From assembly GCF_020179755.1 (NCBI RefSeq), contig NZ_JAIUCY010000001.1, positions 62,001 through 126,000 of the forward strand: a stretch of DNA of 64,000 nt, read 5' to 3'. Below the pieces are notes generated by a model. That model ran no database searches and was not told the DNA's origin. It saw only the letters and a list, made by a program, of their open reading frames with translations. Positions within the stretch are counted from its first letter, which is position 1. Each line of letters opens with the position of its first letter. The position numbers and the translations under genes were made by a program. Shown here piece by piece: positions 1-64,000 of this stretch. The DNA comes from Herbaspirillum sp. alder98. Its GTDB lineage: Bacteria; Pseudomonadota; Gammaproteobacteria; Burkholderiales; Burkholderiaceae_D.

Positions 1-67
1 GCGCGTGATCGTGGCCAACGACCCGGCCGCGCCGGCTGCCGGTCAGACCAACAAGGCGGCGCAATGA
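1..67 (+). CDS. C-terminal tail of an upstream gene (partial)
   Basis: An open frame enters from the left edge and stops with TGA at 65-67, leaving about 21 residues rich in Ala, Pro and Asn. The stop overlaps the start of the next gene in an ATGA junction, so the two are very likely co-transcribed. The tail has no diagnostic motif. The downstream arn genes make an Ara4N transferase (ArnT) or another arn gene a reasonable guess, but the sequence does not show it. Confidence 0.5.
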   Translation, partial: RVIVANDPAAPAAGQTNKAAQ

Positions 68-435
68 ACCTGCCCACCTTCGGCTTCATCTTTGTCGGCA
101 TCTGCCTCAATGCCGTGGCCCAGCTGCTGCTCAAGGCCGGCACCAATGCCGTCGGCGCGATTCATCTGACGGCCGAAAACTGGTTCGCGACCGGCTTGAA
201 GCTGGCCACGCAACTGCCCATCATCGGCGGCCTGGCGTGCTATGTGATTTCGGTGGTGGTCTGGATCATCGGCCTGTCGCGGGTCGACGTCACCATCGCC
301 TATCCGCTGCTGTCGCTGGGCTATATCATCAATGCCGTGGGCGCCTGGTACTTCCTGGGTGAAGTGGTCACGGCCCAGCGCCTGCTGGCCATCGGCGTGA
401 TCATTGTCGGCGTTGTCTTGCTGACCAGAAGCTGA
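64..435 (+). CDS. arnE: ArnE-like small EamA/SMR membrane protein
   Basis: This 123-residue protein is almost entirely hydrophobic, with four predicted membrane helices, as expected for the small multidrug resistance/EamA fold. In arn clusters such proteins (ArnE, ArnF) are thought to flip undecaprenyl-phosphate-Ara4N across the inner membrane. The start overlaps the preceding stop, and arnB follows after about 110 bases. Only one such subunit is visible, whereas Escherichia coli uses an ArnE/ArnF pair; a partner may lie to the left of the window. The family is clear. The substrate is inferred from the neighbours. Confidence 0.75.
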   Translation: MNLPTFGFIFVGICLNAVAQLLLKAGTNAVGAIHLTAENWFATGLKLATQLPIIGGLACYVISVVVWIIGLSRVDVTIAYPLLSLGYIINAVGAWYFLGEVVTAQRLLAIGVIIVGVVLLTRS

Positions 436-548
436 TTTACAATAGCGCGCTGCCGCACACCGCTGGCAGCGCGTATTGCCTGGTCGCCACATTGCACCAT
501 GGCAAAACCAAAGAATTCGAACACCCGCCAAACTGGACATCAAGACCC

Positions 549-1670
549 ATGAGCCTGCCCTTCCTGCCTTTCGCCAAACCCACCATCGACGAGTCCACCA
601 TTGCGGCCGTGGCCGACGTGCTGCGCTCCGGCTGGATCACCAGCGGGCCCAAGGTGCAAGCCTTCGAAAAGACCTTGTCGGACTATCTGGGCGGGCGCAT
701 CGTGCGCACCTTCAACTCCGGCACCTGCACCATGGAGATCGCACTGCGCATCGCCGGCATCGGCCCGGGCGACGAAGTCATCACGACCCCGATCTCATGG
801 GTAGCCACGGCCAACGTGATCATTGAAACCGGCGCCACTCCGGTGTTTGCCGACATCGACCCGATCACCCGCAACATCGATCTGGATCGCCTGGAAGCCG
901 CTATCACCCCGGCTACCCGCGCCATCATCCCGGTCTACCTGTCCGGCCTGCCGGTCGACATGGATCGCCTGTACGCCATCGCTGCCAAGCACAAGCTGCG
1001 GGTGATCGAAGACGCGGCCCAGGCACTCGGCTCGACCTGGAACGGCAAGCGCATCGGTTCCTTCGGCGACTTCGTCTCGTTCAGCCTGCAGGCCAACAAG
1101 AACATCACCTCCAGCGAAGGCGGCTTCCTGGTGCTCAACAACGCCGACGAAGCGCGCCTGGCCGAAAAATACCGCCTGCAGGGCGTGACCCGCAGCGGCT
1201 TCGACGGCCTCGAAGTCGATGTGCTGGGCGGCAAGTTCAACATGACCGACGTCGCCGCCGCCATCGGCCTGGGCCAGTTTGCCCACGTCGACGCCATCAC
1301 CGCCCACCGCAAGGAACTGGCGCGCCACTACTTCAACTGCTTTGGCGCCGACTTCGAAGCCCAGACCGGCGCCCAACTGCCAGTGGCCGACTTCGAAAAC
1401 TCCAACTGGCACATGTTCCAGCTGGTGTTGCCAGAACGCATTACCCGCGCCGCCTTCATGGAAAAGATGATGGAAAAGCAAGTCGGCATCGGCTACCACT
1501 ATCCGGCGATCCACCTGCTCAAGCTGTACCGCGACCGCGGCTTTGGCGAAGGCATGTTCCCCATCGCCGAACGCGTCGGCCAGCGCATCGTGTCGTTGCC
1601 GATGTTCAATGTGATGAGTAAAGACGACGTTGAACGGTCGGTGGAAACGGTAAAATCCGTGCTGCGTTGA
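549..1670 (+). CDS. arnB: UDP-4-amino-4-deoxy-L-arabinose aminotransferase
   Basis: This is a PLP-dependent aminotransferase of the DegT/DnrJ/EryC1 family (373 residues). It would convert UDP-4-keto-pentose to UDP-Ara4N with glutamate as amino donor in the cytoplasm. The N-terminus MSLPFLPFAKPTIDE matches the usual start of ArnB, so I chose 549 over the ATG at 492, which would add 19 atypical residues. The segment with VIEDAAQALGS and, further on, FSLQANKNITSSEGG holds the cofactor region, including the Schiff-base lysine in QANKN. It is followed by arnC after about 120 bases. Confidence 0.88.
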   Translation: MSLPFLPFAKPTIDESTIAAVADVLRSGWITSGPKVQAFEKTLSDYLGGRIVRTFNSGTCTMEIALRIAGIGPGDEVITTPISWVATANVIIETGATPVFADIDPITRNIDLDRLEAAITPATRAIIPVYLSGLPVDMDRLYAIAAKHKLRVIEDAAQALGSTWNGKRIGSFGDFVSFSLQANKNITSSEGGFLVLNNADEARLAEKYRLQGVTRSGFDGLEVDVLGGKFNMTDVAAAIGLGQFAHVDAITAHRKELARHYFNCFGADFEAQTGAQLPVADFENSNWHMFQLVLPERITRAAFMEKMMEKQVGIGYHYPAIHLLKLYRDRGFGEGMFPIAERVGQRIVSLPMFNVMSKDDVERSVETVKSVLR

Positions 1671-1791
1671 TTTTGGCGATATATTCGGCATGAATCGGCG
1701 CGTCTAACGACACACCATAACCCGGGCCCGCTACCGCGCCAGCACTTTTCGCGGCGTCGGGCCTTTGGCATATTTTCAGTATTACGCTTTG

Positions 1792-2748
1792 ATGAAACCA
1801 GAACTGTCCGTCGTCATCCCGGTTTATAACGAGGAATCCGGCCTCGCCAAGCTGTTCGAACGCCTCTATCCGGCGCTCGACGCCCTGGGCTACAGCTATG
1901 AAGTGATCTTCGTCAATGACGGCAGCCGCGACCGCTCCGCCGGCATCCTGGCCGAGCAGTACCGCATCCGCACCGATGTCACCCGGGTGGTGCTGTTCAA
2001 CGGCAACTACGGCCAGCACATGGCCATCATGGCCGGTTTCGAGGCCAGCCGCGGCGAGGTCGTGGTCACGCTTGACGCCGACCTGCAGAATCCGCCCGAA
2101 GAGATCGGCAACCTGGTGGCCAAGATGCGCGAAGGCTACGACTATGTGGGCTCGATCCGCCGCGAGCGGCAGGACTCGGCCTGGCGCACCTATGCGTCCA
2201 AGGCCATGAACCGCCTGCGCGAAAAGATCACCCGCATCAAGATGACCGACCAGGGCAACATGCTGCGCGCCTATGGCCGCAACGTGATCGACCTGGTCAA
2301 CCGCTGCAGCGAGGTCAATACCTTCGTGCCGGCGCTGGCCTATACCTTCTCGCGCAATCCGACCGAGATCGTGGTGGAGCACGAAGAACGCTCGGCCGGC
2401 GAATCCAAGTATTCGCTCTACAGCCTGATCCGCCTCAACTTCGACCTGGTCACCGGCTTCTCGCTGGTGCCGCTGCAGTTCTTCTCGCTGCTGGGAATCG
2501 GCCTGTCGTTCGCCTCGGCGGCGCTGTTCGTGCTGATCGTGCTGCGCCGCCTGATGCTGGGCGCGGAAGTGGGCGGCGTCTTCACGCTGTTTGCGATCAC
2601 CTTCTTCCTGATGGGCGTGATCCTGTTCTCGATCGGCTTGCTGGGTGAATACATCGGCCGCATCTACATGCAGGTGCGGGCGCGACCGCGCTATGTGGTC
2701 CAGGCGATCCTGGAGCACTCCACCGACGACGACAGGCAGGGCACATGA
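1792..2748 (+). CDS. arnC: Undecaprenyl-phosphate Ara4FN transferase
   Basis: This family 2 glycosyltransferase (318 residues) would move 4-deoxy-4-formamido-L-arabinose from UDP to undecaprenyl phosphate at the inner membrane. The N-terminal GT-A domain shows LSVVIPVYNEE, the FVNDGSRD loop and a metal-binding DAD in TLDADLQNPPEE. Two membrane helices follow near residues 230-300, as in ArnC/DPM1-type enzymes. ATG 1792 is preferred because it directly precedes the conserved beta strand; an upstream TTG at 1765 is possible. The stop overlaps the next start (ATGA). Confidence 0.88.
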   Translation: MKPELSVVIPVYNEESGLAKLFERLYPALDALGYSYEVIFVNDGSRDRSAGILAEQYRIRTDVTRVVLFNGNYGQHMAIMAGFEASRGEVVVTLDADLQNPPEEIGNLVAKMREGYDYVGSIRRERQDSAWRTYASKAMNRLREKITRIKMTDQGNMLRAYGRNVIDLVNRCSEVNTFVPALAYTFSRNPTEIVVEHEERSAGESKYSLYSLIRLNFDLVTGFSLVPLQFFSLLGIGLSFASAALFVLIVLRRLMLGAEVGGVFTLFAITFFLMGVILFSIGLLGEYIGRIYMQVRARPRYVVQAILEHSTDDDRQGT

Positions 2749-3662
2749 ACGCCGTCGTCTTCGCCTATCACGATGTGGGCCTGCGCTGCCTGAAGGTATT
2801 GCTGGCACGCGGCGTGCGGGTGTCTTTGGTGGTGTCGCATGAAGATAGCCCGGGCGAGAACATCTGGTTCGGGTCGGTCGCGCAGTTGTGCCGCGAAGCC
2901 GGGATCACCTGCATCACCCCGAGCGACCCGAAGTCGCCGCAACTGCTGGCCCAGGTGCAGGCGGTGCAACCCGACTTCATCTTCAGTTTCTATTATCGTC
3001 ACATGCTGCCGCAGGAAATCCTGAGCACCCCCAAGCATGGCGCCTTCAACATGCATGGCTCGCTGCTGCCCAAGTATCGTGGCCGGGTGCCAATCAACTG
3101 GGCCGTGCTGCATGGCGAGACCGAAACCGGCGCCACGCTGCACGAGATGACGGTCAAGCCTGATGCCGGCGCCATCGTGGGCCAGACTTCGGTGCCGATC
3201 CTGCCCGACGACACCGCCCACGAAGTGTTTGCCAAGGTGGTGGTGGCGGCTGAACAGACCCTGTGGTCAGTGCTGCCGGCGATGCTGTCAGGGCGCACGC
3301 CACGCCTGCCCAATGACCTGGCCGCCGGCAGTTACTTCGGCGGACGCAAACCCGAGGATGGCCGCATCGACTGGCGTCGCACCGGCCGCGAAGTACACAA
3401 TCTGGTGCGCGCAGTAGCGCCCCCCTACCCTGGCGCTTTCGAAGAAATCGCAGGTGATAAAATCACGGTCACGCGTACCCGCCTGGTCGCGCCGGCCGCC
3501 CACCCCGCCTTGCAGAAAGCGCATGGCATGCAGGACAAGTTCTTTGAAGGAGGCAAGCTTTACGCCCGCTGCGGCGACGGCAACTTCCTTCAGATCCTGG
3601 GCATCCAGATCAACGACCAGGATGCATCGCTCAACAATTACCTGAAATACATGGCCTCCTGA
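2745..3662 (+). CDS. arnA: ArnA formyltransferase half
   Basis: This 305-residue protein belongs to the methionyl-tRNA formyltransferase/ArnA N-terminal family. It would formylate UDP-Ara4N using 10-formyl-tetrahydrofolate. It shows the family signature around residues 98-115, with FNMHGSLLPKYRGRVPINWA containing the catalytic HGSLLPxYRG loop, then LHEMTVKPDAG with the conserved Asp. In enterobacteria this domain is fused to the decarboxylase; here it ends at the formyltransferase C-domain and the decarboxylase is the next gene. It overlaps arnC by 4 bases. Confidence 0.88.
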   Translation: MNAVVFAYHDVGLRCLKVLLARGVRVSLVVSHEDSPGENIWFGSVAQLCREAGITCITPSDPKSPQLLAQVQAVQPDFIFSFYYRHMLPQEILSTPKHGAFNMHGSLLPKYRGRVPINWAVLHGETETGATLHEMTVKPDAGAIVGQTSVPILPDDTAHEVFAKVVVAAEQTLWSVLPAMLSGRTPRLPNDLAAGSYFGGRKPEDGRIDWRRTGREVHNLVRAVAPPYPGAFEEIAGDKITVTRTRLVAPAAHPALQKAHGMQDKFFEGGKLYARCGDGNFLQILGIQINDQDASLNNYLKYMAS

Positions 3663-3698
3663 TTAACTTCAATCCCGGCCAATCAACTAGCTAACATC

Positions 3699-4754
3699 AT
3701 GAAAAAAGTCCTCATTCTCGGCGTCAACGGCTTCATCGGCCATCACCTGTCCAAGCGCATCCTGGAAACCACGGATTGGCACGTCTATGGCATGGACATG
3801 ATGACCGACCGCATCACCGACATTCTCGACAACGAGGCCTACAAGTCGCGCATGCACTTCTTCGAAGGCGACATCACGATCAACCAGGAATGGGTCGAAT
3901 ACCACGTCAAGAAGTGTGACGTGATCCTGCCGCTGGTGGCCATCGCCACGCCGTCCACCTACGTCAATGCGCCGCTGCGCGTGTTCGAACTGGACTTCGA
4001 AGCCAACCTGCCGATCGTGCGTTCGGCGGCCAAGTACAAGAAGCACCTGGTGTTTCCGTCGACCTCGGAAGTCTATGGCATGTGCCACGACGAGGAATTC
4101 GATTCCGAAGAGTCCGAACTGATCTGCGGCCCGATCAACAAGCCACGCTGGATCTATTCCTGCGCCAAGCAACTGATGGATCGCGTGATCTGGGGTTATG
4201 GCATGGAAGCCGGCCTGAACTTCACCCTGTTCCGTCCGTTCAACTGGATCGGCGCCGGCCTGGATTCGATCCATACCCCCAAGGAAGGCAGCTCGCGCGT
4301 GGTGACCCAGTTCTTCGGTCACATCGTGCGCGGCGAAAACATCTCGCTGGTCGACGGCGGCCAGCAAAAGCGCGCCTTCACCTACATCGACGACGGTATC
4401 GATGCGCTGATGAAGATCATCGCCAACGAAGGCGGCATCGCCACCGGCAAGATCTATAACATCGGCAACCCGGTCAATAACTTCTCGATTCGCGAACTGG
4501 CGCACATGATGCTGACCCTGGCCGCCGAGTATCCGGAATACGCCGACACGGCCAAGCAGGTGCAACTGATCGAAACCACGTCTGCCGCCTACTACGGCAA
4601 GGGTTACCAGGACGTGCAGAACCGCGTGCCCAAGATCACCAACACCTGTGAAGAGTTGAACTGGAAACCGGTCACCACCATGCCCGACACCCTGCGCAAC
4701 ATCTTCGACGCCTATCGCAGCCAGGTCGCCGAAGCACGCGCGCTGATGGACTAA
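3699..4754 (+). CDS. arnA: UDP-glucuronate decarboxylase half of ArnA
   Basis: This NAD-dependent extended short-chain dehydrogenase (351 residues) starts MKKVLILGVNGFIGHHL with a GxxGxxG Rossmann motif. It carries the active-site Thr/Ser region FPSTSEVYGM and the YSCAKQLMD (YxxxK) motif. The order and sequence style match the C-terminal half of ArnA, which oxidises and decarboxylates UDP-glucuronate to UDP-4-keto-pentose, the first committed step of Ara4N synthesis. It sits 36 bases after the formyltransferase gene and ends just before a strong intrinsic terminator. Confidence 0.87.
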   Translation: MKKVLILGVNGFIGHHLSKRILETTDWHVYGMDMMTDRITDILDNEAYKSRMHFFEGDITINQEWVEYHVKKCDVILPLVAIATPSTYVNAPLRVFELDFEANLPIVRSAAKYKKHLVFPSTSEVYGMCHDEEFDSEESELICGPINKPRWIYSCAKQLMDRVIWGYGMEAGLNFTLFRPFNWIGAGLDSIHTPKEGSSRVVTQFFGHIVRGENISLVDGGQQKRAFTYIDDGIDALMKIIANEGGIATGKIYNIGNPVNNFSIRELAHMMLTLAAEYPEYADTAKQVQLIETTSAAYYGKGYQDVQNRVPKITNTCEELNWKPVTTMPDTLRNIFDAYRSQVAEARALMD

Positions 4755-4782
4755 CAAGCCACCTCGCAAGGCTTGATGACAG

Positions 4783-4810
4783 ACCGCGCCGCATGGCGCG
4801 GTTTGTTTTT
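4783..4810 (+). terminator. Intrinsic terminator after the arnA dehydrogenase gene
   Basis: An 8-bp perfect stem ACCGCGCC/GGCGCGGT with a GCAT loop is followed by TTGTTTTT. This is a good rho-independent terminator. It lies inside the arn gene set, before arnD. Confidence 0.82.
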
Positions 4811-4870
4811 GCGGTTGCGCCAGCGCTATATATTGTCGCCAGTCGCGCACAGTGCTAGTCTCACCCCCAC

Positions 4871-5812
4871 ATGCCAAAACTTACTCTCAAGATCGACGCC
4901 GACACCTATCGCGGCACCCGCGTGGGCGTTCCCAATTTGATCAACCAGCTGCGTCGCCACGATGCCGGCGCCACCTTTCTCTTCTCGCTCGGCTACGACC
5001 ATACCGGCTGGGCCCTCAAGCAGATCTTCCGTCCCGGCTTCTTCAGCAAGGTATCGCGCACCTCGGTGGTCGAGCACTATGGCCTCAAGACCCTGATGTA
5101 CGGCACGCTGCTGCCGGCGCCGGACATCGGCAAGACCTGCGCCGAGTACATGCGCCAGGCCGCTGCCGCCGGCTTCGAATGCGGCATCCATACCTGGGAC
5201 CACCGGGTATGGCAGGACGACGTGCGCACCGCCGACGCCGCCTGGACGCAAGAGACCATGCAACTGGCCTACGGCCGCTACCACGACATCTTCGGCAGTG
5301 CCCCGCGCACCCATGGCGCCGCCGGCTGGCAGATGAACCAGCATGCCTTCGTGCAACTCGACGAATTCGGCATCGCCTATTCGTCCGACGGCCGGGTCCA
5401 TCTGCGCGAAGACGGTCGCATTGCCGATCCCGATGCCGGGCCGCACCGCCTGTCCTTCAATGGCCGGGCGCTCGATTGCGTACAACTGCCGACCACCCTG
5501 CCCACGCTCGACGAGATCCTCGGTCGCACCATCGGCGGCAAGTTGATCGATGCCGGCAACGCGGCCCAGTTGCTGCTCGGTCTGACCCGAGAGCCACGCG
5601 ACCACGTCTTCACGCTGCACGCCGAGCTTGAAGGGCAGAAGCTTGCCCCCATCTTCGAACAATTGCTCAGCGGCTGGCGCGCCCAAGGCTACGAGCTGTG
5701 CTCGATGGGCCAGTACCACGACAGCGTCAAGGACGATGTCCTGCCGATCCTGCCAATCGCCTGGGGCGAATTGCCGGGACGCTCCGGCGAGATGATCGTC
5801 CAGGCCAGCTGA
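4871..5812 (+). CDS. arnD: Undecaprenyl-phosphate-Ara4FN deformylase
   Basis: This polysaccharide-deacetylase-like protein (313 residues) opens with LTLKIDADTYRGTRVGVPNL, where the acidic motif of the NodB fold is expected. It continues with FLFSLGYDHTGWA and the metal-binding GIHTWDHRVWQ motif. ArnD removes the formyl group after transfer to the lipid carrier, making the step irreversible. It is the last arn gene here, 116 bases after arnA and behind an intrinsic terminator. It therefore either depends on readthrough or has a promoter I could not identify. Confidence 0.87.
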   Translation: MPKLTLKIDADTYRGTRVGVPNLINQLRRHDAGATFLFSLGYDHTGWALKQIFRPGFFSKVSRTSVVEHYGLKTLMYGTLLPAPDIGKTCAEYMRQAAAAGFECGIHTWDHRVWQDDVRTADAAWTQETMQLAYGRYHDIFGSAPRTHGAAGWQMNQHAFVQLDEFGIAYSSDGRVHLREDGRIADPDAGPHRLSFNGRALDCVQLPTTLPTLDEILGRTIGGKLIDAGNAAQLLLGLTREPRDHVFTLHAELEGQKLAPIFEQLLSGWRAQGYELCSMGQYHDSVKDDVLPILPIAWGELPGRSGEMIVQAS

Positions 5813-5855
5813 GCACGGCCCTACCACTGACAACAAACAACCTACAAGGTGCACC

Positions 5856-6332
5856 TTGACTGATCGACCATCACTGCACAACAAGACGGTGCCCGAGTTT
5901 TCGGCTGCCATGACCAGCGGCAAGACCTTCAATCTGGCCGACTACCGGGGCCGCAACCTGGTGCTGTATTTCTATCCGAAGGACAACACCCCTGGCTGTA
6001 CCACCGAGGGCATGCAGTTCCGCGACCTGCACCCCGAGTTCCAGCAGCACAACACCGATGTCTTCGGCATCAGCCGCGACAGCGTGAAGTCGCACGAGAG
6101 CTTCAAGGGCAAGCTCGGCATGCCCTTCGAACTGATTTCGGATCCTGACGAAACGCTGTGCAACATGTTCGATGTCATGAAGATGAAAAACATGTATGGC
6201 AAACAAGTGCGCGGCGTCGAGCGCAGCACGTTTGTGATTGACGGCACCGGCAAAGTGGTGAAAGAATGGCGTGGAGTCAAGGTTCCAGCCCACGTGGATG
6301 ACGTGCTGGCCTTCATCAAAACCATTGCCTGA
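5856..6332 (+). CDS. bcp: Peroxiredoxin of the Bcp/PrxQ family
   Basis: This 158-residue thiol peroxidase would reduce hydrogen peroxide and organic hydroperoxides in the cytoplasm. The peroxidatic cysteine is in YPKDNTPGCTTEGM. The resolving Cys normally found five residues later in many PrxQ proteins is absent; another Cys occurs later in ETLCNMF, so the redox cycle may be atypical. The start is a TTG at 5856 preceded by AAGGTG; no suitable ATG lies nearby. It stands alone between arnD and phoH. Confidence 0.85.
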   Translation: MTDRPSLHNKTVPEFSAAMTSGKTFNLADYRGRNLVLYFYPKDNTPGCTTEGMQFRDLHPEFQQHNTDVFGISRDSVKSHESFKGKLGMPFELISDPDETLCNMFDVMKMKNMYGKQVRGVERSTFVIDGTGKVVKEWRGVKVPAHVDDVLAFIKTIA

Positions 6333-6640
6333 GACAGTACTTGCCCGCCGCGCCAAACAGCGGGCAAACAGCGATCAAGGGCCGCGACGGGGTTGTCTGG
6401 CAAACAATCCCGCCGTGCTTGACGAATAACGGTCACTCGAAACAAGCCTTTGAATTCAAATAGAAAAGCGTCACATGGAAGCCGTTCCTGGTTTAGGCCT
6501 CAGGCCTGCCACAGCGGCTTTTTTTCTTTTCAGCTGGCCTCCCCCCTTTATCGTTCGCCGTCCCCCCTGCTGTTAGCAGTCTTGCCAAACCTGTTCGCTC
6601 TGACAAAGCGGTGTTTTCTTCATTCATTACCGAGGTTCTG
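6333..6640. other. Intergenic region bcp-phoH
   Basis: This stretch of about 308 bases has no convincing gene. It holds an inverted repeat, TTGCCCGC/GCGGGCAA (6341-6367), without a U-run, and a stronger terminator-like hairpin at 6479-6526. The phoH promoter must lie near here, but no clear -35/-10 pair stands out. Confidence 0.5.
6479..6526 (+). terminator. Probable terminator between bcp and phoH
   Basis: An outer AAGCCG/CGGCTT stem encloses a second AGGCCT/AGGCCT palindrome. A long T-rich run follows directly. The loops are large, so stability is less certain than for a simple hairpin. Confidence 0.5.
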
Positions 6641-8332
6641 ATGCCCCTGCCAAAAATGCCGAGCAAACCAGCTGCGTTATTGTCCATCGAAGACTATCCC
6701 AAGGCCGAGAGCAATAAACCTGTCAAACCGAACATCGCACTCGTAGAAACCGCTGCGCCCGCCCCTGTCAAGGCTATCGTCGCCAAGGCCGCCGAGCCGG
6801 TTGCCAAGGAAGCGCCGCGCGCCCGCAGCACCACCAAGAGCGCCGCCACCGAGAAGCCCAAGAGCGGCGCCAAGCCGGTCGAAAGCCGTTCCAAGTCGAC
6901 CACCAGCCGCACCGCCGACAAGATGGGCATGTCCAAGCTGTTCGTGCTCGACACCAACGTGCTGATGCACGACCCGACCTCGCTGTTCCGCTTCGAAGAA
7001 CACGACATCTACCTGCCGATGGTGACGCTCGAGGAACTCGACAACCACAAGAAAGGCATGTCGGAGGTCGCCCGCAACGCGCGCCAGATCTCGCGTTCGC
7101 TGGATGCGCTGGTCAGCGACATCGCCGAGGATGCGATCGACCTCGGCATTCCGCTGGCCAAGCTGGGCAACAAGGACGCCAAGGGCCGCCTGTTCTTCCA
7201 GACCAAGCTGACCAATGCCGCCCTGCCCGACGGCCTGCCCCAGGGCAAGGCCGACAACCAGATCCTGGGCGTGGTGCGTGCGCTCGACCAGCAGTATCCG
7301 GAGCGCCCGGTGGTGCTGGTGTCGAAGGACATCAACATGCGCCTCAAGGCGCGCGCCATCGGTTTGCCGGCCGAAGACTACTTCAACGACCATGTCCTGG
7401 AAGACACCGACCTGCTGTACTCGGGCATCCAGCAGTTGCCGGATGACTTCTGGAACAAGCACGGCAAGGGCATGGAGTCATGGCAGGAAAACAAGCATGG
7501 CACCGGCTACACCTATTACCGCGTCACCGGCCCCTATGTGCCGTCGTTGCTGGTGAACCAGTTCGTCTTCATCGAGCCGCGCAACGGCGAGCCTTCGTTC
7601 TACGGCCAGGTGTCGCAGATCAACGGCAAGACCGCCGTGCTGCAGACACTGCGCGACTTCGGTCACGCCAAGAACAGCGTCTGGGGCATCACCGCGCGCA
7701 ATCGCGAACAGAACTTCGCCCTGAACCTGCTGATGAACCCCGAGTGCGACTTCGTCACGCTGCTGGGCCAGGCCGGTACCGGCAAGACGTTGCTGGCGCT
7801 GGCGGCGGGTCTGGCGCAGGTGCTCGAGACCAAGCTCTACAACGAGATCATCGTCACCCGCGTGACGGTGCCGGTGGGTGAAGACATCGGCTTCCTGCCG
7901 GGCACCGAAGAAGAGAAGATGGGGCCGTGGATGGGCGCCTTCGACGACAACCTCGAAGTGCTCAACAAGTCCGACGGCGACGCCGGAGAATGGGGCCGTG
8001 CCGCGACCCAGGACCTGATCCGTTCGCGGATCAAGATCAAGTCGCTCAACTTCATGCGCGGTCGCACCTTCGTCAACAAGTTCCTGATCATCGACGAAGC
8101 CCAGAACCTCACGCCCAAGCAAATGAAGACACTGGTCACACGTGCCGGCCCCGGCACCAAGATCATCTGTCTGGGCAACATCGCGCAGATCGACACCCCC
8201 TACCTGACCGAAGGCTCCAGCGGCCTGACCTACGTGGTCGACCGCTTCAAGGGCTGGTCGCATAGCGGACACGTGACCCTGGCGCGCGGCGAACGCTCAC
8301 GCCTGGCCGATCATGCGAGCGATGTGCTGTAA
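6641..8332 (+). CDS. phoH: PIN-PhoH ATPase (YlaK type)
   Basis: This two-domain protein (563 residues) has a PIN ribonuclease-like domain at about residues 99-230 (KLFVLDTNVLMHDP, VTLEELDNHKKG). A PhoH P-loop ATPase follows, with Walker A GQAGTGKT near residue 376 and Walker B FLIIDEAQNL. Such proteins are proposed RNA-processing helicase-nucleases. About 95 residues at the N-terminus are Lys/Ala/Pro/Ser-rich and probably disordered. ATG 6641 is preferred because GAGGT lies just upstream; an in-frame ATG at 6611 has no such site. A strong terminator follows. Confidence 0.85.
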   Translation: MPLPKMPSKPAALLSIEDYPKAESNKPVKPNIALVETAAPAPVKAIVAKAAEPVAKEAPRARSTTKSAATEKPKSGAKPVESRSKSTTSRTADKMGMSKLFVLDTNVLMHDPTSLFRFEEHDIYLPMVTLEELDNHKKGMSEVARNARQISRSLDALVSDIAEDAIDLGIPLAKLGNKDAKGRLFFQTKLTNAALPDGLPQGKADNQILGVVRALDQQYPERPVVLVSKDINMRLKARAIGLPAEDYFNDHVLEDTDLLYSGIQQLPDDFWNKHGKGMESWQENKHGTGYTYYRVTGPYVPSLLVNQFVFIEPRNGEPSFYGQVSQINGKTAVLQTLRDFGHAKNSVWGITARNREQNFALNLLMNPECDFVTLLGQAGTGKTLLALAAGLAQVLETKLYNEIIVTRVTVPVGEDIGFLPGTEEEKMGPWMGAFDDNLEVLNKSDGDAGEWGRAATQDLIRSRIKIKSLNFMRGRTFVNKFLIIDEAQNLTPKQMKTLVTRAGPGTKIICLGNIAQIDTPYLTEGSSGLTYVVDRFKGWSHSGHVTLARGERSRLADHASDVL

Positions 8333-8361
8333 CGATTAGTTCTAGTGTTGGATGTACAACG

Positions 8362-8393
8362 AAAATGACCACCTTGCGGTGGTCATTTTTTTT
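8362..8393 (+). terminator. phoH terminator
   Basis: A 12-bp perfect stem AAAATGACCACC/GGTGGTCATTTT with a TTGC loop runs into a T tract. Because the left arm begins with A's, it may also terminate the minus-strand antitoxin gene arriving from the right. Confidence 0.88.
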
Positions 8394-8413
8394 AGTCAAT
8401 TCAATTGGCCAGG

Positions 8414-8788
8414 TCAGGCAAACTCGGCCTGTAACGTGAAACTGGAAGCGGTGGCGCGTACTTCTTTCATCCGCCCATGGCCGGGCAATACCGTATCTGC
8501 GATCGTCACGAGACCGTACTTCTCAAGATCATCGAGATCGCGCTTTACCGCGCTGCGATCACGATGTAACCGTGCTGCGATGTCGGTGATCGATCCCGGT
8601 TGCTCTCTTACCGCACGAAATAGTGCCAGCTTTGCCACCGTGACCAGCCTTGCGACGTCGGACGGATCTTCGAAGCTGATGATTTTCTGCTCAGGTATCT
8701 TCTGCCGACGGTCTGCGGCGCGGGCCAGTTTTTTGCCACGGGCAAAAAAGTCTTCTTCGGTGCCGGTAACGATAGCAAGCTTGCTCAT
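8414..8788 (-). CDS. TumA-like HTH antitoxin (HVO_A0114 family)
   Basis: This 124-residue protein has a winged-helix DNA-binding domain in its C-terminal half: GSITDIAARLHRDRSAVKRD is the helix-turn-helix, followed by LDDLEKYGLV. The N-terminus MSKLAIVTGTEEDFFARGKK resembles regulators paired with DUF6516/TumE toxins. I chose the ATG at 8788 because it overlaps the toxin stop (ATGA at 8785-8788); a start eight codons upstream is open but lies inside the toxin gene. Toxin-first order with a DNA-binding antitoxin suggests autoregulation. The family assignment is by recognition, not by search. Confidence 0.7.
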   Translation of the reverse strand: MSKLAIVTGTEEDFFARGKKLARAADRRQKIPEQKIISFEDPSDVARLVTVAKLALFRAVREQPGSITDIAARLHRDRSAVKRDLDDLEKYGLVTIADTVLPGHGRMKEVRATASSFTLQAEFA

Positions 8789-9081
8789 TTTGTCTCCCTC
8801 AATGCGATCCAATCCTGCTGGAATTGGTGTTCGATATCCTCGAAACTGATGAAATTGACTGGTTCCACCTGCCCAAAATAATGTCGATGGTGATGGCCGT
8901 GGGCATTGTCATACCCAACCACACGGCCGTTGTCTCCCGCGTAGAGCGCATGATTGATATAGGCCAGGTTGTATCGGGTGACTTGGCACTGCTGGTCAAC
9001 CCAGACCTCGCGCCGCAAGGCCCCGTTTCCCCGACGGTGGGCAATCCGATGGTAATCATCTGCAATCTTCTTATCAGCCAT
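8785..9081 (-). CDS. TumE-like toxin (DUF6516 family)
   Basis: This small protein (98 residues) has the family pattern RYNLAYINHALYAGDNGRVV followed by a His-rich GYDNAHGHHHRHYFG motif and a C-terminal EDIEHQFQQDW helix. These features match TumE/DUF6516 proteins, the toxic halves of type II toxin-antitoxin systems whose partner is an HTH protein, as found here. The His cluster may be catalytic or metal-binding, but that is inference. The pair lies between two strong terminators and appears insulated from phoH and pit. Confidence 0.7.
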   Translation of the reverse strand: MADKKIADDYHRIAHRRGNGALRREVWVDQQCQVTRYNLAYINHALYAGDNGRVVGYDNAHGHHHRHYFGQVEPVNFISFEDIEHQFQQDWIALRETK

Positions 9082-9144
9082 GACTTATATTATCACGGCT
9101 GTATATGGGATGATGCGATTGCACGCCTACCGTCCGAAATCCCC

Positions 9145-9176
9145 AAAAAAATGGCCTCCAGACTGGAGGCCATTTT
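9145..9176 (-). terminator. pit terminator
   Basis: Read on the minus strand, TGGCCTCCA/TGGAGGCCA forms a perfect stem with a GTC loop, flanked by A's and followed by a run of seven T's. It lies 19 bases past the pit stop. Confidence 0.88.
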
Positions 9177-9194
9177 CGTCAGGCAAAGCAGACG

Positions 9195-10202
9195 TTACAG
9201 GATCTTTGTCCCCAGCCACCAGGCGATGGCAGCCACGAAGGCCGACGCCGGAATGGTGAAGACCCAGGCCCAGACGATGTTGCTGGCCACGCCCCAACGC
9301 ACCGCCGACATCTTCTGCGACGCGCCCACGCCGACGATGGCGCCGGTGATGGTATGCGTGGTCGAGACCGGGATACCGAATGCGGTGGCGATGAACAAGG
9401 TGATGGCCCCGCCCGTTTCGGCGCAGAAACCGCCGACCGGCTTCAACTTGGTGATCTTCTGACCCATGGTCTTGACGATGCGCCAGCCGCCGAACAAGGT
9501 GCCCAGGCTGATGGCGCAATAGCACGAAATGATCACCCACATCGGCGGCGCGTCGCCGCTCGAATGGCCGGCCGCGATCAGCAGCATCCAGATCACGCCA
9601 ATGGTCTTTTGCGCATCATTGCCGCCGTGCCCCAGGCTGTACATCGAAGCCGACAGCAGTTGCAGGCGGCGGAACCAGCCATCGATCTTGCGCGGCGTGG
9701 AACGGAAGAATATCCACGACACCATCAACATCATCAATGACCCGAAGATCAGGCCCAGCAACGGCGACAGGACGATGAACAGGATCGTCTTGAGCAAGCC
9801 CGCCGAGATCAGCGCGCCGGTGCCGGCCTTGGCCACTGCGGCGCCGACCAGGCCACCGATGAGCGCATGCGAGGAAGACGACGGAATGCCGTAGTACCAG
9901 GTCACCAGGTTCCAGAAGATGGCGCCGACCAGCGCGCCGAAGATGACGTAATGATCCACCACGTTGGGATCGATGGTGCCTTTGCCGACCGATGCCGCGA
10001 CATGCAGCTGGTGGAACACGAACACCGCCGCCAGGTTGAAGAAGGCAGCCATGGCAACCGCAGTCTGCGGGCGCAGCACGCCAGTCGAGACTACCGTGGC
10101 GATGGCGTTGGCGGCGTCATGAAAACCGTTCATGAAATCGAACAGCAGCGCCAGGACGATCAGGAGCGCCAGGATATGTAGGCTGATTTGAACTGTATGC
10201 AT
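9195..10202 (-). CDS. pit: Low-affinity inorganic phosphate transporter
   Basis: This PiT family transporter (335 residues) has many membrane helices. It carries the duplicated PD001131-type signatures: FDFMNGFHDAANAIATVVSTG near the N-terminus and a C-terminal counterpart around GGAITLFIATAFGIPVSTTH. It imports phosphate, usually as metal-phosphate with protons. It lies 87 bases downstream of the DUF47 gene on the same strand, the common pit accessory arrangement, and ends at a strong terminator. Confidence 0.9.
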   Translation of the reverse strand: MHTVQISLHILALLIVLALLFDFMNGFHDAANAIATVVSTGVLRPQTAVAMAAFFNLAAVFVFHQLHVAASVGKGTIDPNVVDHYVIFGALVGAIFWNLVTWYYGIPSSSSHALIGGLVGAAVAKAGTGALISAGLLKTILFIVLSPLLGLIFGSLMMLMVSWIFFRSTPRKIDGWFRRLQLLSASMYSLGHGGNDAQKTIGVIWMLLIAAGHSSGDAPPMWVIISCYCAISLGTLFGGWRIVKTMGQKITKLKPVGGFCAETGGAITLFIATAFGIPVSTTHTITGAIVGVGASQKMSAVRWGVASNIVWAWVFTIPASAFVAAIAWWLGTKIL

Positions 10203-10289
10203 GGGGGAAACCGTGTTTACTGGGGGGCGGCCGACAGGCCGTTCATCATGCAGCCGGTGGCCCGCTGAGGGCCGCCGGCGACATCAACA

Positions 10290-10916
10290 TCAGGCGTTCT
10301 CGACGATGATGCCTTCGATGATGTTAGCCACGTCCTCGCAGCGGTCGGTCACGGTTTCCAGGATTTCATAGATGGCCTTGAGCTTGATCAGCGTGCGCAC
10401 ATCGGGCTCGTCACGGAACAGCTTGGACATGGCTGCGCGCATGACGTGGTCGGCGTCAGACTCGAGGCGATCGATCTCCTGGCAGATCGCCAGGATCTGA
10501 CGCGAGTTGTCCATGTTGTGCAGCAGGCCGACGGCCGCCTGCACCTTCTCGGCACAGGTCAGGCACAGCTCCGCCAGGCGCTTGGCTTCGGGCGTGATGG
10601 CCTTGATGTCGTAGAGCGAAATGGTCTGGGCCGCGTCCTCGAGCAGATCGAGGATATCGTCCATGCGGGTGATCAGCTGGTGGATATCGTCACGGTCGAG
10701 CGGCGTGATGAAGGTCTTGTGCAACAGCTCGATAGTGGTGTGGGTCACCTTGTCGGCCTGCTTTTCGACCGTCTCGATGGCATGCACGCGGATTTCGAGA
10801 TCATCGAAATTGGTCATCAGTGCCACCATCTCTTTTGCGCACTTGACCGCCAACTCGGCATGCTCATTGAACAGGTCAAAGAATTTGCCTTCGGTCGGCA
10901 TCAGTCGTCCAAACAT
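10290..10916 (-). CDS. DUF47/PhoU-like Pit accessory protein
   Basis: This 208-residue all-helical protein has repeated acidic helices typical of the PhoU fold. It has EKQADKVTH in the first half and the matching EIDRLESDADHVMRA in the second, where PhoU-like proteins bind metal. DUF47 proteins are encoded beside Pit transporters and are thought to modulate them. It starts at ATG 10916 with a GAGAG-type ribosome site upstream. It is co-oriented with pit and probably co-transcribed. Confidence 0.85.
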   Translation of the reverse strand: MFGRLMPTEGKFFDLFNEHAELAVKCAKEMVALMTNFDDLEIRVHAIETVEKQADKVTHTTIELLHKTFITPLDRDDIHQLITRMDDILDLLEDAAQTISLYDIKAITPEAKRLAELCLTCAEKVQAAVGLLHNMDNSRQILAICQEIDRLESDADHVMRAAMSKLFRDEPDVRTLIKLKAIYEILETVTDRCEDVANIIEGIIVENA

Positions 10917-11054
10917 GTTTCACTCTCTCATCAATATGTCGCGCCCGCCTGTGGGCGCTGTTTATACCGGTGGCGATCCGATTGCCACCACCGGCGTATA
11001 TCTTCCCGCACCGCGCGCCGCCCATGGCAGCCGCGCAGCACAGGACTTCCTCCG

Positions 11055-12500
11055 TCAATCGCCGCCGTATGGGTTGGCCAGATTGCCGATATAGTTGTCG
11101 TACTTGGTGTATTGCCCCAAAAACGAGAGCCGGATGCTGCCGATGGGACCATTTCGCTGCTTGCCGATGATGATCTCGGCGGTTCCCTTGTCGGGCGAGT
11201 CCGGATTGTAAACCTCGTCGCGATAAATGAACAAAATAACGTCAGCATCCTGCTCGATCGCGCCGGATTCGCGCAAGTCGGACATCACGGGACGCTTGTT
11301 GGGACGTTGTTCAAGGGCACGGTTGAGCTGCGACAGCGCGATGACCGGACAATTGAGTTCCTTGGCCAGGCCCTTGAGGCTCCGCGAGATTTCCGAAATT
11401 TCGGAAGCGCGGTTCTCGGAAGAACTACCGCCGTTACCCGACATCAGCTGCAGGTAATCGATGATGATCAGGCCCAGCTTGCCGCATTGCCGTGCCAGGC
11501 GGCGCGAACGCGCCCGCAATTCGATCGGGCTCAGGGCGGGCGTCTCGTCGATGTAGAACTGCGCATCGTTCATCTTCTGGATCGCATGCGTCAGGCGTGG
11601 CCAGTCCTCGTCAAGCAGGCGACCGGTGCGCAGGCGGTGCTGGTCGAGCCGCCCCACCGAGCCCAGCATACGCATGGCCAGCTGGGTACCGCCCATTTCC
11701 ATCGAGAACACAGCGACCGGCAGGCCACTCTCGATGGCCACCGTTTCGCCGATGTTGATCGAGAACGCAGTCTTACCCATCGAGGGACGGCCGGCGACGA
11801 TGATCAGGTCGCCCGGCTGCAGGCCGGAAGTCATCTTGTCGAGATCGATGAAACCGGTCGGCACGCCCGTGATGTCGCTGGTATTGTCGCGGTTGTAAAG
11901 TTCGTCGATGCGCTCGACCACCTGCGTCAGCAGCGGCTGGATTTCCATGAAACCCTGGGTGCCGCGCGAGCCCTCTTCGGCGATCGCAAAGATCTTCGAC
12001 TCGGCCTCGTCGAGCATCTGCTTGACGTCCTTGCCCTGCGGATTGAACGCATTGCCGGAGATCTCGTCGGCCACCGTGATGAGCTTGCGCAGGATACCGC
12101 GGTCGCGCACGATCTCGGCGTAACGACGGATGTTGGCAGCGGAGGGCGTGTTCTGCGCCAGGGCATTCAGGTAGACCAGGCCGCCGACTTCCTCGGCCTT
12201 GCCACTGTTGGACAGTGCTTCGAATACGGTGATGACGTCAGCCGGCTTGGTCGCATTGATCAGCTTGACGATGTGCTCGAAGATGATCCGGTGATCATAA
12301 CGATAGAAGTCTTCGGGACTGACGAAGTCGGCGATCCGATCCCAGGCAGCGTTATCGAGTAACAGTCCACCCAGCACCGACTGCTCTGACTCGATCGAAT
12401 GCGGGGGCACCCGCAGTGAATCGACCTCAGGATCGGACGAACCGCGAAACGGCGGGAATGAGTCTTTCGAAGCGCGGGATGATTCTTTCATGGCGCGCAT
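11055..12500 (-). CDS. dnaB: Replicative DNA helicase
   Basis: This hexameric replication-fork helicase (481 residues from 12500) has an N-terminal primase-interacting domain starting near PPHSIESEQSVLGGLL and a RecA-like C-domain. Walker A is GRPSMGKTAFS near residue 228, and GLIIIDYLQLM is the Walker B strand. ATG 12500 has an AGCAGG sequence 5 bases upstream; ATG 12491 is equally in frame. A TATAAT hexamer overlaps the start codon, so a promoter and short leader are possible. It follows the rplI terminator on the same strand. Confidence 0.93.
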   Translation of the reverse strand: MRAMKESSRASKDSFPPFRGSSDPEVDSLRVPPHSIESEQSVLGGLLLDNAAWDRIADFVSPEDFYRYDHRIIFEHIVKLINATKPADVITVFEALSNSGKAEEVGGLVYLNALAQNTPSAANIRRYAEIVRDRGILRKLITVADEISGNAFNPQGKDVKQMLDEAESKIFAIAEEGSRGTQGFMEIQPLLTQVVERIDELYNRDNTSDITGVPTGFIDLDKMTSGLQPGDLIIVAGRPSMGKTAFSINIGETVAIESGLPVAVFSMEMGGTQLAMRMLGSVGRLDQHRLRTGRLLDEDWPRLTHAIQKMNDAQFYIDETPALSPIELRARSRRLARQCGKLGLIIIDYLQLMSGNGGSSSENRASEISEISRSLKGLAKELNCPVIALSQLNRALEQRPNKRPVMSDLRESGAIEQDADVILFIYRDEVYNPDSPDKGTAEIIIGKQRNGPIGSIRLSFLGQYTKYDNYIGNLANPYGGD

Positions 12501-12647
12501 TATAACCTGCTCTCGGAGATGGCCGTTGCCAGCCGGATGGCTGTCAGGCCGGGCAGTTGACACCGGCAGCCGGATTGCCCTGCACGACCAGCGATCCACA
12601 CATGACAGCGTGCATCTGACGGGGCGATTTAGTTAGAAAATGGCAAC

Positions 12648-12672
12648 AAAAAAGCCAGGCGAACCCGGCTTT
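12648..12672 (-). terminator. Terminator of the rpsF-priB-rpsR-rplI operon
   Basis: On the minus strand AAAGCC/GGCTTT form a stem, extended by GG/CC inside, around a short GC-containing loop. It is followed by a T6 run. It lies about 35 bases beyond the rplI stop. Confidence 0.75.
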
Positions 12673-12705
12673 CTTGTTGCAAATTGAATTGCAGCGAGCG
12701 TTTGA

Positions 12706-13158
12706 TTACGCTTGCTCGCCCTTCACGGCGATGGTGACATCCACCACCACGTCGGTGTGCAGGGCGACGGCCACGGCGTGCTCGCCAACGATCTTCAACG
12801 GACCGTTAGGCAGGCGAACCAGCGACTTCTCGACCACGAAGCCCTTCTTGGCCAGTGCTTGAGCGATGTCGAAGTTGGTGACGGAACCGAACAGACGGCC
12901 ATCAACGCCAGCCTTTTGGCCGATTTCGATGGTCGAACCAGCCAGCTTCTCGCCTTGAGCCTGAGCAGCTGCCAGCTTTTCAGCGGCGGCCTTCTCCAGG
13001 TCTGCACGCTTGGCTTCGAATTCAGCGATCGCGGTTTGCGTAGCACGACGTGCCTTGCGTTGCGGGATCAGGAAGTTACGTGCGAAACCGTCCTTGACGC
13101 GGACCACATCGCCCAGACCACCGAGATTACCAATCTTTTCCAACAGAATGACTTGCAT
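12706..13158 (-). CDS. rplI: 50S ribosomal protein L9
   Basis: This 150-residue protein has the classic L9 N-terminus [20 protein letters not shown], then a central lysine-rich connecting helix and the C-terminal RNA-binding domain. It binds 23S rRNA at the base of the L1 stalk. It is the last gene of the S6/PriB/S18/L9 operon, 24 bases after rpsR, with AGGAGAAA just upstream of its start. Confidence 0.97.
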
Positions 13159-13182
13159 GTTTTTCTCCTATTTCTCGGCCGA

Positions 13183-13467
13183 TTACGCGTTGTGCAGATC
13201 GGTGTAAGGCACCAGGGCCAGGTAACGTGCGCGCTTGATCGCGGTGTCGACCTGACGTTGGTAGTGAGCCTTGGTACCGGTCAGACGTGCCGGCATGATC
13301 TTGCCGTTTTCCTGGACGAAGTCCTTCAGGGTCTCGACGTCCTTGTAATCGACCTGTTCAACGCCAGCGGCGGTGAAACGGCAGAATTTCTTGCGCTTGA
13401 ACAGCGGGTTTTGCTGTTGGCGCTTTTGCTTCAGTTTGCTTTTATCGAACTTTTTACCGAATGCCAT
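13183..13467 (-). CDS. rpsR: 30S ribosomal protein S18
   Basis: This 94-residue protein contains the S18 core [19 protein letters not shown] and [16 protein letters not shown], and ends with the arginine/alanine-rich helix [13 protein letters not shown]. It pairs with S6 in the platform of the small subunit. The N-terminal 25 residues are very basic. The gene sits between priB and rplI, as in most betaproteobacteria. Confidence 0.97.
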
Positions 13468-13509
13468 GATGAGGCTCCTGTATCTGTAAATTGGGTGAGA
13501 TCTATCGGA

Positions 13510-13806
13510 TCAACCGACCAGATCAAAATCAACGATGTGAAACACGACGCTCTTGCTGTTGCGATTCCTGCGGGCCAGAAAACCGGTGAACCGGAACGTG
13601 CCCCCCAGCGCTGCCCGATTGAGTCGACCGGAGATTTCCCCGGCGGCCATGGCCGCAATGTCGAACTCTACCTGGCGCTTGATGCCTGCTTCCACCTGTT
13701 CCGACTGGTGCTGCAACCTGGCAGTCACAATCGGGATACCGGCCGGTGTGTAACGCAATACATCGCGTTCGGCCAATAAGGCGACTACTTGAAGCTGGTT
13801 CACTGC
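13510..13806 (-). CDS. priB: Primosomal replication protein N
   Basis: This single-stranded-DNA-binding OB-fold protein (98 residues) acts in PriA-dependent replication restart. The motif NQLQVVALLAERDVLRYTP plus AGIPIVTARLQHQSEQ matches the N-terminal strands of PriB. I chose a GTG at 13806 that begins VNQLQ, because the TTG at 13842, directly abutting the rpsF stop, adds 12 residues unlike the family. No strong ribosome site is visible for either start, so translational coupling to rpsF is likely. Confidence 0.83.
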   Translation of the reverse strand, partial: AVNQLQVVALLAERDVLRYTPAGIPIVTARLQHQSEQVEAGIKRQVEFDIAAMAAGEISGRLNRAALGGTFRFTGFLARRNRNSKSVVFHIVDFDLVG

Positions 13807-13842
13807 GCTGGTGGCGCTGGTGCTTTCTATCGCAATCGGCAA

Positions 13843-14208
13843 TTAGGCTGCCGGTGCTTCAGTGCGGGTCTTGGCCGCGTCTTCCTTCTGCACTGCCTTC
13901 AGGATCGGGGAAGGACCGGTTTCGGCCTTCTTGGTCTTGACGGTCAGGTGACGCAGGACTGCATCGTTGAACTTGAAGCCGGTTTCGATTTCGGCCAGCG
14001 TTTCGCTGTCGACTTCGATGTTCAGGCAGACGTAGTGTGCCTTGGCCAGTTTCTGGATCTGATAGGCCAGTTGACGACGGCCCCAATCTTCGACACGGTG
14101 CACCTTGCCGCCGCGAGTGGTGACGATGCCCTTGTAGCGCTCGATCATCGCCGGAACTTGCTCGCTTTGGTCCGGGTGGACGATAAATACGATTTCATAA
14201 TGACGCAT
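13843..14208 (-). CDS. rpsF: 30S ribosomal protein S6
   Basis: This 121-residue S6 protein starts [19 protein letters not shown] and contains the conserved [15 protein letters not shown] stretch. An AAGGAG ribosome site lies 7 bases before the ATG at 14208, which rules out the longer open frame upstream. The C-terminal tail is Lys/Ala-rich. It is the first gene of the operon and is divergent from lexA. Confidence 0.96.
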
Positions 14209-14425
14209 GTAGACTCCTTGTGGACTATTGACAGACGCCCACCCCGGCGTCAAGACGGGTGTGGGAAGAGGAAAGCCGGCAACTATACTCGAAATATGAC
14301 ACCGCCGCAATGTATCGACACGTTTGGCGAGGCTGGGCGGCGACAAGCGGTGTCCCGCGACCGGATCCGGCCAAACATTATCTATATAAGACACCCTGCC
14401 GCCGCCTGACGACAACATGTTGCCG

Positions 14426-14452
14426 TTGACACAAAGAATGTAACTGTATAAA
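14426..14452 (+). promoter_or_regulatory. lexA sigma-70 promoter
   Basis: TTGACA (14426-14431) is followed after 15 bases by TATAAA (14447-14452). The -10 element lies inside the first SOS box, as expected for a LexA-repressed promoter. The spacer is short by two bases; a TAAAAA at 14449 would give 17. Confidence 0.65.
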
Positions 14453-14459
14453 AATACAG
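14444..14459 (+). promoter_or_regulatory. SOS box 1 (LexA operator)
   Basis: CTGTATAAAAATACAG matches the consensus CTGT-N8-ACAG exactly. It overlaps the -10 region of the lexA promoter. Confidence 0.92.
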
Positions 14460-14460
14460 A

Positions 14461-14476
14461 CTGTTCATACAAACAG
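14461..14476 (+). promoter_or_regulatory. SOS box 2 (LexA operator)
   Basis: CTGTTCATACAAACAG is a second exact CTGT-N8-ACAG match. It starts one base after the first box, so two LexA dimers could bind side by side (17-bp centre spacing). Confidence 0.9.
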
Positions 14477-14502
14477 CCTTTTTAAAGAAAAAGGCCTCCA
14501 AC

Positions 14503-15156
14503 ATGCTCAAGCTCACCGCGCGCCAGGAACAGATTCTCAACCTGATCAAGAACGCCATCGAAAACACCGGCTTCCCACCGACGCGCGCCGAGATCGCAGC
14601 AGAGCTCGGGTTCCGCTCGGCCAATGCCGCCGAGGAACACCTGCAGGCACTGGCCCGCAAGGGCGCCATCGAGATTTCACCCGGCACATCGCGCGGCATC
14701 CGGCTGCGCGAAAGCAGCACCGCCGGCATCAACCTCGGCAGCCAGATGGCGCTGCCGCATCCGGCACTGATGCAACTGACGCTGCCACTGGTGGGACGCG
14801 TGGCCGCCGGCTCGCCCATCCTGGCCCAGGAGCACATCGAGAAGAATTACCATGTCGACCCTGCCCTGTTCGCCTCGCGCCCCGACTACCTGCTGAAGGT
14901 GCGCGGCATGTCGATGCGCGACGCGGGCATTCTCGACGGCGACATCCTGGCAGTAAAAAAGGCCGACCAGGCCCGCAACGGCCAGATCGTGGTAGCTCGC
15001 CTGGGCGACGACGTGACCGTCAAGCGCTACCAGAAGACGGGGTCGAGCATCGCCCTGCTGCCCGAGAATCCCGACTTCGAACCGATCATTGTCGCCCCTG
15101 GCGCCGACGACTTCGCGCTGGAAGGCCTGGCCGTGGGCTTGCTGCGCAGCTGGTAA
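14503..15156 (+). CDS. lexA: LexA repressor, SOS regulator
   Basis: This 217-residue repressor has an N-terminal winged helix ([20 protein letters not shown], then [15 protein letters not shown]) and a C-terminal S24 autoprotease domain. The self-cleavage site Ala-Gly is in GRVAAGSPI. The catalytic serine is in [13 protein letters not shown] and the lysine in DDVTVKRYQ. It represses DNA-damage genes and itself through the two SOS boxes just upstream. A terminator follows. Confidence 0.97.
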
Positions 15157-15195
15157 GTTTTTCCCGTAGACGGCGGCCTGCCTGCCAGTTTCCTG

Positions 15196-15233
15196 AATCC
15201 CCGACGCACGTTCGCGTGAAACGGGGATTTTTT
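15196..15233 (+). terminator. lexA terminator
   Basis: AATCCCCG pairs with CGGGGATT around an 18-base loop that can form its own small ACGC/GCGT stem. T's follow. Confidence 0.75.
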
Positions 15234-15265
15234 GCATTCTGTTCGTACTTTCATTCACCGGCGTT

Positions 15266-15282
15266 GGCACATATCATGTGCC
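15266..15282. promoter_or_regulatory. Perfect inverted repeat upstream of the TPR glycosyltransferase gene
   Basis: GGCACAT-ATC-ATGTGCC is a perfect 7-3-7 palindrome about 65 bases before the next start codon. The spacing suits a dimeric regulator operator. The bound factor is unknown. The left half begins TGGCAC like a sigma-54 -24 element, but no TTGC follows at the right distance. Confidence 0.4.
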
Positions 15283-15346
15283 GTTATTGACACGCACCCG
15301 GCCCTCAGGGGAGGCGGCATACTAAATAAAAGCAAGGGAATCATCG

Positions 15347-17320
15347 ATGTCGACGCGCAAGAAGAGCAACGCAAAAACCACCAAGCCAGCGGCCCCCACC
15401 CGCAATCTGCAAGACCTGCTGGATGTACGCGCCAGCCTGGACTTGCTGGATGACAGAAAGATCGACCAGGCCAAGGCCTTGTGCGACGCCGTACTCAAGC
15501 GCGCGCCCAACCTTGTATTTGCCCACAATGCGCGGGGCCTGATTGCCATGCATGAACTGGAATACCCGTTGGCAGAACGCTTCCTGCGTCGCGCCGTCGA
15601 GCTCGATCCCGGCAACGCGGAGTACATCACCACCCTGGGCACCATCGTCCTCAAGCAAGACCGCATCGACGAATCGATCAAGCTGTACGAAGAAGCCATT
15701 TCCATCGATCGCGATTCGCGCGAAGCGCGGGTCGGGCTGGCCAACGCCCTGCACGAGAAAAACGATCCGGATGCCTCGATCGCCTATTTCGAGGATGCCG
15801 CGCGGCGCGAACCGGAGGCGCCCGGCCCCCTGTCCCACCTGGGCCGCGCCCTGACCGACGCCAAACGCTTCAATGAAGCGGTGGCCGTCATCCTGAAGTC
15901 GCTGGAACTGCAGATCAGCTTCGCCCCGGCACATACTGCCCTGGGCGAGACATTCCACGCGATGGAACTCTACAAGGAAGCGCTGGAGTCGCTCAAGACC
16001 TCGATCCTGCTGGATCCGAAGGATGTGTACACACACAGCAAGATCGCCGACACCTATCTCAAGCTGAAGCAGGTCGAGCAGGCCAACGAACATTATCAAC
16101 GCATCATCGAGATCGCGCCCAAGGACCCTAACAGTTACGCCAAGCTGGCCGTCAGCATCGCGGAAAACCAGCAGCGCACCGAGGAAGCCATGGTGTTATT
16201 CAAGAAGGCGCTCGAGATCGATCCTCGCCACGCTCTTACTTATAACAATATCGGCGCCGTCATGCATGAAGACGGCAAGTCCCTGGAAGCATTGGACTAT
16301 TTCGAGAAGGCGCTGGAGATCCAGCCGACCTATGCGACTGCCCGCCACAATCTTGCACTTGGGCAACTTTTGCATGGCCGCATGCAGCAGGGCTGGGAAA
16401 ATCATGAAAGTCGCCTGATCGTGCGCGAACGCACGCATGTGTATCGAATGATTCACAAGCTGTTCGAGATCATCCCGAAGTGGGATGGCAAGTCATCACT
16501 GGCAGGTAAATATATCCTGCTGATGCACGAGCAGGGTTTTGGCGACAGCATCCAGTTCGTGCGCTATGCCCGATTGCTGCAGGAGCGCGGCGCCCGCATC
16601 GCCCTGCACGTCAAGAACCCGTTGTACCGGCTGTTCCAGAGCTTCTCCAAGGACATCACGCTGGTGCGCGAGACCGACCCGCTGCCCAGCTGCGATTGCG
16701 CCTACGTGCTGATGAGCTTGCCGCATGCGCTCGGAAGCGACACCGTCGACGACATTCCAAGCTATCCCTCTTATCTGTCAGCTGCCCCAGGCGACCTGAA
16801 AAAATGGCAATCCCGATTAGCCGAGCTGGCGCCAGATGGCCGCCGCCTGAAAGTGGGCTTTGTCTGGGGCGGCAACCCTGAACACGCCAACGACAAGCGG
16901 CGCTCGATTCCATTAACAGAATTGCAACCCCTGTTCGCTCTGCCGGGCATCGACTTCATTTCGCTGCAAAAAGGAAAGCCCACCCAGGATCTCGCAACAT
17001 TGCCCCCGGGCACGCCCGTCATCAACATGGGCGAAGAGTTCGGCGACTTTGCCGACACCGCCGCGGCCATCGCCAACCTCGACCTGGTCATCAGCGTCGA
17101 TACGTCTGTCGTCCACCTCGCCGGCGCGCTGGGAGGACGCACATGGACCCTGCTGGCGCATATTCCGGATTGGCGCTGGCTGATGGACCGCGAGGACTCC
17201 CCCTGGTATCCGAACATGCGCCTGTTCCGTCAACCGGTCGCGCACGACTGGAAGCCGGTCATCCAAAAGATGGCCATCGAGCTGACTGCATTGCGGGATG
17301 GCAAGATCGACAACGCCTGA
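15347..17320 (+). CDS. TPR protein with C-terminal glycosyltransferase-like domain
   Basis: This 657-residue protein has about nine tetratricopeptide repeats (residues 30-360; for example HNARGLIAMHELEYPLAERF and YNNIGAVMHEDGKSLEALDY). A C-terminal alpha/beta domain from about residue 386 reads GKYILLMHEQGFGDSIQF and later ISVDTSVVHLAGALG. This resembles GT-B proteins of the GT9/O-GlcNAc-transferase-like group found beside flagellin genes. It is directly upstream of fliC, so O-glycosylation of flagellin is a fair inference but is not shown. The start has AAGGGA about 7 bases upstream. Transcription ends at a strong terminator, so it is not in the fliC transcript. Confidence 0.72.
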   Translation: MSTRKKSNAKTTKPAAPTRNLQDLLDVRASLDLLDDRKIDQAKALCDAVLKRAPNLVFAHNARGLIAMHELEYPLAERFLRRAVELDPGNAEYITTLGTIVLKQDRIDESIKLYEEAISIDRDSREARVGLANALHEKNDPDASIAYFEDAARREPEAPGPLSHLGRALTDAKRFNEAVAVILKSLELQISFAPAHTALGETFHAMELYKEALESLKTSILLDPKDVYTHSKIADTYLKLKQVEQANEHYQRIIEIAPKDPNSYAKLAVSIAENQQRTEEAMVLFKKALEIDPRHALTYNNIGAVMHEDGKSLEALDYFEKALEIQPTYATARHNLALGQLLHGRMQQGWENHESRLIVRERTHVYRMIHKLFEIIPKWDGKSSLAGKYILLMHEQGFGDSIQFVRYARLLQERGARIALHVKNPLYRLFQSFSKDITLVRETDPLPSCDCAYVLMSLPHALGSDTVDDIPSYPSYLSAAPGDLKKWQSRLAELAPDGRRLKVGFVWGGNPEHANDKRRSIPLTELQPLFALPGIDFISLQKGKPTQDLATLPPGTPVINMGEEFGDFADTAAAIANLDLVISVDTSVVHLAGALGGRTWTLLAHIPDWRWLMDREDSPWYPNMRLFRQPVAHDWKPVIQKMAIELTALRDGKIDNA

Positions 17321-17339
17321 ACCTGCGCGTTACCCCTGC

Positions 17340-17374
17340 ACGGCCGCCCGATGAAAACATCGGGCGGCCGTTTG
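17340..17374 (+). terminator. Terminator between the TPR gene and fliC
   Basis: A perfect 14-bp stem ACGGCCGCCCGATG/CATCGGGCGGCCGT with an AAAA loop is followed by TTGTC. The stem is very stable and the U-run is short. Confidence 0.75.
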
Positions 17375-17455
17375 TCATTGCGAGACAGCCGTGATCCGAA
17401 TCTACCCCTGATGCCATAACGAAACTAATTTCCTTAGTGCACGCTAAAAAATGCC

Positions 17456-17482
17456 TAAAGTTTTTAAAAACCGCGCCGAAAA
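17456..17482 (+). promoter_or_regulatory. fliC sigma-28 promoter P1
   Basis: TAAAGTTT, then 11 bases, then GCCGAAAA. This matches the sigma-28 consensus TAAAGTTT-N11-GCCGATAA at 15 of 16 positions. It would give a fliC leader of about 190 bases. Confidence 0.82.
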
Positions 17483-17555
17483 AGGTTTGCTTGGTTATTT
17501 AAAGCACGCAGTTTTGGTTCGGAAGGCGTTGAAAAAGATTTTTTGCGTAAAACCC

Positions 17556-17582
17556 TAAACTTTTTCCAAGGCCACCCGATAA
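17556..17582 (+). promoter_or_regulatory. fliC sigma-28 promoter P2
   Basis: TAAACTTT, then 11 bases, then CCCGATAA. This matches the sigma-28 consensus at 14 of 16 positions with the exact spacer. It lies closer to fliC than P1 and would give a leader of about 95 bases. Confidence 0.75.
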
Positions 17583-17682
17583 AGCAAGTAACAGAGGTTG
17601 AAACGCCTGAGGCTCATGGGTAGAAGACCAAAGTTAAGCACTGAAACTCGTATCATCGGTCTCAAATCTTAGGAGAATTAAC

Positions 17683-18774
17683 ATGGCATCAGTCATTAAT
17701 ACCAACATTGCGTCGCTCAACACCCAACGCAATCTGAACACCTCGCAATCGTCGCTGAACACCTCGATCCAGCGTCTGTCGTCTGGCCTGCGCGTCAACA
17801 GCGCGAAGGACGACGCCGCCGGCCTGGCAATCGCCGACCGTATGAACGCTCAGGTCAAGGGCCTGGCCGTTGCACAACGTAACGCCAACGACGGTATCTC
17901 GCTGGCGCAAACCGCTGAAGGCGCACTGTCGACTGTTACCGACAACCTGCAACGTATGCGTGAACTGGCTGTTCAGGCTTCGAACGGCTCCAACAGCGCA
18001 CAAGATCGCAAGACCCTCAACGACGAATACAAGCAACTGTCGGATGAAGTCTTCCGCGTCCTGAACGGCACCCAGTTCAACGGCCAAAACCTGTTCACCG
18101 GTGTTGGTTCGGGCGCTAGCGCCGGTACTGGCTCGACTTCGGGCGCTGCTTCGGCTTCGCTGAGCCTGTCGTTCCAAGTTGGTGCAAACGTCACCGACAA
18201 CAAGCTCAACGACCAGATCACCATCTCGCTGGCTGACTTGTCCAACGACGGCACCATCGCCGACGTGATCGGCACCAGCGCCAAGGGCCTGATCGGTCTG
18301 GGCGACACCTCGGGTGTGAGCACTGCACAAGCAACCTACACCTCGGCCAAGGCTGCCCTGGACAACCTGTTCGCTACCGGCTCGACTCTGACTGCCGAAG
18401 CACTGGCATCGTCGGCAGTGACCCTGCAATCGACTGTTGACAGCGCCAAGCTGTCGCTGGACAAGGCAGTTGCTGCCCCATCCGCTCAGAGCGATGCGCA
18501 AAAGGCGATCAAGAACCTGGACAAGGCGATCAGCTCGATCTCGTCCAAGCGTGCAGAGTTCGGTGCTGTGCAGAACCGCTTCACCGCAGTTATCAGCAAC
18601 TTGCAAGTGTCGAGTGAGAACATCACTTCGTCGCGCAGCCGTATCATGGATGCCGACTACGCTGCCGAAACTGCAAACCTGACCCGTGCGCAGATTCTGC
18701 AACAGGCTGGTACCGCGATGTTGTCGAAAGCCAACGCGGCGCCGCAGTCGGTCCTGTCGCTGCTGCAAGGCTAA
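17683..18774 (+). CDS. fliC: Flagellin
   Basis: This 363-residue filament subunit has conserved terminal D0/D1 helices. The N-terminal part holds MASVINTNIASLNTQRNLNT and RLSSGLRVNSAKDDAAGLAI; the C-terminal part holds RIMDADYAAETANLTRAQIL and ends VLSLLQG. The short variable centre (about residues 135-290) begins with a Gly/Ser/Thr-rich stretch near residue 143 that could be a glycan acceptor region. It is exported unfolded by the flagellar type III apparatus with FliS as chaperone. An AGGAGA site precedes the ATG. Only one flagellin gene is visible. Confidence 0.97.
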   Translation: MASVINTNIASLNTQRNLNTSQSSLNTSIQRLSSGLRVNSAKDDAAGLAIADRMNAQVKGLAVAQRNANDGISLAQTAEGALSTVTDNLQRMRELAVQASNGSNSAQDRKTLNDEYKQLSDEVFRVLNGTQFNGQNLFTGVGSGASAGTGSTSGAASASLSLSFQVGANVTDNKLNDQITISLADLSNDGTIADVIGTSAKGLIGLGDTSGVSTAQATYTSAKAALDNLFATGSTLTAEALASSAVTLQSTVDSAKLSLDKAVAAPSAQSDAQKAIKNLDKAISSISSKRAEFGAVQNRFTAVISNLQVSSENITSSRSRIMDADYAAETANLTRAQILQQAGTAMLSKANAAPQSVLSLLQG

Positions 18775-18794
18775 TCCGCTCCGCTGATTAGATG

Positions 18795-18828
18795 ACGTGC
18801 GGGGAATAGATTATTATTCTCCGCACGT
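18795..18828 (+). other. Long hairpin between fliC and flaG
   Basis: ACGTGCGGGGAATA and TATTCTCCGCACGT form a 14-bp stem with one G-U wobble and a 6-base loop. No T-run follows, so it looks like a 3' stabiliser or processing site of fliC mRNA more than a classic terminator. Confidence 0.65.
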
Positions 18829-18853
18829 TCCAATTAAGGAAGGGAGTAACATC

Positions 18854-19225
18854 ATGTCGATCACCCCACTCAACAACACGGTCACAGGGGACTCCGGCAC
18901 TGCATACGCATCACAAGCACCGGTATCTCAAAGTGCTCCAGTCGCATCAACGGTTGCCGTTGCTGCAACAGCGACACCTGTTGCCACAAATCAAAAACCA
19001 AGCGAGAAAGAAGTTGATACGGCTGTTGCCAAACTCAACGAATTCGCCGCTAACAACGCCACTTCTCTGAACTTTTCGCAAGACAAGGACACTGGAGAGA
19101 CGGTGATTAAAGTTATCGACACCGACACCGACAAGGTCCTGCTGCAGATTCCCACTGTAGAAGCCATTGCGATATCGAAGTCGATCGCCAAGATGCGCGG
19201 GCTGCTGCTGAACGACAAAGCCTGA
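18854..19225 (+). CDS. flaG: FlaG family protein
   Basis: This 123-residue protein has a Thr/Ala/Val-rich N-terminal half. Its conserved FlaG domain comes at the end: LNEFAANNATSLNFSQDKDT, TVIKVIDTDTDKVLLQIP and a KSIAKMRGLL helix. FlaG proteins affect filament length and are usually encoded between flagellin and fliD, as here. The ATG at 18854 has a good AAGGAAGGGAG site; the longer open frame from 18797 would run through the fliC-flaG hairpin. Confidence 0.87.
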   Translation: MSITPLNNTVTGDSGTAYASQAPVSQSAPVASTVAVAATATPVATNQKPSEKEVDTAVAKLNEFAANNATSLNFSQDKDTGETVIKVIDTDTDKVLLQIPTVEAIAISKSIAKMRGLLLNDKA

Positions 19226-19473
19226 CATCGGGGTTTATCAGAACTCTGTCACTGACTGAAGTCTGGTATGAACTGTAGTACTGTGAATAATATTATGTGC
19301 AACGGCCTTGCCACAGCACATGAGAGCCTCCGGTACTCCATTTCATAACGGATTTAAATTTCCCGCACAGCGTCATCAAGCATCGACGCCGACCCTGAGA
19401 GCGCCATTTTGCCCCTCTTGCCCGCGGCTCGCCTGCAAAGCTGTGCGAAACGCATGGATTCAGGAGCAAAACA

Positions 19474-21510
19474 ATGGCGACTTCCGCTGGTACGATTTCC
19501 ACTTCCGCAGGCCCGCTTGACGTCGCCACCTTGGTCAGCAAGCTGGTGCAGGCAGAAGCCAACACCCAACTGACGCCACTGACGGACCAGGCGACCAGCT
19601 ACAACACGCTGATCTCGGCCTACGGCACCCTCAAAGCCTCGCTGTCGACCTATCAGAGCGCCATCAAGGCCATGACCTCGGCCAGCTTCAGTGCGCAAAA
19701 AGCCACGCTCAGCAATGCCGGCACCGGCACCGGCCTGACCACGGATCCACTGACGGCCGATATCAACACCGACACATCGACCAAGGTATTGGCCCAGAAG
19801 CTGCAGTCCAAGGGCTTTGCCGCAGGCACCACCTTCAACGCCGGTGACTCGATCGCCATCAAGGTCGGCACCGACCAGCCTACATTCGTCACGCTCCAGG
19901 CCAATGCCACGCTGTCTGGCGTGCGCGATGCCATCAATGCCTCCAAGTCCGGTGTCACCGCCTCGATCGTCACGGACGGCACCGGCGATCACCTGGTATT
20001 CGAATCGAATACTGGCGGCACCGCCAATACCATCAAGATCACGGCCAACAATTCGTTGTCGGATATGGCGTACGATCCGAACAGCAGCACCCCCAGTACC
20101 GTGACCCAGATCCAGGCGCCACGTGATGCCGCCAAGGCCGCCTCCGGCAGCTATACCATCGGCGTGACGCAGCTGGCGCAGGCGCAAAAGGTCAGCTCGG
20201 CCGGGATTGCCCCCGGTGCCAAGTTCGAAAACGGGCTGCTGGCGATCAAGACCGGCACCGGCTCGACCACCATCATCAAGCCCGCCTCTAATACCCTGGC
20301 TGGCGTTCGCGATGCGATCAATTCCAGCGAGGCCGGTGTCACCGCCACGATCGTCAGTGACGGCACCAACGATCACCTGGTGGTCTCGGCCAAGGACAGC
20401 GGCGCGACCAACACCATCCGCATCACCGGCACCAGCGACTTCGCCGCATTCAGCTTCGACCCGAGCGGCAAATACACCTCGCCCAATGTCACACCGGGCG
20501 CGACTTTTGCCAGCGGCACGCTGAACCTGAAGGTCGGCGACAGCACGGTGGCCATCAATCCTACCGATGCCAATGGCAGCGGCGCGATCGATCTCAATGA
20601 CGTCATGCAGGCGATCAACGGGGCCAACGCCGGCGTCACCGCCAGCATCAGCAACGACGGTTCCAACGATCACCTGGTGCTGACACCGAGCGGCACCAGT
20701 GCGGTGTCGCTGACCGGCACCAACGACTACTCGTCCCTGACCGGTGGCACCATGGGCCAGTTGATGAAAGCCCAGGACGCCAAGATGACGATTGACGGCG
20801 TGACCGTCACCAGCGCCAGCAACAAAGTCGAGAATGCCGTTTCCGGCGTGACCTTCAATCTGGCCAAAGTCACCACTGCGGACGACAAGTTCACGCTCAA
20901 CGTCGCCAACGACACCACTGGCATCACCACCACGGCCACCAGTTTCGTGACGGCCTATAACACTTTGGCCAAGTCGATTGCCAGCCTGACCAAGCAGACG
21001 CCGTCGACTACCCTGGGCGAATCGACCAGCGCTTCACCGCTGGCCAGCGAGTCGTCGGTGCAGAACATCATGACGCAATTGCGCAGCACGCTCTTTGGCA
21101 CCGTCACCGGCGGCAACGGCATCAGTTCGCTGGGCGACATCGGGATCAGCTTCCAGAAGGACGGCACGCTGGCGCTCGACAATACCAAACTGACAACTGC
21201 CTCATCTGCCAATTTTGCCGGGATTGACAACCTCTTTTCGTCGACTAATGGTATTGTTACCAAGCTCACTACGCTCATGGATAGCATCCTGGGCGATGGT
21301 GGCATCATTGCAACCAAGACAAATGGCCTCCAGGCCAGCCTGAAGATCAACACTGACCGGCAGACGGCAGTGCAAGCGCGACTGTCAACCTTGAAAGATA
21401 GTTACACCAATCAGTTCAACAGGCTTAACGTCACGTTGGCCAGCATGCAGGCTACCCAGAGTTATCTGACCCAGCAACTGGCTAGCTTGTCCAGCAGCAC
21501 CAGCGCCTGA
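19474..21510 (+). CDS. fliD: Flagellar filament cap protein, enlarged
   Basis: This hook-associated protein 2 forms the cap that folds flagellin at the filament tip. The N-terminal region (GPLDVATLVSKLVQAEANTQ) and the C-terminal coiled part (VQARLSTLKDSYTNQFNRLN) are typical. At 678 residues it is about 200 longer than the enterobacterial protein. The extra length comes from three tandem flagellin_IN-type units in the middle, marked by GVTASIVTDGTGDHLV, GVTATIVSDGTNDHLV and GVTASISNDGSNDHLV. An AGGAG site precedes ATG 19474. The 248-base gap upstream shows no sigma-28 match. Confidence 0.95.
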   Translation: MATSAGTISTSAGPLDVATLVSKLVQAEANTQLTPLTDQATSYNTLISAYGTLKASLSTYQSAIKAMTSASFSAQKATLSNAGTGTGLTTDPLTADINTDTSTKVLAQKLQSKGFAAGTTFNAGDSIAIKVGTDQPTFVTLQANATLSGVRDAINASKSGVTASIVTDGTGDHLVFESNTGGTANTIKITANNSLSDMAYDPNSSTPSTVTQIQAPRDAAKAASGSYTIGVTQLAQAQKVSSAGIAPGAKFENGLLAIKTGTGSTTIIKPASNTLAGVRDAINSSEAGVTATIVSDGTNDHLVVSAKDSGATNTIRITGTSDFAAFSFDPSGKYTSPNVTPGATFASGTLNLKVGDSTVAINPTDANGSGAIDLNDVMQAINGANAGVTASISNDGSNDHLVLTPSGTSAVSLTGTNDYSSLTGGTMGQLMKAQDAKMTIDGVTVTSASNKVENAVSGVTFNLAKVTTADDKFTLNVANDTTGITTTATSFVTAYNTLAKSIASLTKQTPSTTLGESTSASPLASESSVQNIMTQLRSTLFGTVTGGNGISSLGDIGISFQKDGTLALDNTKLTTASSANFAGIDNLFSSTNGIVTKLTTLMDSILGDGGIIATKTNGLQASLKINTDRQTAVQARLSTLKDSYTNQFNRLNVTLASMQATQSYLTQQLASLSSSTSA

Positions 21511-21547
21511 TTTGTTGCAGGTGAAACAGCGCGCATAGGAGAACGTC

Positions 21548-22003
21548 ATGTTCGGAAGTATTAATCGCGGGGCCAATGCGTATGCCAAGGTTGGCGTTGA
21601 GACCGGGGTGTTCGCGGCCAGTCCGCACAAACTCATCACGATGCTGTTCGACGGTGCGCTGATGGCCATGTCCATGGGCAAGAAATACATGGCCGAGGGC
21701 AATATCAAGCAAAAGGGTGAGTCCATCACCAAGGCCATCCTGATCATCGACAACGGCCTGCGCGCCAGCCTCAACAAGGATGTCGGTGGCGACATGGCGC
21801 TCAACCTGGACGCCTTGTACGAATACATGAGCCGCCGCCTGTTCGAAGCCAACGTCAGCAACAATCCCGAGATCCTGACCGAGATCCATGGCCTGCTCGA
21901 CGGCATCCGGGATGCATGGCAACAGATCGAACCGCAAGTCGGCGCTAGCGCGCAGCCAGCTCAGCCAGCGTTTGACGCCCGGCAAAGCTTTGCCAAGGCA
22001 TGA
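21548..22003 (+). CDS. fliS: Flagellin export chaperone
   Basis: This four-helix-bundle protein (151 residues) binds the flagellin C-terminus and prevents early polymerisation in the cytoplasm. It starts MFGSINRGANAYAKVGVETG and carries the family motif SPHKLITMLFDGAL. It follows fliD by 37 bases with a TAGGAGAA site, and its stop overlaps the next start (ATGA). Confidence 0.94.
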   Translation: MFGSINRGANAYAKVGVETGVFAASPHKLITMLFDGALMAMSMGKKYMAEGNIKQKGESITKAILIIDNGLRASLNKDVGGDMALNLDALYEYMSRRLFEANVSNNPEILTEIHGLLDGIRDAWQQIEPQVGASAQPAQPAFDARQSFAKA

Positions 22004-22335
22004 CCATGACCAGTGACGAAGTCATCTCCCTCTATGAGTCGGTCGCCCAATTGACCGATCAGATGTTGGCTGCCGCGCGCGCCAATGACTGGGAGCTGCT
22101 GGCCTCGCTCGAAGAGCAGTCTGGTACTTACATCGCGACCCTGCGCAATCTCGAGGATCACGTGCAGTTGTCCGAGCAGCACCGCAATCGCAAGGTCGAG
22201 ATCATCCGCAAGGTGCTGGAGGACGACCGCGACATCCGCAACCTCACGGAACCCGGCCTGCGCCGGCTCTCGGCTCTGATCCAGAGCAACCAAACCGAAC
22301 AGAAACTGCTTAATACCTACGGCATGGGCGGTTGA
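22000..22335 (+). CDS. fliT: FliT-like export chaperone
   Basis: This 111-residue helical protein sits directly after fliS, overlapping it by 4 bases. Length, acidity and position match FliT, which chaperones FliD and in some bacteria modulates FlhDC. Sequence conservation in this family is low, so the call leans on context. ATG 22000 or ATG 22006 could both serve as start. Confidence 0.78.
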   Translation: MTMTSDEVISLYESVAQLTDQMLAAARANDWELLASLEEQSGTYIATLRNLEDHVQLSEQHRNRKVEIIRKVLEDDRDIRNLTEPGLRRLSALIQSNQTEQKLLNTYGMGG

Positions 22336-22337
22336 GC

Positions 22338-23510
22338 ATGCTGCCGCGGGTCGACATCGCCAACGCCGTGACGCCAGTCAATTCGGTCGATGCGGCCACG
22401 GCCATCATCTCGGTTGCCGATACCCGGCAAGAAGCGGTCAGCCGACTGTCGCAAATCGCCATCGGCCAGCAGATGGCCGGTCGCGTGGTCTCCGCCTTCA
22501 ATGATGGCACTTTCCTGGTCAAGATCGCCAACACCGCCGCACGCATGGTATTGCCGGCCAACGCCCGCACCGGCGATTCGCTGATCCTGACCCTGGTCGG
22601 CAAGGACCCCCGCCCTACTTTCGCCCTCAAGGAGGGCAGCCTGCAGCAGGATGACGAAAGCGCGGCAGTCGCGCTCAGCACTGCCGGGCGCGCCATGCAG
22701 AAAGACCTCAAGATTCTGCAGCAGGTACAGCGCGACGGTGCCGGCGGCGTCGCCGAGAATGTCGAGGTGCCGGATGAGCTGGGCGCTGACGGCAAGCGCC
22801 AGGGCCAGGCCAATACCCCCTCCAGCAGCACCACCACACTGAGCAATGCCGGCAAGCTGATCGACAGCCTGTTGCTGGCATCGCAACAGGGCAATGTCGC
22901 CAAGCACGTGACGTCATCAACCCCGCTGGGCCAGGCAGGCGCACCGGCCGGCCAGATGGCGGGCGCCCTGCAAGACGCCATCACCTACAGCGGCGTGTTC
23001 TATGAGTCGCATGTCTCGGCCTGGGCCGAAGGCAAGCGCCCGGCCGAAGAGTTATTAAAAGAACCACAGTCCCAGGTGGCGCGCCAGGCCAATGGCAATG
23101 TCAACCTGCTGAACCAGAACGACCCGGCGCCAAGTCAGCTGGGCCAGATCGTCAACCTGCAGCTCAACGCCCTGGAACAACAACGCGTGGTGTGGCACGG
23201 CGAGGTCTGGCCGGGCCAGCAGATGGAATGGGAAATCAACCAGGGGCAGGACGACAACCAGAAGCCGCTCGATCCGGAATCTTCACAGGCCCCCACCTGG
23301 CATAGCGTGGTGCGCTTCAATTTTGCGCAACTGGGCCAGGTATCGGCGTCGATCCGCCTGATCGGCCAGCAGATCCACGTCCAGGTAAAGGCCGACAATC
23401 CCGCCGCCACCGCTGCCCTGCGCAGCAACGGCCAACTCTTTGCCAGCGCCATGGCGGCGGCCGGCACCTCACTGGACTCGTTGATTGTCAAGCAAGATGG
23501 AGAAGCCTAA
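22338..23510 (+). CDS. Second FliK-like hook-length control domain protein
   Basis: This 390-residue protein ends in a Flg_hook (FliK C-terminal) domain. WHGEVWPGQQMEWEI leads into RFNFAQLGQVSASIRLIGQQ and ALRSNGQLFASAMAAAGTSL. The N-terminal half is Ala/Gln-rich. FliK measures hook length and flips export specificity by touching FlhB. The main fliK is in the fliF-R operon, so this is an additional FliK-type gene. It starts 2 bases after fliT and overlaps the next gene, a free FlhB C-domain. Confidence 0.75.
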   Translation: MLPRVDIANAVTPVNSVDAATAIISVADTRQEAVSRLSQIAIGQQMAGRVVSAFNDGTFLVKIANTAARMVLPANARTGDSLILTLVGKDPRPTFALKEGSLQQDDESAAVALSTAGRAMQKDLKILQQVQRDGAGGVAENVEVPDELGADGKRQGQANTPSSSTTTLSNAGKLIDSLLLASQQGNVAKHVTSSTPLGQAGAPAGQMAGALQDAITYSGVFYESHVSAWAEGKRPAEELLKEPQSQVARQANGNVNLLNQNDPAPSQLGQIVNLQLNALEQQRVVWHGEVWPGQQMEWEINQGQDDNQKPLDPESSQAPTWHSVVRFNFAQLGQVSASIRLIGQQIHVQVKADNPAATAALRSNGQLFASAMAAAGTSLDSLIVKQDGEA

Positions 23511-23841
23511 TATTCCCCTGCAGAACGCGGTTGCCCTGGCCTATAACGCCAGCCGGGCAGCGCCGACCGTGGTGGCCAAGGGGAGCGGCCTGGTGGCCGA
23601 GGCAATCATCGCCCGGGCTCGCGAAAGCGGCGTCTTCGTCCACGAATCGAAGGAGCTGGTATCGCTGCTGATGCAGGTCGAACTCGACCAGCAAATCCCC
23701 CCCGCGCTATACCGGACTGTCGCAGAATTGCTCGCATGGCTTTATCGTATTGAAAATATGCAATTAATTGATCCGGTGCTGTATGATACGGGACCAAATT
23801 ACTCAAATAATCCTTCGGGGGAAAGCGATTCCATTCGCTGA
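23497..23841 (+). CDS. Free-standing FlhB C-terminal domain (FhlB-like)
   Basis: This 114-residue soluble protein resembles only the cytoplasmic domain of FlhB. AVALAYNASRAAPTVVAKGS lines up with the FlhB stretch after its cleavage site, and QIPPALYRTVAELLAWLY lines up with the FlhB end. It has no membrane helices. The NPTH autocleavage motif is replaced at the N-terminus, so it mimics the processed fragment. It overlaps the preceding FliK-like gene by 14 bases. Such proteins can partly replace FlhB C-domain function in other bacteria; that role here is inference. Confidence 0.75.
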   Translation: MEKPNIPLQNAVALAYNASRAAPTVVAKGSGLVAEAIIARARESGVFVHESKELVSLLMQVELDQQIPPALYRTVAELLAWLYRIENMQLIDPVLYDTGPNYSNNPSGESDSIR

Positions 23842-23862
23842 ATTCGACGTACAGACGCACAG

Positions 23863-24618
23863 ATGGCTAACAACGACGAGATCGACGACGACAGCCCTTA
23901 CCGGGTTCATTCACGGAGGGAAATCCTTTCCCTGCTGACTAGCATGCTGGAGAAAAACCAGTTGCTGAGCCTGTTCATCAAAGGCGGCTCGGAATCCGTC
24001 ATCACGTCGATTCTCGAGATCGACGACGACGACGATTCCCTGATCATCGATGCCGCGCCCAGCGCGACGCTGAACGATCATATCGTGGCCAGCAAGACCA
24101 TCGGTTTCGAAGCGCTGTACAACAACATCCGCATCACCTTCAATTCCGACCAGGCGACTGCTTGCGAGCACCAGAACCGCCCGGCCCTGAAGATTGCCAT
24201 CCCGGCCAGCCTGGTTCGCCTGCAACGCCGCGAGTACTTCCGCATCGCCACCCCCATCGCCAAGCCGCTGCGCTGCACTTTCCGCGTGACCCAGGCAGAT
24301 GGATCCTTCGTCACCATTGTCACGATGCTCAACAACATCAGTGCCGGCGGCGTAGGCATCACCGACGAGAAGAAGGTATTGCCGACCACCATCGGCGTGA
24401 TCTACGAAGATTGCCAGCTCGAACTGACGGATAACACGCTGGTGTCGGTCAAGCTGCAGATCCGTGATTGCAAGGAATTCAAGCTGACCACCGGCAAGAC
24501 GGTCAATCGCTACGGCTGCGAATTCATCGACATCCCGCGTGCTGTACTGGCAGCCATCCAGCGTTTCATCACCAAGCTCGAACGCGAACAGAATGCCAAG
24601 GCTTCCGGCATGATGTGA
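23863..24618 (+). CDS. ycgR: Flagellar brake protein, cyclic di-GMP receptor
   Basis: This 251-residue protein has an N-terminal YcgR domain and a C-terminal PilZ domain. The c-di-GMP-binding residues are visible as the RRxxxFR-type motif in LQRREYFRI and the second motif in NNISAGGVG. When loaded with c-di-GMP, YcgR binds the rotor/stator and slows the motor. It starts 21 bases after the FlhB-like gene and ends at a strong terminator, making it the last gene of the fliD-to-ycgR block. Confidence 0.92.
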   Translation: MANNDEIDDDSPYRVHSRREILSLLTSMLEKNQLLSLFIKGGSESVITSILEIDDDDDSLIIDAAPSATLNDHIVASKTIGFEALYNNIRITFNSDQATACEHQNRPALKIAIPASLVRLQRREYFRIATPIAKPLRCTFRVTQADGSFVTIVTMLNNISAGGVGITDEKKVLPTTIGVIYEDCQLELTDNTLVSVKLQIRDCKEFKLTTGKTVNRYGCEFIDIPRAVLAAIQRFITKLEREQNAKASGMM

Positions 24619-24638
24619 TGCCGTATCCGGCCATCGAT

Positions 24639-24666
24639 AAAAAAGCCTGCACTGCAGGCTTTTTTT
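24639..24666 (+). terminator. ycgR terminator
   Basis: AAAAAAGCCTGC and GCAGGCTTTTTT form a perfect 12-bp stem with an ACT loop and a T-run. Confidence 0.9.
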
Positions 24667-24784
24667 ACGTTCGCCGATTTTGCGCCGCACAACCGGCACT
24701 GCGACCGAGCCGCTTTATTTCCATACAGGAAATAAAGTAATGACAAACAAGCATCTATCACGCCAACAAAAATAACAAAATAAC

Positions 24785-24808
24785 AAAAAAGGCGCCCGCA
24801 GGCGCCTT
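24785..24808 (-). terminator. fliE terminator
   Basis: Read on the minus strand, AAGGCGCC-TGCG-GGCGCCTT forms a perfect stem followed by T's. It lies about 30 bases beyond the fliE stop and faces the ycgR terminator. Confidence 0.88.
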
Positions 24809-24838
24809 GCTGAACCGGATAGGTAGCACCGCAGAAAA

Positions 24839-25198
24839 TCACACCTGCATGGTCATCATGTCGCGATAGGCGGACACCAGCTTGTTGCGCACCTGGATGC
24901 TGGTCTGGAACGAGATGCTGGCCTTCTGGCCCGCAATCATCACATCCGACAGATTGACGTTGTCATCGCCCAGCGCGAACGCCTGCGACATCTTCGAAGC
25001 GCTCTGCTGCGACGTATTGACCTGGTCAATCGCGCCCTTGAGCACGTCGGAGAAGTCGACCCGGGGCGCCGCCTTCTCGACCTGCAATGCACCCGGGCGA
25101 GCGACTTCGCTCACGCCCTGCGCCTTGGCTGCAGCCGCCTTCAACTGGGCCACCATCGCCTCGATGCGGCTGGTGTCGATCACACTTTGTACGGCCAT
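24839..25198 (-). CDS. fliE: Hook-basal body complex protein FliE
   Basis: This 119-residue junction protein links the MS ring and the rod. It has the family pattern VDFSDVLKGAIDQVNTSQQS, LGDDNVNLSDVMIAGQKAS and the C-terminal VRNKLVSAYRDMMTMQV. It is transcribed alone, divergent from fliF across a 256-base control region in which I could not identify a convincing sigma-28 or sigma-54 promoter. Confidence 0.95.
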   Translation of the reverse strand: MAVQSVIDTSRIEAMVAQLKAAAAKAQGVSEVARPGALQVEKAAPRVDFSDVLKGAIDQVNTSQQSASKMSQAFALGDDNVNLSDVMIAGQKASISFQTSIQVRNKLVSAYRDMMTMQV

Positions 25199-25454
25199 TT
25201 TGCTCGCTCCTTGATCAGCTTTCGGCGCGCTTGCAACGCGCCCACACGCAGTAATTCCTTATAGATCAGCACCTTAGCATGATTGCATTTACATCTCGCA
25301 ACAATAAGCGGGTAATTTTCAGTTCTGTTCGGGCGATCAAATTCCCTCGCCGCAAGGACAATCCACACTGAGCAAAAAACCTATTCGAGGGCAGGTAAGC
25401 AGTGGACAAAGTCATTATCAAGCCGGCAACCGAGGGCGCGCCAAAGGACAAATC

Positions 25455-27209
25455 ATGGCGGTAGCAGCCGACGGTACGATGACCAGCGACACCAATAATC
25501 CGGACGACGGATCAGGCCAGGGCTCGCCTCAGCCAGGCGTGATGGGCTACGCCCGCTCGCCGCAAGGCAAGCGCATCCTGCTCATCATCGCAGCCGCCGC
25601 CACCGTGGCGCTGATGATCGGCATCTGGATGTGGAGCCAGAAGATCGAATACCGGGTGCTGTTCTCCAACTTCAACGACCGCGACGGCGGCGCCATCGTG
25701 GCCTCGTTGCAGACCATGAACGTGCCCTACAAGTATTCGGACGGCGGCTCGGCCATCCTGGTGCCTGAAAACATGGTGCATGACGCACGCCTGAAACTGG
25801 CCTCGCAAGGCTTGCCCAAGGGTGGCAATGTCGGCTTCGAGGTGATGGAAAACCAGAAGCTGGGCGTCTCGCAGTTCCTTGAGCAGGTCAACTTCCAGCG
25901 TGCCCTCGAAGGCGAACTGGCGCGTTCGGTGCAATCCCTCTCGTCCGTGCAATCGGCCCGCGTGCACCTGGCGTTGCCCAAGGCATCGGTGTTCGTGCGC
26001 GACCAGCAAAAACCGACTGCTTCGATCGTGCTGAGCCTCTACCCCGGCCGCTTCCTCGATGGCCAGCAAGTCAGCGCGATCGTTCACCTGGTAGCCAGCA
26101 GCGTGCCTGAACTCTCGCCGAAGGCAGTCACCATCGTCGACCAGAACGGCAACCTGCTCTCCGACACCACCAAGCAAACCCAGACCAACACCCTCGATCC
26201 GACCCAGCTGAAGTATGTCCAGGACATGCAGCAGGACATCGTCAAGCGCGTCGAATCGATCATCGCCCCGATCGTGGGCACCGGCAACGTGCGTGCCGAA
26301 GCCACCGCCGATATCGACTTCTCCCGCACCGAGCAGGCTTCCGAAGCCTACAAGCCGAACCAGACGCAAGACACGGCGGCGGTGCGCAGCAAGCAGAGCA
26401 GCGAAGCCTCCAACTCGTCTTCCGGCACCTCCGGCATCCCGGGCGCGCTGAGCAATCAGCCCCCTGCCCCGGCGACCGCGCCGATCGTCAACCCGGCGGC
26501 CGCCAATGCCACCGGCCAGGCCGGTGCGGCACCTGGAGCAGCGCCGACGGCCACTTCGCAAGGCAATTCGCGCAAGGACGAGACCGTCAACTACGAAGTC
26601 GACAAGACGGTACGCTACACCCAGCAACCGATCGGTGGCGTGCGTCGCCTGACGGTCGCGGTGGTGGTCAACTACAAGCGCACGCTGGACAACACCGGCA
26701 AGATCGTGATGCGTCCGCTGACCGAAGCCGAGCGCAACCAGATCAGTGACCTGGTACGCGAAGCGATGGGCTTCAACAAGGATCGCGGCGACTCGCTCAA
26801 CGTGGTCAACACCCAGTTCAATACCGACCTGGAACCGGAAGTCCCGCTCTGGAAGCAACCGGGCATGATCGAACTGGCCAAGGAAATCGGCAAGTACGTG
26901 CTGCTGGGAGCGGTGCTGCTGTACCTCTACTTCGGTGTGTTGCGCCCGATCATCTGGAAGCTGTCGGGCCGCGAAGAACGCGAACGCCTGGCCAAGGAAA
27001 AAGCCGAGGCCGAAGCCCAGGCCGCCGCAGCAGCAGCTGCTGCCGGGTTCGATCCGGACGATCCGGACGCCATCGTCAACCTGTCCGGCGAGCCCGCCAT
27101 CGACGAGCGCGCGCAGTACAAGGCCAATCTCGAAACCGCCAAGCAGTGGGCCAAGAACGATCCGAAACTGGTGGCAAGCATCATTAAGACATGGGTGAAC
27201 AATGAGTAA
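25455..27209 (+). CDS. fliF: MS-ring protein
   Basis: This 584-residue inner-membrane ring protein is the base on which the motor is built. Membrane helices lie at about residues 36-58 (RILLIIAAAATVALMIGIW) and 475-495 (KYVLLGAVLLYLYFGVL). A periplasmic ring-building region (RVLFSNFNDRDGGAIVASLQ) lies between them, with a Ser/Ala/Pro-rich insert near residues 310-370. The cytoplasmic tail binds FliG. An AAAGGA site precedes the ATG. It opens the fliFGHIJKLMNOPQR operon and overlaps fliG by 8 bases. Confidence 0.96.
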   Translation: MAVAADGTMTSDTNNPDDGSGQGSPQPGVMGYARSPQGKRILLIIAAAATVALMIGIWMWSQKIEYRVLFSNFNDRDGGAIVASLQTMNVPYKYSDGGSAILVPENMVHDARLKLASQGLPKGGNVGFEVMENQKLGVSQFLEQVNFQRALEGELARSVQSLSSVQSARVHLALPKASVFVRDQQKPTASIVLSLYPGRFLDGQQVSAIVHLVASSVPELSPKAVTIVDQNGNLLSDTTKQTQTNTLDPTQLKYVQDMQQDIVKRVESIIAPIVGTGNVRAEATADIDFSRTEQASEAYKPNQTQDTAAVRSKQSSEASNSSSGTSGIPGALSNQPPAPATAPIVNPAAANATGQAGAAPGAAPTATSQGNSRKDETVNYEVDKTVRYTQQPIGGVRRLTVAVVVNYKRTLDNTGKIVMRPLTEAERNQISDLVREAMGFNKDRGDSLNVVNTQFNTDLEPEVPLWKQPGMIELAKEIGKYVLLGAVLLYLYFGVLRPIIWKLSGREERERLAKEKAEAEAQAAAAAAAAGFDPDDPDAIVNLSGEPAIDERAQYKANLETAKQWAKNDPKLVASIIKTWVNNE

Positions 27210-28197
27210 CGACGGCGTTCAGAAAGGTGCCATCCTGATGCTGGCGCTGGGCGAAGACGAAGCCGCCGAGGTCATGAAGTATCTCGGGCCTCGCGAAGTC
27301 CAGAAGCTCGGCGCGGCCATGTCCGCCCTCAAGAACATCAGCTTCGAGGACATCAATGCCGTGCTTGAAGACTTCGTGGCCGAAACCGGCCAGGCCTCTT
27401 CGCTGGGCCTGGATTCGGACGAGTACATCCGCAGCGTGCTGACCAAGGCGCTGGGCGACGACAAGGCCACCTCGCTGCTCAACCGCATCCTCGGCGGGCG
27501 CGATGCCAGCGGCATCGAAAGCCTCAAGTGGATGGATGCGCAATCGGTGGCCGAACTCATCCGCAACGAACACCCGCAGATCATCGCCACCATCCTGGTG
27601 CACCTCGAGCGCGACCACGCCTGCGGCATCATGAACAATTTCACGGAACGTCTGCGCAACGACGTGATCCTTCGTATTGCCACCCTGGACGGCGTCCAAC
27701 CGGCCGCGCTGCGCGAGCTCAACGACGTGCTGACCAAGCTGCTGACCGGCAACGAAAGCCTGAAGAAGCAGCAAATGGGTGGTATCCGTACCGCGGCCGA
27801 GATCCTCAACTTCATGTCGGGCGAGAACGAGACCTCGGTGATGAACAACCTGCGCTCCTACGACGAAGACATGGCGCAGAAGATCATGGACGAGATGTTC
27901 GTCTTCGAAAACGTCATCGACATCGATGGCCGCGGCATCCAGTTGCTGCTGCGCGAAGTCCAGTCCGAGTCGCTCATCGTTGCGCTCAAGGGTGCATCGC
28001 AAGGTCTGCGCGACAAGATCTTCGCCAACATGTCGCAACGTGCGGCCGAGATGATGAAGGAAGACCTGGAATCCAAGGGTCCGGTGCGTCTGTCCGAAGT
28101 CGACGCGCAACAAAAGGCGATCCTGCAGATCGTGCGCCGTCTGGCCGACGAAGGCCAGATCGTGCTGGGCGCCAAGGGCGAGGATGCCTTCGTCTGA
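27202..28197 (+). CDS. fliG: Motor switch protein FliG
   Basis: This 331-residue C-ring protein generates torque with MotA and binds FliF and FliM. It shows the armadillo-type middle domain with the EHPQIIATILVHLE motif. The charged C-terminal helix includes the MFVFENVIDIDGRGIQLLLR stretch that faces the stator. It overlaps fliF and is followed by fliH after 66 bases. Confidence 0.97.
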   Translation: MSNDGVQKGAILMLALGEDEAAEVMKYLGPREVQKLGAAMSALKNISFEDINAVLEDFVAETGQASSLGLDSDEYIRSVLTKALGDDKATSLLNRILGGRDASGIESLKWMDAQSVAELIRNEHPQIIATILVHLERDHACGIMNNFTERLRNDVILRIATLDGVQPAALRELNDVLTKLLTGNESLKKQQMGGIRTAAEILNFMSGENETSVMNNLRSYDEDMAQKIMDEMFVFENVIDIDGRGIQLLLREVQSESLIVALKGASQGLRDKIFANMSQRAAEMMKEDLESKGPVRLSEVDAQQKAILQIVRRLADEGQIVLGAKGEDAFV

Positions 28198-28263
28198 TGA
28201 CGCAAGTCATGGCGGCGACCATCGCACCGTGTTCGCCCGCCTGTTAGAGCTGGAGTTAATGTA

Positions 28264-28965
28264 ATGCGTGCGAAGATCATTCCGAAGGAAGAAATGACGC
28301 CCTACCAGCGCTGGGAGCTGGCGTCTTTCAACGAACCCGAGCCGGAGCCGCCTCAGCCCGAGCTGGTGGAGGAGGACGATCTCGAAGAACCCCCGCCACC
28401 GCCGCAACTGACCGCCGAACAGCTGGACGCCATACGCGAAGCAGCCCGCCAGGAAGGCTTTGCCGAAGGCCGCCAGCACGGACTGGAAGCCGGGCGCGCC
28501 GAAGGCTACATGGCGGGTCTGCAGCAAGGCCAGAAGGAAGTCAACGAGACCATCGCTCACCTGCGCCAGATCGCCAGCAACTTCGGCACCGAAGTGGCCC
28601 AGTGCAGCGAGACCATGGCGCCCGAATTGCTCGACCTGGCACTGGACCTGGCCAAGGCCATGCTCAAGACCGCGCTCAAGGTCAATCCCGAGCTGATCCT
28701 GCCCACCGTCAGCGAAGCCATCCAGTCGTTACCGGTATTGCAACTGCCAGCCACCGTCACGCTGCACCCCGACGATGCCGCCCTGGTGCGCGAGCACATG
28801 AACGAAGAGCTCACCAAGCACGGCTGGAAGATTGAGGAAGACCCGCAGATTGCACGCGGCGGCTGCCGCATCGCCACCCGCACCAACCACGTCGACGCCA
28901 CCGCCGAAACGCGCTGGAAGCGCCTGGCCGAGTCGCTGTCGCGCAAGCTCGACTGGCTGGACTGA
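28264..28965 (+). CDS. fliH: Flagellar assembly protein FliH
   Basis: This 233-residue protein regulates and tethers the FliI ATPase. The N-terminal part is Glu/Pro-rich. A central GxxxG-like helix follows (EGFAEGRQHGLEAGRAEGYM, then AGLQQGQ), typical of FliH. The C-domain near VTLHPDDAALVREHMNEE resembles the peripheral stalk of ATP synthase. It sits between fliG and fliI in the canonical order. Confidence 0.93.
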   Translation: MRAKIIPKEEMTPYQRWELASFNEPEPEPPQPELVEEDDLEEPPPPPQLTAEQLDAIREAARQEGFAEGRQHGLEAGRAEGYMAGLQQGQKEVNETIAHLRQIASNFGTEVAQCSETMAPELLDLALDLAKAMLKTALKVNPELILPTVSEAIQSLPVLQLPATVTLHPDDAALVREHMNEELTKHGWKIEEDPQIARGGCRIATRTNHVDATAETRWKRLAESLSRKLDWLD

Positions 28966-29016
28966 CGCCATGACCGCGCCCAACGCCCTGCCCGCTGTTT
29001 CTTTCGGGAGCGTCGC

Positions 29017-30423
29017 ATGAATTCACCGATGCCCTCCCACAGCAGCCTGTGGCGCGCCTACCTGCACAACTGCCGCAGTCTGGTCGAGATGAGCGAAGCG
29101 ACCCAGACCGCCGGGCGCATCACGCGCGTGGCCGGGCTGGTGATGGAAGCGGTGGGCCTGAAGTTGCCGGTGGGCAGTCCCTGCAATGTGCCGCTGCCCA
29201 ATGGCACCATGATCGAGGCAGAAGTCGTCGGGTTCCAGGATGATCGCCTCTTCCTGATGCCACAAAGCGATGTCGAAGGCATCGTTCCCGGCACCCGCGT
29301 ATTTGCGGTCGAGCCGCTCAAGCCGCCACCGCGCACCGGCCCGATTGCCTTCACCCCGCAACGCAGCGACGAGCACAGCCGTCGCCTGCCGGTGGGCGAC
29401 GAATTACTCGGTCGCGTACTGGACGGCGCCGGTCGGCCGCTCGACAACTACGGGGCCGTGCACACCGAACGCTCGGCGCCGCTGTCGGTGCGCGCCGCCA
29501 ACCCGCTCGGACGCGCCCCGATCCGCGACATCCTCGACACCGGCGTGCGCGCCATCAACAGCATGCTGACCGTCGGCCGCGGCCAGCGCATGGGCCTGTT
29601 CGCCGGCTCCGGCGTGGGCAAGAGCGTGCTGCTCGGCATGATGGCCCGCTACACCTCGGCCGACGTGATCGTGGTCGGCCTGATCGGCGAACGGGGCCGC
29701 GAGGTCAAGGAATTCATCGAGGAAATCCTCGGTCCCGAGGGCCGTGCCCGTTCGGTGGTGGTGGCCGCGCCGGCCGATACGCCGCCGCTGATGCGCTTGC
29801 AGGGCGCAGCCTATTGCACCGCCATTGCCGAGCATTTCCGCGACCAGGGCAAGGATGTGCTGCTGATCATGGATTCGCTGACCCGTTACGCCATGGCGCA
29901 ACGCGAAATCGCGCTGGCCATCGGCGAACCTCCGGCCACCAAGGGCTACCCGCCATCGGTATTTGCCAAGCTGCCGGCACTGGTCGAACGGGCCGGCAAC
30001 GGCGACGAGGGCGGCGGCTCGATCACCGCTTTCTACACCGTGCTGACCGAAGGCGACGACCAGCAGGATCCGATCGCCGACGCCGCGCGCGCCATCCTCG
30101 ATGGTCACATCGTGCTGAACCGCCAGCTGGCCGAAGCCGGACACTATCCCGCGATCGATATCGAGCAATCGATCAGCCGCGCCATGCACAGCATCACCAG
30201 CCCGGAACATCAGCGCCGGGCACGGCATCTGAAGCAGTTGTACTCACGCTATCAACGTAACCGCGACCTCATCAGCGTCGGCGCTTATGCCGCCGGTTCC
30301 GACCCGGTGCTGGACGAAGCCATTGCACTATTGCCAAGAATCGAAGCGTTCTTGCAGCAAGGCATCCACGAGCAGGCGGATGTATCAGAGAGCTTGAGGC
30401 AACTTACCGCTCTATTCGGGTGA
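29017..30423 (+). CDS. fliI: Flagellum-specific ATPase
   Basis: This 468-residue export ATPase is related to the F1 beta subunit. The P-loop is [19 protein letters not shown], and the family signature [20 protein letters not shown] is followed by [14 protein letters not shown]. It unloads chaperones and energises export with FliH and FliJ. It starts 51 bases after fliH and is followed by fliJ after 36 bases. Confidence 0.97.
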
Positions 30424-30459
30424 TTGAGCACCTTCGCCCAAAAATATAATCGTAATACC

Positions 30460-30900
30460 ATGGCTACCCCCTCTGCACTCGACACGCTGATCGACCTGGC
30501 GACCAAAGAGACCGACGAAGCGACCAAACGCCTCGGCCGGGCTGTTCGCGTCAGCGAAGAAGCGCAGCAGAAGCTTGCCATATTGCAACAGTATCGCGAC
30601 GACTACGCCGCACGTTTCCAGGACACCTTGACGACCGGACTGACGGCGTTGAGCTATCGCAATTTCCAGCTCTTCCTCGAGAAGATCGACGTTGCCATCG
30701 AAGGCCAGGAAAACGTGGTACGCAGCAGCCAGCAACGGGTCGCCGAAGCGCGCCTGGCGTGGCAGGCATGCGAGCGCAAGCGCATGTCGTACAACACGCT
30801 GGCCACGCGCGCCCGCGACAAGGAACTGAAGAAAGAAAACAAGCGCGACCAGAAGGCAATGGATGAACATGCTGCCCGCATGTTTTTCTACAAGCGATAA
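30460..30900 (+). CDS. fliJ: Flagellar export protein FliJ
   Basis: This 146-residue protein is predicted to be a two-helix coiled coil rich in Arg, Gln and Glu, like the F1 gamma stalk. It links the FliI ring to FlhA. MATPSALDTLIDLATKETDE gives a start at ATG 30460 and the usual family length; an open frame from 30424 adds 12 residues with no better ribosome site. Confidence 0.88.
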   Translation: MATPSALDTLIDLATKETDEATKRLGRAVRVSEEAQQKLAILQQYRDDYAARFQDTLTTGLTALSYRNFQLFLEKIDVAIEGQENVVRSSQQRVAEARLAWQACERKRMSYNTLATRARDKELKKENKRDQKAMDEHAARMFFYKR

Positions 30901-30966
30901 GCATTTGGCAGCACCGACGATTACGACCGACGAACAACGAGCCGCACCACTGGACCGACGCCCATC

Positions 30967-32220
30967 ATGAATACTTCCCTGCCGCTGTTGAATGTCGCCT
31001 CCGGTTCGCAAGCCACCGGAGCACGCACGGCCAACCAGGCTGACAGCTTCAGTGCCGAGGCGCCTTTCAAGCAAGTGCTCAACAGCCAGGTCAACAGCCG
31101 CAATTCCGAGAGCCGTCCGCAAGACCAGCCGAAGGCGCCCGAGAAAGAAGCTGCACAGCCTGCCGCACCGGCTGCCCAGCAACAGGGTGCGGCTTCCTCG
31201 ACCACCAAGAAGGCAGACGCCGACAGCGCCAAGAAAGATGACGACCACGATCAGGACGACGACACCGACACCGCGGCATCTGCCCAGTTGCTGGCGCTGG
31301 TGGCCAATCTCGAACAGAACGCGGTCAAGCCGGTGAGCGACGAGAAAGGCGAAAGCACCGAGGCCGATCTGCTGGCGCAGGCCAAGCGCGGCGGCCCCAA
31401 GCTGTCGCTGCAGGGTGAAGATCAGCCGGTGGCCGAAGGTCGCGGCAAGAAAACCGATTTCGCCGCATTGCAAGACAGCGTTGCCGCCAACGGCAGCAAG
31501 AAGGAAGCCACGCCCGACCTGGCGCAGCAGAACCAGCTGGACGCCGCGCGCGCAGCCAAGCCGGGCGACAAATCGCCAGCCGAGCTGGGTGCCGATGCCA
31601 AGACAGCTGCCCCCACGGATGACCTGGCCGCCCTCGCCGCGCGTGCCCAGGGCGCCAAGACTGCAACCGAAGCCATCAACCTGCGCCAGGAAGCCGCGCC
31701 GGTCGCCGCCACGCCGGTCGTTCTGCCCGCCATGCAACAGACATTGGCCGCCACGCAGTCACAGGCAGCGTTTGGCGCACATATCGACAAGATCCTGCCC
31801 AATGTGGGCAGTGCTGGCTGGGACCAGGCCGTCGGCCAGAAGGTCACCTGGATGGTCAGCGGCGGCATCCAGAACGCCACTCTGACGCTGAACCCGCCTG
31901 ACCTGGGCCCGCTGCAGGTCGTGCTGAGCGTCAACAATTCGCACGCCGACGCCACCTTCACCACGGCCCAGCCGGAGGTCAAGCAAGCGCTTGAGCAGGC
32001 CATGCCGCGCCTGCGTGAAATGATGGAACAGGCCGGCATCCAGCTTGGCCAGGCCACCGTCAATACCGGCACGCCCAACCAGAATCAGGGGCAAGGCCAG
32101 CAAGCCAATCGATCATCGTCGGGCCGTTCGTTCGGTGACGACGGTGAGGGTGAAGTGGTCGCCGTGACCACGCCGATCACCGCCAGCGGCGGCCTGGGCC
32201 TGGTCGACACGTTTGCCTGA
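30967..32220 (+). CDS. fliK: Flagellar hook-length control protein
   Basis: This 417-residue secreted ruler has a long Ala/Lys/Gln-rich, probably disordered N-terminal two thirds. The compact C-terminal Flg_hook domain carries LNPPDLGPLQVVLSVNNSHA, ALEQAMPRLREMMEQAGIQL. It sets hook length and triggers the FlhB specificity switch. Its position between fliJ and fliL identifies it as the main fliK. A second FliK-like gene lies upstream near fliT. Confidence 0.9.
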   Translation: MNTSLPLLNVASGSQATGARTANQADSFSAEAPFKQVLNSQVNSRNSESRPQDQPKAPEKEAAQPAAPAAQQQGAASSTTKKADADSAKKDDDHDQDDDTDTAASAQLLALVANLEQNAVKPVSDEKGESTEADLLAQAKRGGPKLSLQGEDQPVAEGRGKKTDFAALQDSVAANGSKKEATPDLAQQNQLDAARAAKPGDKSPAELGADAKTAAPTDDLAALAARAQGAKTATEAINLRQEAAPVAATPVVLPAMQQTLAATQSQAAFGAHIDKILPNVGSAGWDQAVGQKVTWMVSGGIQNATLTLNPPDLGPLQVVLSVNNSHADATFTTAQPEVKQALEQAMPRLREMMEQAGIQLGQATVNTGTPNQNQGQGQQANRSSSGRSFGDDGEGEVVAVTTPITASGGLGLVDTFA

Positions 32221-32371
32221 TCGGCTCGCCAGATAAGGCTTCGGGCCATGCCGCAATACCGGGGATTCGATTTATCGTCCGCGCCGGACTCAACAACAAG
32301 AATTCTTTGCCGATAAGCATCACATCAAAGCAATAAGCACTACGCGCTGACGAACTGAAAGGAAGAAGTAG

Positions 32372-32887
32372 ATGGCCACGAAAGGAAAAGCCCCCGCCAA
32401 GGGAGCCGAAGCAGAAGCAGCTCCAGCCAAGTCGAGCAAGAAGATGTTGTTCATCATCATCGGCGCCGTTCTGGTGCTGGTCATTGGTGGCGCCGCAGCC
32501 TTCTTCATGATGGGCGGCAAGAAAAAAGGCGGCGACGATCATGCCGAGGAAAAGGTCGAGGCCAAGGCCCCGACCTTCGTGGTCATCGAACCGTTCGTGG
32601 TCAACCTGCAGCAGGAAACGGGCGACCAGTACCTGCAGGTGGCAATGACCCTGCAGGTACCGAACGCGCCGACGGCAGAATCGCTCAAGCTGTTCATGCC
32701 GCAGGTGCGTAGCCGCCTGCTGATGGTGTTGTCCAGCAAGAAGGCCTCCGAGCTGCTGACCAGCGAAGGCAAGCGCCGGCTGACCGACGAAATCGTCGAC
32801 CAGCTGGGCGAGCCCTTCTCCGGCAATGGCAAGGGTCCTGTCATCAATGACGTGTTCTATACGTCGTTCGTGATCCAGCAGCAGTAA
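32372..32887 (+). CDS. fliL: Flagellar basal body-associated protein FliL
   Basis: This 171-residue inner-membrane protein forms rings around the stator. It has a short basic cytoplasmic N-terminus, one membrane helix at residues 27-49 (MLFIIIGAVLVLVIGGAAAF) and a periplasmic stomatin-like domain (FVVIEPFVVNLQQETGDQYL). AAAGGAAG lies upstream of the ATG. It is separated from fliK by 151 bases with no gene or clear promoter, and from fliM by 22. Confidence 0.94.
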   Translation: MATKGKAPAKGAEAEAAPAKSSKKMLFIIIGAVLVLVIGGAAAFFMMGGKKKGGDDHAEEKVEAKAPTFVVIEPFVVNLQQETGDQYLQVAMTLQVPNAPTAESLKLFMPQVRSRLLMVLSSKKASELLTSEGKRRLTDEIVDQLGEPFSGNGKGPVINDVFYTSFVIQQQ

Positions 32888-32909
32888 CAAGGGAATCAAG
32901 TCACAGACC

Positions 32910-33914
32910 ATGGCCGAGCACTTTCTATCACAGGAAGAAGTCGATGCCCTTCTGAAGGGTGTCACGGGCGACGAAGACGAAGAAAAGGTCGTCGAAGAAG
33001 CGCCTGGTACGGTACGTACCTATAATCTTGCGACGCAAGAGCGCATCGTCCGCGGACGCATGCCGACGCTGGAAATCATCAACGAGCGTTTCGCTCGTCT
33101 GTTCCGCATCGGCCTGTTCAACTTCATTCACCGGACTGCCGAGATTTCGGTCGGTCCGGTCAAGGTATCCAAGTACAGCGAATTCATCCGCAACCTGGTG
33201 GTGCCGACCAACCTGAACCTGGTCCACATCAAGCCCTTCCGCGGTATCGGGCTGGTGGTGTTCGACCCGCAGTTCGTGTTCATGCTGGTCGACAACATGT
33301 TCGGCGGCGATGGCCGTTTCCATACCCGTATCGAAGGTCGTGAATTCACGCCGACCGAGCAGCGCATCATCATGCGGGTGCTGGAAATCACTTTCGAGAC
33401 CTACGCCAAGTCGTGGGAACCGATCTATCCCATCGAATTCGAGTTCATTCGATCGGAAATGAACACCCAGTTCGCCAACATCGCCACGCCCAACGAAGTG
33501 GTGGTGTCGACCACCTTCACCATCGAACTCGGACCGGTCAGCGGTGAAATCCACATCTGCACGCCCTACTCGATGATCGAGCCGGTGCGCGACCGCCTCA
33601 CCAGCAGCATGCAGGGTGAAGCGCTCGAGGTGGACAAGCGCTGGATCCGACTGATGAAACAGCAGATCCAGACCGCCGAGGTCGAACTGATCGTCAATTT
33701 TGGCACCGCCCGCGTCAACTTCACGGACCTGCTCAATATGCAGGTGGGCGATGTGATCCCGCTGCAGAGCACCCCGACCGTCAATGCACAGGTCGATGGC
33801 GTGCCCGTGATGGAATGCAGCTACGGCCAGCTCAATGGCCAATACGCCCTGCGTGTCGAAAAGCTGCTGACCATCACCCAGAATGAACCACCGGAAAGCT
33901 TTCAAGGAGAGTAG
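32910..33914 (+). CDS. fliM: Motor switch protein FliM
   Basis: This 334-residue C-ring protein binds phospho-CheY and sets rotation direction. The N-terminal EHFLSQEEVDALLKG is the CheY-binding segment, and the middle domain includes MFGGDGRFHTRIEGREFTPT. The C-terminal SpoA-like domain pairs with FliN. It abuts fliN with a 2-base gap and an AAGGAGAG site in its last codons. Confidence 0.97.
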   Translation: MAEHFLSQEEVDALLKGVTGDEDEEKVVEEAPGTVRTYNLATQERIVRGRMPTLEIINERFARLFRIGLFNFIHRTAEISVGPVKVSKYSEFIRNLVVPTNLNLVHIKPFRGIGLVVFDPQFVFMLVDNMFGGDGRFHTRIEGREFTPTEQRIIMRVLEITFETYAKSWEPIYPIEFEFIRSEMNTQFANIATPNEVVVSTTFTIELGPVSGEIHICTPYSMIEPVRDRLTSSMQGEALEVDKRWIRLMKQQIQTAEVELIVNFGTARVNFTDLLNMQVGDVIPLQSTPTVNAQVDGVPVMECSYGQLNGQYALRVEKLLTITQNEPPESFQGE

Positions 33915-33916
33915 TA

Positions 33917-34372
33917 ATGGCTGATGAGAATGTTGCAGGTCAAGGCGCGGCGGAGGATGATCCGTGGGGCGCGGCCATGGCCGAGCAAACCAGTGCCGAA
34001 GAGTCGTTGAAAAAAGGCCAGATGGAGGACGAGACCGGCATCAATGCCACCGTCGCCACGGCCACCGTGTTCAAGGACCTGAGCTCGGCCGACATCCAGA
34101 CCAACACCCCCAACGATATCGACTTCATCCTCGATATCCCGGTGCAACTGACGGTTGAGCTGGGGCGCACCAAGATCGCCATCAAGAACCTGCTGCAACT
34201 GGCACAGGGCTCGGTGGTGGAACTGGACGGCATGGCCGGTGAGCCAATGGATGTGCTGGTCAACGGCTGCCTGATCGCCCAGGGCGAAGTGGTGGTGGTC
34301 AACGACAAGTTCGGTATCCGCCTGACCGATATCATCACGCCCGCCGAACGCATTCGCAAGCTCAACCGCTGA
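33917..34372 (+). CDS. fliN: Motor switch protein FliN
   Basis: This 151-residue protein has an acidic N-terminal extension with PWGAAMAEQ and a C-terminal SpoA domain. The domain reads LDIPVQLTVELGRTKIAIKN, then LLQLAQGSVVELDGMAGEPM. FliN forms the bottom of the C-ring and binds FliH. It follows fliM immediately and precedes fliO by 19 bases. Confidence 0.96.
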   Translation: MADENVAGQGAAEDDPWGAAMAEQTSAEESLKKGQMEDETGINATVATATVFKDLSSADIQTNTPNDIDFILDIPVQLTVELGRTKIAIKNLLQLAQGSVVELDGMAGEPMDVLVNGCLIAQGEVVVVNDKFGIRLTDIITPAERIRKLNR

Positions 34373-34391
34373 GCGGAGCAGCTGCTATTAG

Positions 34392-34955
34392 ATGAAGCGT
34401 CTTTTTGCCCTCCCCTGCACCTCCGGCCTCGGCCGGAGCGTCACAAGATCGCTGGCAGCGGCAAGCAGTTGCCTGCTGCTGATCGATCAAGCCTACGCGC
34501 AAGCAACCCTCAACAACGCCCCTTCCACCACTGCCGCAGCGCCGGCCAGCACCGCCAGCGCAAGCTTGCCGTCGACCGGCGGCAGCGTAGTCACCATGCT
34601 GCTGGGACTGATCGCGGTATTGGCTGTCATGGCGGCCGTGGCCTGGTTGCTCAAGCGCGTCGGCCTCACGCGAGCGCTCTCGGGCACCAGTGCCGCACGG
34701 GTGATCGGCGGCGTCAGCGTCGGCACTCGCGAGCGGGTGATGGTGATCGAGGTGGGCGACCAGTGGATCGTGGTGGGCGTGGCTCCTGGCCGCGTCAATG
34801 CACTCACGACCATGCCGCGCCAGGAGCATGTGGCGGCCCAGATGACGCCGCCGGCCGGCCCGGCCTTCGCCAACTGGCTCAAGCACACGATGGATAAACG
34901 AAACGGCGGCGCCTCTTCCGGCCCCCGCACAGGCAATGATGGCAGCACACAATAA
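34392..34955 (+). CDS. fliO: Flagellar biosynthetic protein FliO
   Basis: This 187-residue protein helps assemble the FliP ring of the export gate. It has an N-terminal hydrophobic signal-like segment and one clear membrane helix near residues 62-83 ([20 protein letters not shown]). The cytoplasmic part ([20 protein letters not shown]) is typical of the family. It overlaps fliP by 20 bases. Confidence 0.9.
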
Positions 34956-35745
34956 TTTGCGGCACGGCAGCGAGTTGCCGGGCTGGCGCAGGGCGTTAGC
35001 CGCCCTGGGTTCCCCACGCATCCTGATTCTGCTGTTGCTGTGCCTGCCGCTGGCGGCATCGGCGCAACAGGGCGGCATCCCGGCCCTCACCAGCACGCCG
35101 GCCCCCGGCGGCGGCACCAGCTATACGCTGCCGATCCAGACGATGCTGATGTTGACGTCGTTGTCGTTCATTCCGGCGGCGATGTTGATGATGACCTGTT
35201 TCACCCGCATCATCATTGTCCTGTCGCTGTTGCGCCAGGCACTGGGCACCCAGTCCACGCCACCCTCGCAGGTAATGCTGGGCCTGGCGCTGTTCCTGAC
35301 GTTCTTCGTGATGGGACCGGTGTTCGACCGCATCTATACCGAGGCCTACCAGCCGTTTTCCGAGAACAAGATCCAGATGATGGAGGCGCTCGACAAGGGG
35401 GCCGCGCCGCTCAAGGAATTCATGCTCAAGCAGACCCGCCAGGCCGACCTGGCGCTCTACGTGAAGTTGTCGCGCACGCCTGACCTGCAAGGTCCGGAAG
35501 ACGTCTCCCTGCGCATCCTGGTGCCGGCCTTCGTCACCAGCGAACTCAAGACTGCGTTCCAGATCGGCTTCGCCATCTTCATCCCGTTCCTGATCATCGA
35601 CATGGTGGTGGCCAGTATCCTGATGGCGATGGGCATGATGATGATGTCGCCGGCCATCGTCTCGTTGCCGTTCAAGCTGATGCTGTTCGTACTGGTGGAT
35701 GGCTGGCAGTTGCTGATCGGCTCGCTGGCCCAGAGCTTTTATTAG
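34936..35745 (+). CDS. fliP: Export gate protein FliP
   Basis: This 269-residue protein forms the core of the type III export channel with FliQ and FliR. An N-terminal signal sequence ([19 protein letters not shown]) precedes four membrane helices. The signatures [20 protein letters not shown] and [20 protein letters not shown] are conserved. Two adjacent ATGs (34936, 34939) could start it; both lie inside the end of fliO. Confidence 0.96.
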
Positions 35746-35756
35746 GAGCAGACCGA

Positions 35757-36026
35757 ATGACACCCGAAAGCGTCATGACGATGGGCCGCCAGGCCATGGA
35801 AGTTACCTTGATGATGGCCGCGCCGATGCTGGTGACGGCATTGCTGATCGGCCTGGTGGTCAGCATCTTCCAGGCCGCTACCCAGATCAACGAACAGACC
35901 CTGTCGTTCATTCCCAAACTGGTCGGGGTGTTTCTTGCCCTGATCCTGGCCGGCCCCTGGATGCTGACCCTCATGGTCGATTACATGCGCCTGATGTTTT
36001 CCGGCATTCCGGCGATGGTGCAGTAA
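35757..36026 (+). CDS. fliQ: Export gate protein FliQ
   Basis: This 89-residue protein has two membrane helices and the family sequence MTPESVMTMGRQAMEVTLMM, then LIGLVVSIFQAATQINEQTL. It is part of the FliPQR gate. TAGGAG lies upstream of the start, 11 bases after fliP. Confidence 0.96.
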   Translation: MTPESVMTMGRQAMEVTLMMAAPMLVTALLIGLVVSIFQAATQINEQTLSFIPKLVGVFLALILAGPWMLTLMVDYMRLMFSGIPAMVQ

Positions 36027-36080
36027 GCGTCGGCTGGCCGGCAACATCCGGCCAGCGACCAGCGCCCGCCCCTTCCCTCG

Positions 36081-36884
36081 ATGCTCAACTTCACCAGCCA
36101 GCAACTGCAGCTGTGGATCGCCATGTTCATCTGGCCGACCACCCGCATCCTGGGCGTGCTGGCGACCGCTCCGCCCTTCGGCAGCGCCAGCGTACCGATG
36201 CTGGTCAAGGTGTTGCTGGGCTGCGCGATCGGTGTGCTCATCGCGCCCGACGTGCCGCTGCCGGCAGGACTCGATCCCAGTTCGCTCACGGGCTTGCTGA
36301 TCCTGCTGCAACAACTGATCATCGGCCTGTCGATGGGCATGGCCATACGCATCGTGTTTGCCGCAGTCGAGGCCGCGGGCGAATTCACCAGCTCCACCAT
36401 GGGCTTGTCCTTCGCCGCCTTCTTCGATCCCCAGACACAGGGCCGCACCTCGGTCGTCAGTCAGTTCTTCAATCTGCTGGCGACCATGGTCTTCCTCAGC
36501 ATCAATGGCCACCTGGTCTTGCTGGCGGTGCTGGCCGAGAGTTTTCACACGCTGCCGATATCGGCCAACCCGATGACCACCGAAGGTCTTCACCAGCTCA
36601 CGCTGTGGGGCGCCCGCATCTTCAGCATGGGGCTGCAGATGTCATTGCCGCTGGTCATCGCGCTGCTCATCACCAACCTGGCGCTGGGCATCCTGACCCG
36701 CTCGGCGCCACAACTGAACCTGTTCGGGATCGGCTTCTCGATCACCATGATGGCCGGCTTCATCCTCATTGGCATTTCCTTGCCCTACATGCTGATACCG
36801 ATGCAGCACTTCATGACTGAAGGTATCGAAATGGTCCGGATGCTGGGCAGCGTTCCCCCCGTCGGCGTGCCACCGCGGCCATGA
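36081..36884 (+). CDS. fliR: Export gate protein FliR
   Basis: This 267-residue protein has six predicted membrane helices and closes the FliPQR channel. It starts MLNFTSQQLQLWIAMFIWPT and contains AAVEAAGEFTSSTMGLSFAA, typical of FliR. It is the last gene of the fliF-R run. No intrinsic terminator is visible before the macA promoter region. Confidence 0.95.
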   Translation: MLNFTSQQLQLWIAMFIWPTTRILGVLATAPPFGSASVPMLVKVLLGCAIGVLIAPDVPLPAGLDPSSLTGLLILLQQLIIGLSMGMAIRIVFAAVEAAGEFTSSTMGLSFAAFFDPQTQGRTSVVSQFFNLLATMVFLSINGHLVLLAVLAESFHTLPISANPMTTEGLHQLTLWGARIFSMGLQMSLPLVIALLITNLALGILTRSAPQLNLFGIGFSITMMAGFILIGISLPYMLIPMQHFMTEGIEMVRMLGSVPPVGVPPRP

Positions 36885-36895
36885 TGTGTTCTGCA

Positions 36896-36925
36896 TTTAC
36901 AGCGGGGATACGCTTAATTTACTAT
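36896..36925 (+). promoter_or_regulatory. Possible sigma-70 promoter for macA
   Basis: TTTACA (36896-36901) and TACTAT (36920-36925) are separated by 18 bases, about 70 bases before the macA start. The -10 matches at four of six positions, so this is only a candidate. Confidence 0.38.
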
Positions 36926-36995
36926 TCTTGACGATCCGCCAGCGGTGCCGGGGGCACACTTGCGGCTTAACCATCGCTCTACCACACTGATTCAC

Positions 36996-38204
36996 ATGAA
37001 TATCAGCCAGTTTCGCAAGCCGAAAGTCCTCGTCTCAGCCATTGTCGTCATCGCCATCGCCGGGTTCATCGCCTACAAGTTGCTCTCTCCTCCGCCGCCG
37101 CCGGTCTACCTGAGCGCCGTGGCCAGCCGCGCCGACATCCAGGATACGGTCCTGGCCAGCGGCACCGTCAAGGCCTACCAGCAGGTCAGCGTCGGCGCCC
37201 AGGCGTCGGGCCAGATCAAGTCGCTCAAGGTGAAGCTGGGCGACACCGTCAAGAAGGGACAACTGGTGGCCGAGATCGATTCGCTGACCCAGGTCAACTC
37301 GTTGCGTTCGGCGGAGTATGCATTGGAAAACCTGCGTGCCCAGCTGCGTTCCAAGCAAGCCACGCTAAAGCAGGCGCAACTGGCATTTGCGCGCCAGCAG
37401 CAGATGCTGGCCGGCGACGCCAGCTCACGCGAGACATTCGAAACCGCGCAAGCCACGCTGGACGCCACACGCGCCGACATCCAGTCGCTCGAGGCACAGA
37501 TCGCCGGTGGCCGGATCTCGGTCGATTCGGCCCGGGTCACCCTCGGTTACACCAAGATCAGCTCGCCCATCGACGGCCAGGTGGTCGCCATCGTGGCGCA
37601 AGAGGGACAGACGGTGAACGCCAACCAGGCCACGCCTACCATCATCAAGGTGGCGCGCATGGACACCGTGACGATCAAGGCGCAGATCTCCGAAGCCGAC
37701 GTGGTCAAGGTCAAGCCGGGCCAGCAGGTGTACTTCACCATCCTGGGCGACCTCGATCACCGCTACCAGACCACCCTGCGCTCGATCGAGCCGGCGCCCG
37801 ATTCGATCCTGCAGGACGACACCAGCTCTACCACCTCCTCGGCCAGCACCACCAGCGCGACGTCCACCGCGATCTACTACAACGGCCTGCTCGACCTGCC
37901 CAACCCCGACGGCAAGCTGCGCATCTCGATGACGACCCAGGTCAACATCGTGCTGGCCGAGGCCCGTGACGCCGTCGTCATACCCTCCACCGCATTGGGC
38001 GAGCGCGCCGCCGACGGCAGCTACACGGTGCGCGTCATCGACGCCCAGGGCGCCGTGGCATCGCGTCGCGTCAAGATCGGCATCAACACCAATGCCCGGG
38101 TGCAGATCGTCGAGGGCCTGCAGGCCGGCGAAAAGGTAGTCACTGGTGATGGCGCGCCCACTGTCACCGACAGCAGCCAGCACCGTGGCCCGCCGCCGAT
38201 GTAA
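36996..38204 (+). CDS. macA: MacA-type periplasmic adaptor
   Basis: This membrane-fusion protein (402 residues) has an N-terminal anchor helix (VLVSAIVVIAIAGFIAYKLL), a lipoyl/barrel-sandwich region (VSVGAQASGQIKSLKVKLGD), a coiled-coil hairpin around residues 95-165, and a beta-barrel. It bridges MacB and the outer-membrane channel. ATG 36996 puts the start just before the anchor helix. It is followed by macB after 9 bases. Substrates, possibly macrolides, peptides or lipids, cannot be read from sequence. Confidence 0.87.
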   Translation: MNISQFRKPKVLVSAIVVIAIAGFIAYKLLSPPPPPVYLSAVASRADIQDTVLASGTVKAYQQVSVGAQASGQIKSLKVKLGDTVKKGQLVAEIDSLTQVNSLRSAEYALENLRAQLRSKQATLKQAQLAFARQQQMLAGDASSRETFETAQATLDATRADIQSLEAQIAGGRISVDSARVTLGYTKISSPIDGQVVAIVAQEGQTVNANQATPTIIKVARMDTVTIKAQISEADVVKVKPGQQVYFTILGDLDHRYQTTLRSIEPAPDSILQDDTSSTTSSASTTSATSTAIYYNGLLDLPNPDGKLRISMTTQVNIVLAEARDAVVIPSTALGERAADGSYTVRVIDAQGAVASRRVKIGINTNARVQIVEGLQAGEKVVTGDGAPTVTDSSQHRGPPPM

Positions 38205-38213
38205 GGCCGCGCC

Positions 38214-40211
38214 ATGACAGCTACCCACATTGCATCCACGCCCACCGGGGCGCTGCTGGAATTGCGCGGACTGCAGCGCGACTTTCCGGCGGGCGAAGAA
38301 TCGATCACCGTCCTCAAGGACATCAACCTCGACATCCATGCCGGTGAACTGGTCGCCATCGTCGGCGCCTCCGGTTCGGGCAAGTCGACGCTGATGAACA
38401 TTCTCGGCTGCCTCGACCAGCCCACGCTGGGCAGTTATCGCGTGGCCGGGCGCACCACCAGCGAACTGAGCGCCGACGAACTGGCGCAATTGCGCCGCGA
38501 ACACTTCGGCTTCATCTTCCAGCGCTACCATCTGCTGTCCGACCTGGACGCCACCGGCAACGTCGAGATGCCCGCCGTCTATGCCGGCAAGGAACCGGCC
38601 GCGCGCCGCCAGCGCGCGCACCAGTTGCTGACCCGCCTGGGCCTGGCCGAGCGCATGCATCATCGGCCGGGGCAGTTGTCGGGCGGCCAGCAGCAACGCG
38701 TCTCGATTGCACGCGCATTGATGAATGGCGGCGACGTCATCCTGGCCGACGAACCCACCGGCGCGCTCGACACCCACAGCGGCGAGGAAGTGCTCAACAT
38801 CCTCAAGGAACTGCATGCCGAGGGTCACACCATCATCATCGTGACCCACGACATGCAGGTGGCCAGCCATGCCCAGCGCATCATCGAATTGCGCGACGGC
38901 GTGGTCATCGCCGACCGCCGCAACGAGCCGCCCGCCAGCCTGGCGCCAGACCACCACACGGCCACCACGCGCGCCACCACACCGCAGCGCCAGGCCCGAC
39001 CCTGGCGCGCCGCGCTGGACCGCTTCAACGAAGCGTTGCGCATGTCGCTGCTGGCGATGAATGCACACCGTCTGCGCAGCTTCCTGACCATGCTGGGCAT
39101 CATCATCGGCATCGCCTCGGTGGTGTCGGTGGTGGCACTGGGCAGCGGCTCGCGCGAGCGCATCCTGGAAGACATCAATTCGATGGGCACCAACACCATC
39201 GACATCTTCCCCGGCGCCGGCTTCGGCGACATGAAGGCCGCCGCGATACGCACGCTGACGCCGGCCGATGCGCTGGCGCTGGCCGAGCAGAACTTCGTCG
39301 ACAGCGTCACGCCCAGCGTATCGACGTCGTCGTCGGCGCGCTACGGCAACATCGCCGTGACCGCCACCATCGCCGGGGTCGGCGACCAGTATTTCCGGGT
39401 GCGCGGCCTCAAGATGGACATCGGACAAGGCTTCAGCACCGACAGCGTGCAACGCCATGTGCAGGAAGCCGTGATCGACGCCAATACGCGCGCCAAGCTG
39501 TTTCCGGGCACCGCCAGCCCGCTGGGCGAAGTGATCTTCCTGGGCAGCGTGCCCTGCCGCATCGTGGGCGTGACCAAGAAGCGTGAAAGCGGCTTCGGCA
39601 ACAACGATTCGCTCAACGTCTGGGTGCCCTACACCACCGCCATGAGCCGCATCATGGGTCACAACTACCTGCAGGGCATTACAGTGCGGGTGGCCGACAA
39701 GGTCTCCAGCGCAGCCGCCGAACAGGGCATCGTCAAGCTGCTGATGCTGCGCCACAAGACGCGCGACTTCTATATCTTCAATACCGACAGCATCCGCCAG
39801 ACCATCGAAAAAGCCACCGCCACCATGACCTTGCTGGTGTCGATGATTGCGGTGATCTCGCTGGTGGTGGGCGGCATCGGGGTCATGAACATCATGCTGG
39901 TGTCGGTCACCGAGCGCACCCGCGAGATCGGCGTGCGCATGGCGGTCGGAGCGCGCCAGGGCGACATCATGCAGCAATTCCTGATCGAGGCCGTGCTGGT
40001 GTGCCTGGCCGGCGGCCTGCTGGGGGTATTGCTGGCGCTGTCGCTGGGCGTCGCGTTCGCCCAGATCACCGACAAGATCACCATGATCTATTCATCGGCC
40101 TCCATCATCAGCGCCTTTGCCTGTTCCACGCTGATCGGTGTAATCTTCGGCTTCCTGCCAGCGCGCAATGCGGCCCGCCTGAACCCTGTCGACGCCCTAG
40201 CGCGCGAATGA
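38214..40211 (+). CDS. macB: MacB-type ABC transporter
   Basis: This half-transporter (665 residues) fuses an N-terminal ATPase to a MacB membrane domain. It shows Walker [10 protein letters not shown], signature LSGGQQQR and Walker [13 protein letters not shown]. One membrane helix near residue 290 leads into a large periplasmic domain, then three C-terminal helices (starting [20 protein letters not shown]). It powers mechanotransmission with MacA. Its stop overlaps the next start (ATGA). Confidence 0.92.
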
Positions 40212-41671
40212 ACCTGTCGCATCCCATGTCCACCACATCCTTCCGCGCGGCGTTGCCGCGCCGTTTCCCGAGCACTACGCTGGCGCTTGCCATCGCCCTC
40301 ATGCTGGGCGGCTGCGCCAGCCAGCGCACCTCCTTCGAACCGGTGCAAACCAAGACGCCGGCCGCCTGGAACCAGCGCACCGCTGGCGCCGAAGTCACCT
40401 CCGACCAATGGTGGAAGCAGTTTGGCGACCCCGAACTCAATGGCCTGATCGAACGTGCCCTGCGCACCAACAATAACCTGGCAGTGGCCGCCATCAAGGT
40501 GCGCCGCGCTCAGCTCGACGCCGGGCTGGCGGACGACGCCCGCATCCCGGCGCTGTCGGCCACCGGCGCCACCACCGGCAACCGCCGGCTCGATGGCGCC
40601 CGCAACAGCTATCGCACCTCCACCGGCAACGTCACGCTGTCCTATGAGGCCGATCTGTGGGGTCGCCTCGGCGCCAATTACGACGTCAAGCGCTGGGAGG
40701 CGCTGGCCACCGAACAGGACCGCCAAAGCACCGCGCTGACGTTGGTCGGCACCACCGCCAACCTGTACTGGACTGGCGCCTATCTCAATGGCCGGATCGC
40801 ACTGGCCAACGAGAGCATCGCCTATGCCCAGAAGACCCTGGAGCTGATACGCACCCAGTACCGCGCGGGTTCCGTCTCGACGCTGGAGATCCTGGAAGCG
40901 GAGCAGAACCTGACGACCCAGCAGTCGACCCTGACGCAACTGATCCAGCAGCAGGTCGAGAACGACAATGCGCTGGCGATCCTGTTCGACAGCCCGCCCG
41001 GCGCCACCACCGCGCTGCCCGCACGCCTGCCGCAACAGGCCTTGCCGGACCTGGCCGCCGGCCTGCCGGCCGATCTGCTGGGACGTCGTCCCGACCTGCG
41101 GGCGGCCGAGATGCGGCTGCGCGAAAGCCTGGCCACGGTCGATGCCACGCGCACCAGTTACTACCCCAAGCTGACCCTCACCGGCGCGCTGGGCACCAGC
41201 AGCGATGCGCTGGTGCGGTTGATGCAGAATCCGGTCGCCACGCTTGGCGCCCAGCTGACCCTGCCGTTCCTGCAATGGAACCAGATGCAGCTCAACGTGA
41301 AGATCTCGCAGGCCGACTACGAAAGCGCCGTGACCACGTTCAGGCAAACCTTGTATGCCGCCTTCGGCGATGTCGAGAACGCCTTGTCGGCACGCCGCCA
41401 GTACGCCGCGCAGGAAGCGCTGCTGCAGCAGAACCTGGCGGCAGCGCAAGGTGCGGAACGGCTCTACGAGCTGCGCTACCGTTCCGGCTCGGCCACCTTG
41501 CGGGTCTGGCTGGACGCGCAGGAGAAACGTCGCACCGCCGAGAACTCCCTGGCCGAGGCGCGCCTGAACCGCCTGAAGAACCAGATGACGCTGTATCAGG
41601 CGCTGGGCGGTGACGCCCAGGTCACGCCCGATGCGGGCCTGGCGAAAGTGCCGCAGGCGGCCAACTCCTGA
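40208..41671 (+). CDS. Outer membrane efflux lipoprotein (NodT/OprM family)
   Basis: This 487-residue TolC-like channel has a lipoprotein signal ending LMLGGC with the acylated Cys at about residue 36. Two homologous outer-membrane-efflux repeats follow. Conserved stretches include [20 protein letters not shown] and [18 protein letters not shown]. It overlaps macB by 4 bases, so MacA, MacB and this protein form a complete tripartite pump. A bidirectional terminator separates it from flgL. Confidence 0.9.
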
Positions 41672-41676
41672 AATGC

Positions 41677-41704
41677 AAAAAGGCGAACCGAGGTTCGCCT
41701 TTTT
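41677..41704. terminator. Bidirectional terminator between the efflux operon and flgL
   Basis: AAAAAGGCGAAC/GTTCGCCTTTTT is a perfect 12-bp stem with a CGAG loop. The A's and T's on both sides let it work for the plus-strand efflux operon and the minus-strand flgKL transcript. Confidence 0.88.
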
Positions 41705-41738
41705 GTCGACCCGGCGCCAACAGGCGCCGATCAGGTTC

Positions 41739-42872
41739 TTACTTCAGGTAGTTCAGCAAGCTCAGGCTGCTGGTGGTGACAAACACCTTCTGCGCCGCCT
41801 GCAGGTATTGCGTGGACAACGAGTACTGACTGATCAGTTCAGTGACGTCCTCGGTATTGCGACCCAGCAGATCATTGATGGTGCTGGTGTAGTTCTCGTT
41901 CTTGACCTTGCCGGATGCATCCAGGGTATCGAGCTCGTTCTGGCGTGCACCGACCGAGGCGCTGACCGAGCCGACGTTATTGATCATCGTATCGATCTGC
42001 GTATTGAACTTCTGCAGGTTGCGTGTCAGCGATGCCTGGCTGCCCTGCACCGGCGTACGCGCCGCGTCGGCCGCGTCCGACTTGAGCTTGGCGGCAGCAG
42101 CGTCCGAGAACTTCGTGGCATAGGTAGGATCGTTAGGATCGGTCGCATCCAGCGCGGCCTGCTTGTCCTTGTAGTCCTTAATCGGAAAGTTGGAGGATCC
42201 GGCAGGAACAGCATACGTATTGGCCGCAACCTCGTCGGCCTGGTTGGCGGCTTCCGTCACCGGAATCGACATCAGGCTGATGATGTTGTTCAGGGTCTGG
42301 AACATGTCCTGGCCGCCGCCCTGGAAGATCGCCTGACCCGAGGCGCTGATTTCCATTTGGCGCGTCGAATCGACCTGCAACGACATCGCTCCCTGGTCGC
42401 CGTTGTAGTTGACGTTGCCATTGCCATCCAGCGTGAACGGCTGGGTCGTGCTCTTGTAGCCGGCGAACAGGTAATTGCCGTTGCCATCGGTGGTATTGGC
42501 GTAACCCAGCAATTCCTGGAAGTTACCCTTCAGTTCAGTGGCCAGGTTGGCGCGCTCGGCATTGCTGAAAGCGGCGTTGCCGGCCTTGATGACATTCGAC
42601 TTGAGCGCGGTCAGCAACTGGGTGGTGCTGGTCAGCGTGCTGGAGACCTGCGCCAGCGAGCTGTCCGCGTTCTTACGATTGGTCTCGTACTGTTTGTTGA
42701 TTTGCTGGCTCTGGTTGACGTCGAGCGCGCGGGCAGCCGCAACCGGGTCGTCCGACGGCACCAGCACGCGCTGTTGCGCGGTGACTTGCTGGTTCAACTT
42801 GATGATGTCGCCTTGCATCTTCGTCAAGTCACCATTGCTGATCTGGTACATCATCTGGGTGCTGATACGCAT
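41739..42872 (-). CDS. flgL: Hook-filament junction protein FlgL (HAP3)
   Basis: This 377-residue junction protein has flagellin-like ends. The N-terminal MRISTQMMYQISNGDLTKMQ and the segment VPSDDPVAAARALDVNQSQQ are typical, and the C-terminal helix ends SLSLLNYLK. It connects hook-side HAP1 to the filament. It lies 30 bases downstream of flgK, so both share the flgK sigma-28 promoter. Confidence 0.94.
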   Translation of the reverse strand: MRISTQMMYQISNGDLTKMQGDIIKLNQQVTAQQRVLVPSDDPVAAARALDVNQSQQINKQYETNRKNADSSLAQVSSTLTSTTQLLTALKSNVIKAGNAAFSNAERANLATELKGNFQELLGYANTTDGNGNYLFAGYKSTTQPFTLDGNGNVNYNGDQGAMSLQVDSTRQMEISASGQAIFQGGGQDMFQTLNNIISLMSIPVTEAANQADEVAANTYAVPAGSSNFPIKDYKDKQAALDATDPNDPTYATKFSDAAAAKLKSDAADAARTPVQGSQASLTRNLQKFNTQIDTMINNVGSVSASVGARQNELDTLDASGKVKNENYTSTINDLLGRNTEDVTELISQYSLSTQYLQAAQKVFVTTSSLSLLNYLK

Positions 42873-42902
42873 GTCAGTCGTCCTCTAATTCTCTGTATCC
42901 GA

Positions 42903-45206
42903 TTAATTACCCAACGTGAACAGCACGTTAAGCATGTCGCTGGCTGCCTGGATGATCTTGGCCGCGGCCTGGTAAGCCTGCTGGTTCTTGAGCATGTTGG
43001 CCAGCTCCTCGTCCTGGTTGACCCCGGATTCGGACTGCTGTTCCAGCTGGATCGCCTGCAACCGCGCCTTCTCGGCGGAGTTGGTCACATTGATCTCGTT
43101 GGTCTTGTTGCCGATCGTGCCCACCAGTTGCGAATACGAACCCTGGAAGCTGGTGCTGCCGATCGTGTTGGCGGTCTGCAAACCAGCCAGCAACTGCGCA
43201 TTGCGGTTGTCGGTCTTGGCGTCGGTATTGGGCGACACGGCGAACTGGTCGCCGTTGGCTGGCTGGCCGGAAATCTTGAAGGTAACGCCCTGGATCGTGT
43301 AGGTGTCACCCGCCACGTAAGGAATGCTGGTCGCACCGGCGGCCACGTTGGTGGTCGTGCCATCCTGGTGCTTGATGCTCACCGGACCGGCGGTCGGCGA
43401 CGGCGAAGGTGTAAAACCAGGTGGCGTCGCGGCAGAATTGAAGGTGAAGCCAAGCTTGGTGCCGGCCGCCAGCGGGCTGGCCACATAGCTGGCATCGACC
43501 GAACCGGCACTGATGCTGGCCGTGCCCTTGTTGCCGGCCACCGGCGCGAAGTTGAAGCTGTCGCCCACGGCCGGCGTGCCGCCCAGGACAAAGCTCAAGC
43601 CACCGGAGCTGATGGTAGCGCCCGCCGAATACGGGAACGATGCGCCCGCAGCATAGGTAGTGGTCACACCCGCAGTCGTAGTCACGTCGACCGACGGCGC
43701 CGGCGTGATGCCCGACCAGGTCGGCGTCATCACGTTGCCCGCACCCATGGCGAAACTGACCGACGAACCCTGCTTGAAGGTCGATGCATTCAACGACTGG
43801 TTGGAGACGACACCGCTGCCGGTGTTACCGGTGGTGGTCAGGTTGACGTTGTTGGTGGCATTACCCGAAGTGACGATCGGTGCGGCAGCAGCGATCTGCT
43901 GGGTATTGTTGAGCGCCAGTGTCAACTGCGCTGCGCCATTGACCGTCGGCTTGATCTTGAAGCTGTCGCCGGCCGCCATCGTCGGCGCCGAATAGGTCAC
44001 GCCATCGACGGTCACCGGGAAATTGGTCGCCGGCGTCGCGGTCGGGTCGACCACCGTCTTGGTGTTGTCCGACAGGCGAGTGATGGTGTAGGCCGTGCCA
44101 TTGTAGCCCAGCGTATAGTCGCTGGTGGTCAACGCGCTGGCGTTGGTGATCGTCGTCGTGATCGAGGCAGTGGCACTATTGGTGCTCTTGCCGCTCACGG
44201 TCGGCTGGCCGATGTTGAAGAAGTTGGTACCCGGCACGCCATTCTGGTCCAGGCCCAGCTTCTGCTGGTCGTTCATTGCAGAACCCAGGATGGTCGCGAT
44301 GCGCCCCAGGCTGTTCTGGGTCACATCGAGCGTTTCGGTACGGTATTTCAGCAAGCCGCCGAGGCTGCCGCCGTCATAGAAGGCCTTGTCCGGAATCGAC
44401 GAGACCTGGGTTCCGGATATCCGGAAACCCACCTCCAGGCGCGACACGTCGTCCGCCGATGGCGTCGCCACCAGCTTGGTCACATTGCCGCCCACCACCA
44501 GTGGCTGGCCGGTGCCGATGAAGACGCTCATCGAACCGTCGTCCTGCGGCACGGTGCTGACCTTGACGTACTTGTTGATGTTGGCGATCACCTGGTCGCG
44601 CTGGTCCAGCAAGTCGTTGGCGGCGGCGCCGCCGCTGTTGCCCTGGGCCTTGACGATGGCCTTGTTGAGCTCATCGAGCTGGGTCGAATACGAATTGATG
44701 GTGTCGACGGTCGACGTGATCTGCTGGTTGACGCTGGTACGACTCTGCTGCATCTGGTCGTTCAGGCTCTGGAAGCGGGCCACCAGGGTCGATGCGCCCG
44801 ACAGTACCCCCTGACGCGACGCATCGGTGTTGGGCGTCGCGGCCAGGTTCTGGATGGTCTTGAAGAAGTCCTGCAGCGCCGGCGACAGCCCGGCGTCGGT
44901 ATCGGCCACCAGGTTGTTGAGCTGCGAGATCTGCGAATAGTAGGAATCGAGCGAGCTGGCCGTGGTCTGCGAGGCCAGTTGCTGCTTGGCCAGGAAATCG
45001 TTATAGACGCGCTTGATCTCGGCCACTTGCGTGCCCTGCCCCACAAAGCCATAGCCGTAGTTGATGCCACCGGCCGTGCTCTGCACCACCACCTGGCGAT
45101 TGTAGCCGGCGGTCGTTGCGTTGGAGATATTGTGGCTGGTGGTCGCCTGCGCCGCCATGGCGGCCTGCAACGCACTTTGTCCGATATTGAAGATATTGGT
45201 TGCCAT
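42903..45206 (-). CDS. flgK: Hook-filament junction protein FlgK (HAP1), enlarged
   Basis: This 767-residue protein has the conserved N-terminus MATNIFNIGQSALQAAMAAQ and the C-terminal end DEELANMLKNQQAYQAAAKI. It is over 200 residues longer than the enterobacterial protein. The middle contains an approximate tandem duplication of about 95 residues, with TTTYAAGASFPYSAGATI matching TTNVAAGATSIPYVAGDTY. The start at 45206 is chosen because it gives the canonical MATNIF; an open frame to 45221 adds five residues. Confidence 0.94.
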   Translation of the reverse strand: MATNIFNIGQSALQAAMAAQATTSHNISNATTAGYNRQVVVQSTAGGINYGYGFVGQGTQVAEIKRVYNDFLAKQQLASQTTASSLDSYYSQISQLNNLVADTDAGLSPALQDFFKTIQNLAATPNTDASRQGVLSGASTLVARFQSLNDQMQQSRTSVNQQITSTVDTINSYSTQLDELNKAIVKAQGNSGGAAANDLLDQRDQVIANINKYVKVSTVPQDDGSMSVFIGTGQPLVVGGNVTKLVATPSADDVSRLEVGFRISGTQVSSIPDKAFYDGGSLGGLLKYRTETLDVTQNSLGRIATILGSAMNDQQKLGLDQNGVPGTNFFNIGQPTVSGKSTNSATASITTTITNASALTTSDYTLGYNGTAYTITRLSDNTKTVVDPTATPATNFPVTVDGVTYSAPTMAAGDSFKIKPTVNGAAQLTLALNNTQQIAAAAPIVTSGNATNNVNLTTTGNTGSGVVSNQSLNASTFKQGSSVSFAMGAGNVMTPTWSGITPAPSVDVTTTAGVTTTYAAGASFPYSAGATISSGGLSFVLGGTPAVGDSFNFAPVAGNKGTASISAGSVDASYVASPLAAGTKLGFTFNSAATPPGFTPSPSPTAGPVSIKHQDGTTTNVAAGATSIPYVAGDTYTIQGVTFKISGQPANGDQFAVSPNTDAKTDNRNAQLLAGLQTANTIGSTSFQGSYSQLVGTIGNKTNEINVTNSAEKARLQAIQLEQQSESGVNQDEELANMLKNQQAYQAAAKIIQAASDMLNVLFTLGN

Positions 45207-45282
45207 GCTGGGTCTTCTCAAAGGCTCATTTAGGAACGCATCTCATGTCAATCAATGAAATGAGTTCTACGGAATATCCAGA

Positions 45283-45309
45283 TCAACGGCAGTCCTGCAG
45301 GAAACTTTA
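45283..45309 (-). promoter_or_regulatory. Sigma-28 promoter of flgKL
   Basis: On the minus strand TAAAGTTT, 11 bases and GCCGTTGA match the sigma-28 consensus with a perfect -35 (8/8) and a partial -10 (5/8). It lies about 75 bases before the flgK start, in the flgJ-flgK gap. Confidence 0.7.
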
Positions 45310-45355
45310 GGCAATCTGACGGATTTCTGACTGATTGCCCGGCAGCACCCGATGA

Positions 45356-46327
45356 TTACGCCAGCGACTGGCGGATGATGCGCGAGAGCTTCTCGGCGTA
45401 ATGCGGATCGGTGGCATAGCCGGCGCGCTGCAGGCCATAGGCGAAGCCATGCGCATCCTGGGCGCTGGCCAGCACTTTTTCGTAGCGAGGATTGCTGCGC
45501 AGCAAGTTAGCATAATCCTTGAAGGCATCGGCATACGAATCGTACGCGCGGAACTTCTCGACCCGCTTCTGCGGCTTGCCGTTGATATATTCGATGGTGG
45601 TCGCCTCGACCACCTTGCCAGTCCAGTTGCCGGTGGCCTTGATGCCGAACAGGTTGTGCGCCGAGCGACCATCCCGGGTAGTGATCTCTTTCTTGCCCCA
45701 ACCGGTCTCCAGCGCCGCCTGGGCCAGCATGAACTTGGCCGGGATGCCGGTCATGCGACTGGCGATCTCGGCGTCGGCCTGCAAGCGGTTCTGGAACGCC
45801 TCGACGTGCGCCGGCTTGTTGCCGGAACGACGCTTGTTGCGACCCTGCGCATCCTGGTCGGTCGGCTGCGACGCCTGCTGCGCGGCGAAGCTCTGCACGA
45901 AGCGGGCCCGATCAGCCTCGCTCATGTCCTTGACCAGCGGAATGCCCATCGGCAAGCCATCGTCGAGTTGCTGTTGTTGCAATTCGAGCTCTTGCGCATC
46001 GGGCAACTTCTTGGGCAACGACGCCGACAGCTGACGCGTCAGGACATCGGCCAGGCCGATGCCGCGCTGCGCCAGGTTCTGGCTCATCTGCTGGTCCAGC
46101 ATCGACGTAAACATCTTGGTCTGCTCGTTGTCGAACGGCCCGTTCTGGGGCGTCGCATCGCGCATGCTCTTCATCATCATGTTCAGGAACAAGGCCTCGA
46201 ACTGCTTGGCCGCGCCCTTGATCGCTTCGGGCGAGTTCAGCTTGGCAGCTTCGCGCAGGCCATTGAGTCCATTGGCGTCGACCGCCAGGCCTTGCGTCGG
46301 ATTCGAGGGATCGATCTTGTTGAGCAT
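45356..46327 (-). CDS. flgJ: Rod cap and peptidoglycan hydrolase FlgJ
   Basis: This 323-residue dual-domain protein has an N-terminal rod-capping domain (AAKQFEALFLNMMMKSMRDA) and a C-terminal glucosaminidase/muramidase domain. The catalytic Glu is in AQAALETGWGKKEI, followed by NLFGIKATGNW. It cuts the cell wall so that the rod can pass. It is the last gene of flgBCDEFGHIJ, 37 bases after flgI. Confidence 0.94.
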   Translation of the reverse strand: MLNKIDPSNPTQGLAVDANGLNGLREAAKLNSPEAIKGAAKQFEALFLNMMMKSMRDATPQNGPFDNEQTKMFTSMLDQQMSQNLAQRGIGLADVLTRQLSASLPKKLPDAQELELQQQQLDDGLPMGIPLVKDMSEADRARFVQSFAAQQASQPTDQDAQGRNKRRSGNKPAHVEAFQNRLQADAEIASRMTGIPAKFMLAQAALETGWGKKEITTRDGRSAHNLFGIKATGNWTGKVVEATTIEYINGKPQKRVEKFRAYDSYADAFKDYANLLRSNPRYEKVLASAQDAHGFAYGLQRAGYATDPHYAEKLSRIIRQSLA

Positions 46328-46364
46328 GAATTACCTTCGAGGTCTGGTCAGCTTAGGCGCCGGA

Positions 46365-47486
46365 TTAAATCACTTCAAGCTCGGCACGCAACGAGCCAGC
46401 TGCCTTCATCGCCTGCAAAATGGCCAGCAAGTCCTGCGGCGAGGCGCCGATGGCGTTGAGCGCGCGCACCACCTCAGCCAGCGAAGCGCCGCCCTTGAGC
46501 AGCATCACCTTGCCCGGCTCCTTGTTGATCGAGATCTGGGCGTTCTGCACCGCTGCCGTGTTGCCGCCTGCCAGGGCATTGGGCTGGCTCACCGCATTGT
46601 CGGCCTGGATCACCACCGACAGGTTGCCGTGCGACACGGCGCAGGTCTCGAGCATGACGCTCTGGTTCATCACCACCGAACCGGTACGGGCATTGAGGAT
46701 GACCTTGGCCGACAGCTTGCCGGGAATCACATCGACGTTCTCAAGCGCGCCCAGGAAGGACACCCGGTCACTGCTCGACAAGGGCGCGCGCACGCGAATG
46801 ACGCGACCGTCCTGCGCCATCGCGGTATCGGAACCGAAGCGCTTGTTGAGCGCCTCGACCACCCGGCTGGCGGTCGAGAAGTCGTTGTCGTTCAACTCCA
46901 GCACGATCTGGTCGCCGCCGCCCAGTGCGCTCGGCACCGAACGTTCGACGGTGGCCCCGCCCGAGATGCGGCCGGCCGACAAATGGTTAACGGTGGTGCT
47001 GCTGCCACCGGCCGACGCGCCGGCGCCGCCGACCACCACGTTACCCTGGGCGATGGCGTAGATCTGGCCATCGGCGCCCTTGAGCGGCGCCATCAGCAAG
47101 GTGCCGCCGCGAATGCTCTTGGCGTTACCGATCGACGACACGGTGACATCGAGCATCTGGCCGGGCTGGGCAAATGCCGGCAGCGTGGCCGTCACCATCG
47201 CCGCGGCCACGTTCTTGAGCTGCATGTTGGAACTGGTGCCGGAGGGCAGATTCACGCCCAGCTGTTGCAGCATGCTCACCACGCTCTGCACCGTAAACGG
47301 CGTCTGCGTGGTCTGGTCACCACTACCATCGAGGCCGACCACGAGACCGTAGCCGACCAGCTGGTTCTGACGCACGCCCTGGATGCTGGCCAGGTCCTTG
47401 AGACGTTCGGCCTGGGCCGGCAGCACCACCGCCATGCACAGCACGGCGCTTGCCAGCAGCACCAGCTGTTTGCGAATCTGTTTCAT
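46365..47486 (-). CDS. flgI: P-ring protein FlgI
   Basis: This 373-residue periplasmic protein forms the peptidoglycan-level bushing. A Sec signal (KQLVLLASAVLCMAVVLPAQ, ending AQA) is followed by the conserved RLKDLASIQGVRQNQLVGYG. The ATG at 47486 is chosen because GGAGG lies about 10 bases upstream; the longer frame to 47528 lacks a signal-peptide start. Confidence 0.95.
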   Translation of the reverse strand: MKQIRKQLVLLASAVLCMAVVLPAQAERLKDLASIQGVRQNQLVGYGLVVGLDGSGDQTTQTPFTVQSVVSMLQQLGVNLPSGTSSNMQLKNVAAAMVTATLPAFAQPGQMLDVTVSSIGNAKSIRGGTLLMAPLKGADGQIYAIAQGNVVVGGAGASAGGSSTTVNHLSAGRISGGATVERSVPSALGGGDQIVLELNDNDFSTASRVVEALNKRFGSDTAMAQDGRVIRVRAPLSSSDRVSFLGALENVDVIPGKLSAKVILNARTGSVVMNQSVMLETCAVSHGNLSVVIQADNAVSQPNALAGGNTAAVQNAQISINKEPGKVMLLKGGASLAEVVRALNAIGASPQDLLAILQAMKAAGSLRAELEVI

Positions 47487-47527
47487 GGCAGGAATACCTC
47501 CGTTAGACATTGTTGCAGCATCCCTCA

Positions 47528-48187
47528 TCAGAATGGAGACACACTGAAGAAGAAGCGCGACAGCGACGACATGAACTCGGCCATGTCGACGCGGGTATTG
47601 GTGCGATATTCGACCCGGGCATCAGACACCAGGGTTGACGACACGGTGTTGCCGGTCTGGATATTGTCAGGACTGACGGTGCCCGAGAAGCGCACATACT
47701 CGACGCCCTTGTCGAGCGCGACCTGCTTCTCGCCACTGACGATCAGGTTGCCATTGGGCAGCACCTCGGTCACCGTCACGCCGATGTTGCCGGTAAAGGT
47801 GTTGCTCGAGCTGATGGCACCCTTGTCTTCAAACTTGTTGGACGAGCTGCCATTGGCGGCCAGGTCGGTCAGGGTGCGACCGAAAATGGTCGGCGCAGTC
47901 GTGGTCACCGTGCCGGTCTTGCTGGCCGAACTGCCAGCGGTCTTGCCGGCGCTGGTGCGTTCGTTGATCACGATGGTCAGGGTGTCGCCCACCAGGCGCG
48001 CGCGACGGTCTTCCAGCAATGGGCGGTAGGCCGCCGACTGGAAGATCGCGCCGGTCGTCGGCGGCGGATACGAAGCCGGTTGCGGACGCGCCGACTTCGG
48101 CCCCTCTACGATGGAATCGGGCACTGTCGTGCAACCGGACATGACCAGCACACCTGCGATGGCGGCAAGTTTCAGCAAGCGAATCAT
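47528..48187 (-). CDS. flgH: L-ring lipoprotein FlgH
   Basis: This 219-residue outer-membrane ring lipoprotein has the signal MIRLLKLAAIAGVLVMSGC, with the lipid-modified Cys at residue 19. The domain core reads YRPLLEDRRARLVGDTLTIV, then INERTSAGKTA, typical of FlgH. The start at 48187 is set by the signal peptide. Confidence 0.95.
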   Translation of the reverse strand: MIRLLKLAAIAGVLVMSGCTTVPDSIVEGPKSARPQPASYPPPTTGAIFQSAAYRPLLEDRRARLVGDTLTIVINERTSAGKTAGSSASKTGTVTTTAPTIFGRTLTDLAANGSSSNKFEDKGAISSSNTFTGNIGVTVTEVLPNGNLIVSGEKQVALDKGVEYVRFSGTVSPDNIQTGNTVSSTLVSDARVEYRTNTRVDMAEFMSSLSRFFFSVSPF

Positions 48188-48246
48188 ATCTGCCTCATCT
48201 CTTTTCAATCTACTGACGACCAATTCAACACCCTCAGACAACAACG

Positions 48247-49029
48247 TTACAGCTGCGACAGCTTGGCCAGCATCTGGTCGGACGTGGTGATGGCCTTGCT
48301 GTTGATTTCATAGGCGCGCTGGGTCTGGATCATGTTGACCAGTTCCTCGACCACGTTGACGTTGGAGGTTTCGACATAACCCTGCCACAAGGCGCCAGCG
48401 CCGTTGGTGCCAGGCGCATTGGGGTTGGGCGCGCCGGAGGCGGCGGTCTCGACATAGAGATTCTCGCCGCGGCTTTGCAGGCCGGCGTTGTTGATGAAAG
48501 TGGCGACCTGGATCTGGCCGATCTGCGTGGTAGCGGTGGAACCGGCCTGCATGATCGACACGGTACCGTCACGGCCCACGCTCATCTTGGTGGTGTTGAG
48601 CGGGATGGTGATCGGCGGCTGCAGCGTGTAGCCGCTGGACGTCACCAACTGGCCCTGGCTGTCGGTCTGGAAGGCGCCATCCCGGGTGTAGGCAGTGGTG
48701 CCGTCCGGCAGCAGGATCTGGAAGAAGCCCTCGCCCTGAATCGCCAGATCCTTGTCATTGTTGGTCTGGTTGACGTTGCCTTGGGTGAAAATACGCTCGG
48801 TGGCGACCGGACGCACGCCGGTACCGATCTGCAGACCCGAAGGCAATTGCGTCTGTTGCGACGACTGGGCGCCAGGCTGGCGAACGGTCTGGTACAGCAG
48901 ATCTTCGAACACGGCGCGCGAACGCTTGAAGCCGTTGGTGCTGACGTTGGCCAGGTTGTTCGAAATCACGTCCAGTTGCGTCTGTTGCGCATCCAGGCCG
49001 GTCTTGGAAATCCACAGGGAACGAATCAT
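48247..49029 (-). CDS. flgG: Distal rod protein FlgG
   Basis: This 260-residue rod protein starts [20 protein letters not shown] and carries the rod signature [20 protein letters not shown]. The end is the hook/rod family helix [20 protein letters not shown]. It forms the drive-shaft segment through the P and L rings. It lies 42 bases after flgF. Confidence 0.96.
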
Positions 49030-49071
49030 TTGTTTCTCCGGTAATAAGCGGTGAGGTCAGTTCGACGACGA

Positions 49072-49809
49072 TCAGCTCAGGGACAGCAGTTGCGTCGCCT
49101 TGGTCGCATCGCTTTCGGCGGTCTGGATGACTTTCATGTTCATTTCGAACTGGCGCGACAGGTTGATCATGTTGACCATGGCCTCGACCACGTTCACGTT
49201 GCTGCCTTCCAGCGCACCGCTGGCCAGGCGCACATTGGCGTCCGGCTGGGCAGCGCCGGTGATGGTGCGAAACATGCCATCGTCACCGCGCTTGAGGTTC
49301 TTGTCGTCCGGGTTGACCAGCTTGATGCGGCCCAGCACGTTGACCGCGTTGGGCACGCCGGTCAATGGAATGGACGACACCGTGCCGTCGGCAGCAATCG
49401 CCACCGTGGTATCGGGCGGGATCGTGATGGGGCCGCCATCGCCCAGCACCGGCTGCCCGGACTGGGTCTGCAGCACGCCGTTCTGGTTGATCTTCAGCGC
49501 GCCATTGCGGGTATACGCTTCGCCGCCGTCGGCGGTCTGCACGGCCAGCCAGCCACGCCCCTGCACTGCCACGTCCAGCGAACGACCGGTATCCTGCAGC
49601 GGCCCCTGGCTGAAATCGTTGCCGGCGGTCGAGTCGACCACGAAGGCGCGCGTCGCCAGGCCGGGGCCGACGACCGGCGCCGATCGGAACGTATTGAGCT
49701 GGGTCCGGAAACCCGTCGTGGTGGCATTGGCCAGGTTGTTACTGGCAGTGGCCTGCTGCTCAAGCGTGTGCTTGGCGCCGGACATCGCGGTATAGACCAG
49801 ACGATCCAT
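49072..49809 (-). CDS. flgF: Proximal rod protein FlgF
   Basis: This 245-residue rod protein starts MDRLVYTAMSGAKHTLEQQA with SNNLANATTTGFRTQLNTFR. It ends with the NVVEAMVNMINLSRQFEMNM helix shared by rod and hook proteins. It sits between flgE and flgG in the canonical order. Confidence 0.95.
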   Translation of the reverse strand: MDRLVYTAMSGAKHTLEQQATASNNLANATTTGFRTQLNTFRSAPVVGPGLATRAFVVDSTAGNDFSQGPLQDTGRSLDVAVQGRGWLAVQTADGGEAYTRNGALKINQNGVLQTQSGQPVLGDGGPITIPPDTTVAIAADGTVSSIPLTGVPNAVNVLGRIKLVNPDDKNLKRGDDGMFRTITGAAQPDANVRLASGALEGSNVNVVEAMVNMINLSRQFEMNMKVIQTAESDATKATQLLSLS

Positions 49810-49916
49810 GGAATTCCTCGTGCAGCATCGGTAAAGCGCTGCTGGTTAAATCCGGTCGCAGGCGTCGCCCGCGACCGACAAGCATGCGCGCCCAAAGGCG
49901 CGCGACGGGCATTACA

Positions 49917-51197
49917 TCAACGCAGGCTGACCAGCGTCTGCAGAACCGTATCCTGTACCTTGATGGTCTGCGAGTTGGCCTGGTACACACGCTGGGCCAC
50001 GATCATGTTCACCAGTTCGGCAGTCAGGTCGACGTTGGAGTCTTCCACCGCACGGGCTTGCAAGGTGCCAAAGGTGCCGGTGGTCGGCGTGCCGATCAGC
50101 GGCGCGCCGGCATCGGCGGTTGCCGTGTAGAGGTTGTTGCCGAGCGGTTGCAGGCCGTTGGGGTTGGCGAAGTTCACCAGGATCACCTGACCCAGGTTCT
50201 TGGTCTGCTGGTTGCTGTAGGCGCCGACGATGGTGCCGTCCTTGGCAATCGAGAAGCTCGACAGCGAGCCGGGCATCATGCCGTCCTGGCTTTGCGCCAC
50301 GTTGATGAAGGCCGAACCGGTCTGGGTCGAACCCGCGTAGTTCAATGTGATCGCACCGGGGAAGGTGCCGCCCAGCTTGGTGTAGACATTAGCGGGCGCA
50401 ACGTTGTTGACCGGCAGGGACATACCGGTGGAGGCCGTCATCGCACCGGTCGAATCGTAGGTCATGGTGCCGACCGAGGTTGCCACTGTCGGTGTCGCAG
50501 CGTTGGCGACCAGCTTGCCGTCGATCGTGGCGTAGATATTCCAGGTGGTCGTCGGCGGCGTACCGGTAGGGGCGCTCTTTACGTAGTAGGTCTGGACGCT
50601 GTAGGGATTGCCCAGGCTGTCATAGACCGTGACACCGGTCGAGTTGTTGTACGAATTGGCGTTCGCCGGATCGAACGGGGTGACGGTCGGCGGATCCTGG
50701 CGCGAATCCAGGTTGACCTTGGTCGTCACCTTGGTGGTCGGCGTAGCCGGGATCGATGAGGTATCGATCTTCAGACGCACCGGATCGCCGCCGCTCACGC
50801 CTGCCGGATAACCGGTCAGGTAGGCGCCGTTCATGCTGGGATTGACGATGTAGCCATCCTTGTTCAGCTCGAACTGGCCGTTACGGCCATAGACAGGCGA
50901 CGCATCGGTCAGGCTGCCCGCCAGGCGGAAGAAGCCGTCGCCGTTGATGGCGATGTCCAGCGGATTGTTGGTGCTGGTGACATTACCCTGGGTGAACGCC
51001 TGGGCCACGTTGGCCACGGTCACGCCGATACCGACGGGCGAGTTGCCCGAACGGTTCATCGAATTGGCATACATGTCGGCAAACTGCGCCTGGGCCTGCT
51101 TGAAGCCCACGGTGCTGGCGTTGGCCACGTTATTACCGATGACGTCGAGGCTTTTCGCTGCGCCGTTCAGACCACTCAGACCTTGTTGAAAACTCAT
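49917..51197 (-). CDS. flgE: Hook protein FlgE
   Basis: This 426-residue subunit of the universal joint starts MSFQQGLSGLNGAAKSLDVI with NNVANASTVGFKQAQAQFAD. It ends VDLTAELVNMIVAQRVYQAN plus the terminal helix. The centre is Thr/Ser/Asn-rich. It is exported before the FliK/FlhB switch. It is followed by flgF after 107 bases. Confidence 0.96.
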   Translation of the reverse strand: MSFQQGLSGLNGAAKSLDVIGNNVANASTVGFKQAQAQFADMYANSMNRSGNSPVGIGVTVANVAQAFTQGNVTSTNNPLDIAINGDGFFRLAGSLTDASPVYGRNGQFELNKDGYIVNPSMNGAYLTGYPAGVSGGDPVRLKIDTSSIPATPTTKVTTKVNLDSRQDPPTVTPFDPANANSYNNSTGVTVYDSLGNPYSVQTYYVKSAPTGTPPTTTWNIYATIDGKLVANAATPTVATSVGTMTYDSTGAMTASTGMSLPVNNVAPANVYTKLGGTFPGAITLNYAGSTQTGSAFINVAQSQDGMMPGSLSSFSIAKDGTIVGAYSNQQTKNLGQVILVNFANPNGLQPLGNNLYTATADAGAPLIGTPTTGTFGTLQARAVEDSNVDLTAELVNMIVAQRVYQANSQTIKVQDTVLQTLVSLR

Positions 51198-51236
51198 TTG
51201 ATGCTCCTCTTACCTGGTAAGTGTCGGTAATAACGA

Positions 51237-51959
51237 TTAAAGGATTTGCACGACGTCGGTCGGCTTGATGGTGCCAATGTTGGAGACATTGAGCTTGACG
51301 CCGTCGGTGCCGGTGCTGACGCTGGCAACGGTACCGAAGGCCAATCCGGTGGCGCCGACGGCGACGCCGTTATTGGCAGCCGTCACGGTGAAGGTATAGG
51401 CGCCGTCGGCGGCCTTGCTGCCGACATCGTTGGTGCCATCCCAGATCACGGGCAAGGTGCCTGCTGTCTGGCTGCCCAGATCCATGGTGCGCACGACAGC
51501 GCCAGTGGAATCCTTGACGGTCACGGTCACGTTCGACGCGGCGGAGTCGAGCTGCACGCCGAACACGGCCTTTTGCGAGGTGGTTTCCTTGCCGTCCGCA
51601 TCCTTCGTGGTGTCGGACGTCAATTGCGCGGTATTGCCCGCTGCCAGCACGCTGTGGCCGATCATGTTGGCCGATTGCAACGCCTGCGAAGAAGTCAGGT
51701 TGCCCATCAGCGTCGACAGCGTACTGTTGAGTTGGCTGATGCCGGTGACCGTCGACATCTGCGCCATCTGGGACGTCATCTGCGAGTTGTCCATCGGATT
51801 GTTCGGATCCTGGTTCTTCATCTGCGCGATGAGCAGGGTCAGAAAACGGTTCTGGATCGCGTCCGGGCTGTTGTCAGTGAGGCTGGAGCTGCTGCTGGTA
51901 GAGCTGGTGCTGGTGGCACCGTTCATGGTGTTGAGCAGGTCGGAGGATACGGTAGTCAT
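51237..51959 (-). CDS. flgD: Hook capping protein FlgD
   Basis: This 240-residue scaffold sits on the growing hook. The N-terminal export region is Ser/Thr-rich, followed by IQNRFLTLLIAQMKNQDPNN and the DNSQMTSQMAQMSTV motif of the family. The C-terminal part contains the FlgD Ig-like and tudor-like strands. It lies 11 bases after flgC. Confidence 0.94.
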   Translation of the reverse strand: MTTVSSDLLNTMNGATSTSSTSSSSSLTDNSPDAIQNRFLTLLIAQMKNQDPNNPMDNSQMTSQMAQMSTVTGISQLNSTLSTLMGNLTSSQALQSANMIGHSVLAAGNTAQLTSDTTKDADGKETTSQKAVFGVQLDSAASNVTVTVKDSTGAVVRTMDLGSQTAGTLPVIWDGTNDVGSKAADGAYTFTVTAANNGVAVGATGLAFGTVASVSTGTDGVKLNVSNIGTIKPTDVVQIL

Positions 51960-51970
51960 GGGCTAAGTTC

Positions 51971-52375
51971 CTATTGGCCGATGGTGAGGGTCTTGAGCAA
52001 CATGGACTTGGCCGTATTCATGGTTTCCACATTGGTCTGGTACGAACGGGAGGCAGAGATCATGTTGACCATCTCTTCCACCGGATTGACATTGGGCATG
52101 GCCACATAACCATTGGCATCGGCCATCGGGTGCTTGGGGTCATACACCAGCTTGGGCGGGGCCTGGTCTTCGACCACCGCCGCCACCGACACGCCGCTAT
52201 CCTTGATGCCACCGATCGGCACCGACTGGAACACCACTTGCTTGGCCTTGTAGGGCGTGCCGTCGGGGCCGGTCGCGCTGTCGGCGTTGGCGATATTGCT
52301 GGCGGTGGCGTTGAGGCGCTGCGACTGCGCGCTCATGGCCGAACCGGCAACATTGAAAATATTGGAAAGGGACAT
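51971..52375 (-). CDS. flgC: Proximal rod protein FlgC
   Basis: This 134-residue rod protein starts [20 protein letters not shown] with [20 protein letters not shown]. It ends [20 protein letters not shown]. It lies 4 bases after flgB and 11 before flgD. Confidence 0.96.
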
Positions 52376-52379
52376 GGCA

Positions 52380-52805
52380 TTAACCTTGTTGGATGGCGGC
52401 GATCATGTTCTTGATCTGGCCGTTGACCGACCCGACCGCGGCTTCATAGCGCACGCCGTTGTCGACGAATTCATTGCGCTCGACATCGAGATCGACGGTA
52501 TTGCCGTCGACACTGCCCTGCGCCGGGGTACGGTACAGCAACGGCGAGCCACCGATGCCGCTCTCGCCGCCTGCGGCCGTGCCGGCCACGTGCGAAGCCG
52601 CCGTGCGCGCCAGCGTCAGCGGCGGCAAGCCGGTGGACTTGTTGTCCATGGCATTTTTCAGCGTATCGGCAAAGTTGATGTCGCGCGCCTTGTAGTTCGG
52701 CGTATCGGCATTGGCAATGTTGGACGCCAACACCTGCTGGCGCTGGGCCCGCAGGTTCAGTGCCATCTCATTGAAGCGAAAATAATCGTCCAGTTTGGAA
52801 ACCAT
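52380..52805 (-). CDS. flgB: Proximal rod protein FlgB
   Basis: This 141-residue protein is the first rod subunit. It has [20 protein letters not shown] and the signature [23 protein letters not shown] 52805 gives the usual N-terminus; an open frame to 52832 adds nine residues and has no ribosome site. It opens the flgB-J operon and is divergent from flgA across about 210 bases. Confidence 0.94.
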
Positions 52806-53017
52806 CGAGACCCTCCCCGAGATACCGGCCACTGCTCAAGTTCGAGCAGGCTGTGCCGATGATGGAATTACGTAGGCTTGATCATACGTTTGCGCCCCGA
52901 ACTCTAAGGAGCGATAAGCCTTGAAAAGCGTCCCTTGTTCCTGCTTTTGACCTCGCGCGCGAGACGTAACATTGCCTGCAAGATTCGCCAAAGCCTGCTC
53001 CCTGGCTGTTGCAATAA

Positions 53018-53752
53018 ATGAAATATTTATCAAGCGCTTTCCTGCGCAACCTCCCCCGCCTTTGCCTTGCATCGCTGTTGCTGAGCGCCACCTGCGCGCA
53101 CGCCCAGACCGATGCATCGGCGCCTGCCCGACAGGATCTGACCGTCCTGCAACAGCAGGCCCAGCAGTTCCTGAAAGAGCAGACCGCCTCGCTTCCGGGC
53201 AGCGTCACGGTGGTGGTCGACCCGGTCGATACCCGCCTGAACCTGGCTGCCTGCCTGGAGCCGCAGGCCTTCATGCCGAACGGCGCCCGCCTGTGGGGCA
53301 AGACCACCCTGGGCATCAAATGCGTGGCGCCGTCGCCATGGACAATATATCTGCGCGCCAACGTCCAGGTCATTTCGGATTACCTGGTGGCGGCAGTGCC
53401 GCTCAGCCAGGGCCACACCATTACCGCCGGCGACCTGACCCGCGTGCGCGGCGACCTGTCGACCTTGCCCAACGGCATCATGACCGACGAAACCCAGGCC
53501 ATCGGCCGCATCTCGGTCTCGGCGGTGCGCGCCGGCACCCCGCTGCGCTCCGACCTGATCCGCAGCCAGCGGGTGGTCCAGCAAGGACAGTCGGTGCGCG
53601 TGGTGTCCACCGGGCCGGGCTTCCAGATTTCGACCGAGGCGCGGGCGCTGACCAACGCCACCGAAGGACAGATGGCGCAAGCCCGCACGGCCGCAGGCCA
53701 GGTCGTCAGCGGCATCGCCAGGGCCGGAGGCATTCTGGAAATCAACTATTAA
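53018..53752 (+). CDS. flgA: P-ring assembly chaperone FlgA
   Basis: This 244-residue periplasmic protein has a Sec signal (LPRLCLASLLLSATCAHAQT) and a C-terminal SAF-like domain. That domain reads VAAVPLSQGHTITAGDLTRV, then AIGRISVSAVRAGTPLRSDL. FlgA helps FlgI polymerise into the P ring. It diverges from flgB and precedes flgM, which has its own promoter. Confidence 0.93.
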   Translation: MKYLSSAFLRNLPRLCLASLLLSATCAHAQTDASAPARQDLTVLQQQAQQFLKEQTASLPGSVTVVVDPVDTRLNLAACLEPQAFMPNGARLWGKTTLGIKCVAPSPWTIYLRANVQVISDYLVAAVPLSQGHTITAGDLTRVRGDLSTLPNGIMTDETQAIGRISVSAVRAGTPLRSDLIRSQRVVQQGQSVRVVSTGPGFQISTEARALTNATEGQMAQARTAAGQVVSGIARAGGILEINY

Positions 53753-53817
53753 CAGAAGGAAACTTGGCCTAAATGAAGAAAATTGCGGGTTCACCCTCAA
53801 AAAGTCCTTCAAGGTGT

Positions 53818-53844
53818 TAAAGTTTGCTGTGTTATCGCCGATAA
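53818..53844 (+). promoter_or_regulatory. Sigma-28 promoter of flgMN
   Basis: TAAAGTTT-N11-GCCGATAA is a perfect 16 of 16 match to the sigma-28 consensus. It lies about 50 bases before the flgM start. Confidence 0.93.
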
Positions 53845-53894
53845 AGTAAGCGACAGCCGGGTGCATTGCCCCCCACCCTAAAAGGAATACTGCC

Positions 53895-54209
53895 GTGAAC
53901 GTTAATGACGCCCTCAAATCGACCGCCGCACGCAGCGATCAGGCCACCAATCGGCCAGCCAACCAGAACGTAGCTACCACTGGTACCAGCGCCGCTTCTA
54001 CTGCCGCGACTTCGGACAACGTGCGCCTGTCGGCCACTTATCAATCCCTGGAAACGAAAGTGAATAACGGCAGCGGCAGCTTCGATGCGAAAAAGGTCGC
54101 CGAGATCAAGGCAGCAATCGCCAACGGCACCTTCCAGGTCGATCCCGAAAAGGTCGCCAGTGGCCTGATCGATACCGTCAAGACCTTGATCGGCGCACGT
54201 CGCGCCTGA
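53895..54209 (+). CDS. flgM: Anti-sigma-28 factor FlgM
   Basis: This 104-residue protein binds FliA until hook completion allows its export. The N-terminal 45 residues are Ala/Thr/Asn-rich and probably disordered. The C-terminal sigma-binding region includes DAKKVAEIKAAIANGTFQVD and KVASGLIDTVKTLI. It uses a GTG start at 53895 with AAAGGA upstream. The perfect sigma-28 promoter in front gives feedback on FliA activity. Confidence 0.93.
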   Translation: MNVNDALKSTAARSDQATNRPANQNVATTGTSAASTAATSDNVRLSATYQSLETKVNNGSGSFDAKKVAEIKAAIANGTFQVDPEKVASGLIDTVKTLIGARRA

Positions 54210-54235
54210 TTGCTCAAGCCCCGGATAAGGTAATC

Positions 54236-54697
54236 ATGACTACGCCCGCCCACAGCCTCCCGCAAGAACAGGCCGCATTGATGCGCCTGGTTGCCAAGCT
54301 GCGCCAGGAGCAGGAATTGCTCGCGGCAACGGCGGCTGAAGGCATGACCGACCTGATTGGTGAAAAAGCCACGATTGTTGCTGAAATGACCACACTGGCC
54401 GGTCACCGCCACCAGATGCTGGCCGCCATCGGTTACGCCGAAGATGAAACCGGCATGCAACAGTGGATGACCGAACACGGCACCGACGCCGACCGCGAAG
54501 TCTGGGCCGCCTTGTTCGACCTGGCGCAAGACGCCAAGGAACTCAATCGTGTCAACGGCGTACTGATCGGCAAGAAGCTGGCTACAAACCAGAGCGCGCT
54601 GACGATCTTGCAGGGCAAGTCCAGCGCAGGCAACTTCTATGGCCCGGATGGCCAGAGCAACAACAAATCGAGCGGCCGCCGTCTTGGCGTGGTTTGA
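54236..54697 (+). CDS. flgN: FlgN chaperone
   Basis: This 153-residue helical protein is 26 bases after flgM. It has a family-like N-terminal helix (QEQAALMRLVAKLRQEQELL) and a Gly/Ser/Asn-rich tail. FlgN delivers FlgK and FlgL to the export gate. The sequence is poorly conserved across species, but the flgM-flgN order and length support the call. A strong terminator follows. Confidence 0.87.
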   Translation: MTTPAHSLPQEQAALMRLVAKLRQEQELLAATAAEGMTDLIGEKATIVAEMTTLAGHRHQMLAAIGYAEDETGMQQWMTEHGTDADREVWAALFDLAQDAKELNRVNGVLIGKKLATNQSALTILQGKSSAGNFYGPDGQSNNKSSGRRLGVV

Positions 54698-54720
54698 TGC
54701 TCGCGTGTTGCACCAATGAC

Positions 54721-54746
54721 AAAGCCCGGCGATGCCGGGCTTTTTT
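54721..54746 (+). terminator. flgMN terminator
   Basis: AAAGCCCGGC and GCCGGGCTTT form a perfect 10-bp stem with a GAT loop, followed by T's. Confidence 0.92.
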
Positions 54747-54794
54747 GTTGCTGGATGGTCCCGCGTGAACGCTTTCTCTGACAGCAGCCACAGC

Positions 54795-54828
54795 CGCTGG
54801 GTACCGGCATTCGCCGGCACGACGGGAT
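54795..54828 (+). repeat. REP-like palindromic unit, copy 1
   Basis: CGCTGGG, then an imperfect hairpin GTACCGGC/GCCGGCAC with an ATTC loop, then GACGGGAT. The same head (CGCTGGG) and tail (GACGG) occur in copy 2 on the opposite strand with a different but still paired stem. This suggests a REP-type dispersed repeat. Confidence 0.6.
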
Positions 54829-54846
54829 ACTCTGATTGATCACTCG

Positions 54847-54881
54847 ATCTCCGTCGCCCTGACAAAAGTCAGGGCCCAGCG
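54847..54881 (-). repeat. REP-like palindromic unit, copy 2 (inverted)
   Basis: On the minus strand CGCTGGG is followed by a hairpin GCCCTGAC-TTTT-GTCAGGGC and then GACGGAGAT. It is inverted relative to copy 1, 18 bases away, as in REPIN doublets. It lies just past the fliA stop and may also act as a weak transcription barrier. Confidence 0.6.
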
Positions 54882-54900
54882 TCTCTCACCGCATCCAGAT

Positions 54901-55635
54901 TCAGGTCACGCCTGTCCATGCATGCTCGCGCAGATAAGTCCGCATCCGCGAAACTGCCTGCGCATGCAGCTGGCATACCCGCGACTCGGACACGCCCATC
55001 ACCGCGCCGATTTCCTTGAGATTCATTTCCTGCTCGTAGTACAGGCCCATCAGGATCTGCTCGCGCTCGGGCAAGGCCTTGATCGACTCCACCACGGCTT
55101 CGCGAAAACCGCCATTGATCAAGTTCTGCAGCGGGTCGTCCGAGTCGGAGGTTTGATGGCGATCCAGGAAATGCTCGTGACCGCCTTCGTCGTCGTGAAA
55201 ATCTTCGTAATAGATCAGTTGGTGACCACCACAATCACCCAGCAACGCCTGGTACTCGACCAGGCTCAGCTTCATGTGCTGCGCCACCTCGGTTTCTTGT
55301 GGAGGACGGCCCAGCTGTTGCAACAGCGCCTGCATGGCCTCTTCCACCTTGCGGGCATTCTGGCGGATGCTGCGCGGCAACCAGTCGCTGCTGCGCAACT
55401 CGTCTAGCATCGCACCGCGGATACGCTGCACGGCATAGGTCTCGAACTGCGCGCCATGCGTTTCTTCATAACGATTGACAGCATCAAGCAGCCCCATCAT
55501 GCCGGCCTGGATCAGATCATCCACCTCGACGCTGGGGGGCAACTTGGCTTTCATCTGATGCGCCAGTTTTTTCACCAACGGCGCATGCAGCTCAAGCATC
55601 TGGTTCTTGCCTGGTTTTCCCTTGACGTTATACAT
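54901..55635 (-). CDS. fliA: Flagellar sigma factor sigma-28
   Basis: This 244-residue sigma factor directs RNA polymerase to class 3 flagellar promoters such as those upstream of fliC, flgK and flgM. Region 2 includes VDDLIQAGMMGLLDAVNRYE and TYAVQRIRGAMLDELRSSDW. Region 4 includes MNLKEIGAVMGVSESRVCQL. The start at 55635 (MYNVKG) fits the family; the longer open frame upstream would overlap flhG. It lies 5 bases after flhG. Confidence 0.96.
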   Translation of the reverse strand: MYNVKGKPGKNQMLELHAPLVKKLAHQMKAKLPPSVEVDDLIQAGMMGLLDAVNRYEETHGAQFETYAVQRIRGAMLDELRSSDWLPRSIRQNARKVEEAMQALLQQLGRPPQETEVAQHMKLSLVEYQALLGDCGGHQLIYYEDFHDDEGGHEHFLDRHQTSDSDDPLQNLINGGFREAVVESIKALPEREQILMGLYYEQEMNLKEIGAVMGVSESRVCQLHAQAVSRMRTYLREHAWTGVT

Positions 55636-55640
55636 GCACG

Positions 55641-56483
55641 TCACACTCCAAGACTTGCACCATCGGTTGCCATGCCATAAGTGCTCTTGACCTCTTGCGG
55701 CATGGCAAAGCGCTTGGCCAATCGATGGAAGGCAATCGTCGCGCCCGCGAACGGAAACACATCCATGACCGCCCTCCCTTGCCCGCATGCACGACGGATA
55801 TGATCGTCGGCAGGTACCGAACCCAAAAACTTCAACTGTGCCGCCAGGTAACGGCTGGCCGCCTGCGCCATATTGGCGTAGACAGTCTGCGCTTCGGCTT
55901 CGGTGGCATCGTTGACGATAAGACTGAAAGGACGGCGACCGATCTTGTCCGACAAGCTCTTGAGCAGCACATAAGCCGCCTTGATCGAACTTGCCGTGGT
56001 GGAAACCTGGATCACGATTTCCCCCATTTCCATCGTCGGCACAGGCATCGACTGATCGTCCGCCAATACTCCGTTGACCAGCGTAATTTCGGCTTGTTCA
56101 ATCAGGCTGTCAAAGATTTCGGCCAGCCGTCCAGCTTGCGCACTGTTACTGCCGGGCACCGTACGACGCGCAATGCGCGCCATCGAAAAACCTTCAGGCA
56201 ACAACCGCACAGCTTCATGCATGCCGCGTTCCTTGCGCGCCACTTCCTGCAGCGTCGCCACATCGTGACGCAAGCCGATGCGCGTCAGCAGACCCGACGA
56301 AGCAACCCCGCCATCGATGAGCAGAACATTAGTGTTTCCCTGTGCCAGCGCGGCCGCCAGGTTGATGAGCATGGCGCTCTTTTCCTCTTCCCCCAGGACC
56401 GAGAAAAAGGTGAACAGCCGGGGCACCGGACGCTCGAGCATCCGTCGCAGCCCAGCCGCCTGATCGATGTCGTAACTAGCCAA
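55641..56483 (-). CDS. flhG: FlhG/MinD-like protein with degenerate nucleotide motifs
   Basis: This 280-residue protein follows flhF and has the length and layout of FlhG (FleN/YlxH), a MinD-type ATPase that controls flagellar number and FlhF activity. The deviant Walker A region reads FFSVLGEEEKSAMLINLAAA, so the glycines and first lysine of the usual KGGxGKT are missing. The switch I DxD region reads LLIDGGVASSG, and the switch II region reads LVNGVLADD. ATP binding or hydrolysis is therefore doubtful. It overlaps flhF by 8 bases and precedes fliA. Confidence 0.8.
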   Translation of the reverse strand: MASYDIDQAAGLRRMLERPVPRLFTFFSVLGEEEKSAMLINLAAALAQGNTNVLLIDGGVASSGLLTRIGLRHDVATLQEVARKERGMHEAVRLLPEGFSMARIARRTVPGSNSAQAGRLAEIFDSLIEQAEITLVNGVLADDQSMPVPTMEMGEIVIQVSTTASSIKAAYVLLKSLSDKIGRRPFSLIVNDATEAEAQTVYANMAQAASRYLAAQLKFLGSVPADDHIRRACGQGRAVMDVFPFAGATIAFHRLAKRFAMPQEVKSTYGMATDGASLGV

Positions 56484-57960
56484 GGATCACCTCGCGCAAG
56501 CCTTTGTCGTTCATCGACATGGCTGTGGGCCCTACCACTCCAGGCAACTCACCCTCCTGGAATTCGAACGGCGCCGTCTCGCGCTTTTGCTTGAAGGCAC
56601 GATCAGCCAGGTACAGCTTGTTGGCCACGTGAAGATCTTCGGGCACGCGCTGGCCGTTGGCCACATAGTGCAGGTTGAGCTTATGGCGAATCACCACATC
56701 GAGCACGTTGCCGATGGTAGCGGCTTCATCGAGCTTGGTGACGATGCAACCGGCCAGGCCCGAGCTCGAATAGGCATGCACCACTTCATTGAGGGTGCCG
56801 CCGGTGGCAGTCGCGTTGAGGCACAGCAGGCGCTTGATGTCGACGCCGGCGCCGGCCAGCATGGCATCCTGCTCGGCCACCATCTGGTCGCGCTGGCCGA
56901 CACCAGCGGTATCGATCAGCACGGTGTGCTTGCCCTTCAATTCTTCCAGCGCAATGCGCAGGTCGGTTTCGTCCTTGACCGAATGCACCATCACACCCAG
57001 GATCTTGCCGTAGATGCGCAACTGCTCGTAGCCGCCGATACGGTAGCCATCGGTGGTGATCAGCGCCAGCTTGCCCGAACCGTGGCGCATCACGCAGCGT
57101 GCCGCCAGCTTGGCGGTGGTGGTGGTCTTGCCCACACCGGTGGGGCCGACCAGCGCGAACACGCCGCCGTTCTCTAACAGTTCGCTTTCGTTAGCCAGCG
57201 TGTTCAGGTTGCGCGCCAACACCGACTTGACCCAGAACATGATGTCCTGCGACTTCGAGTTGGCCGGCAGGTTTTCGGTGATCAGGCGCGACAGGCTGGC
57301 CGAAAAGCCGGCCGCCAGCATCTCTTTCATCACTTGCGCCTTGATCGGCTCGCGCTTTTGCGTGCCGCCCCAGGAGATTTCGGCCAGTTGCGTCTCCAGC
57401 ACGCCGCGCATGGAGCGGATTTCGCTCATCACGTCAGACAGAATCTCGTCATAGTCCTTGCCTTCGAATTCGGGCAATGCCGAGCGCGGGCGATCGTCAC
57501 CTGCATCGCTCGCCTCATCGGCGCCGGCCTGGGCCGGACGCGCAGCGCTGCGGCTGCGCCAGACGCGGGCGTCGACCGCGACTTCCGGCTCTTCGGGGCG
57601 TGCGGCAGGACGACGGCTGGTTTGCGTCTGGTCCAGCAGCGGCGCGGCCTCGGAGCGCATCTGGCGCGATGGCTGCTGCGCCAGCGGCGACGACAGCAAC
57701 GCCGGGCGACGGGGACTGGGCGCCTGCGCTTGCGGCTGACCGGATTGCTGTTGCAGCGAGGCCGGTTGCGGGCGACCGGCAGCCTCGCGACCCGCGGTAG
57801 GCGCGACCAGCGTCGTCATATCCTCGTTGGCCATCGCCAGGATCTCGACGCCGTCGGGGATATTGCGATTGGAGAGGATGACCGCATCGGGTCCCAGCGC
57901 TTCACGTACCTGGCGCCACGCCTCACGGGACGAATTGGCGATAAATTTCTTCACGTTCAT
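56476..57960 (-). CDS. flhF: SRP-family GTPase FlhF
   Basis: This 494-residue protein helps place and count flagella. It begins MNVKKFIANSSREAWRQVRE. A long Arg/Pro/Gln-rich linker (about residues 60-170) follows, then NG domains with P-loop LVGPTGVGKTTTTAKLAARC, DGYRIGGYEQLRIYGKIL and the G3 motif DTAGVGQRD. The C-terminal part has TKLDEAATIGNVLDV. It overlaps flhA and flhG by a few bases, so it is co-translated with them. Confidence 0.94.
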   Translation of the reverse strand: MNVKKFIANSSREAWRQVREALGPDAVILSNRNIPDGVEILAMANEDMTTLVAPTAGREAAGRPQPASLQQQSGQPQAQAPSPRRPALLSSPLAQQPSRQMRSEAAPLLDQTQTSRRPAARPEEPEVAVDARVWRSRSAARPAQAGADEASDAGDDRPRSALPEFEGKDYDEILSDVMSEIRSMRGVLETQLAEISWGGTQKREPIKAQVMKEMLAAGFSASLSRLITENLPANSKSQDIMFWVKSVLARNLNTLANESELLENGGVFALVGPTGVGKTTTTAKLAARCVMRHGSGKLALITTDGYRIGGYEQLRIYGKILGVMVHSVKDETDLRIALEELKGKHTVLIDTAGVGQRDQMVAEQDAMLAGAGVDIKRLLCLNATATGGTLNEVVHAYSSSGLAGCIVTKLDEAATIGNVLDVVIRHKLNLHYVANGQRVPEDLHVANKLYLADRAFKQKRETAPFEFQEGELPGVVGPTAMSMNDKGLREVILG

Positions 57961-60092
57961 GCTTGCCCTCCAACTAGGCTGGTAACTTTAATCGTTTTCG
58001 AATCCGGTACTTCTGCATGCGACAGCACCCTCAACTGCGGCATGGCCCGACGCAGGAACCGCGCCAGCAGCGTACGCAACGGCGCCGGGACTAACAATAC
58101 CGGCGCCAGGCCCATCTGCTCCTGTCGTTGCGCCGCCTGCTCGGTCTGACCGACCAGCGCATCGGCCAGGCCTGGCTCGATCCCGCCGCTGTCGCCGCCG
58201 GCTTGCATTGCCTGCAACAACAATCGCTCCAGCTTGGCGTCGAGCGCCATGACCGGCAGCTCGTTCTCGCCGGGGAAAATCTGCTGAATGATCGCACGGC
58301 CCAGGGCAATGCGCACGATCGCCGTCAATTCGTTAGGCTCTTGCACCCGCGCTGCATGTTCGGCCAGCGCTTCGATGATAGTGCGCATATCGCGAATGTG
58401 CACGCCTTCGGCGAGCAGGTTCTGCAATACCTTCTGCAAGGTGCCCAGCGGCAGCATCTTCGGCACCAGGTCCTCGACCAGCTTGGGCGCTTCCTTGGCC
58501 AGGTGATCCAGCAAGCTCTGCACTTCCTGGCGGCCCAGCAGCTCGGCCGCGTGGGTGGTGATCAAATGGTTCAGGTGGGTCGCCACCACGGTGCCGGCAT
58601 CGACCACCGTATACCCCATGGTCGAGGCCTGCTCGCGCATGGAGCTATCGATCCAGACCGCCGGCAATCCGAACGCTGGATCGCTGGTCATCATGCCGGG
58701 CAACGGGCCGGTTACCATCCCCGGGTTGATCGCCAGGAACTGGCCAGCGAGCGATTCACCCTTGCCGATATCGACACCCTTGAGGGTAATGCGATATGCG
58801 GAGGGTTTCAATTCCAGGTTGTCGCGGATGTGGATCGGCGGCGACAGGAAGCCGACTTCCTGTGCGAATTTCTTGCGAATGCCCTTGATGCGCTTGAGCA
58901 ATTCGCCGCCCTGCGCCTTGTCCACCAGCGGAATGAGCCGATAGCCCACTTCCAGCCCGAGCGTATCGACCGGCATCACGTCCGACCAGCTGGCTTCCTC
59001 CGCTTCCTGCGCCGGCGCTGCATTGGCCGCCGCACCGCCGCTGGCAACGCCCCCCGCGACCCCGCCCGGCTGCTGCGCATCGACCTTGGCCTGCTCGCGA
59101 CGCTTGTTGGCCATGTAGGCACCGCCTGCCATGGCTGCCGCCAGCAGCAGGAAAGCGAAGTGCGGCATGCCCGGGATCATGCCCATGCCGCCGATGATGA
59201 CGGCGGTGATGTACAGCACTTCGGGCTTGGCGAATAACTGATTGATCAGCTGGCCGCCGACGTCCTGGTCGTTGGCCACCCGCGACACCACCACACCGGC
59301 GGCGGTCGAAATGATCAGCGAAGGAATCTGCGCCACCAGGCCGTCACCGATGGCCAGCAGGGTGTAGTTCTTGATGGCGGCGTCGAACGGCATGTCGTGC
59401 TGCACCATACCGACGATCAGGCCGCCGACGATGTTGACCACCGTCACGATGATGCCGGCGATGGCGTCACCGCGCACATACTTGCTGGCACCGTCCATGG
59501 CGCCGTAGAACTCGGACTCCTGCGCCACTTCCTTGCGGCGGGCACGGGCTTCCGGTTCGCCGATCATCCCGGCGTTGAGGTCGGCATCGATCGCCATCTG
59601 CTTGCCGGGCATCGCGTCCAGGGTAAAGCGCGCACCCACTTCGGCAATCCGCCCGGCACCCTTGGTCACCACCATGAAGTTGATGATGGTCAGAATCACG
59701 AACACCACGATACCGACCGTGTAATTGCCGCCGATCAGGAAGTGACCGAAGGCCTCGATCACCTTGCCGGCGGCGTCGGGCCCGGTATGGCCCTCGGTCA
59801 GCACGATCCGGGTAGAGGCCACGTTGAGCGACAGCCGCAACATGGTACTGACCAGCAGCACCGCCGGGAAAGCGATGAAGTCCAGCGGCTTGACGGTGTA
59901 CAGCGCCGTCATCAGCACGATCACCGACAGCGAAATGTTGAAGCTGAACAGCACGTCGAGCAGGAACGCCGGCAGCGGCAGGATCATCATCGCCAGCATC
60001 ATGACGATAATGACTGGCGCCGCCAGCGCCTTGGAGTGCTTCACCGGCAACCAGGCCGGTACTTTCATGGTGTCGAGTTTTGCCATCGTCAA
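57957..60092 (-). CDS. flhA: Export gate protein FlhA
   Basis: This 711-residue protein has eight membrane helices in the N-terminal half and a large cytoplasmic domain that binds chaperone-substrate complexes. The FHIPEP signature region is visible in VSTMLRLSLNVASTRIVLTE and GGNYTVGIVVFVILTIINFM. The linker is Ala/Gly-rich near residue 350. The start overlaps the flhB stop by 4 bases, and the stop overlaps the flhF start. Confidence 0.96.
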   Translation of the reverse strand: MTMAKLDTMKVPAWLPVKHSKALAAPVIIVMMLAMMILPLPAFLLDVLFSFNISLSVIVLMTALYTVKPLDFIAFPAVLLVSTMLRLSLNVASTRIVLTEGHTGPDAAGKVIEAFGHFLIGGNYTVGIVVFVILTIINFMVVTKGAGRIAEVGARFTLDAMPGKQMAIDADLNAGMIGEPEARARRKEVAQESEFYGAMDGASKYVRGDAIAGIIVTVVNIVGGLIVGMVQHDMPFDAAIKNYTLLAIGDGLVAQIPSLIISTAAGVVVSRVANDQDVGGQLINQLFAKPEVLYITAVIIGGMGMIPGMPHFAFLLLAAAMAGGAYMANKRREQAKVDAQQPGGVAGGVASGGAAANAAPAQEAEEASWSDVMPVDTLGLEVGYRLIPLVDKAQGGELLKRIKGIRKKFAQEVGFLSPPIHIRDNLELKPSAYRITLKGVDIGKGESLAGQFLAINPGMVTGPLPGMMTSDPAFGLPAVWIDSSMREQASTMGYTVVDAGTVVATHLNHLITTHAAELLGRQEVQSLLDHLAKEAPKLVEDLVPKMLPLGTLQKVLQNLLAEGVHIRDMRTIIEALAEHAARVQEPNELTAIVRIALGRAIIQQIFPGENELPVMALDAKLERLLLQAMQAGGDSGGIEPGLADALVGQTEQAAQRQEQMGLAPVLLVPAPLRTLLARFLRRAMPQLRVLSHAEVPDSKTIKVTSLVGGQA

Positions 60093-61261
60093 TGCTTTGT
60101 TCTACGCTGTGCGGCGCGGGATTTGGTGGCCGTGAGCGGATCGAGCTCGGTAGGCACCGCCAGTTCGGTCGGTTGTTCGGGACGATCGCCGCCGTAGCGA
60201 CCAAAGGTGCGCAACTGGAACACGTAGGCCAGCACTTCGGCCACTGCCGTGTACAGCGCCTCCGGAATCTCGTCACCGATTTCGGTATGGGTATGCAATG
60301 CACGTGCCAGCGGCGGGGCCTCCAGCAACGGCACCTTGTTTTCGCGAGCCAGCTCGCGGATCTTGGCGGCGACGTCGTCGGCCCCCTTGGCCACTACGCG
60401 TGGCGCCCCCATCTTGCCCTCGGTGTACTTCAGCGCCACCGCATAGTGCGTCGGGTTGGTCACCACCACGTCGGCAGTCGGCACTTCCGCCATCATCCGG
60501 CGGCGCGCCATGGCGCGCTGCATGGAGCGGATCTTGGCCTTGATGTGCGGATCGCCATCGGACTCCTTGTGCTCCTGCTTGACCTCTTCGCGCGTCATGC
60601 GCAACTTACGACCGTAGTTCCAGATCTGGTAAGGCACATCGAGCACGGCGATGAAGATCAATGCCGACACCATGGTGATGAAACTGGTCCACAGCAGCTG
60701 CACCGAATGCCGGGTGCCCATCGGCAGCGACTCAACGCTCAGGTTCATCATTGCATCCATCTGCGACATGATCGCCATCCAGGCGACCGTCCCCACCAGG
60801 ATGGTTTTCAGTACCGCCTTGAGCAGTTCGACCAGCGAATTGATCGACACCATGTTGGTGATGCCGTTGATCGGGTTGAGCTTGCTGAACTTGGGCATGA
60901 GCGACTGGCCATTGAACAGCCAGCCGCCAAGAATGAGGGGCGACGCCACGGCCGCCAGGGTCATGATGAAAAACACCGGGATCGCTGCAATGACGATTTC
61001 CTTCAGGTGTCCAGACAGCATTTCAAACAGGACCGCAGGATCGAACGCGGCAGCCCGCTCAAAGCTGAAGGTCGAGGCCAGCAGGCGATTCAGGCTGGTC
61101 ACCAGCGGCCCGGTGAACGCGTACACGGCAAAGCCCCCCACCAGCAACAGCACGCAGGTCGCCATTTCGCGCGAGCGCGGCACATCACCCTGCTCACGGG
61201 CACGCTCAAGGCGTTTACCCGTGGCGGGTTCGGTCCGCTCCATGTCGCTGTCTTCGGCCAT
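60089..61261 (-). CDS. flhB: Export specificity switch protein FlhB
   Basis: This 390-residue protein has four membrane helices and a cytoplasmic domain that self-cleaves at NPTH (VVVTNPTHYAVALKYTEGK), so the switch should work normally. The N-terminus is typical (EKTEPATGKR-like: ERTEPATGKRLERAREQGD). It is the first gene of the flhB-flhA-flhF-flhG-fliA operon, behind a 326-base gap. Confidence 0.96.
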   Translation of the reverse strand: MAEDSDMERTEPATGKRLERAREQGDVPRSREMATCVLLLVGGFAVYAFTGPLVTSLNRLLASTFSFERAAAFDPAVLFEMLSGHLKEIVIAAIPVFFIMTLAAVASPLILGGWLFNGQSLMPKFSKLNPINGITNMVSINSLVELLKAVLKTILVGTVAWMAIMSQMDAMMNLSVESLPMGTRHSVQLLWTSFITMVSALIFIAVLDVPYQIWNYGRKLRMTREEVKQEHKESDGDPHIKAKIRSMQRAMARRRMMAEVPTADVVVTNPTHYAVALKYTEGKMGAPRVVAKGADDVAAKIRELARENKVPLLEAPPLARALHTHTEIGDEIPEALYTAVAEVLAYVFQLRTFGRYGGDRPEQPTELAVPTELDPLTATKSRAAQRRTKH

Positions 61262-61587
61262 TGCCGCATTCCCCCTGCCAAAACCACGTTCCCGGTTAAT
61301 AGACGGATTTCGAGAACGATAGGCAGGATTATTCGCGAGCCGGTGCGGCCCTCATCATGGGAATAAGAGTGGAAAGGTCCCGCATTTCGGACTAGGCAAA
61401 ACCGCAATGGTCTGCCTTTGTCGAAACGAGACGTATCGAATTGACATCTATGCGCCGAGGGACAAGCAGGAACCCACAGCAGATGTTGCTTAAAAGAAAT
61501 ATTTCTTGCCGCTTGCCGACGACATTTATTGTTATTGATTCATCAGGCAAGCACCCGGTGAAGCATCACCGGGTGTCCGCTTTCCTG
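61262..61587. other. Control region between flhB and cheZ
   Basis: This 326-base stretch has no convincing gene. It should carry the flhB promoter on the minus strand and the cheZ 3' end. It contains a perfect 14-bp palindrome AAGAAATATTTCTT (61494-61507), an AT-rich patch, and a hairpin at 61552-61575. No sigma-28 or sigma-54 match was found. Confidence 0.55.
61552..61575 (-). terminator. Hairpin downstream of cheZ
   Basis: CACCCGGTGA/TCACCGGGTG is a perfect 10-bp stem with a 4-base loop, 13 bases past the cheZ stop. There is no U-run, so termination may be weak or rho-dependent. Confidence 0.55.
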
Positions 61588-62244
61588 TTAGAAACCCAGG
61601 CTCTCCAGCAGATCGTCGACCTGCCCCTGATTGGCGATCACATCCTTGCCGGTCGGATCGATCTGCGGCCCGTTGAGCAAACCCGTGTCTTCACGCTTGA
61701 CTTCGGTGGGCGAATAATCGACCAGCAATTGCACCAATTGCGACTCGAGCTCATGCGCCAGTTCGGTGACACGCTTGATCACCTGCCCGGTCAGATCCTG
61801 GAAATCCTGCGCCATCATGATATCGAGCAATTGCTGCTTGGTGACAACGCTATCCTGGTTCGCCTGCCCCAGGAAGGCCGAGGTCTTGGCCGCCAATGCC
61901 CGGTAGTCGCCCTCCGAGAACGCCGCATTGCCCACGGCATCCCATTGCGACTTGAGTTCAAGGGCGCCATCACCGATGCGATCCTGCAGGGGGCTGGCCA
62001 ATTCGGTGGCCGTCAGCACGCGCTGCGCCGCCTGTTCGGTCATGTGCGCCACGTACTCAAGGCGGTCGCGGGCGTCCGGCATGTCACTGGCCGCCTTTTC
62101 AAGCAGCCGGTCAAAACCGAGGCCACGCAAGCTGTCGTGCAGGTTACGCGTCATGTGACCGATACGAACCAGCACCTCGTCGCCCCCGACTACCGGGGCG
62201 GCGCCATGCGCCTGGCCTTGTGCGACATCCACGACGCCACTCAC
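61588..62244 (-). CDS. cheZ: CheY-P phosphatase CheZ
   Basis: This 218-residue protein is a long helical hairpin dimer with a C-terminal CheY-binding helix (GQVDDLLESLGF). The active-site segment is IMMAQDFQDLTGQVIKRV, with the conserved Asp and Gln. It dephosphorylates CheY at the receptor array. It starts 1 base after the cheY stop. Confidence 0.95.
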   Translation of the reverse strand: MSGVVDVAQGQAHGAAPVVGGDEVLVRIGHMTRNLHDSLRGLGFDRLLEKAASDMPDARDRLEYVAHMTEQAAQRVLTATELASPLQDRIGDGALELKSQWDAVGNAAFSEGDYRALAAKTSAFLGQANQDSVVTKQQLLDIMMAQDFQDLTGQVIKRVTELAHELESQLVQLLVDYSPTEVKREDTGLLNGPQIDPTGKDVIANQGQVDDLLESLGF

Positions 62245-62245
62245 G

Positions 62246-62635
62246 TCAGCCGCCCATCTTTTCGAAGATCTTTTTCAGCTTTTCGTCCAGCGTAGCGGCA
62301 GTAAATGGCTTGACCACATAGCCATTGGCGCCAGCCTGGGCCGCGGCCACGATGTTTTCCTTCTTGGCTTCGGCGGTCACCATCAGCACCGGCAGCTTGG
62401 ACAGGGCCGGATCCTTGCGGATTTCCTGCAACATGGTCAGGCCGTCCATGTTAGGCATATTCCAATCCGAGACGACGAAGTCGAACTGGTCGGAGCGCAG
62501 CTTCTGCAGCGCCTGGACGCCATCCTCGGCCTCGTCGACGTTGGTGAAACCCAATTCCTTGAGCAGGTTGCGCACGATCCGGCGCATGGTCGAAAAGTCA
62601 TCAACGACGAGGAATTTGGTATTAGGATCGGACAT
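62246..62635 (-). CDS. cheY: Chemotaxis response regulator CheY
   Basis: This single-domain receiver (129 residues) has an acidic pair in [15 protein letters not shown] and a phospho-acceptor Asp in [13 protein letters not shown]. The Thr is in [11 protein letters not shown] and the Lys in YVVKPFT. Phosphorylated CheY binds FliM and reverses rotation. The start at 62635 (MSDPNTK) is chosen over an ATG seven codons upstream. Confidence 0.96.
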
Positions 62636-62817
62636 TCTGGCACTCCATCTGTTCAAATGATCTATTGGTTAACGGCAAGCTGCGCTCTAAACTTGAACCG
62701 CTAACTTTCGTTGTCTGGTTGCGCGGGCCGCGACCGGCAACATCAGCCTCTCGCGCCCCGGCATTGTAGTGCAGCCTTTGCGAAAATGGCAGCGCTATTA
62801 CCCTGCCCCTGCTTTTA

Positions 62818-63894
62818 TTAGACCCGCAACGCACGGCTTCCGTGTTCCGCCAGCCACGCCAGCACCCGCGCCGGCATCGACAGCAACGGCAATACTTCAT
62901 GCGCCGCACCCACGGCAATGGCTTCGCGCGGCATGCCGAACACCACGCTGGAAGCCTCATCCTGGGCAAAGTTATAAGCCCCGGCGGTGCGCATCTCGAG
63001 CATCCCCTGCGCACCGTCCTTGCCCATCCCGGTCAGGATCACGCCCACCGCGTTCTTGCCGGCGCACACGGCAGCCGACTGGAACAGCACATCGACCGAA
63101 GGCCGGTGGCGGTTGACCGGCGGCCCCTGGTCAAGCTGGGTCATGTAGTTGGCGCCGCTACGCACCAGCTTCAGGTGCGAATGTCCGGGCGCAATATAAG
63201 CGTGACCAGGCAGTACCCGCTCGTTGCCTGCCGACTCGACCACCGAAATCTTGCACAGGTTGTTGAGGCGCTGGGCGAAGGAGCGGGTAAATCCCTCGGG
63301 CATGTGCTGCGTAATCAGGATGCCCGGGCAATCGGAAGGCATGCGGATCAGAAATTCCTTGATGGCTTCGGTGCCGCCGGTGGAAGCGCCAATGATGATC
63401 AACTTTTCACTACTGGTCAGCGGATTGCGAATCTGCGGCAATACCTCGCTGCCGCCGGCGGCAGCCTCGGCCTGGCGCGGCGCGCGGGCGCGCACACGCG
63501 CCTTGGAAGCAGCGCGAATCTTGTCGGCGATCATGTCGGCGTATTCCTGCATGCCGCTCTGGATCGAAATCTTGGGCTTGGTCACGAAATCGATGGCGCC
63601 CAGCTCCAGGGCGCGCAGCGTGATCTCGGAGCCGCGCTCGGTCAGCGACGACACCATCACCACCGGCATCGGCCGCAGCCGCATCAGCTTTTCAAGAAAA
63701 TCCAGGCCGTCCATGCGCGGCATTTCGACATCCAGCGTCAGGACGTCGGGATTGGTCTGCTTGATCAGCTCGCGCGCGATGATCGGGTCGGGCGCTACGC
63801 CCACCACTTCCATATCGGGTTGGCTACCGATGATTTCTCGCATGACACTGCGGATCAGTGCCGAATCGTCAACAATGAGTACTTTTATTTTCAT
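62818..63894 (-). CDS. cheB: Protein-glutamate methylesterase CheB
   Basis: This 358-residue adaptation enzyme has an N-terminal receiver ([20 protein letters not shown]; phospho-Asp in [11 protein letters not shown]) and a C-terminal methylesterase. The catalytic Ser is in [14 protein letters not shown], the His in [12 protein letters not shown] and the Asp in [10 protein letters not shown]. It demethylates receptors when phosphorylated by CheA. Two close ATGs (63894, 63900) are both possible. It precedes cheY by 182 bases, with no gene between. Confidence 0.95.
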
Positions 63895-63953
63895 GTTCAT
63901 GCTTTCAATATTGCTTGCCATGCCACGCCGCCCTTCTGCCGGCCCAGACTTGC

Positions 63954-64000
63954 TCAGAACAGATCGACCTCACCGCCGACCGGTTTGGTGACCAGCTTGG
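63954..64000 (-). CDS. cheD: C-terminal end of a probable CheD (partial)
   Basis: An open frame enters from the right edge on the minus strand and ends [14 protein letters not shown], about 60 bases before cheB. CheD, a receptor deamidase, is usually encoded directly upstream of cheB in betaproteobacteria, and an acidic -DLF end fits. Only the last 14-15 residues are visible, so the call rests mostly on position. Confidence 0.5.

Follow-up and report, generated by a model that had tools for sequence, protein, structure and literature searches.

An FlhG of Herbaspirillum without a canonical ATP site: a candidate nucleotide-independent activator of FlhF

In FlhG, the MinD-like regulator of flagellar number, ATP normally acts as a switch that controls flagellar place and number. 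The flhG gene of Herbaspirillum sp. alder98 raises the question of what remains of such a regulator when the residues of the switch have changed. The gene (55641..56483, minus strand; 280 residues from a TTG start) lies in the window analysed here, a stretch of 64,000 nucleotides from contig NZ_JAIUCY010000001.1, and encodes a Herbaspirillum-type FlhG without a canonical nucleotide site. It sits between flhF (56476..57960, minus strand), which codes for a 494-residue SRP-type GTPase with G1–G4 motifs intact, and fliA, the sigma-28 gene (54901..55635, minus strand). The last 8 nt of flhF overlap the start of flhG directly downstream (56476–56483), and the ATG of fliA follows the flhG stop by 5 nt, an arrangement that the earlier note on this DNA had described as retained synteny. 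The same note took the protein for a possible pseudo-ATPase that regulates FlhF or FliA by binding only, and implied that its lost motifs were a peculiarity of this gene.

The nucleotide site of the window protein

Pfam CbiA matches the window protein with an E-value of 8e-7, above the curated cut-off, and the NCBIfam minD_arch match falls below its own cut-off. Among solved structures, phmmer pairs it with FleN 8pb9 (E 6.8e-17) and FlhG 4rz2 (E 7.4e-10); together, the CbiA and FleN matches point to true homology, beyond chance. The 14 named loci found with the window FlhG are all titled Herbaspirillum, the best match, 98% identical, being that of Herbaspirillum sp. YR522. A structure predicted for the window protein together with these 14 relatives was unusable, with a mean pLDDT of 36.1 and a pTM of 0.29.

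Alignment to canonical FlhG places residues 29–37, VLGEEEKSA, under GKGGVGKTN, so that V29-L-G-E-E-E-K-S36 (56376..56399, minus strand) stands in place of the Walker A motif GKGGVGKT. Independently of this alignment, the phmmer match to the solved FleN sets EKS under GKT. At the switch I position (56307..56315, minus strand) D57-G58-G59 aligns under DAD, and at the switch II position (56061..56075, minus strand) N137-G-V-L-A aligns under DTAAG. The replacement of KGGxGKT by LGEEEKS, of DAD by DGG and the degeneration of the DTGAG-type strand, all read earlier from the letters alone, are thereby borne out, with two refinements: the P-loop lysine slot still holds a lysine (K35), and the first switch I aspartate is still an aspartate (D57). 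What has been lost are the glycines, the signature lysine, the second switch I aspartate and the switch II aspartate. The protein thus shares the parent fold of the MinD/ParA deviant Walker A ATPases, but has neither KGGxGK[ST] with its signature lysine, nor the second switch I aspartate, nor DxxAG. On sequence grounds we class it as an FlhG orthologue and do not class it as an FlhG-type ATPase.

Searches of the same genome by protein, family and profile found no second FlhG. With profile A1 the window FlhG was itself the best match (E 8.2e-95, the window row being part of A1). Five other matching regions were read, and no DQAxxLR was seen in them; we take them to be MinD, ParA/Soj, an Mrp/ApbC-type protein, a tyrosine-kinase-like protein and another ParA-type protein.

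Loss of the site across the order

We compared FlhG loci from the window's family, from the rest of its order and from an outgroup, the rest of the class. The family sample gave matches in 271 of 294 genomes and 91 loci; the order sample, reached via FlhF, gave matches in 135 of 200 genomes, with 89 stretches read besides our own; and the outgroup gave matches in 119 of 232 genomes, three of them from the order, with 49 stretches read. The surveyed genomes are no random draw of species. The order set of 171 sequences comprises the 91 of the window's family, which include 32 of its genus, and 80 from other families. Dropped before counting were second copies of genomes already included (L122, L131), a separate canonical system (L072), loci without an alignable FlhG frame (L146, L147, L179, L242, L257, L259) and, earlier, our own genome met again (L111).

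KGGxGK[ST] is present in none of the 171 order FlhGs versus all 49 of the outgroup, and the same split (0/171 and 49/49) holds for the combination of GK[ST] with the second switch I aspartate and the switch II aspartate. All 49 outgroup proteins also carry the second switch I aspartate and the switch II aspartate with its glycine, and 35 have a strict DQAxxLR. None of the 171 order proteins has the three motifs complete; they have arrived at this state by different routes, and the loss is graded: GK[ST] persists in 20, the second switch I aspartate in 15, the switch II aspartate in 112 and DxxAG in 12. The 20 proteins with GK[ST] all belong to the 80 from other families, where KGGxGK[ST] is absent, the second switch I aspartate is kept in 5, the switch II aspartate in 59 and DQAxxLR in 79, and where GK[ST] never occurs with both aspartates. 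The window's family has GK[ST] in none of 91, the second switch I aspartate in 10, the switch II aspartate in 53 and DQAxxLR in 91; the corresponding counts for the 32 genus members are 0, 9 (as DGD), 0 and 32. Loss of the canonical Walker A motif is therefore order-wide and neither a read error nor a strain quirk, and the idea that this gene is peculiar falls away. A sequencing error is rejected, as all 32 aligned genus sequences lack both Walker A and the switch II aspartate. Since the loss is graded and not total, some relatives in the order may still bind ATP.

The sole intact Walker A met in the order belongs to L072, in a genome of the window's family (G042). There, a canonical KGGVGKT FlhG, with DQAxxLR degraded to MQAKTVK, lies beside a divergent FlhF (37% identity). 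A second weak match (G121:C22:29354-30064) occurs in a genome that also has a degenerate FlhG (L065). This looks like a second, acquired flagellar system.

Among the 20 order members that keep GK[ST], the DAD position begins with DE (19) or DQ (one) instead of DA, and in none is the second switch I aspartate retained. From this we infer that hydrolysis was the earlier loss and that binding followed, on repeated occasions. The D60A variant of Vibrio FlhG has no ATPase activity and shows only a slight effect on function, according to the excerpted text of PMC7226244; P-loop mutants described in the same source lose function, so that an ATP-free FlhG must work differently. On a tree of FlhF (133 rows, quick method) the order and outgroup separate with full support, and 52 of 129 inner branches are open and long branches are noted; the label of GKT versus lost needs 8 changes on it. 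If regain of the P-loop is disallowed, the resolved tree calls for 21 losses, a figure that falls to a minimum of 10 once branches under 80 are collapsed.

The partner GTPase has kept its own site. Searches for the FlhF P-loop succeeded at 226 of 229 loci, 218 by a pattern requiring a P-loop and 8 more by a looser one, and key G2–G4 residues are conserved in the 218 compared (174 from the order, 44 from the outgroup). At the three remaining loci (L067, L068, L070) it was not found; in L070 it lies before the start of the locus, and we assume the same for the other two.

One reason for the loss could lie in another partner. Binding of FliM or FliY by FlhG is nucleotide-independent, and FlrA binds only the ATP dimer, as described in the excerpted texts of PMC11236974, PMC7226244 and PMC12327844. 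A FleQ-domain search of 61 order genomes gave no match above 33.0 bits (22.8 in our own genome), and FlhC was present in 47 of the 61, our own included; 43 of 49 outgroup genomes had a frame of at least 460 residues that scored 33.8 bits or more. With FlrA/FleQ, the ATP-dependent partner in polar gammaproteobacteria, not found and FlhC present, one reason to keep an ATP dimer would be gone, and loss of this ATP-dependent partner is a plausible cause of the loss of the site. It is an imperfect correlate: the FlhG ATP site is intact in six outgroup genomes that have no clear FleQ, and in two genomes tested from families f12 and f13, GKT is kept with no FlhC and only weak FleQ-domain matches.

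Retained regions and mini-FlhGs

The N-terminus, which the earlier note overlooked, carries an intact DQAxxLR helix, D7-Q8-A-A-G-L-R13 (56445..56465, minus strand). This motif marks the enhancer helix that is the published activator of the FlhF GTPase; its glutamine stimulates GTP hydrolysis by FlhF, functionally replacing the cytidine of SRP RNA (PMC12826062, excerpted text). In B. subtilis, FlhG Q8A resembles an flhG deletion (PMC12327844, likewise in excerpt), and with numbering from the TTG the window protein, too, has its glutamine at residue 8. The motif occurs in 170 of 171 order FlhGs and its glutamine in all 171; counted over 178 distinct order loci, 170 have DQAxxLR, and L161 has HQASGLQ. 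Conservation as a by-product of the overlap with flhF is rejected for the window, where the motif codons (56445–56465) lie outside the overlap (56476–56483); synonymous sites of the helix also vary within the genus (pS 0.49 vs pN 0.06). The retained helix and the intact GTPase motifs of FlhF lend support to the part of the pseudo-ATPase proposal that concerns FlhF.

At the opposite end the protein has changed. Its C-terminal tail (residues 260–280; 55644..55706, minus strand) has no amphipathic membrane helix of the HLEFFVERL type. The FF pair of that helix, written HLEFFVERL in L191, is present in 49 of 49 outgroup proteins versus 0 of 171 in the order. The columns of the helix are mostly gap in 88 of the 91 family sequences, and a looser hydrophobic/basic pattern survives there in 7 of the 80 sequences from outside the family, whose own 91 all lack it.

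A third region concerns the flagellar C-ring. Geobacillus FlhG needs Lys177, Arg207 and Phe215 to bind the C-ring protein FliY, according to the excerpted text of PMC12327844, where Arg207 is once printed Arg277 and the mutant is R207E. Mapped by alignment to 4rz2 with an offset of 8, these residues correspond to K175 (55959..55961, minus strand), N204 and Y212 of the window protein: the lysine is kept, arginine is replaced by asparagine and phenylalanine by tyrosine. Every one of the 171 order sequences has a basic residue (K or R) at the lysine position, and an aromatic residue stands at the Phe215 position in 154 of the 171 as well as in all 49 outgroup sequences. The Arg207 position is not kept, being asparagine in 88 of the 91 family sequences and mostly lysine in the outgroup (45/49). 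The genome's own MinD has a glycine at the lysine column, so the lysine looks specific to FlhG. By alignment to this one Geobacillus site, the C-ring-binding face appears to be largely kept.

Compared with the known FlhG/FleN/YlxH proteins (PDB 4rz2, 5j1j, 8pb9), the window FlhG therefore has in common the MinD-domain homology, the place after flhF, DQAxxLR and the C-ring lysine, but is without the canonical ATP site and the FF-type membrane helix. Some relatives are without the nucleotide-binding half altogether. At two loci (L158, L250) the gene after flhF measures just 106 residues, counted from DQA to its stop codon. In a search of 199 genomes of that order family, 120 had any match, most of them in full-length frames; eight loci were read (L260–L266 and L284), of which L284, a fragment without DQA, is not counted as a mini-FlhG. 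Forms of 83–107 residues from DQA to the stop are thereby found in seven genomes of two genera, G311, G420, G839, G900 and G872 in one and G798 and G740 in the other. All seven have the DQA helix, a short stretch that looks like a strand, an AYxxIKR motif and a segment running from (V/I)F to L(E/D)Y; none has a P-loop, switch I or switch II. With the pattern used, a fliA-like start was seen downstream at three of these loci (L264, L265, L266). In alignment A1, 23 rows including two mini forms, the invariant columns are the motif's D, Q, A, G, L and R, together with the lysine, two leucines and a proline. The mini-FlhG may be described as the activator helix joined to a putative C-ring segment.

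At a few loci the gene itself is altered or was not found. In L179 and L257 (order family f47) a frame stands at the place of flhG with its activator motif degraded to HQG. L259 has the motif as DQAASLR in a frame that breaks off early, and its flhG looks frame-broken. No flhG was found beside flhF in L146, L147 and L242, and in L242 fliA comes directly after flhF.

A nucleotide-independent FlhG and its alternatives

We consider it probable that the window protein is a genuine FlhG without the ATP switch, working as a nucleotide-independent, constitutive activator of FlhF and as a C-ring adaptor. FlhG would stay a nucleotide-free monomer. Gln8 would complete the active site of FlhF and trigger GTP hydrolysis, upon which FlhF would leave its active dimer, and the K175/Y212 face would bind a C-ring protein, FliM or FliN, bringing the trigger for FlhF to the nascent C-ring. 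FlhG would then be a constitutive, C-ring-coupled off-signal for FlhF in place of one cycled by ATP and membrane, freed of ATP-dependent jobs such as control of FleQ/FlrA. Pseudo-ATPase action by binding only, as first suggested, thus remains the best-supported reading as regards FlhF, and its FliA half has no support.

The wider claim, which we hold with a little less assurance and only just favour, is that FlhG throughout the order is now a nucleotide-independent adaptor that joins an FlhF-activating helix to a C-ring-binding segment. Its hydrolytic aspartate would have disappeared early and its ATP site on many later occasions, and in two genera the protein would have been cut to about 83–107 residues as the entire nucleotide-binding half went.

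It is possible, although we think it unlikely, that FlhG serves as the activator of the FlhF GTPase and nothing else, the remainder being a folded carrier in which the C-ring face is kept for the sake of the fold. DQAxxLR is indeed the most conserved feature, and the residue at the Arg207 position has been replaced by asparagine. Mini-FlhG keeps the stretch that runs from AYxxIK through L(E/D)Y, for which a bare activator peptide would have no need, and the genome's own MinD does without the C-ring lysine.

Somewhat less likely still is continued ligand binding, in which the altered acidic-Lys-small loop would have a novel mode of binding a nucleotide or some other anionic ligand and the protein would act as a sensor. 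The lysine slot is kept in 80 of the 91 family sequences, and an acidic-Lys-(Ser/Gly/Asn/Gln) consensus is found in 72 of the 91 by the pattern used. Regional pN/pS over 28 genus sequences is low for the Walker A segment (0.14) and higher at switch I (0.39) and switch II (0.37); the activator helix stands at 0.12, the RYL region at 0.06 and the AYxxxK helix at 0.19. By these values the original switches have relaxed, more than the activator and the C-ring face have, and the altered loop may have acquired a new role. Against a ligand stand the joint loss of glycines, signature lysine, second switch I aspartate and switch II in the window protein, the unrelated replacements in other families and the absence of the whole region in seven genomes.

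That the gene is decaying, FlhG being a vestige held by its place in the operon and on its way out, seems very doubtful. Loci such as L146, L147 and L242 and the frame-broken-looking copy in L259 would fit such a course, and the selection data largely refute it for this gene. Median NG86 dN/dS of FlhG in two genus clades is 0.093 (153 pairs) and 0.069 (45 pairs), compared with 0.041 and 0.021 for FlhF-NG in the same clades; these values mark the window flhG as under purifying selection and reject a pseudogene. None of the 32 aligned genus sequences has a stop inside the match, and DQAxxLR is near-invariant across the 171.

We know of no FliA-binding feature of FlhG. Direct regulation of FliA is the least credible alternative, for beyond the fliA start 5 nt downstream of flhG there is no evidence past gene order, and the abstract of PMC6424431 gives P. 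putida the same order with FleN, flhA-flhF-fleN-fliA.

The preferred reading, a nucleotide-independent activator and adaptor, has parallels elsewhere. In the Ffh–FtsY pair SRP RNA is a co-catalyst, and by analogy the FlhG glutamine plays the part of its cytidine for FlhF (PMC12826062, excerpted text); FlhG differs in being a protein and not an RNA, and in mini-FlhG this protein counterpart would be very small. The receiver-GGDEF region of BcsE is likewise a degenerate enzyme domain used as an adaptor, its catalytic motifs lost and its binding surfaces kept, although in another fold and system (PMC7439463, excerpted text). Among the matches listed in a search of open-licence literature, titles and abstract openings held none on loss of the FlhG ATP site in this order; PMC7064773 counts Burkholderia and Bordetella among FlhF carriers, and its excerpted text leaves the motif loss unmentioned.

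If the proposal is right, control of FlhF needs neither ATP cycling nor shuttling of FlhG to the membrane, and the smallest FlhG, tethered to the C-ring, would be a protein that takes the place of SRP RNA. With the FlhF activator retained, no canonical ATP site and natural mini-FlhGs that lack the ATP half, the order offers a ready-made separation of functions that predicts which activities are essential, and the mini-FlhGs are small natural constructs. Annotation of these flhG genes as ATPases may mislead. The two jobs of FlhG seem already to have been separated by nature.

The outgroup shows the reverse split. Of its 49 FlhGs, 14 keep the full ATP site without a strict DQAxxLR (L203, L213, L215, L219, L224, L225, L229, L231 and L234–L239), four of them by the mild change to DQAxGMR or DQAxGIR.
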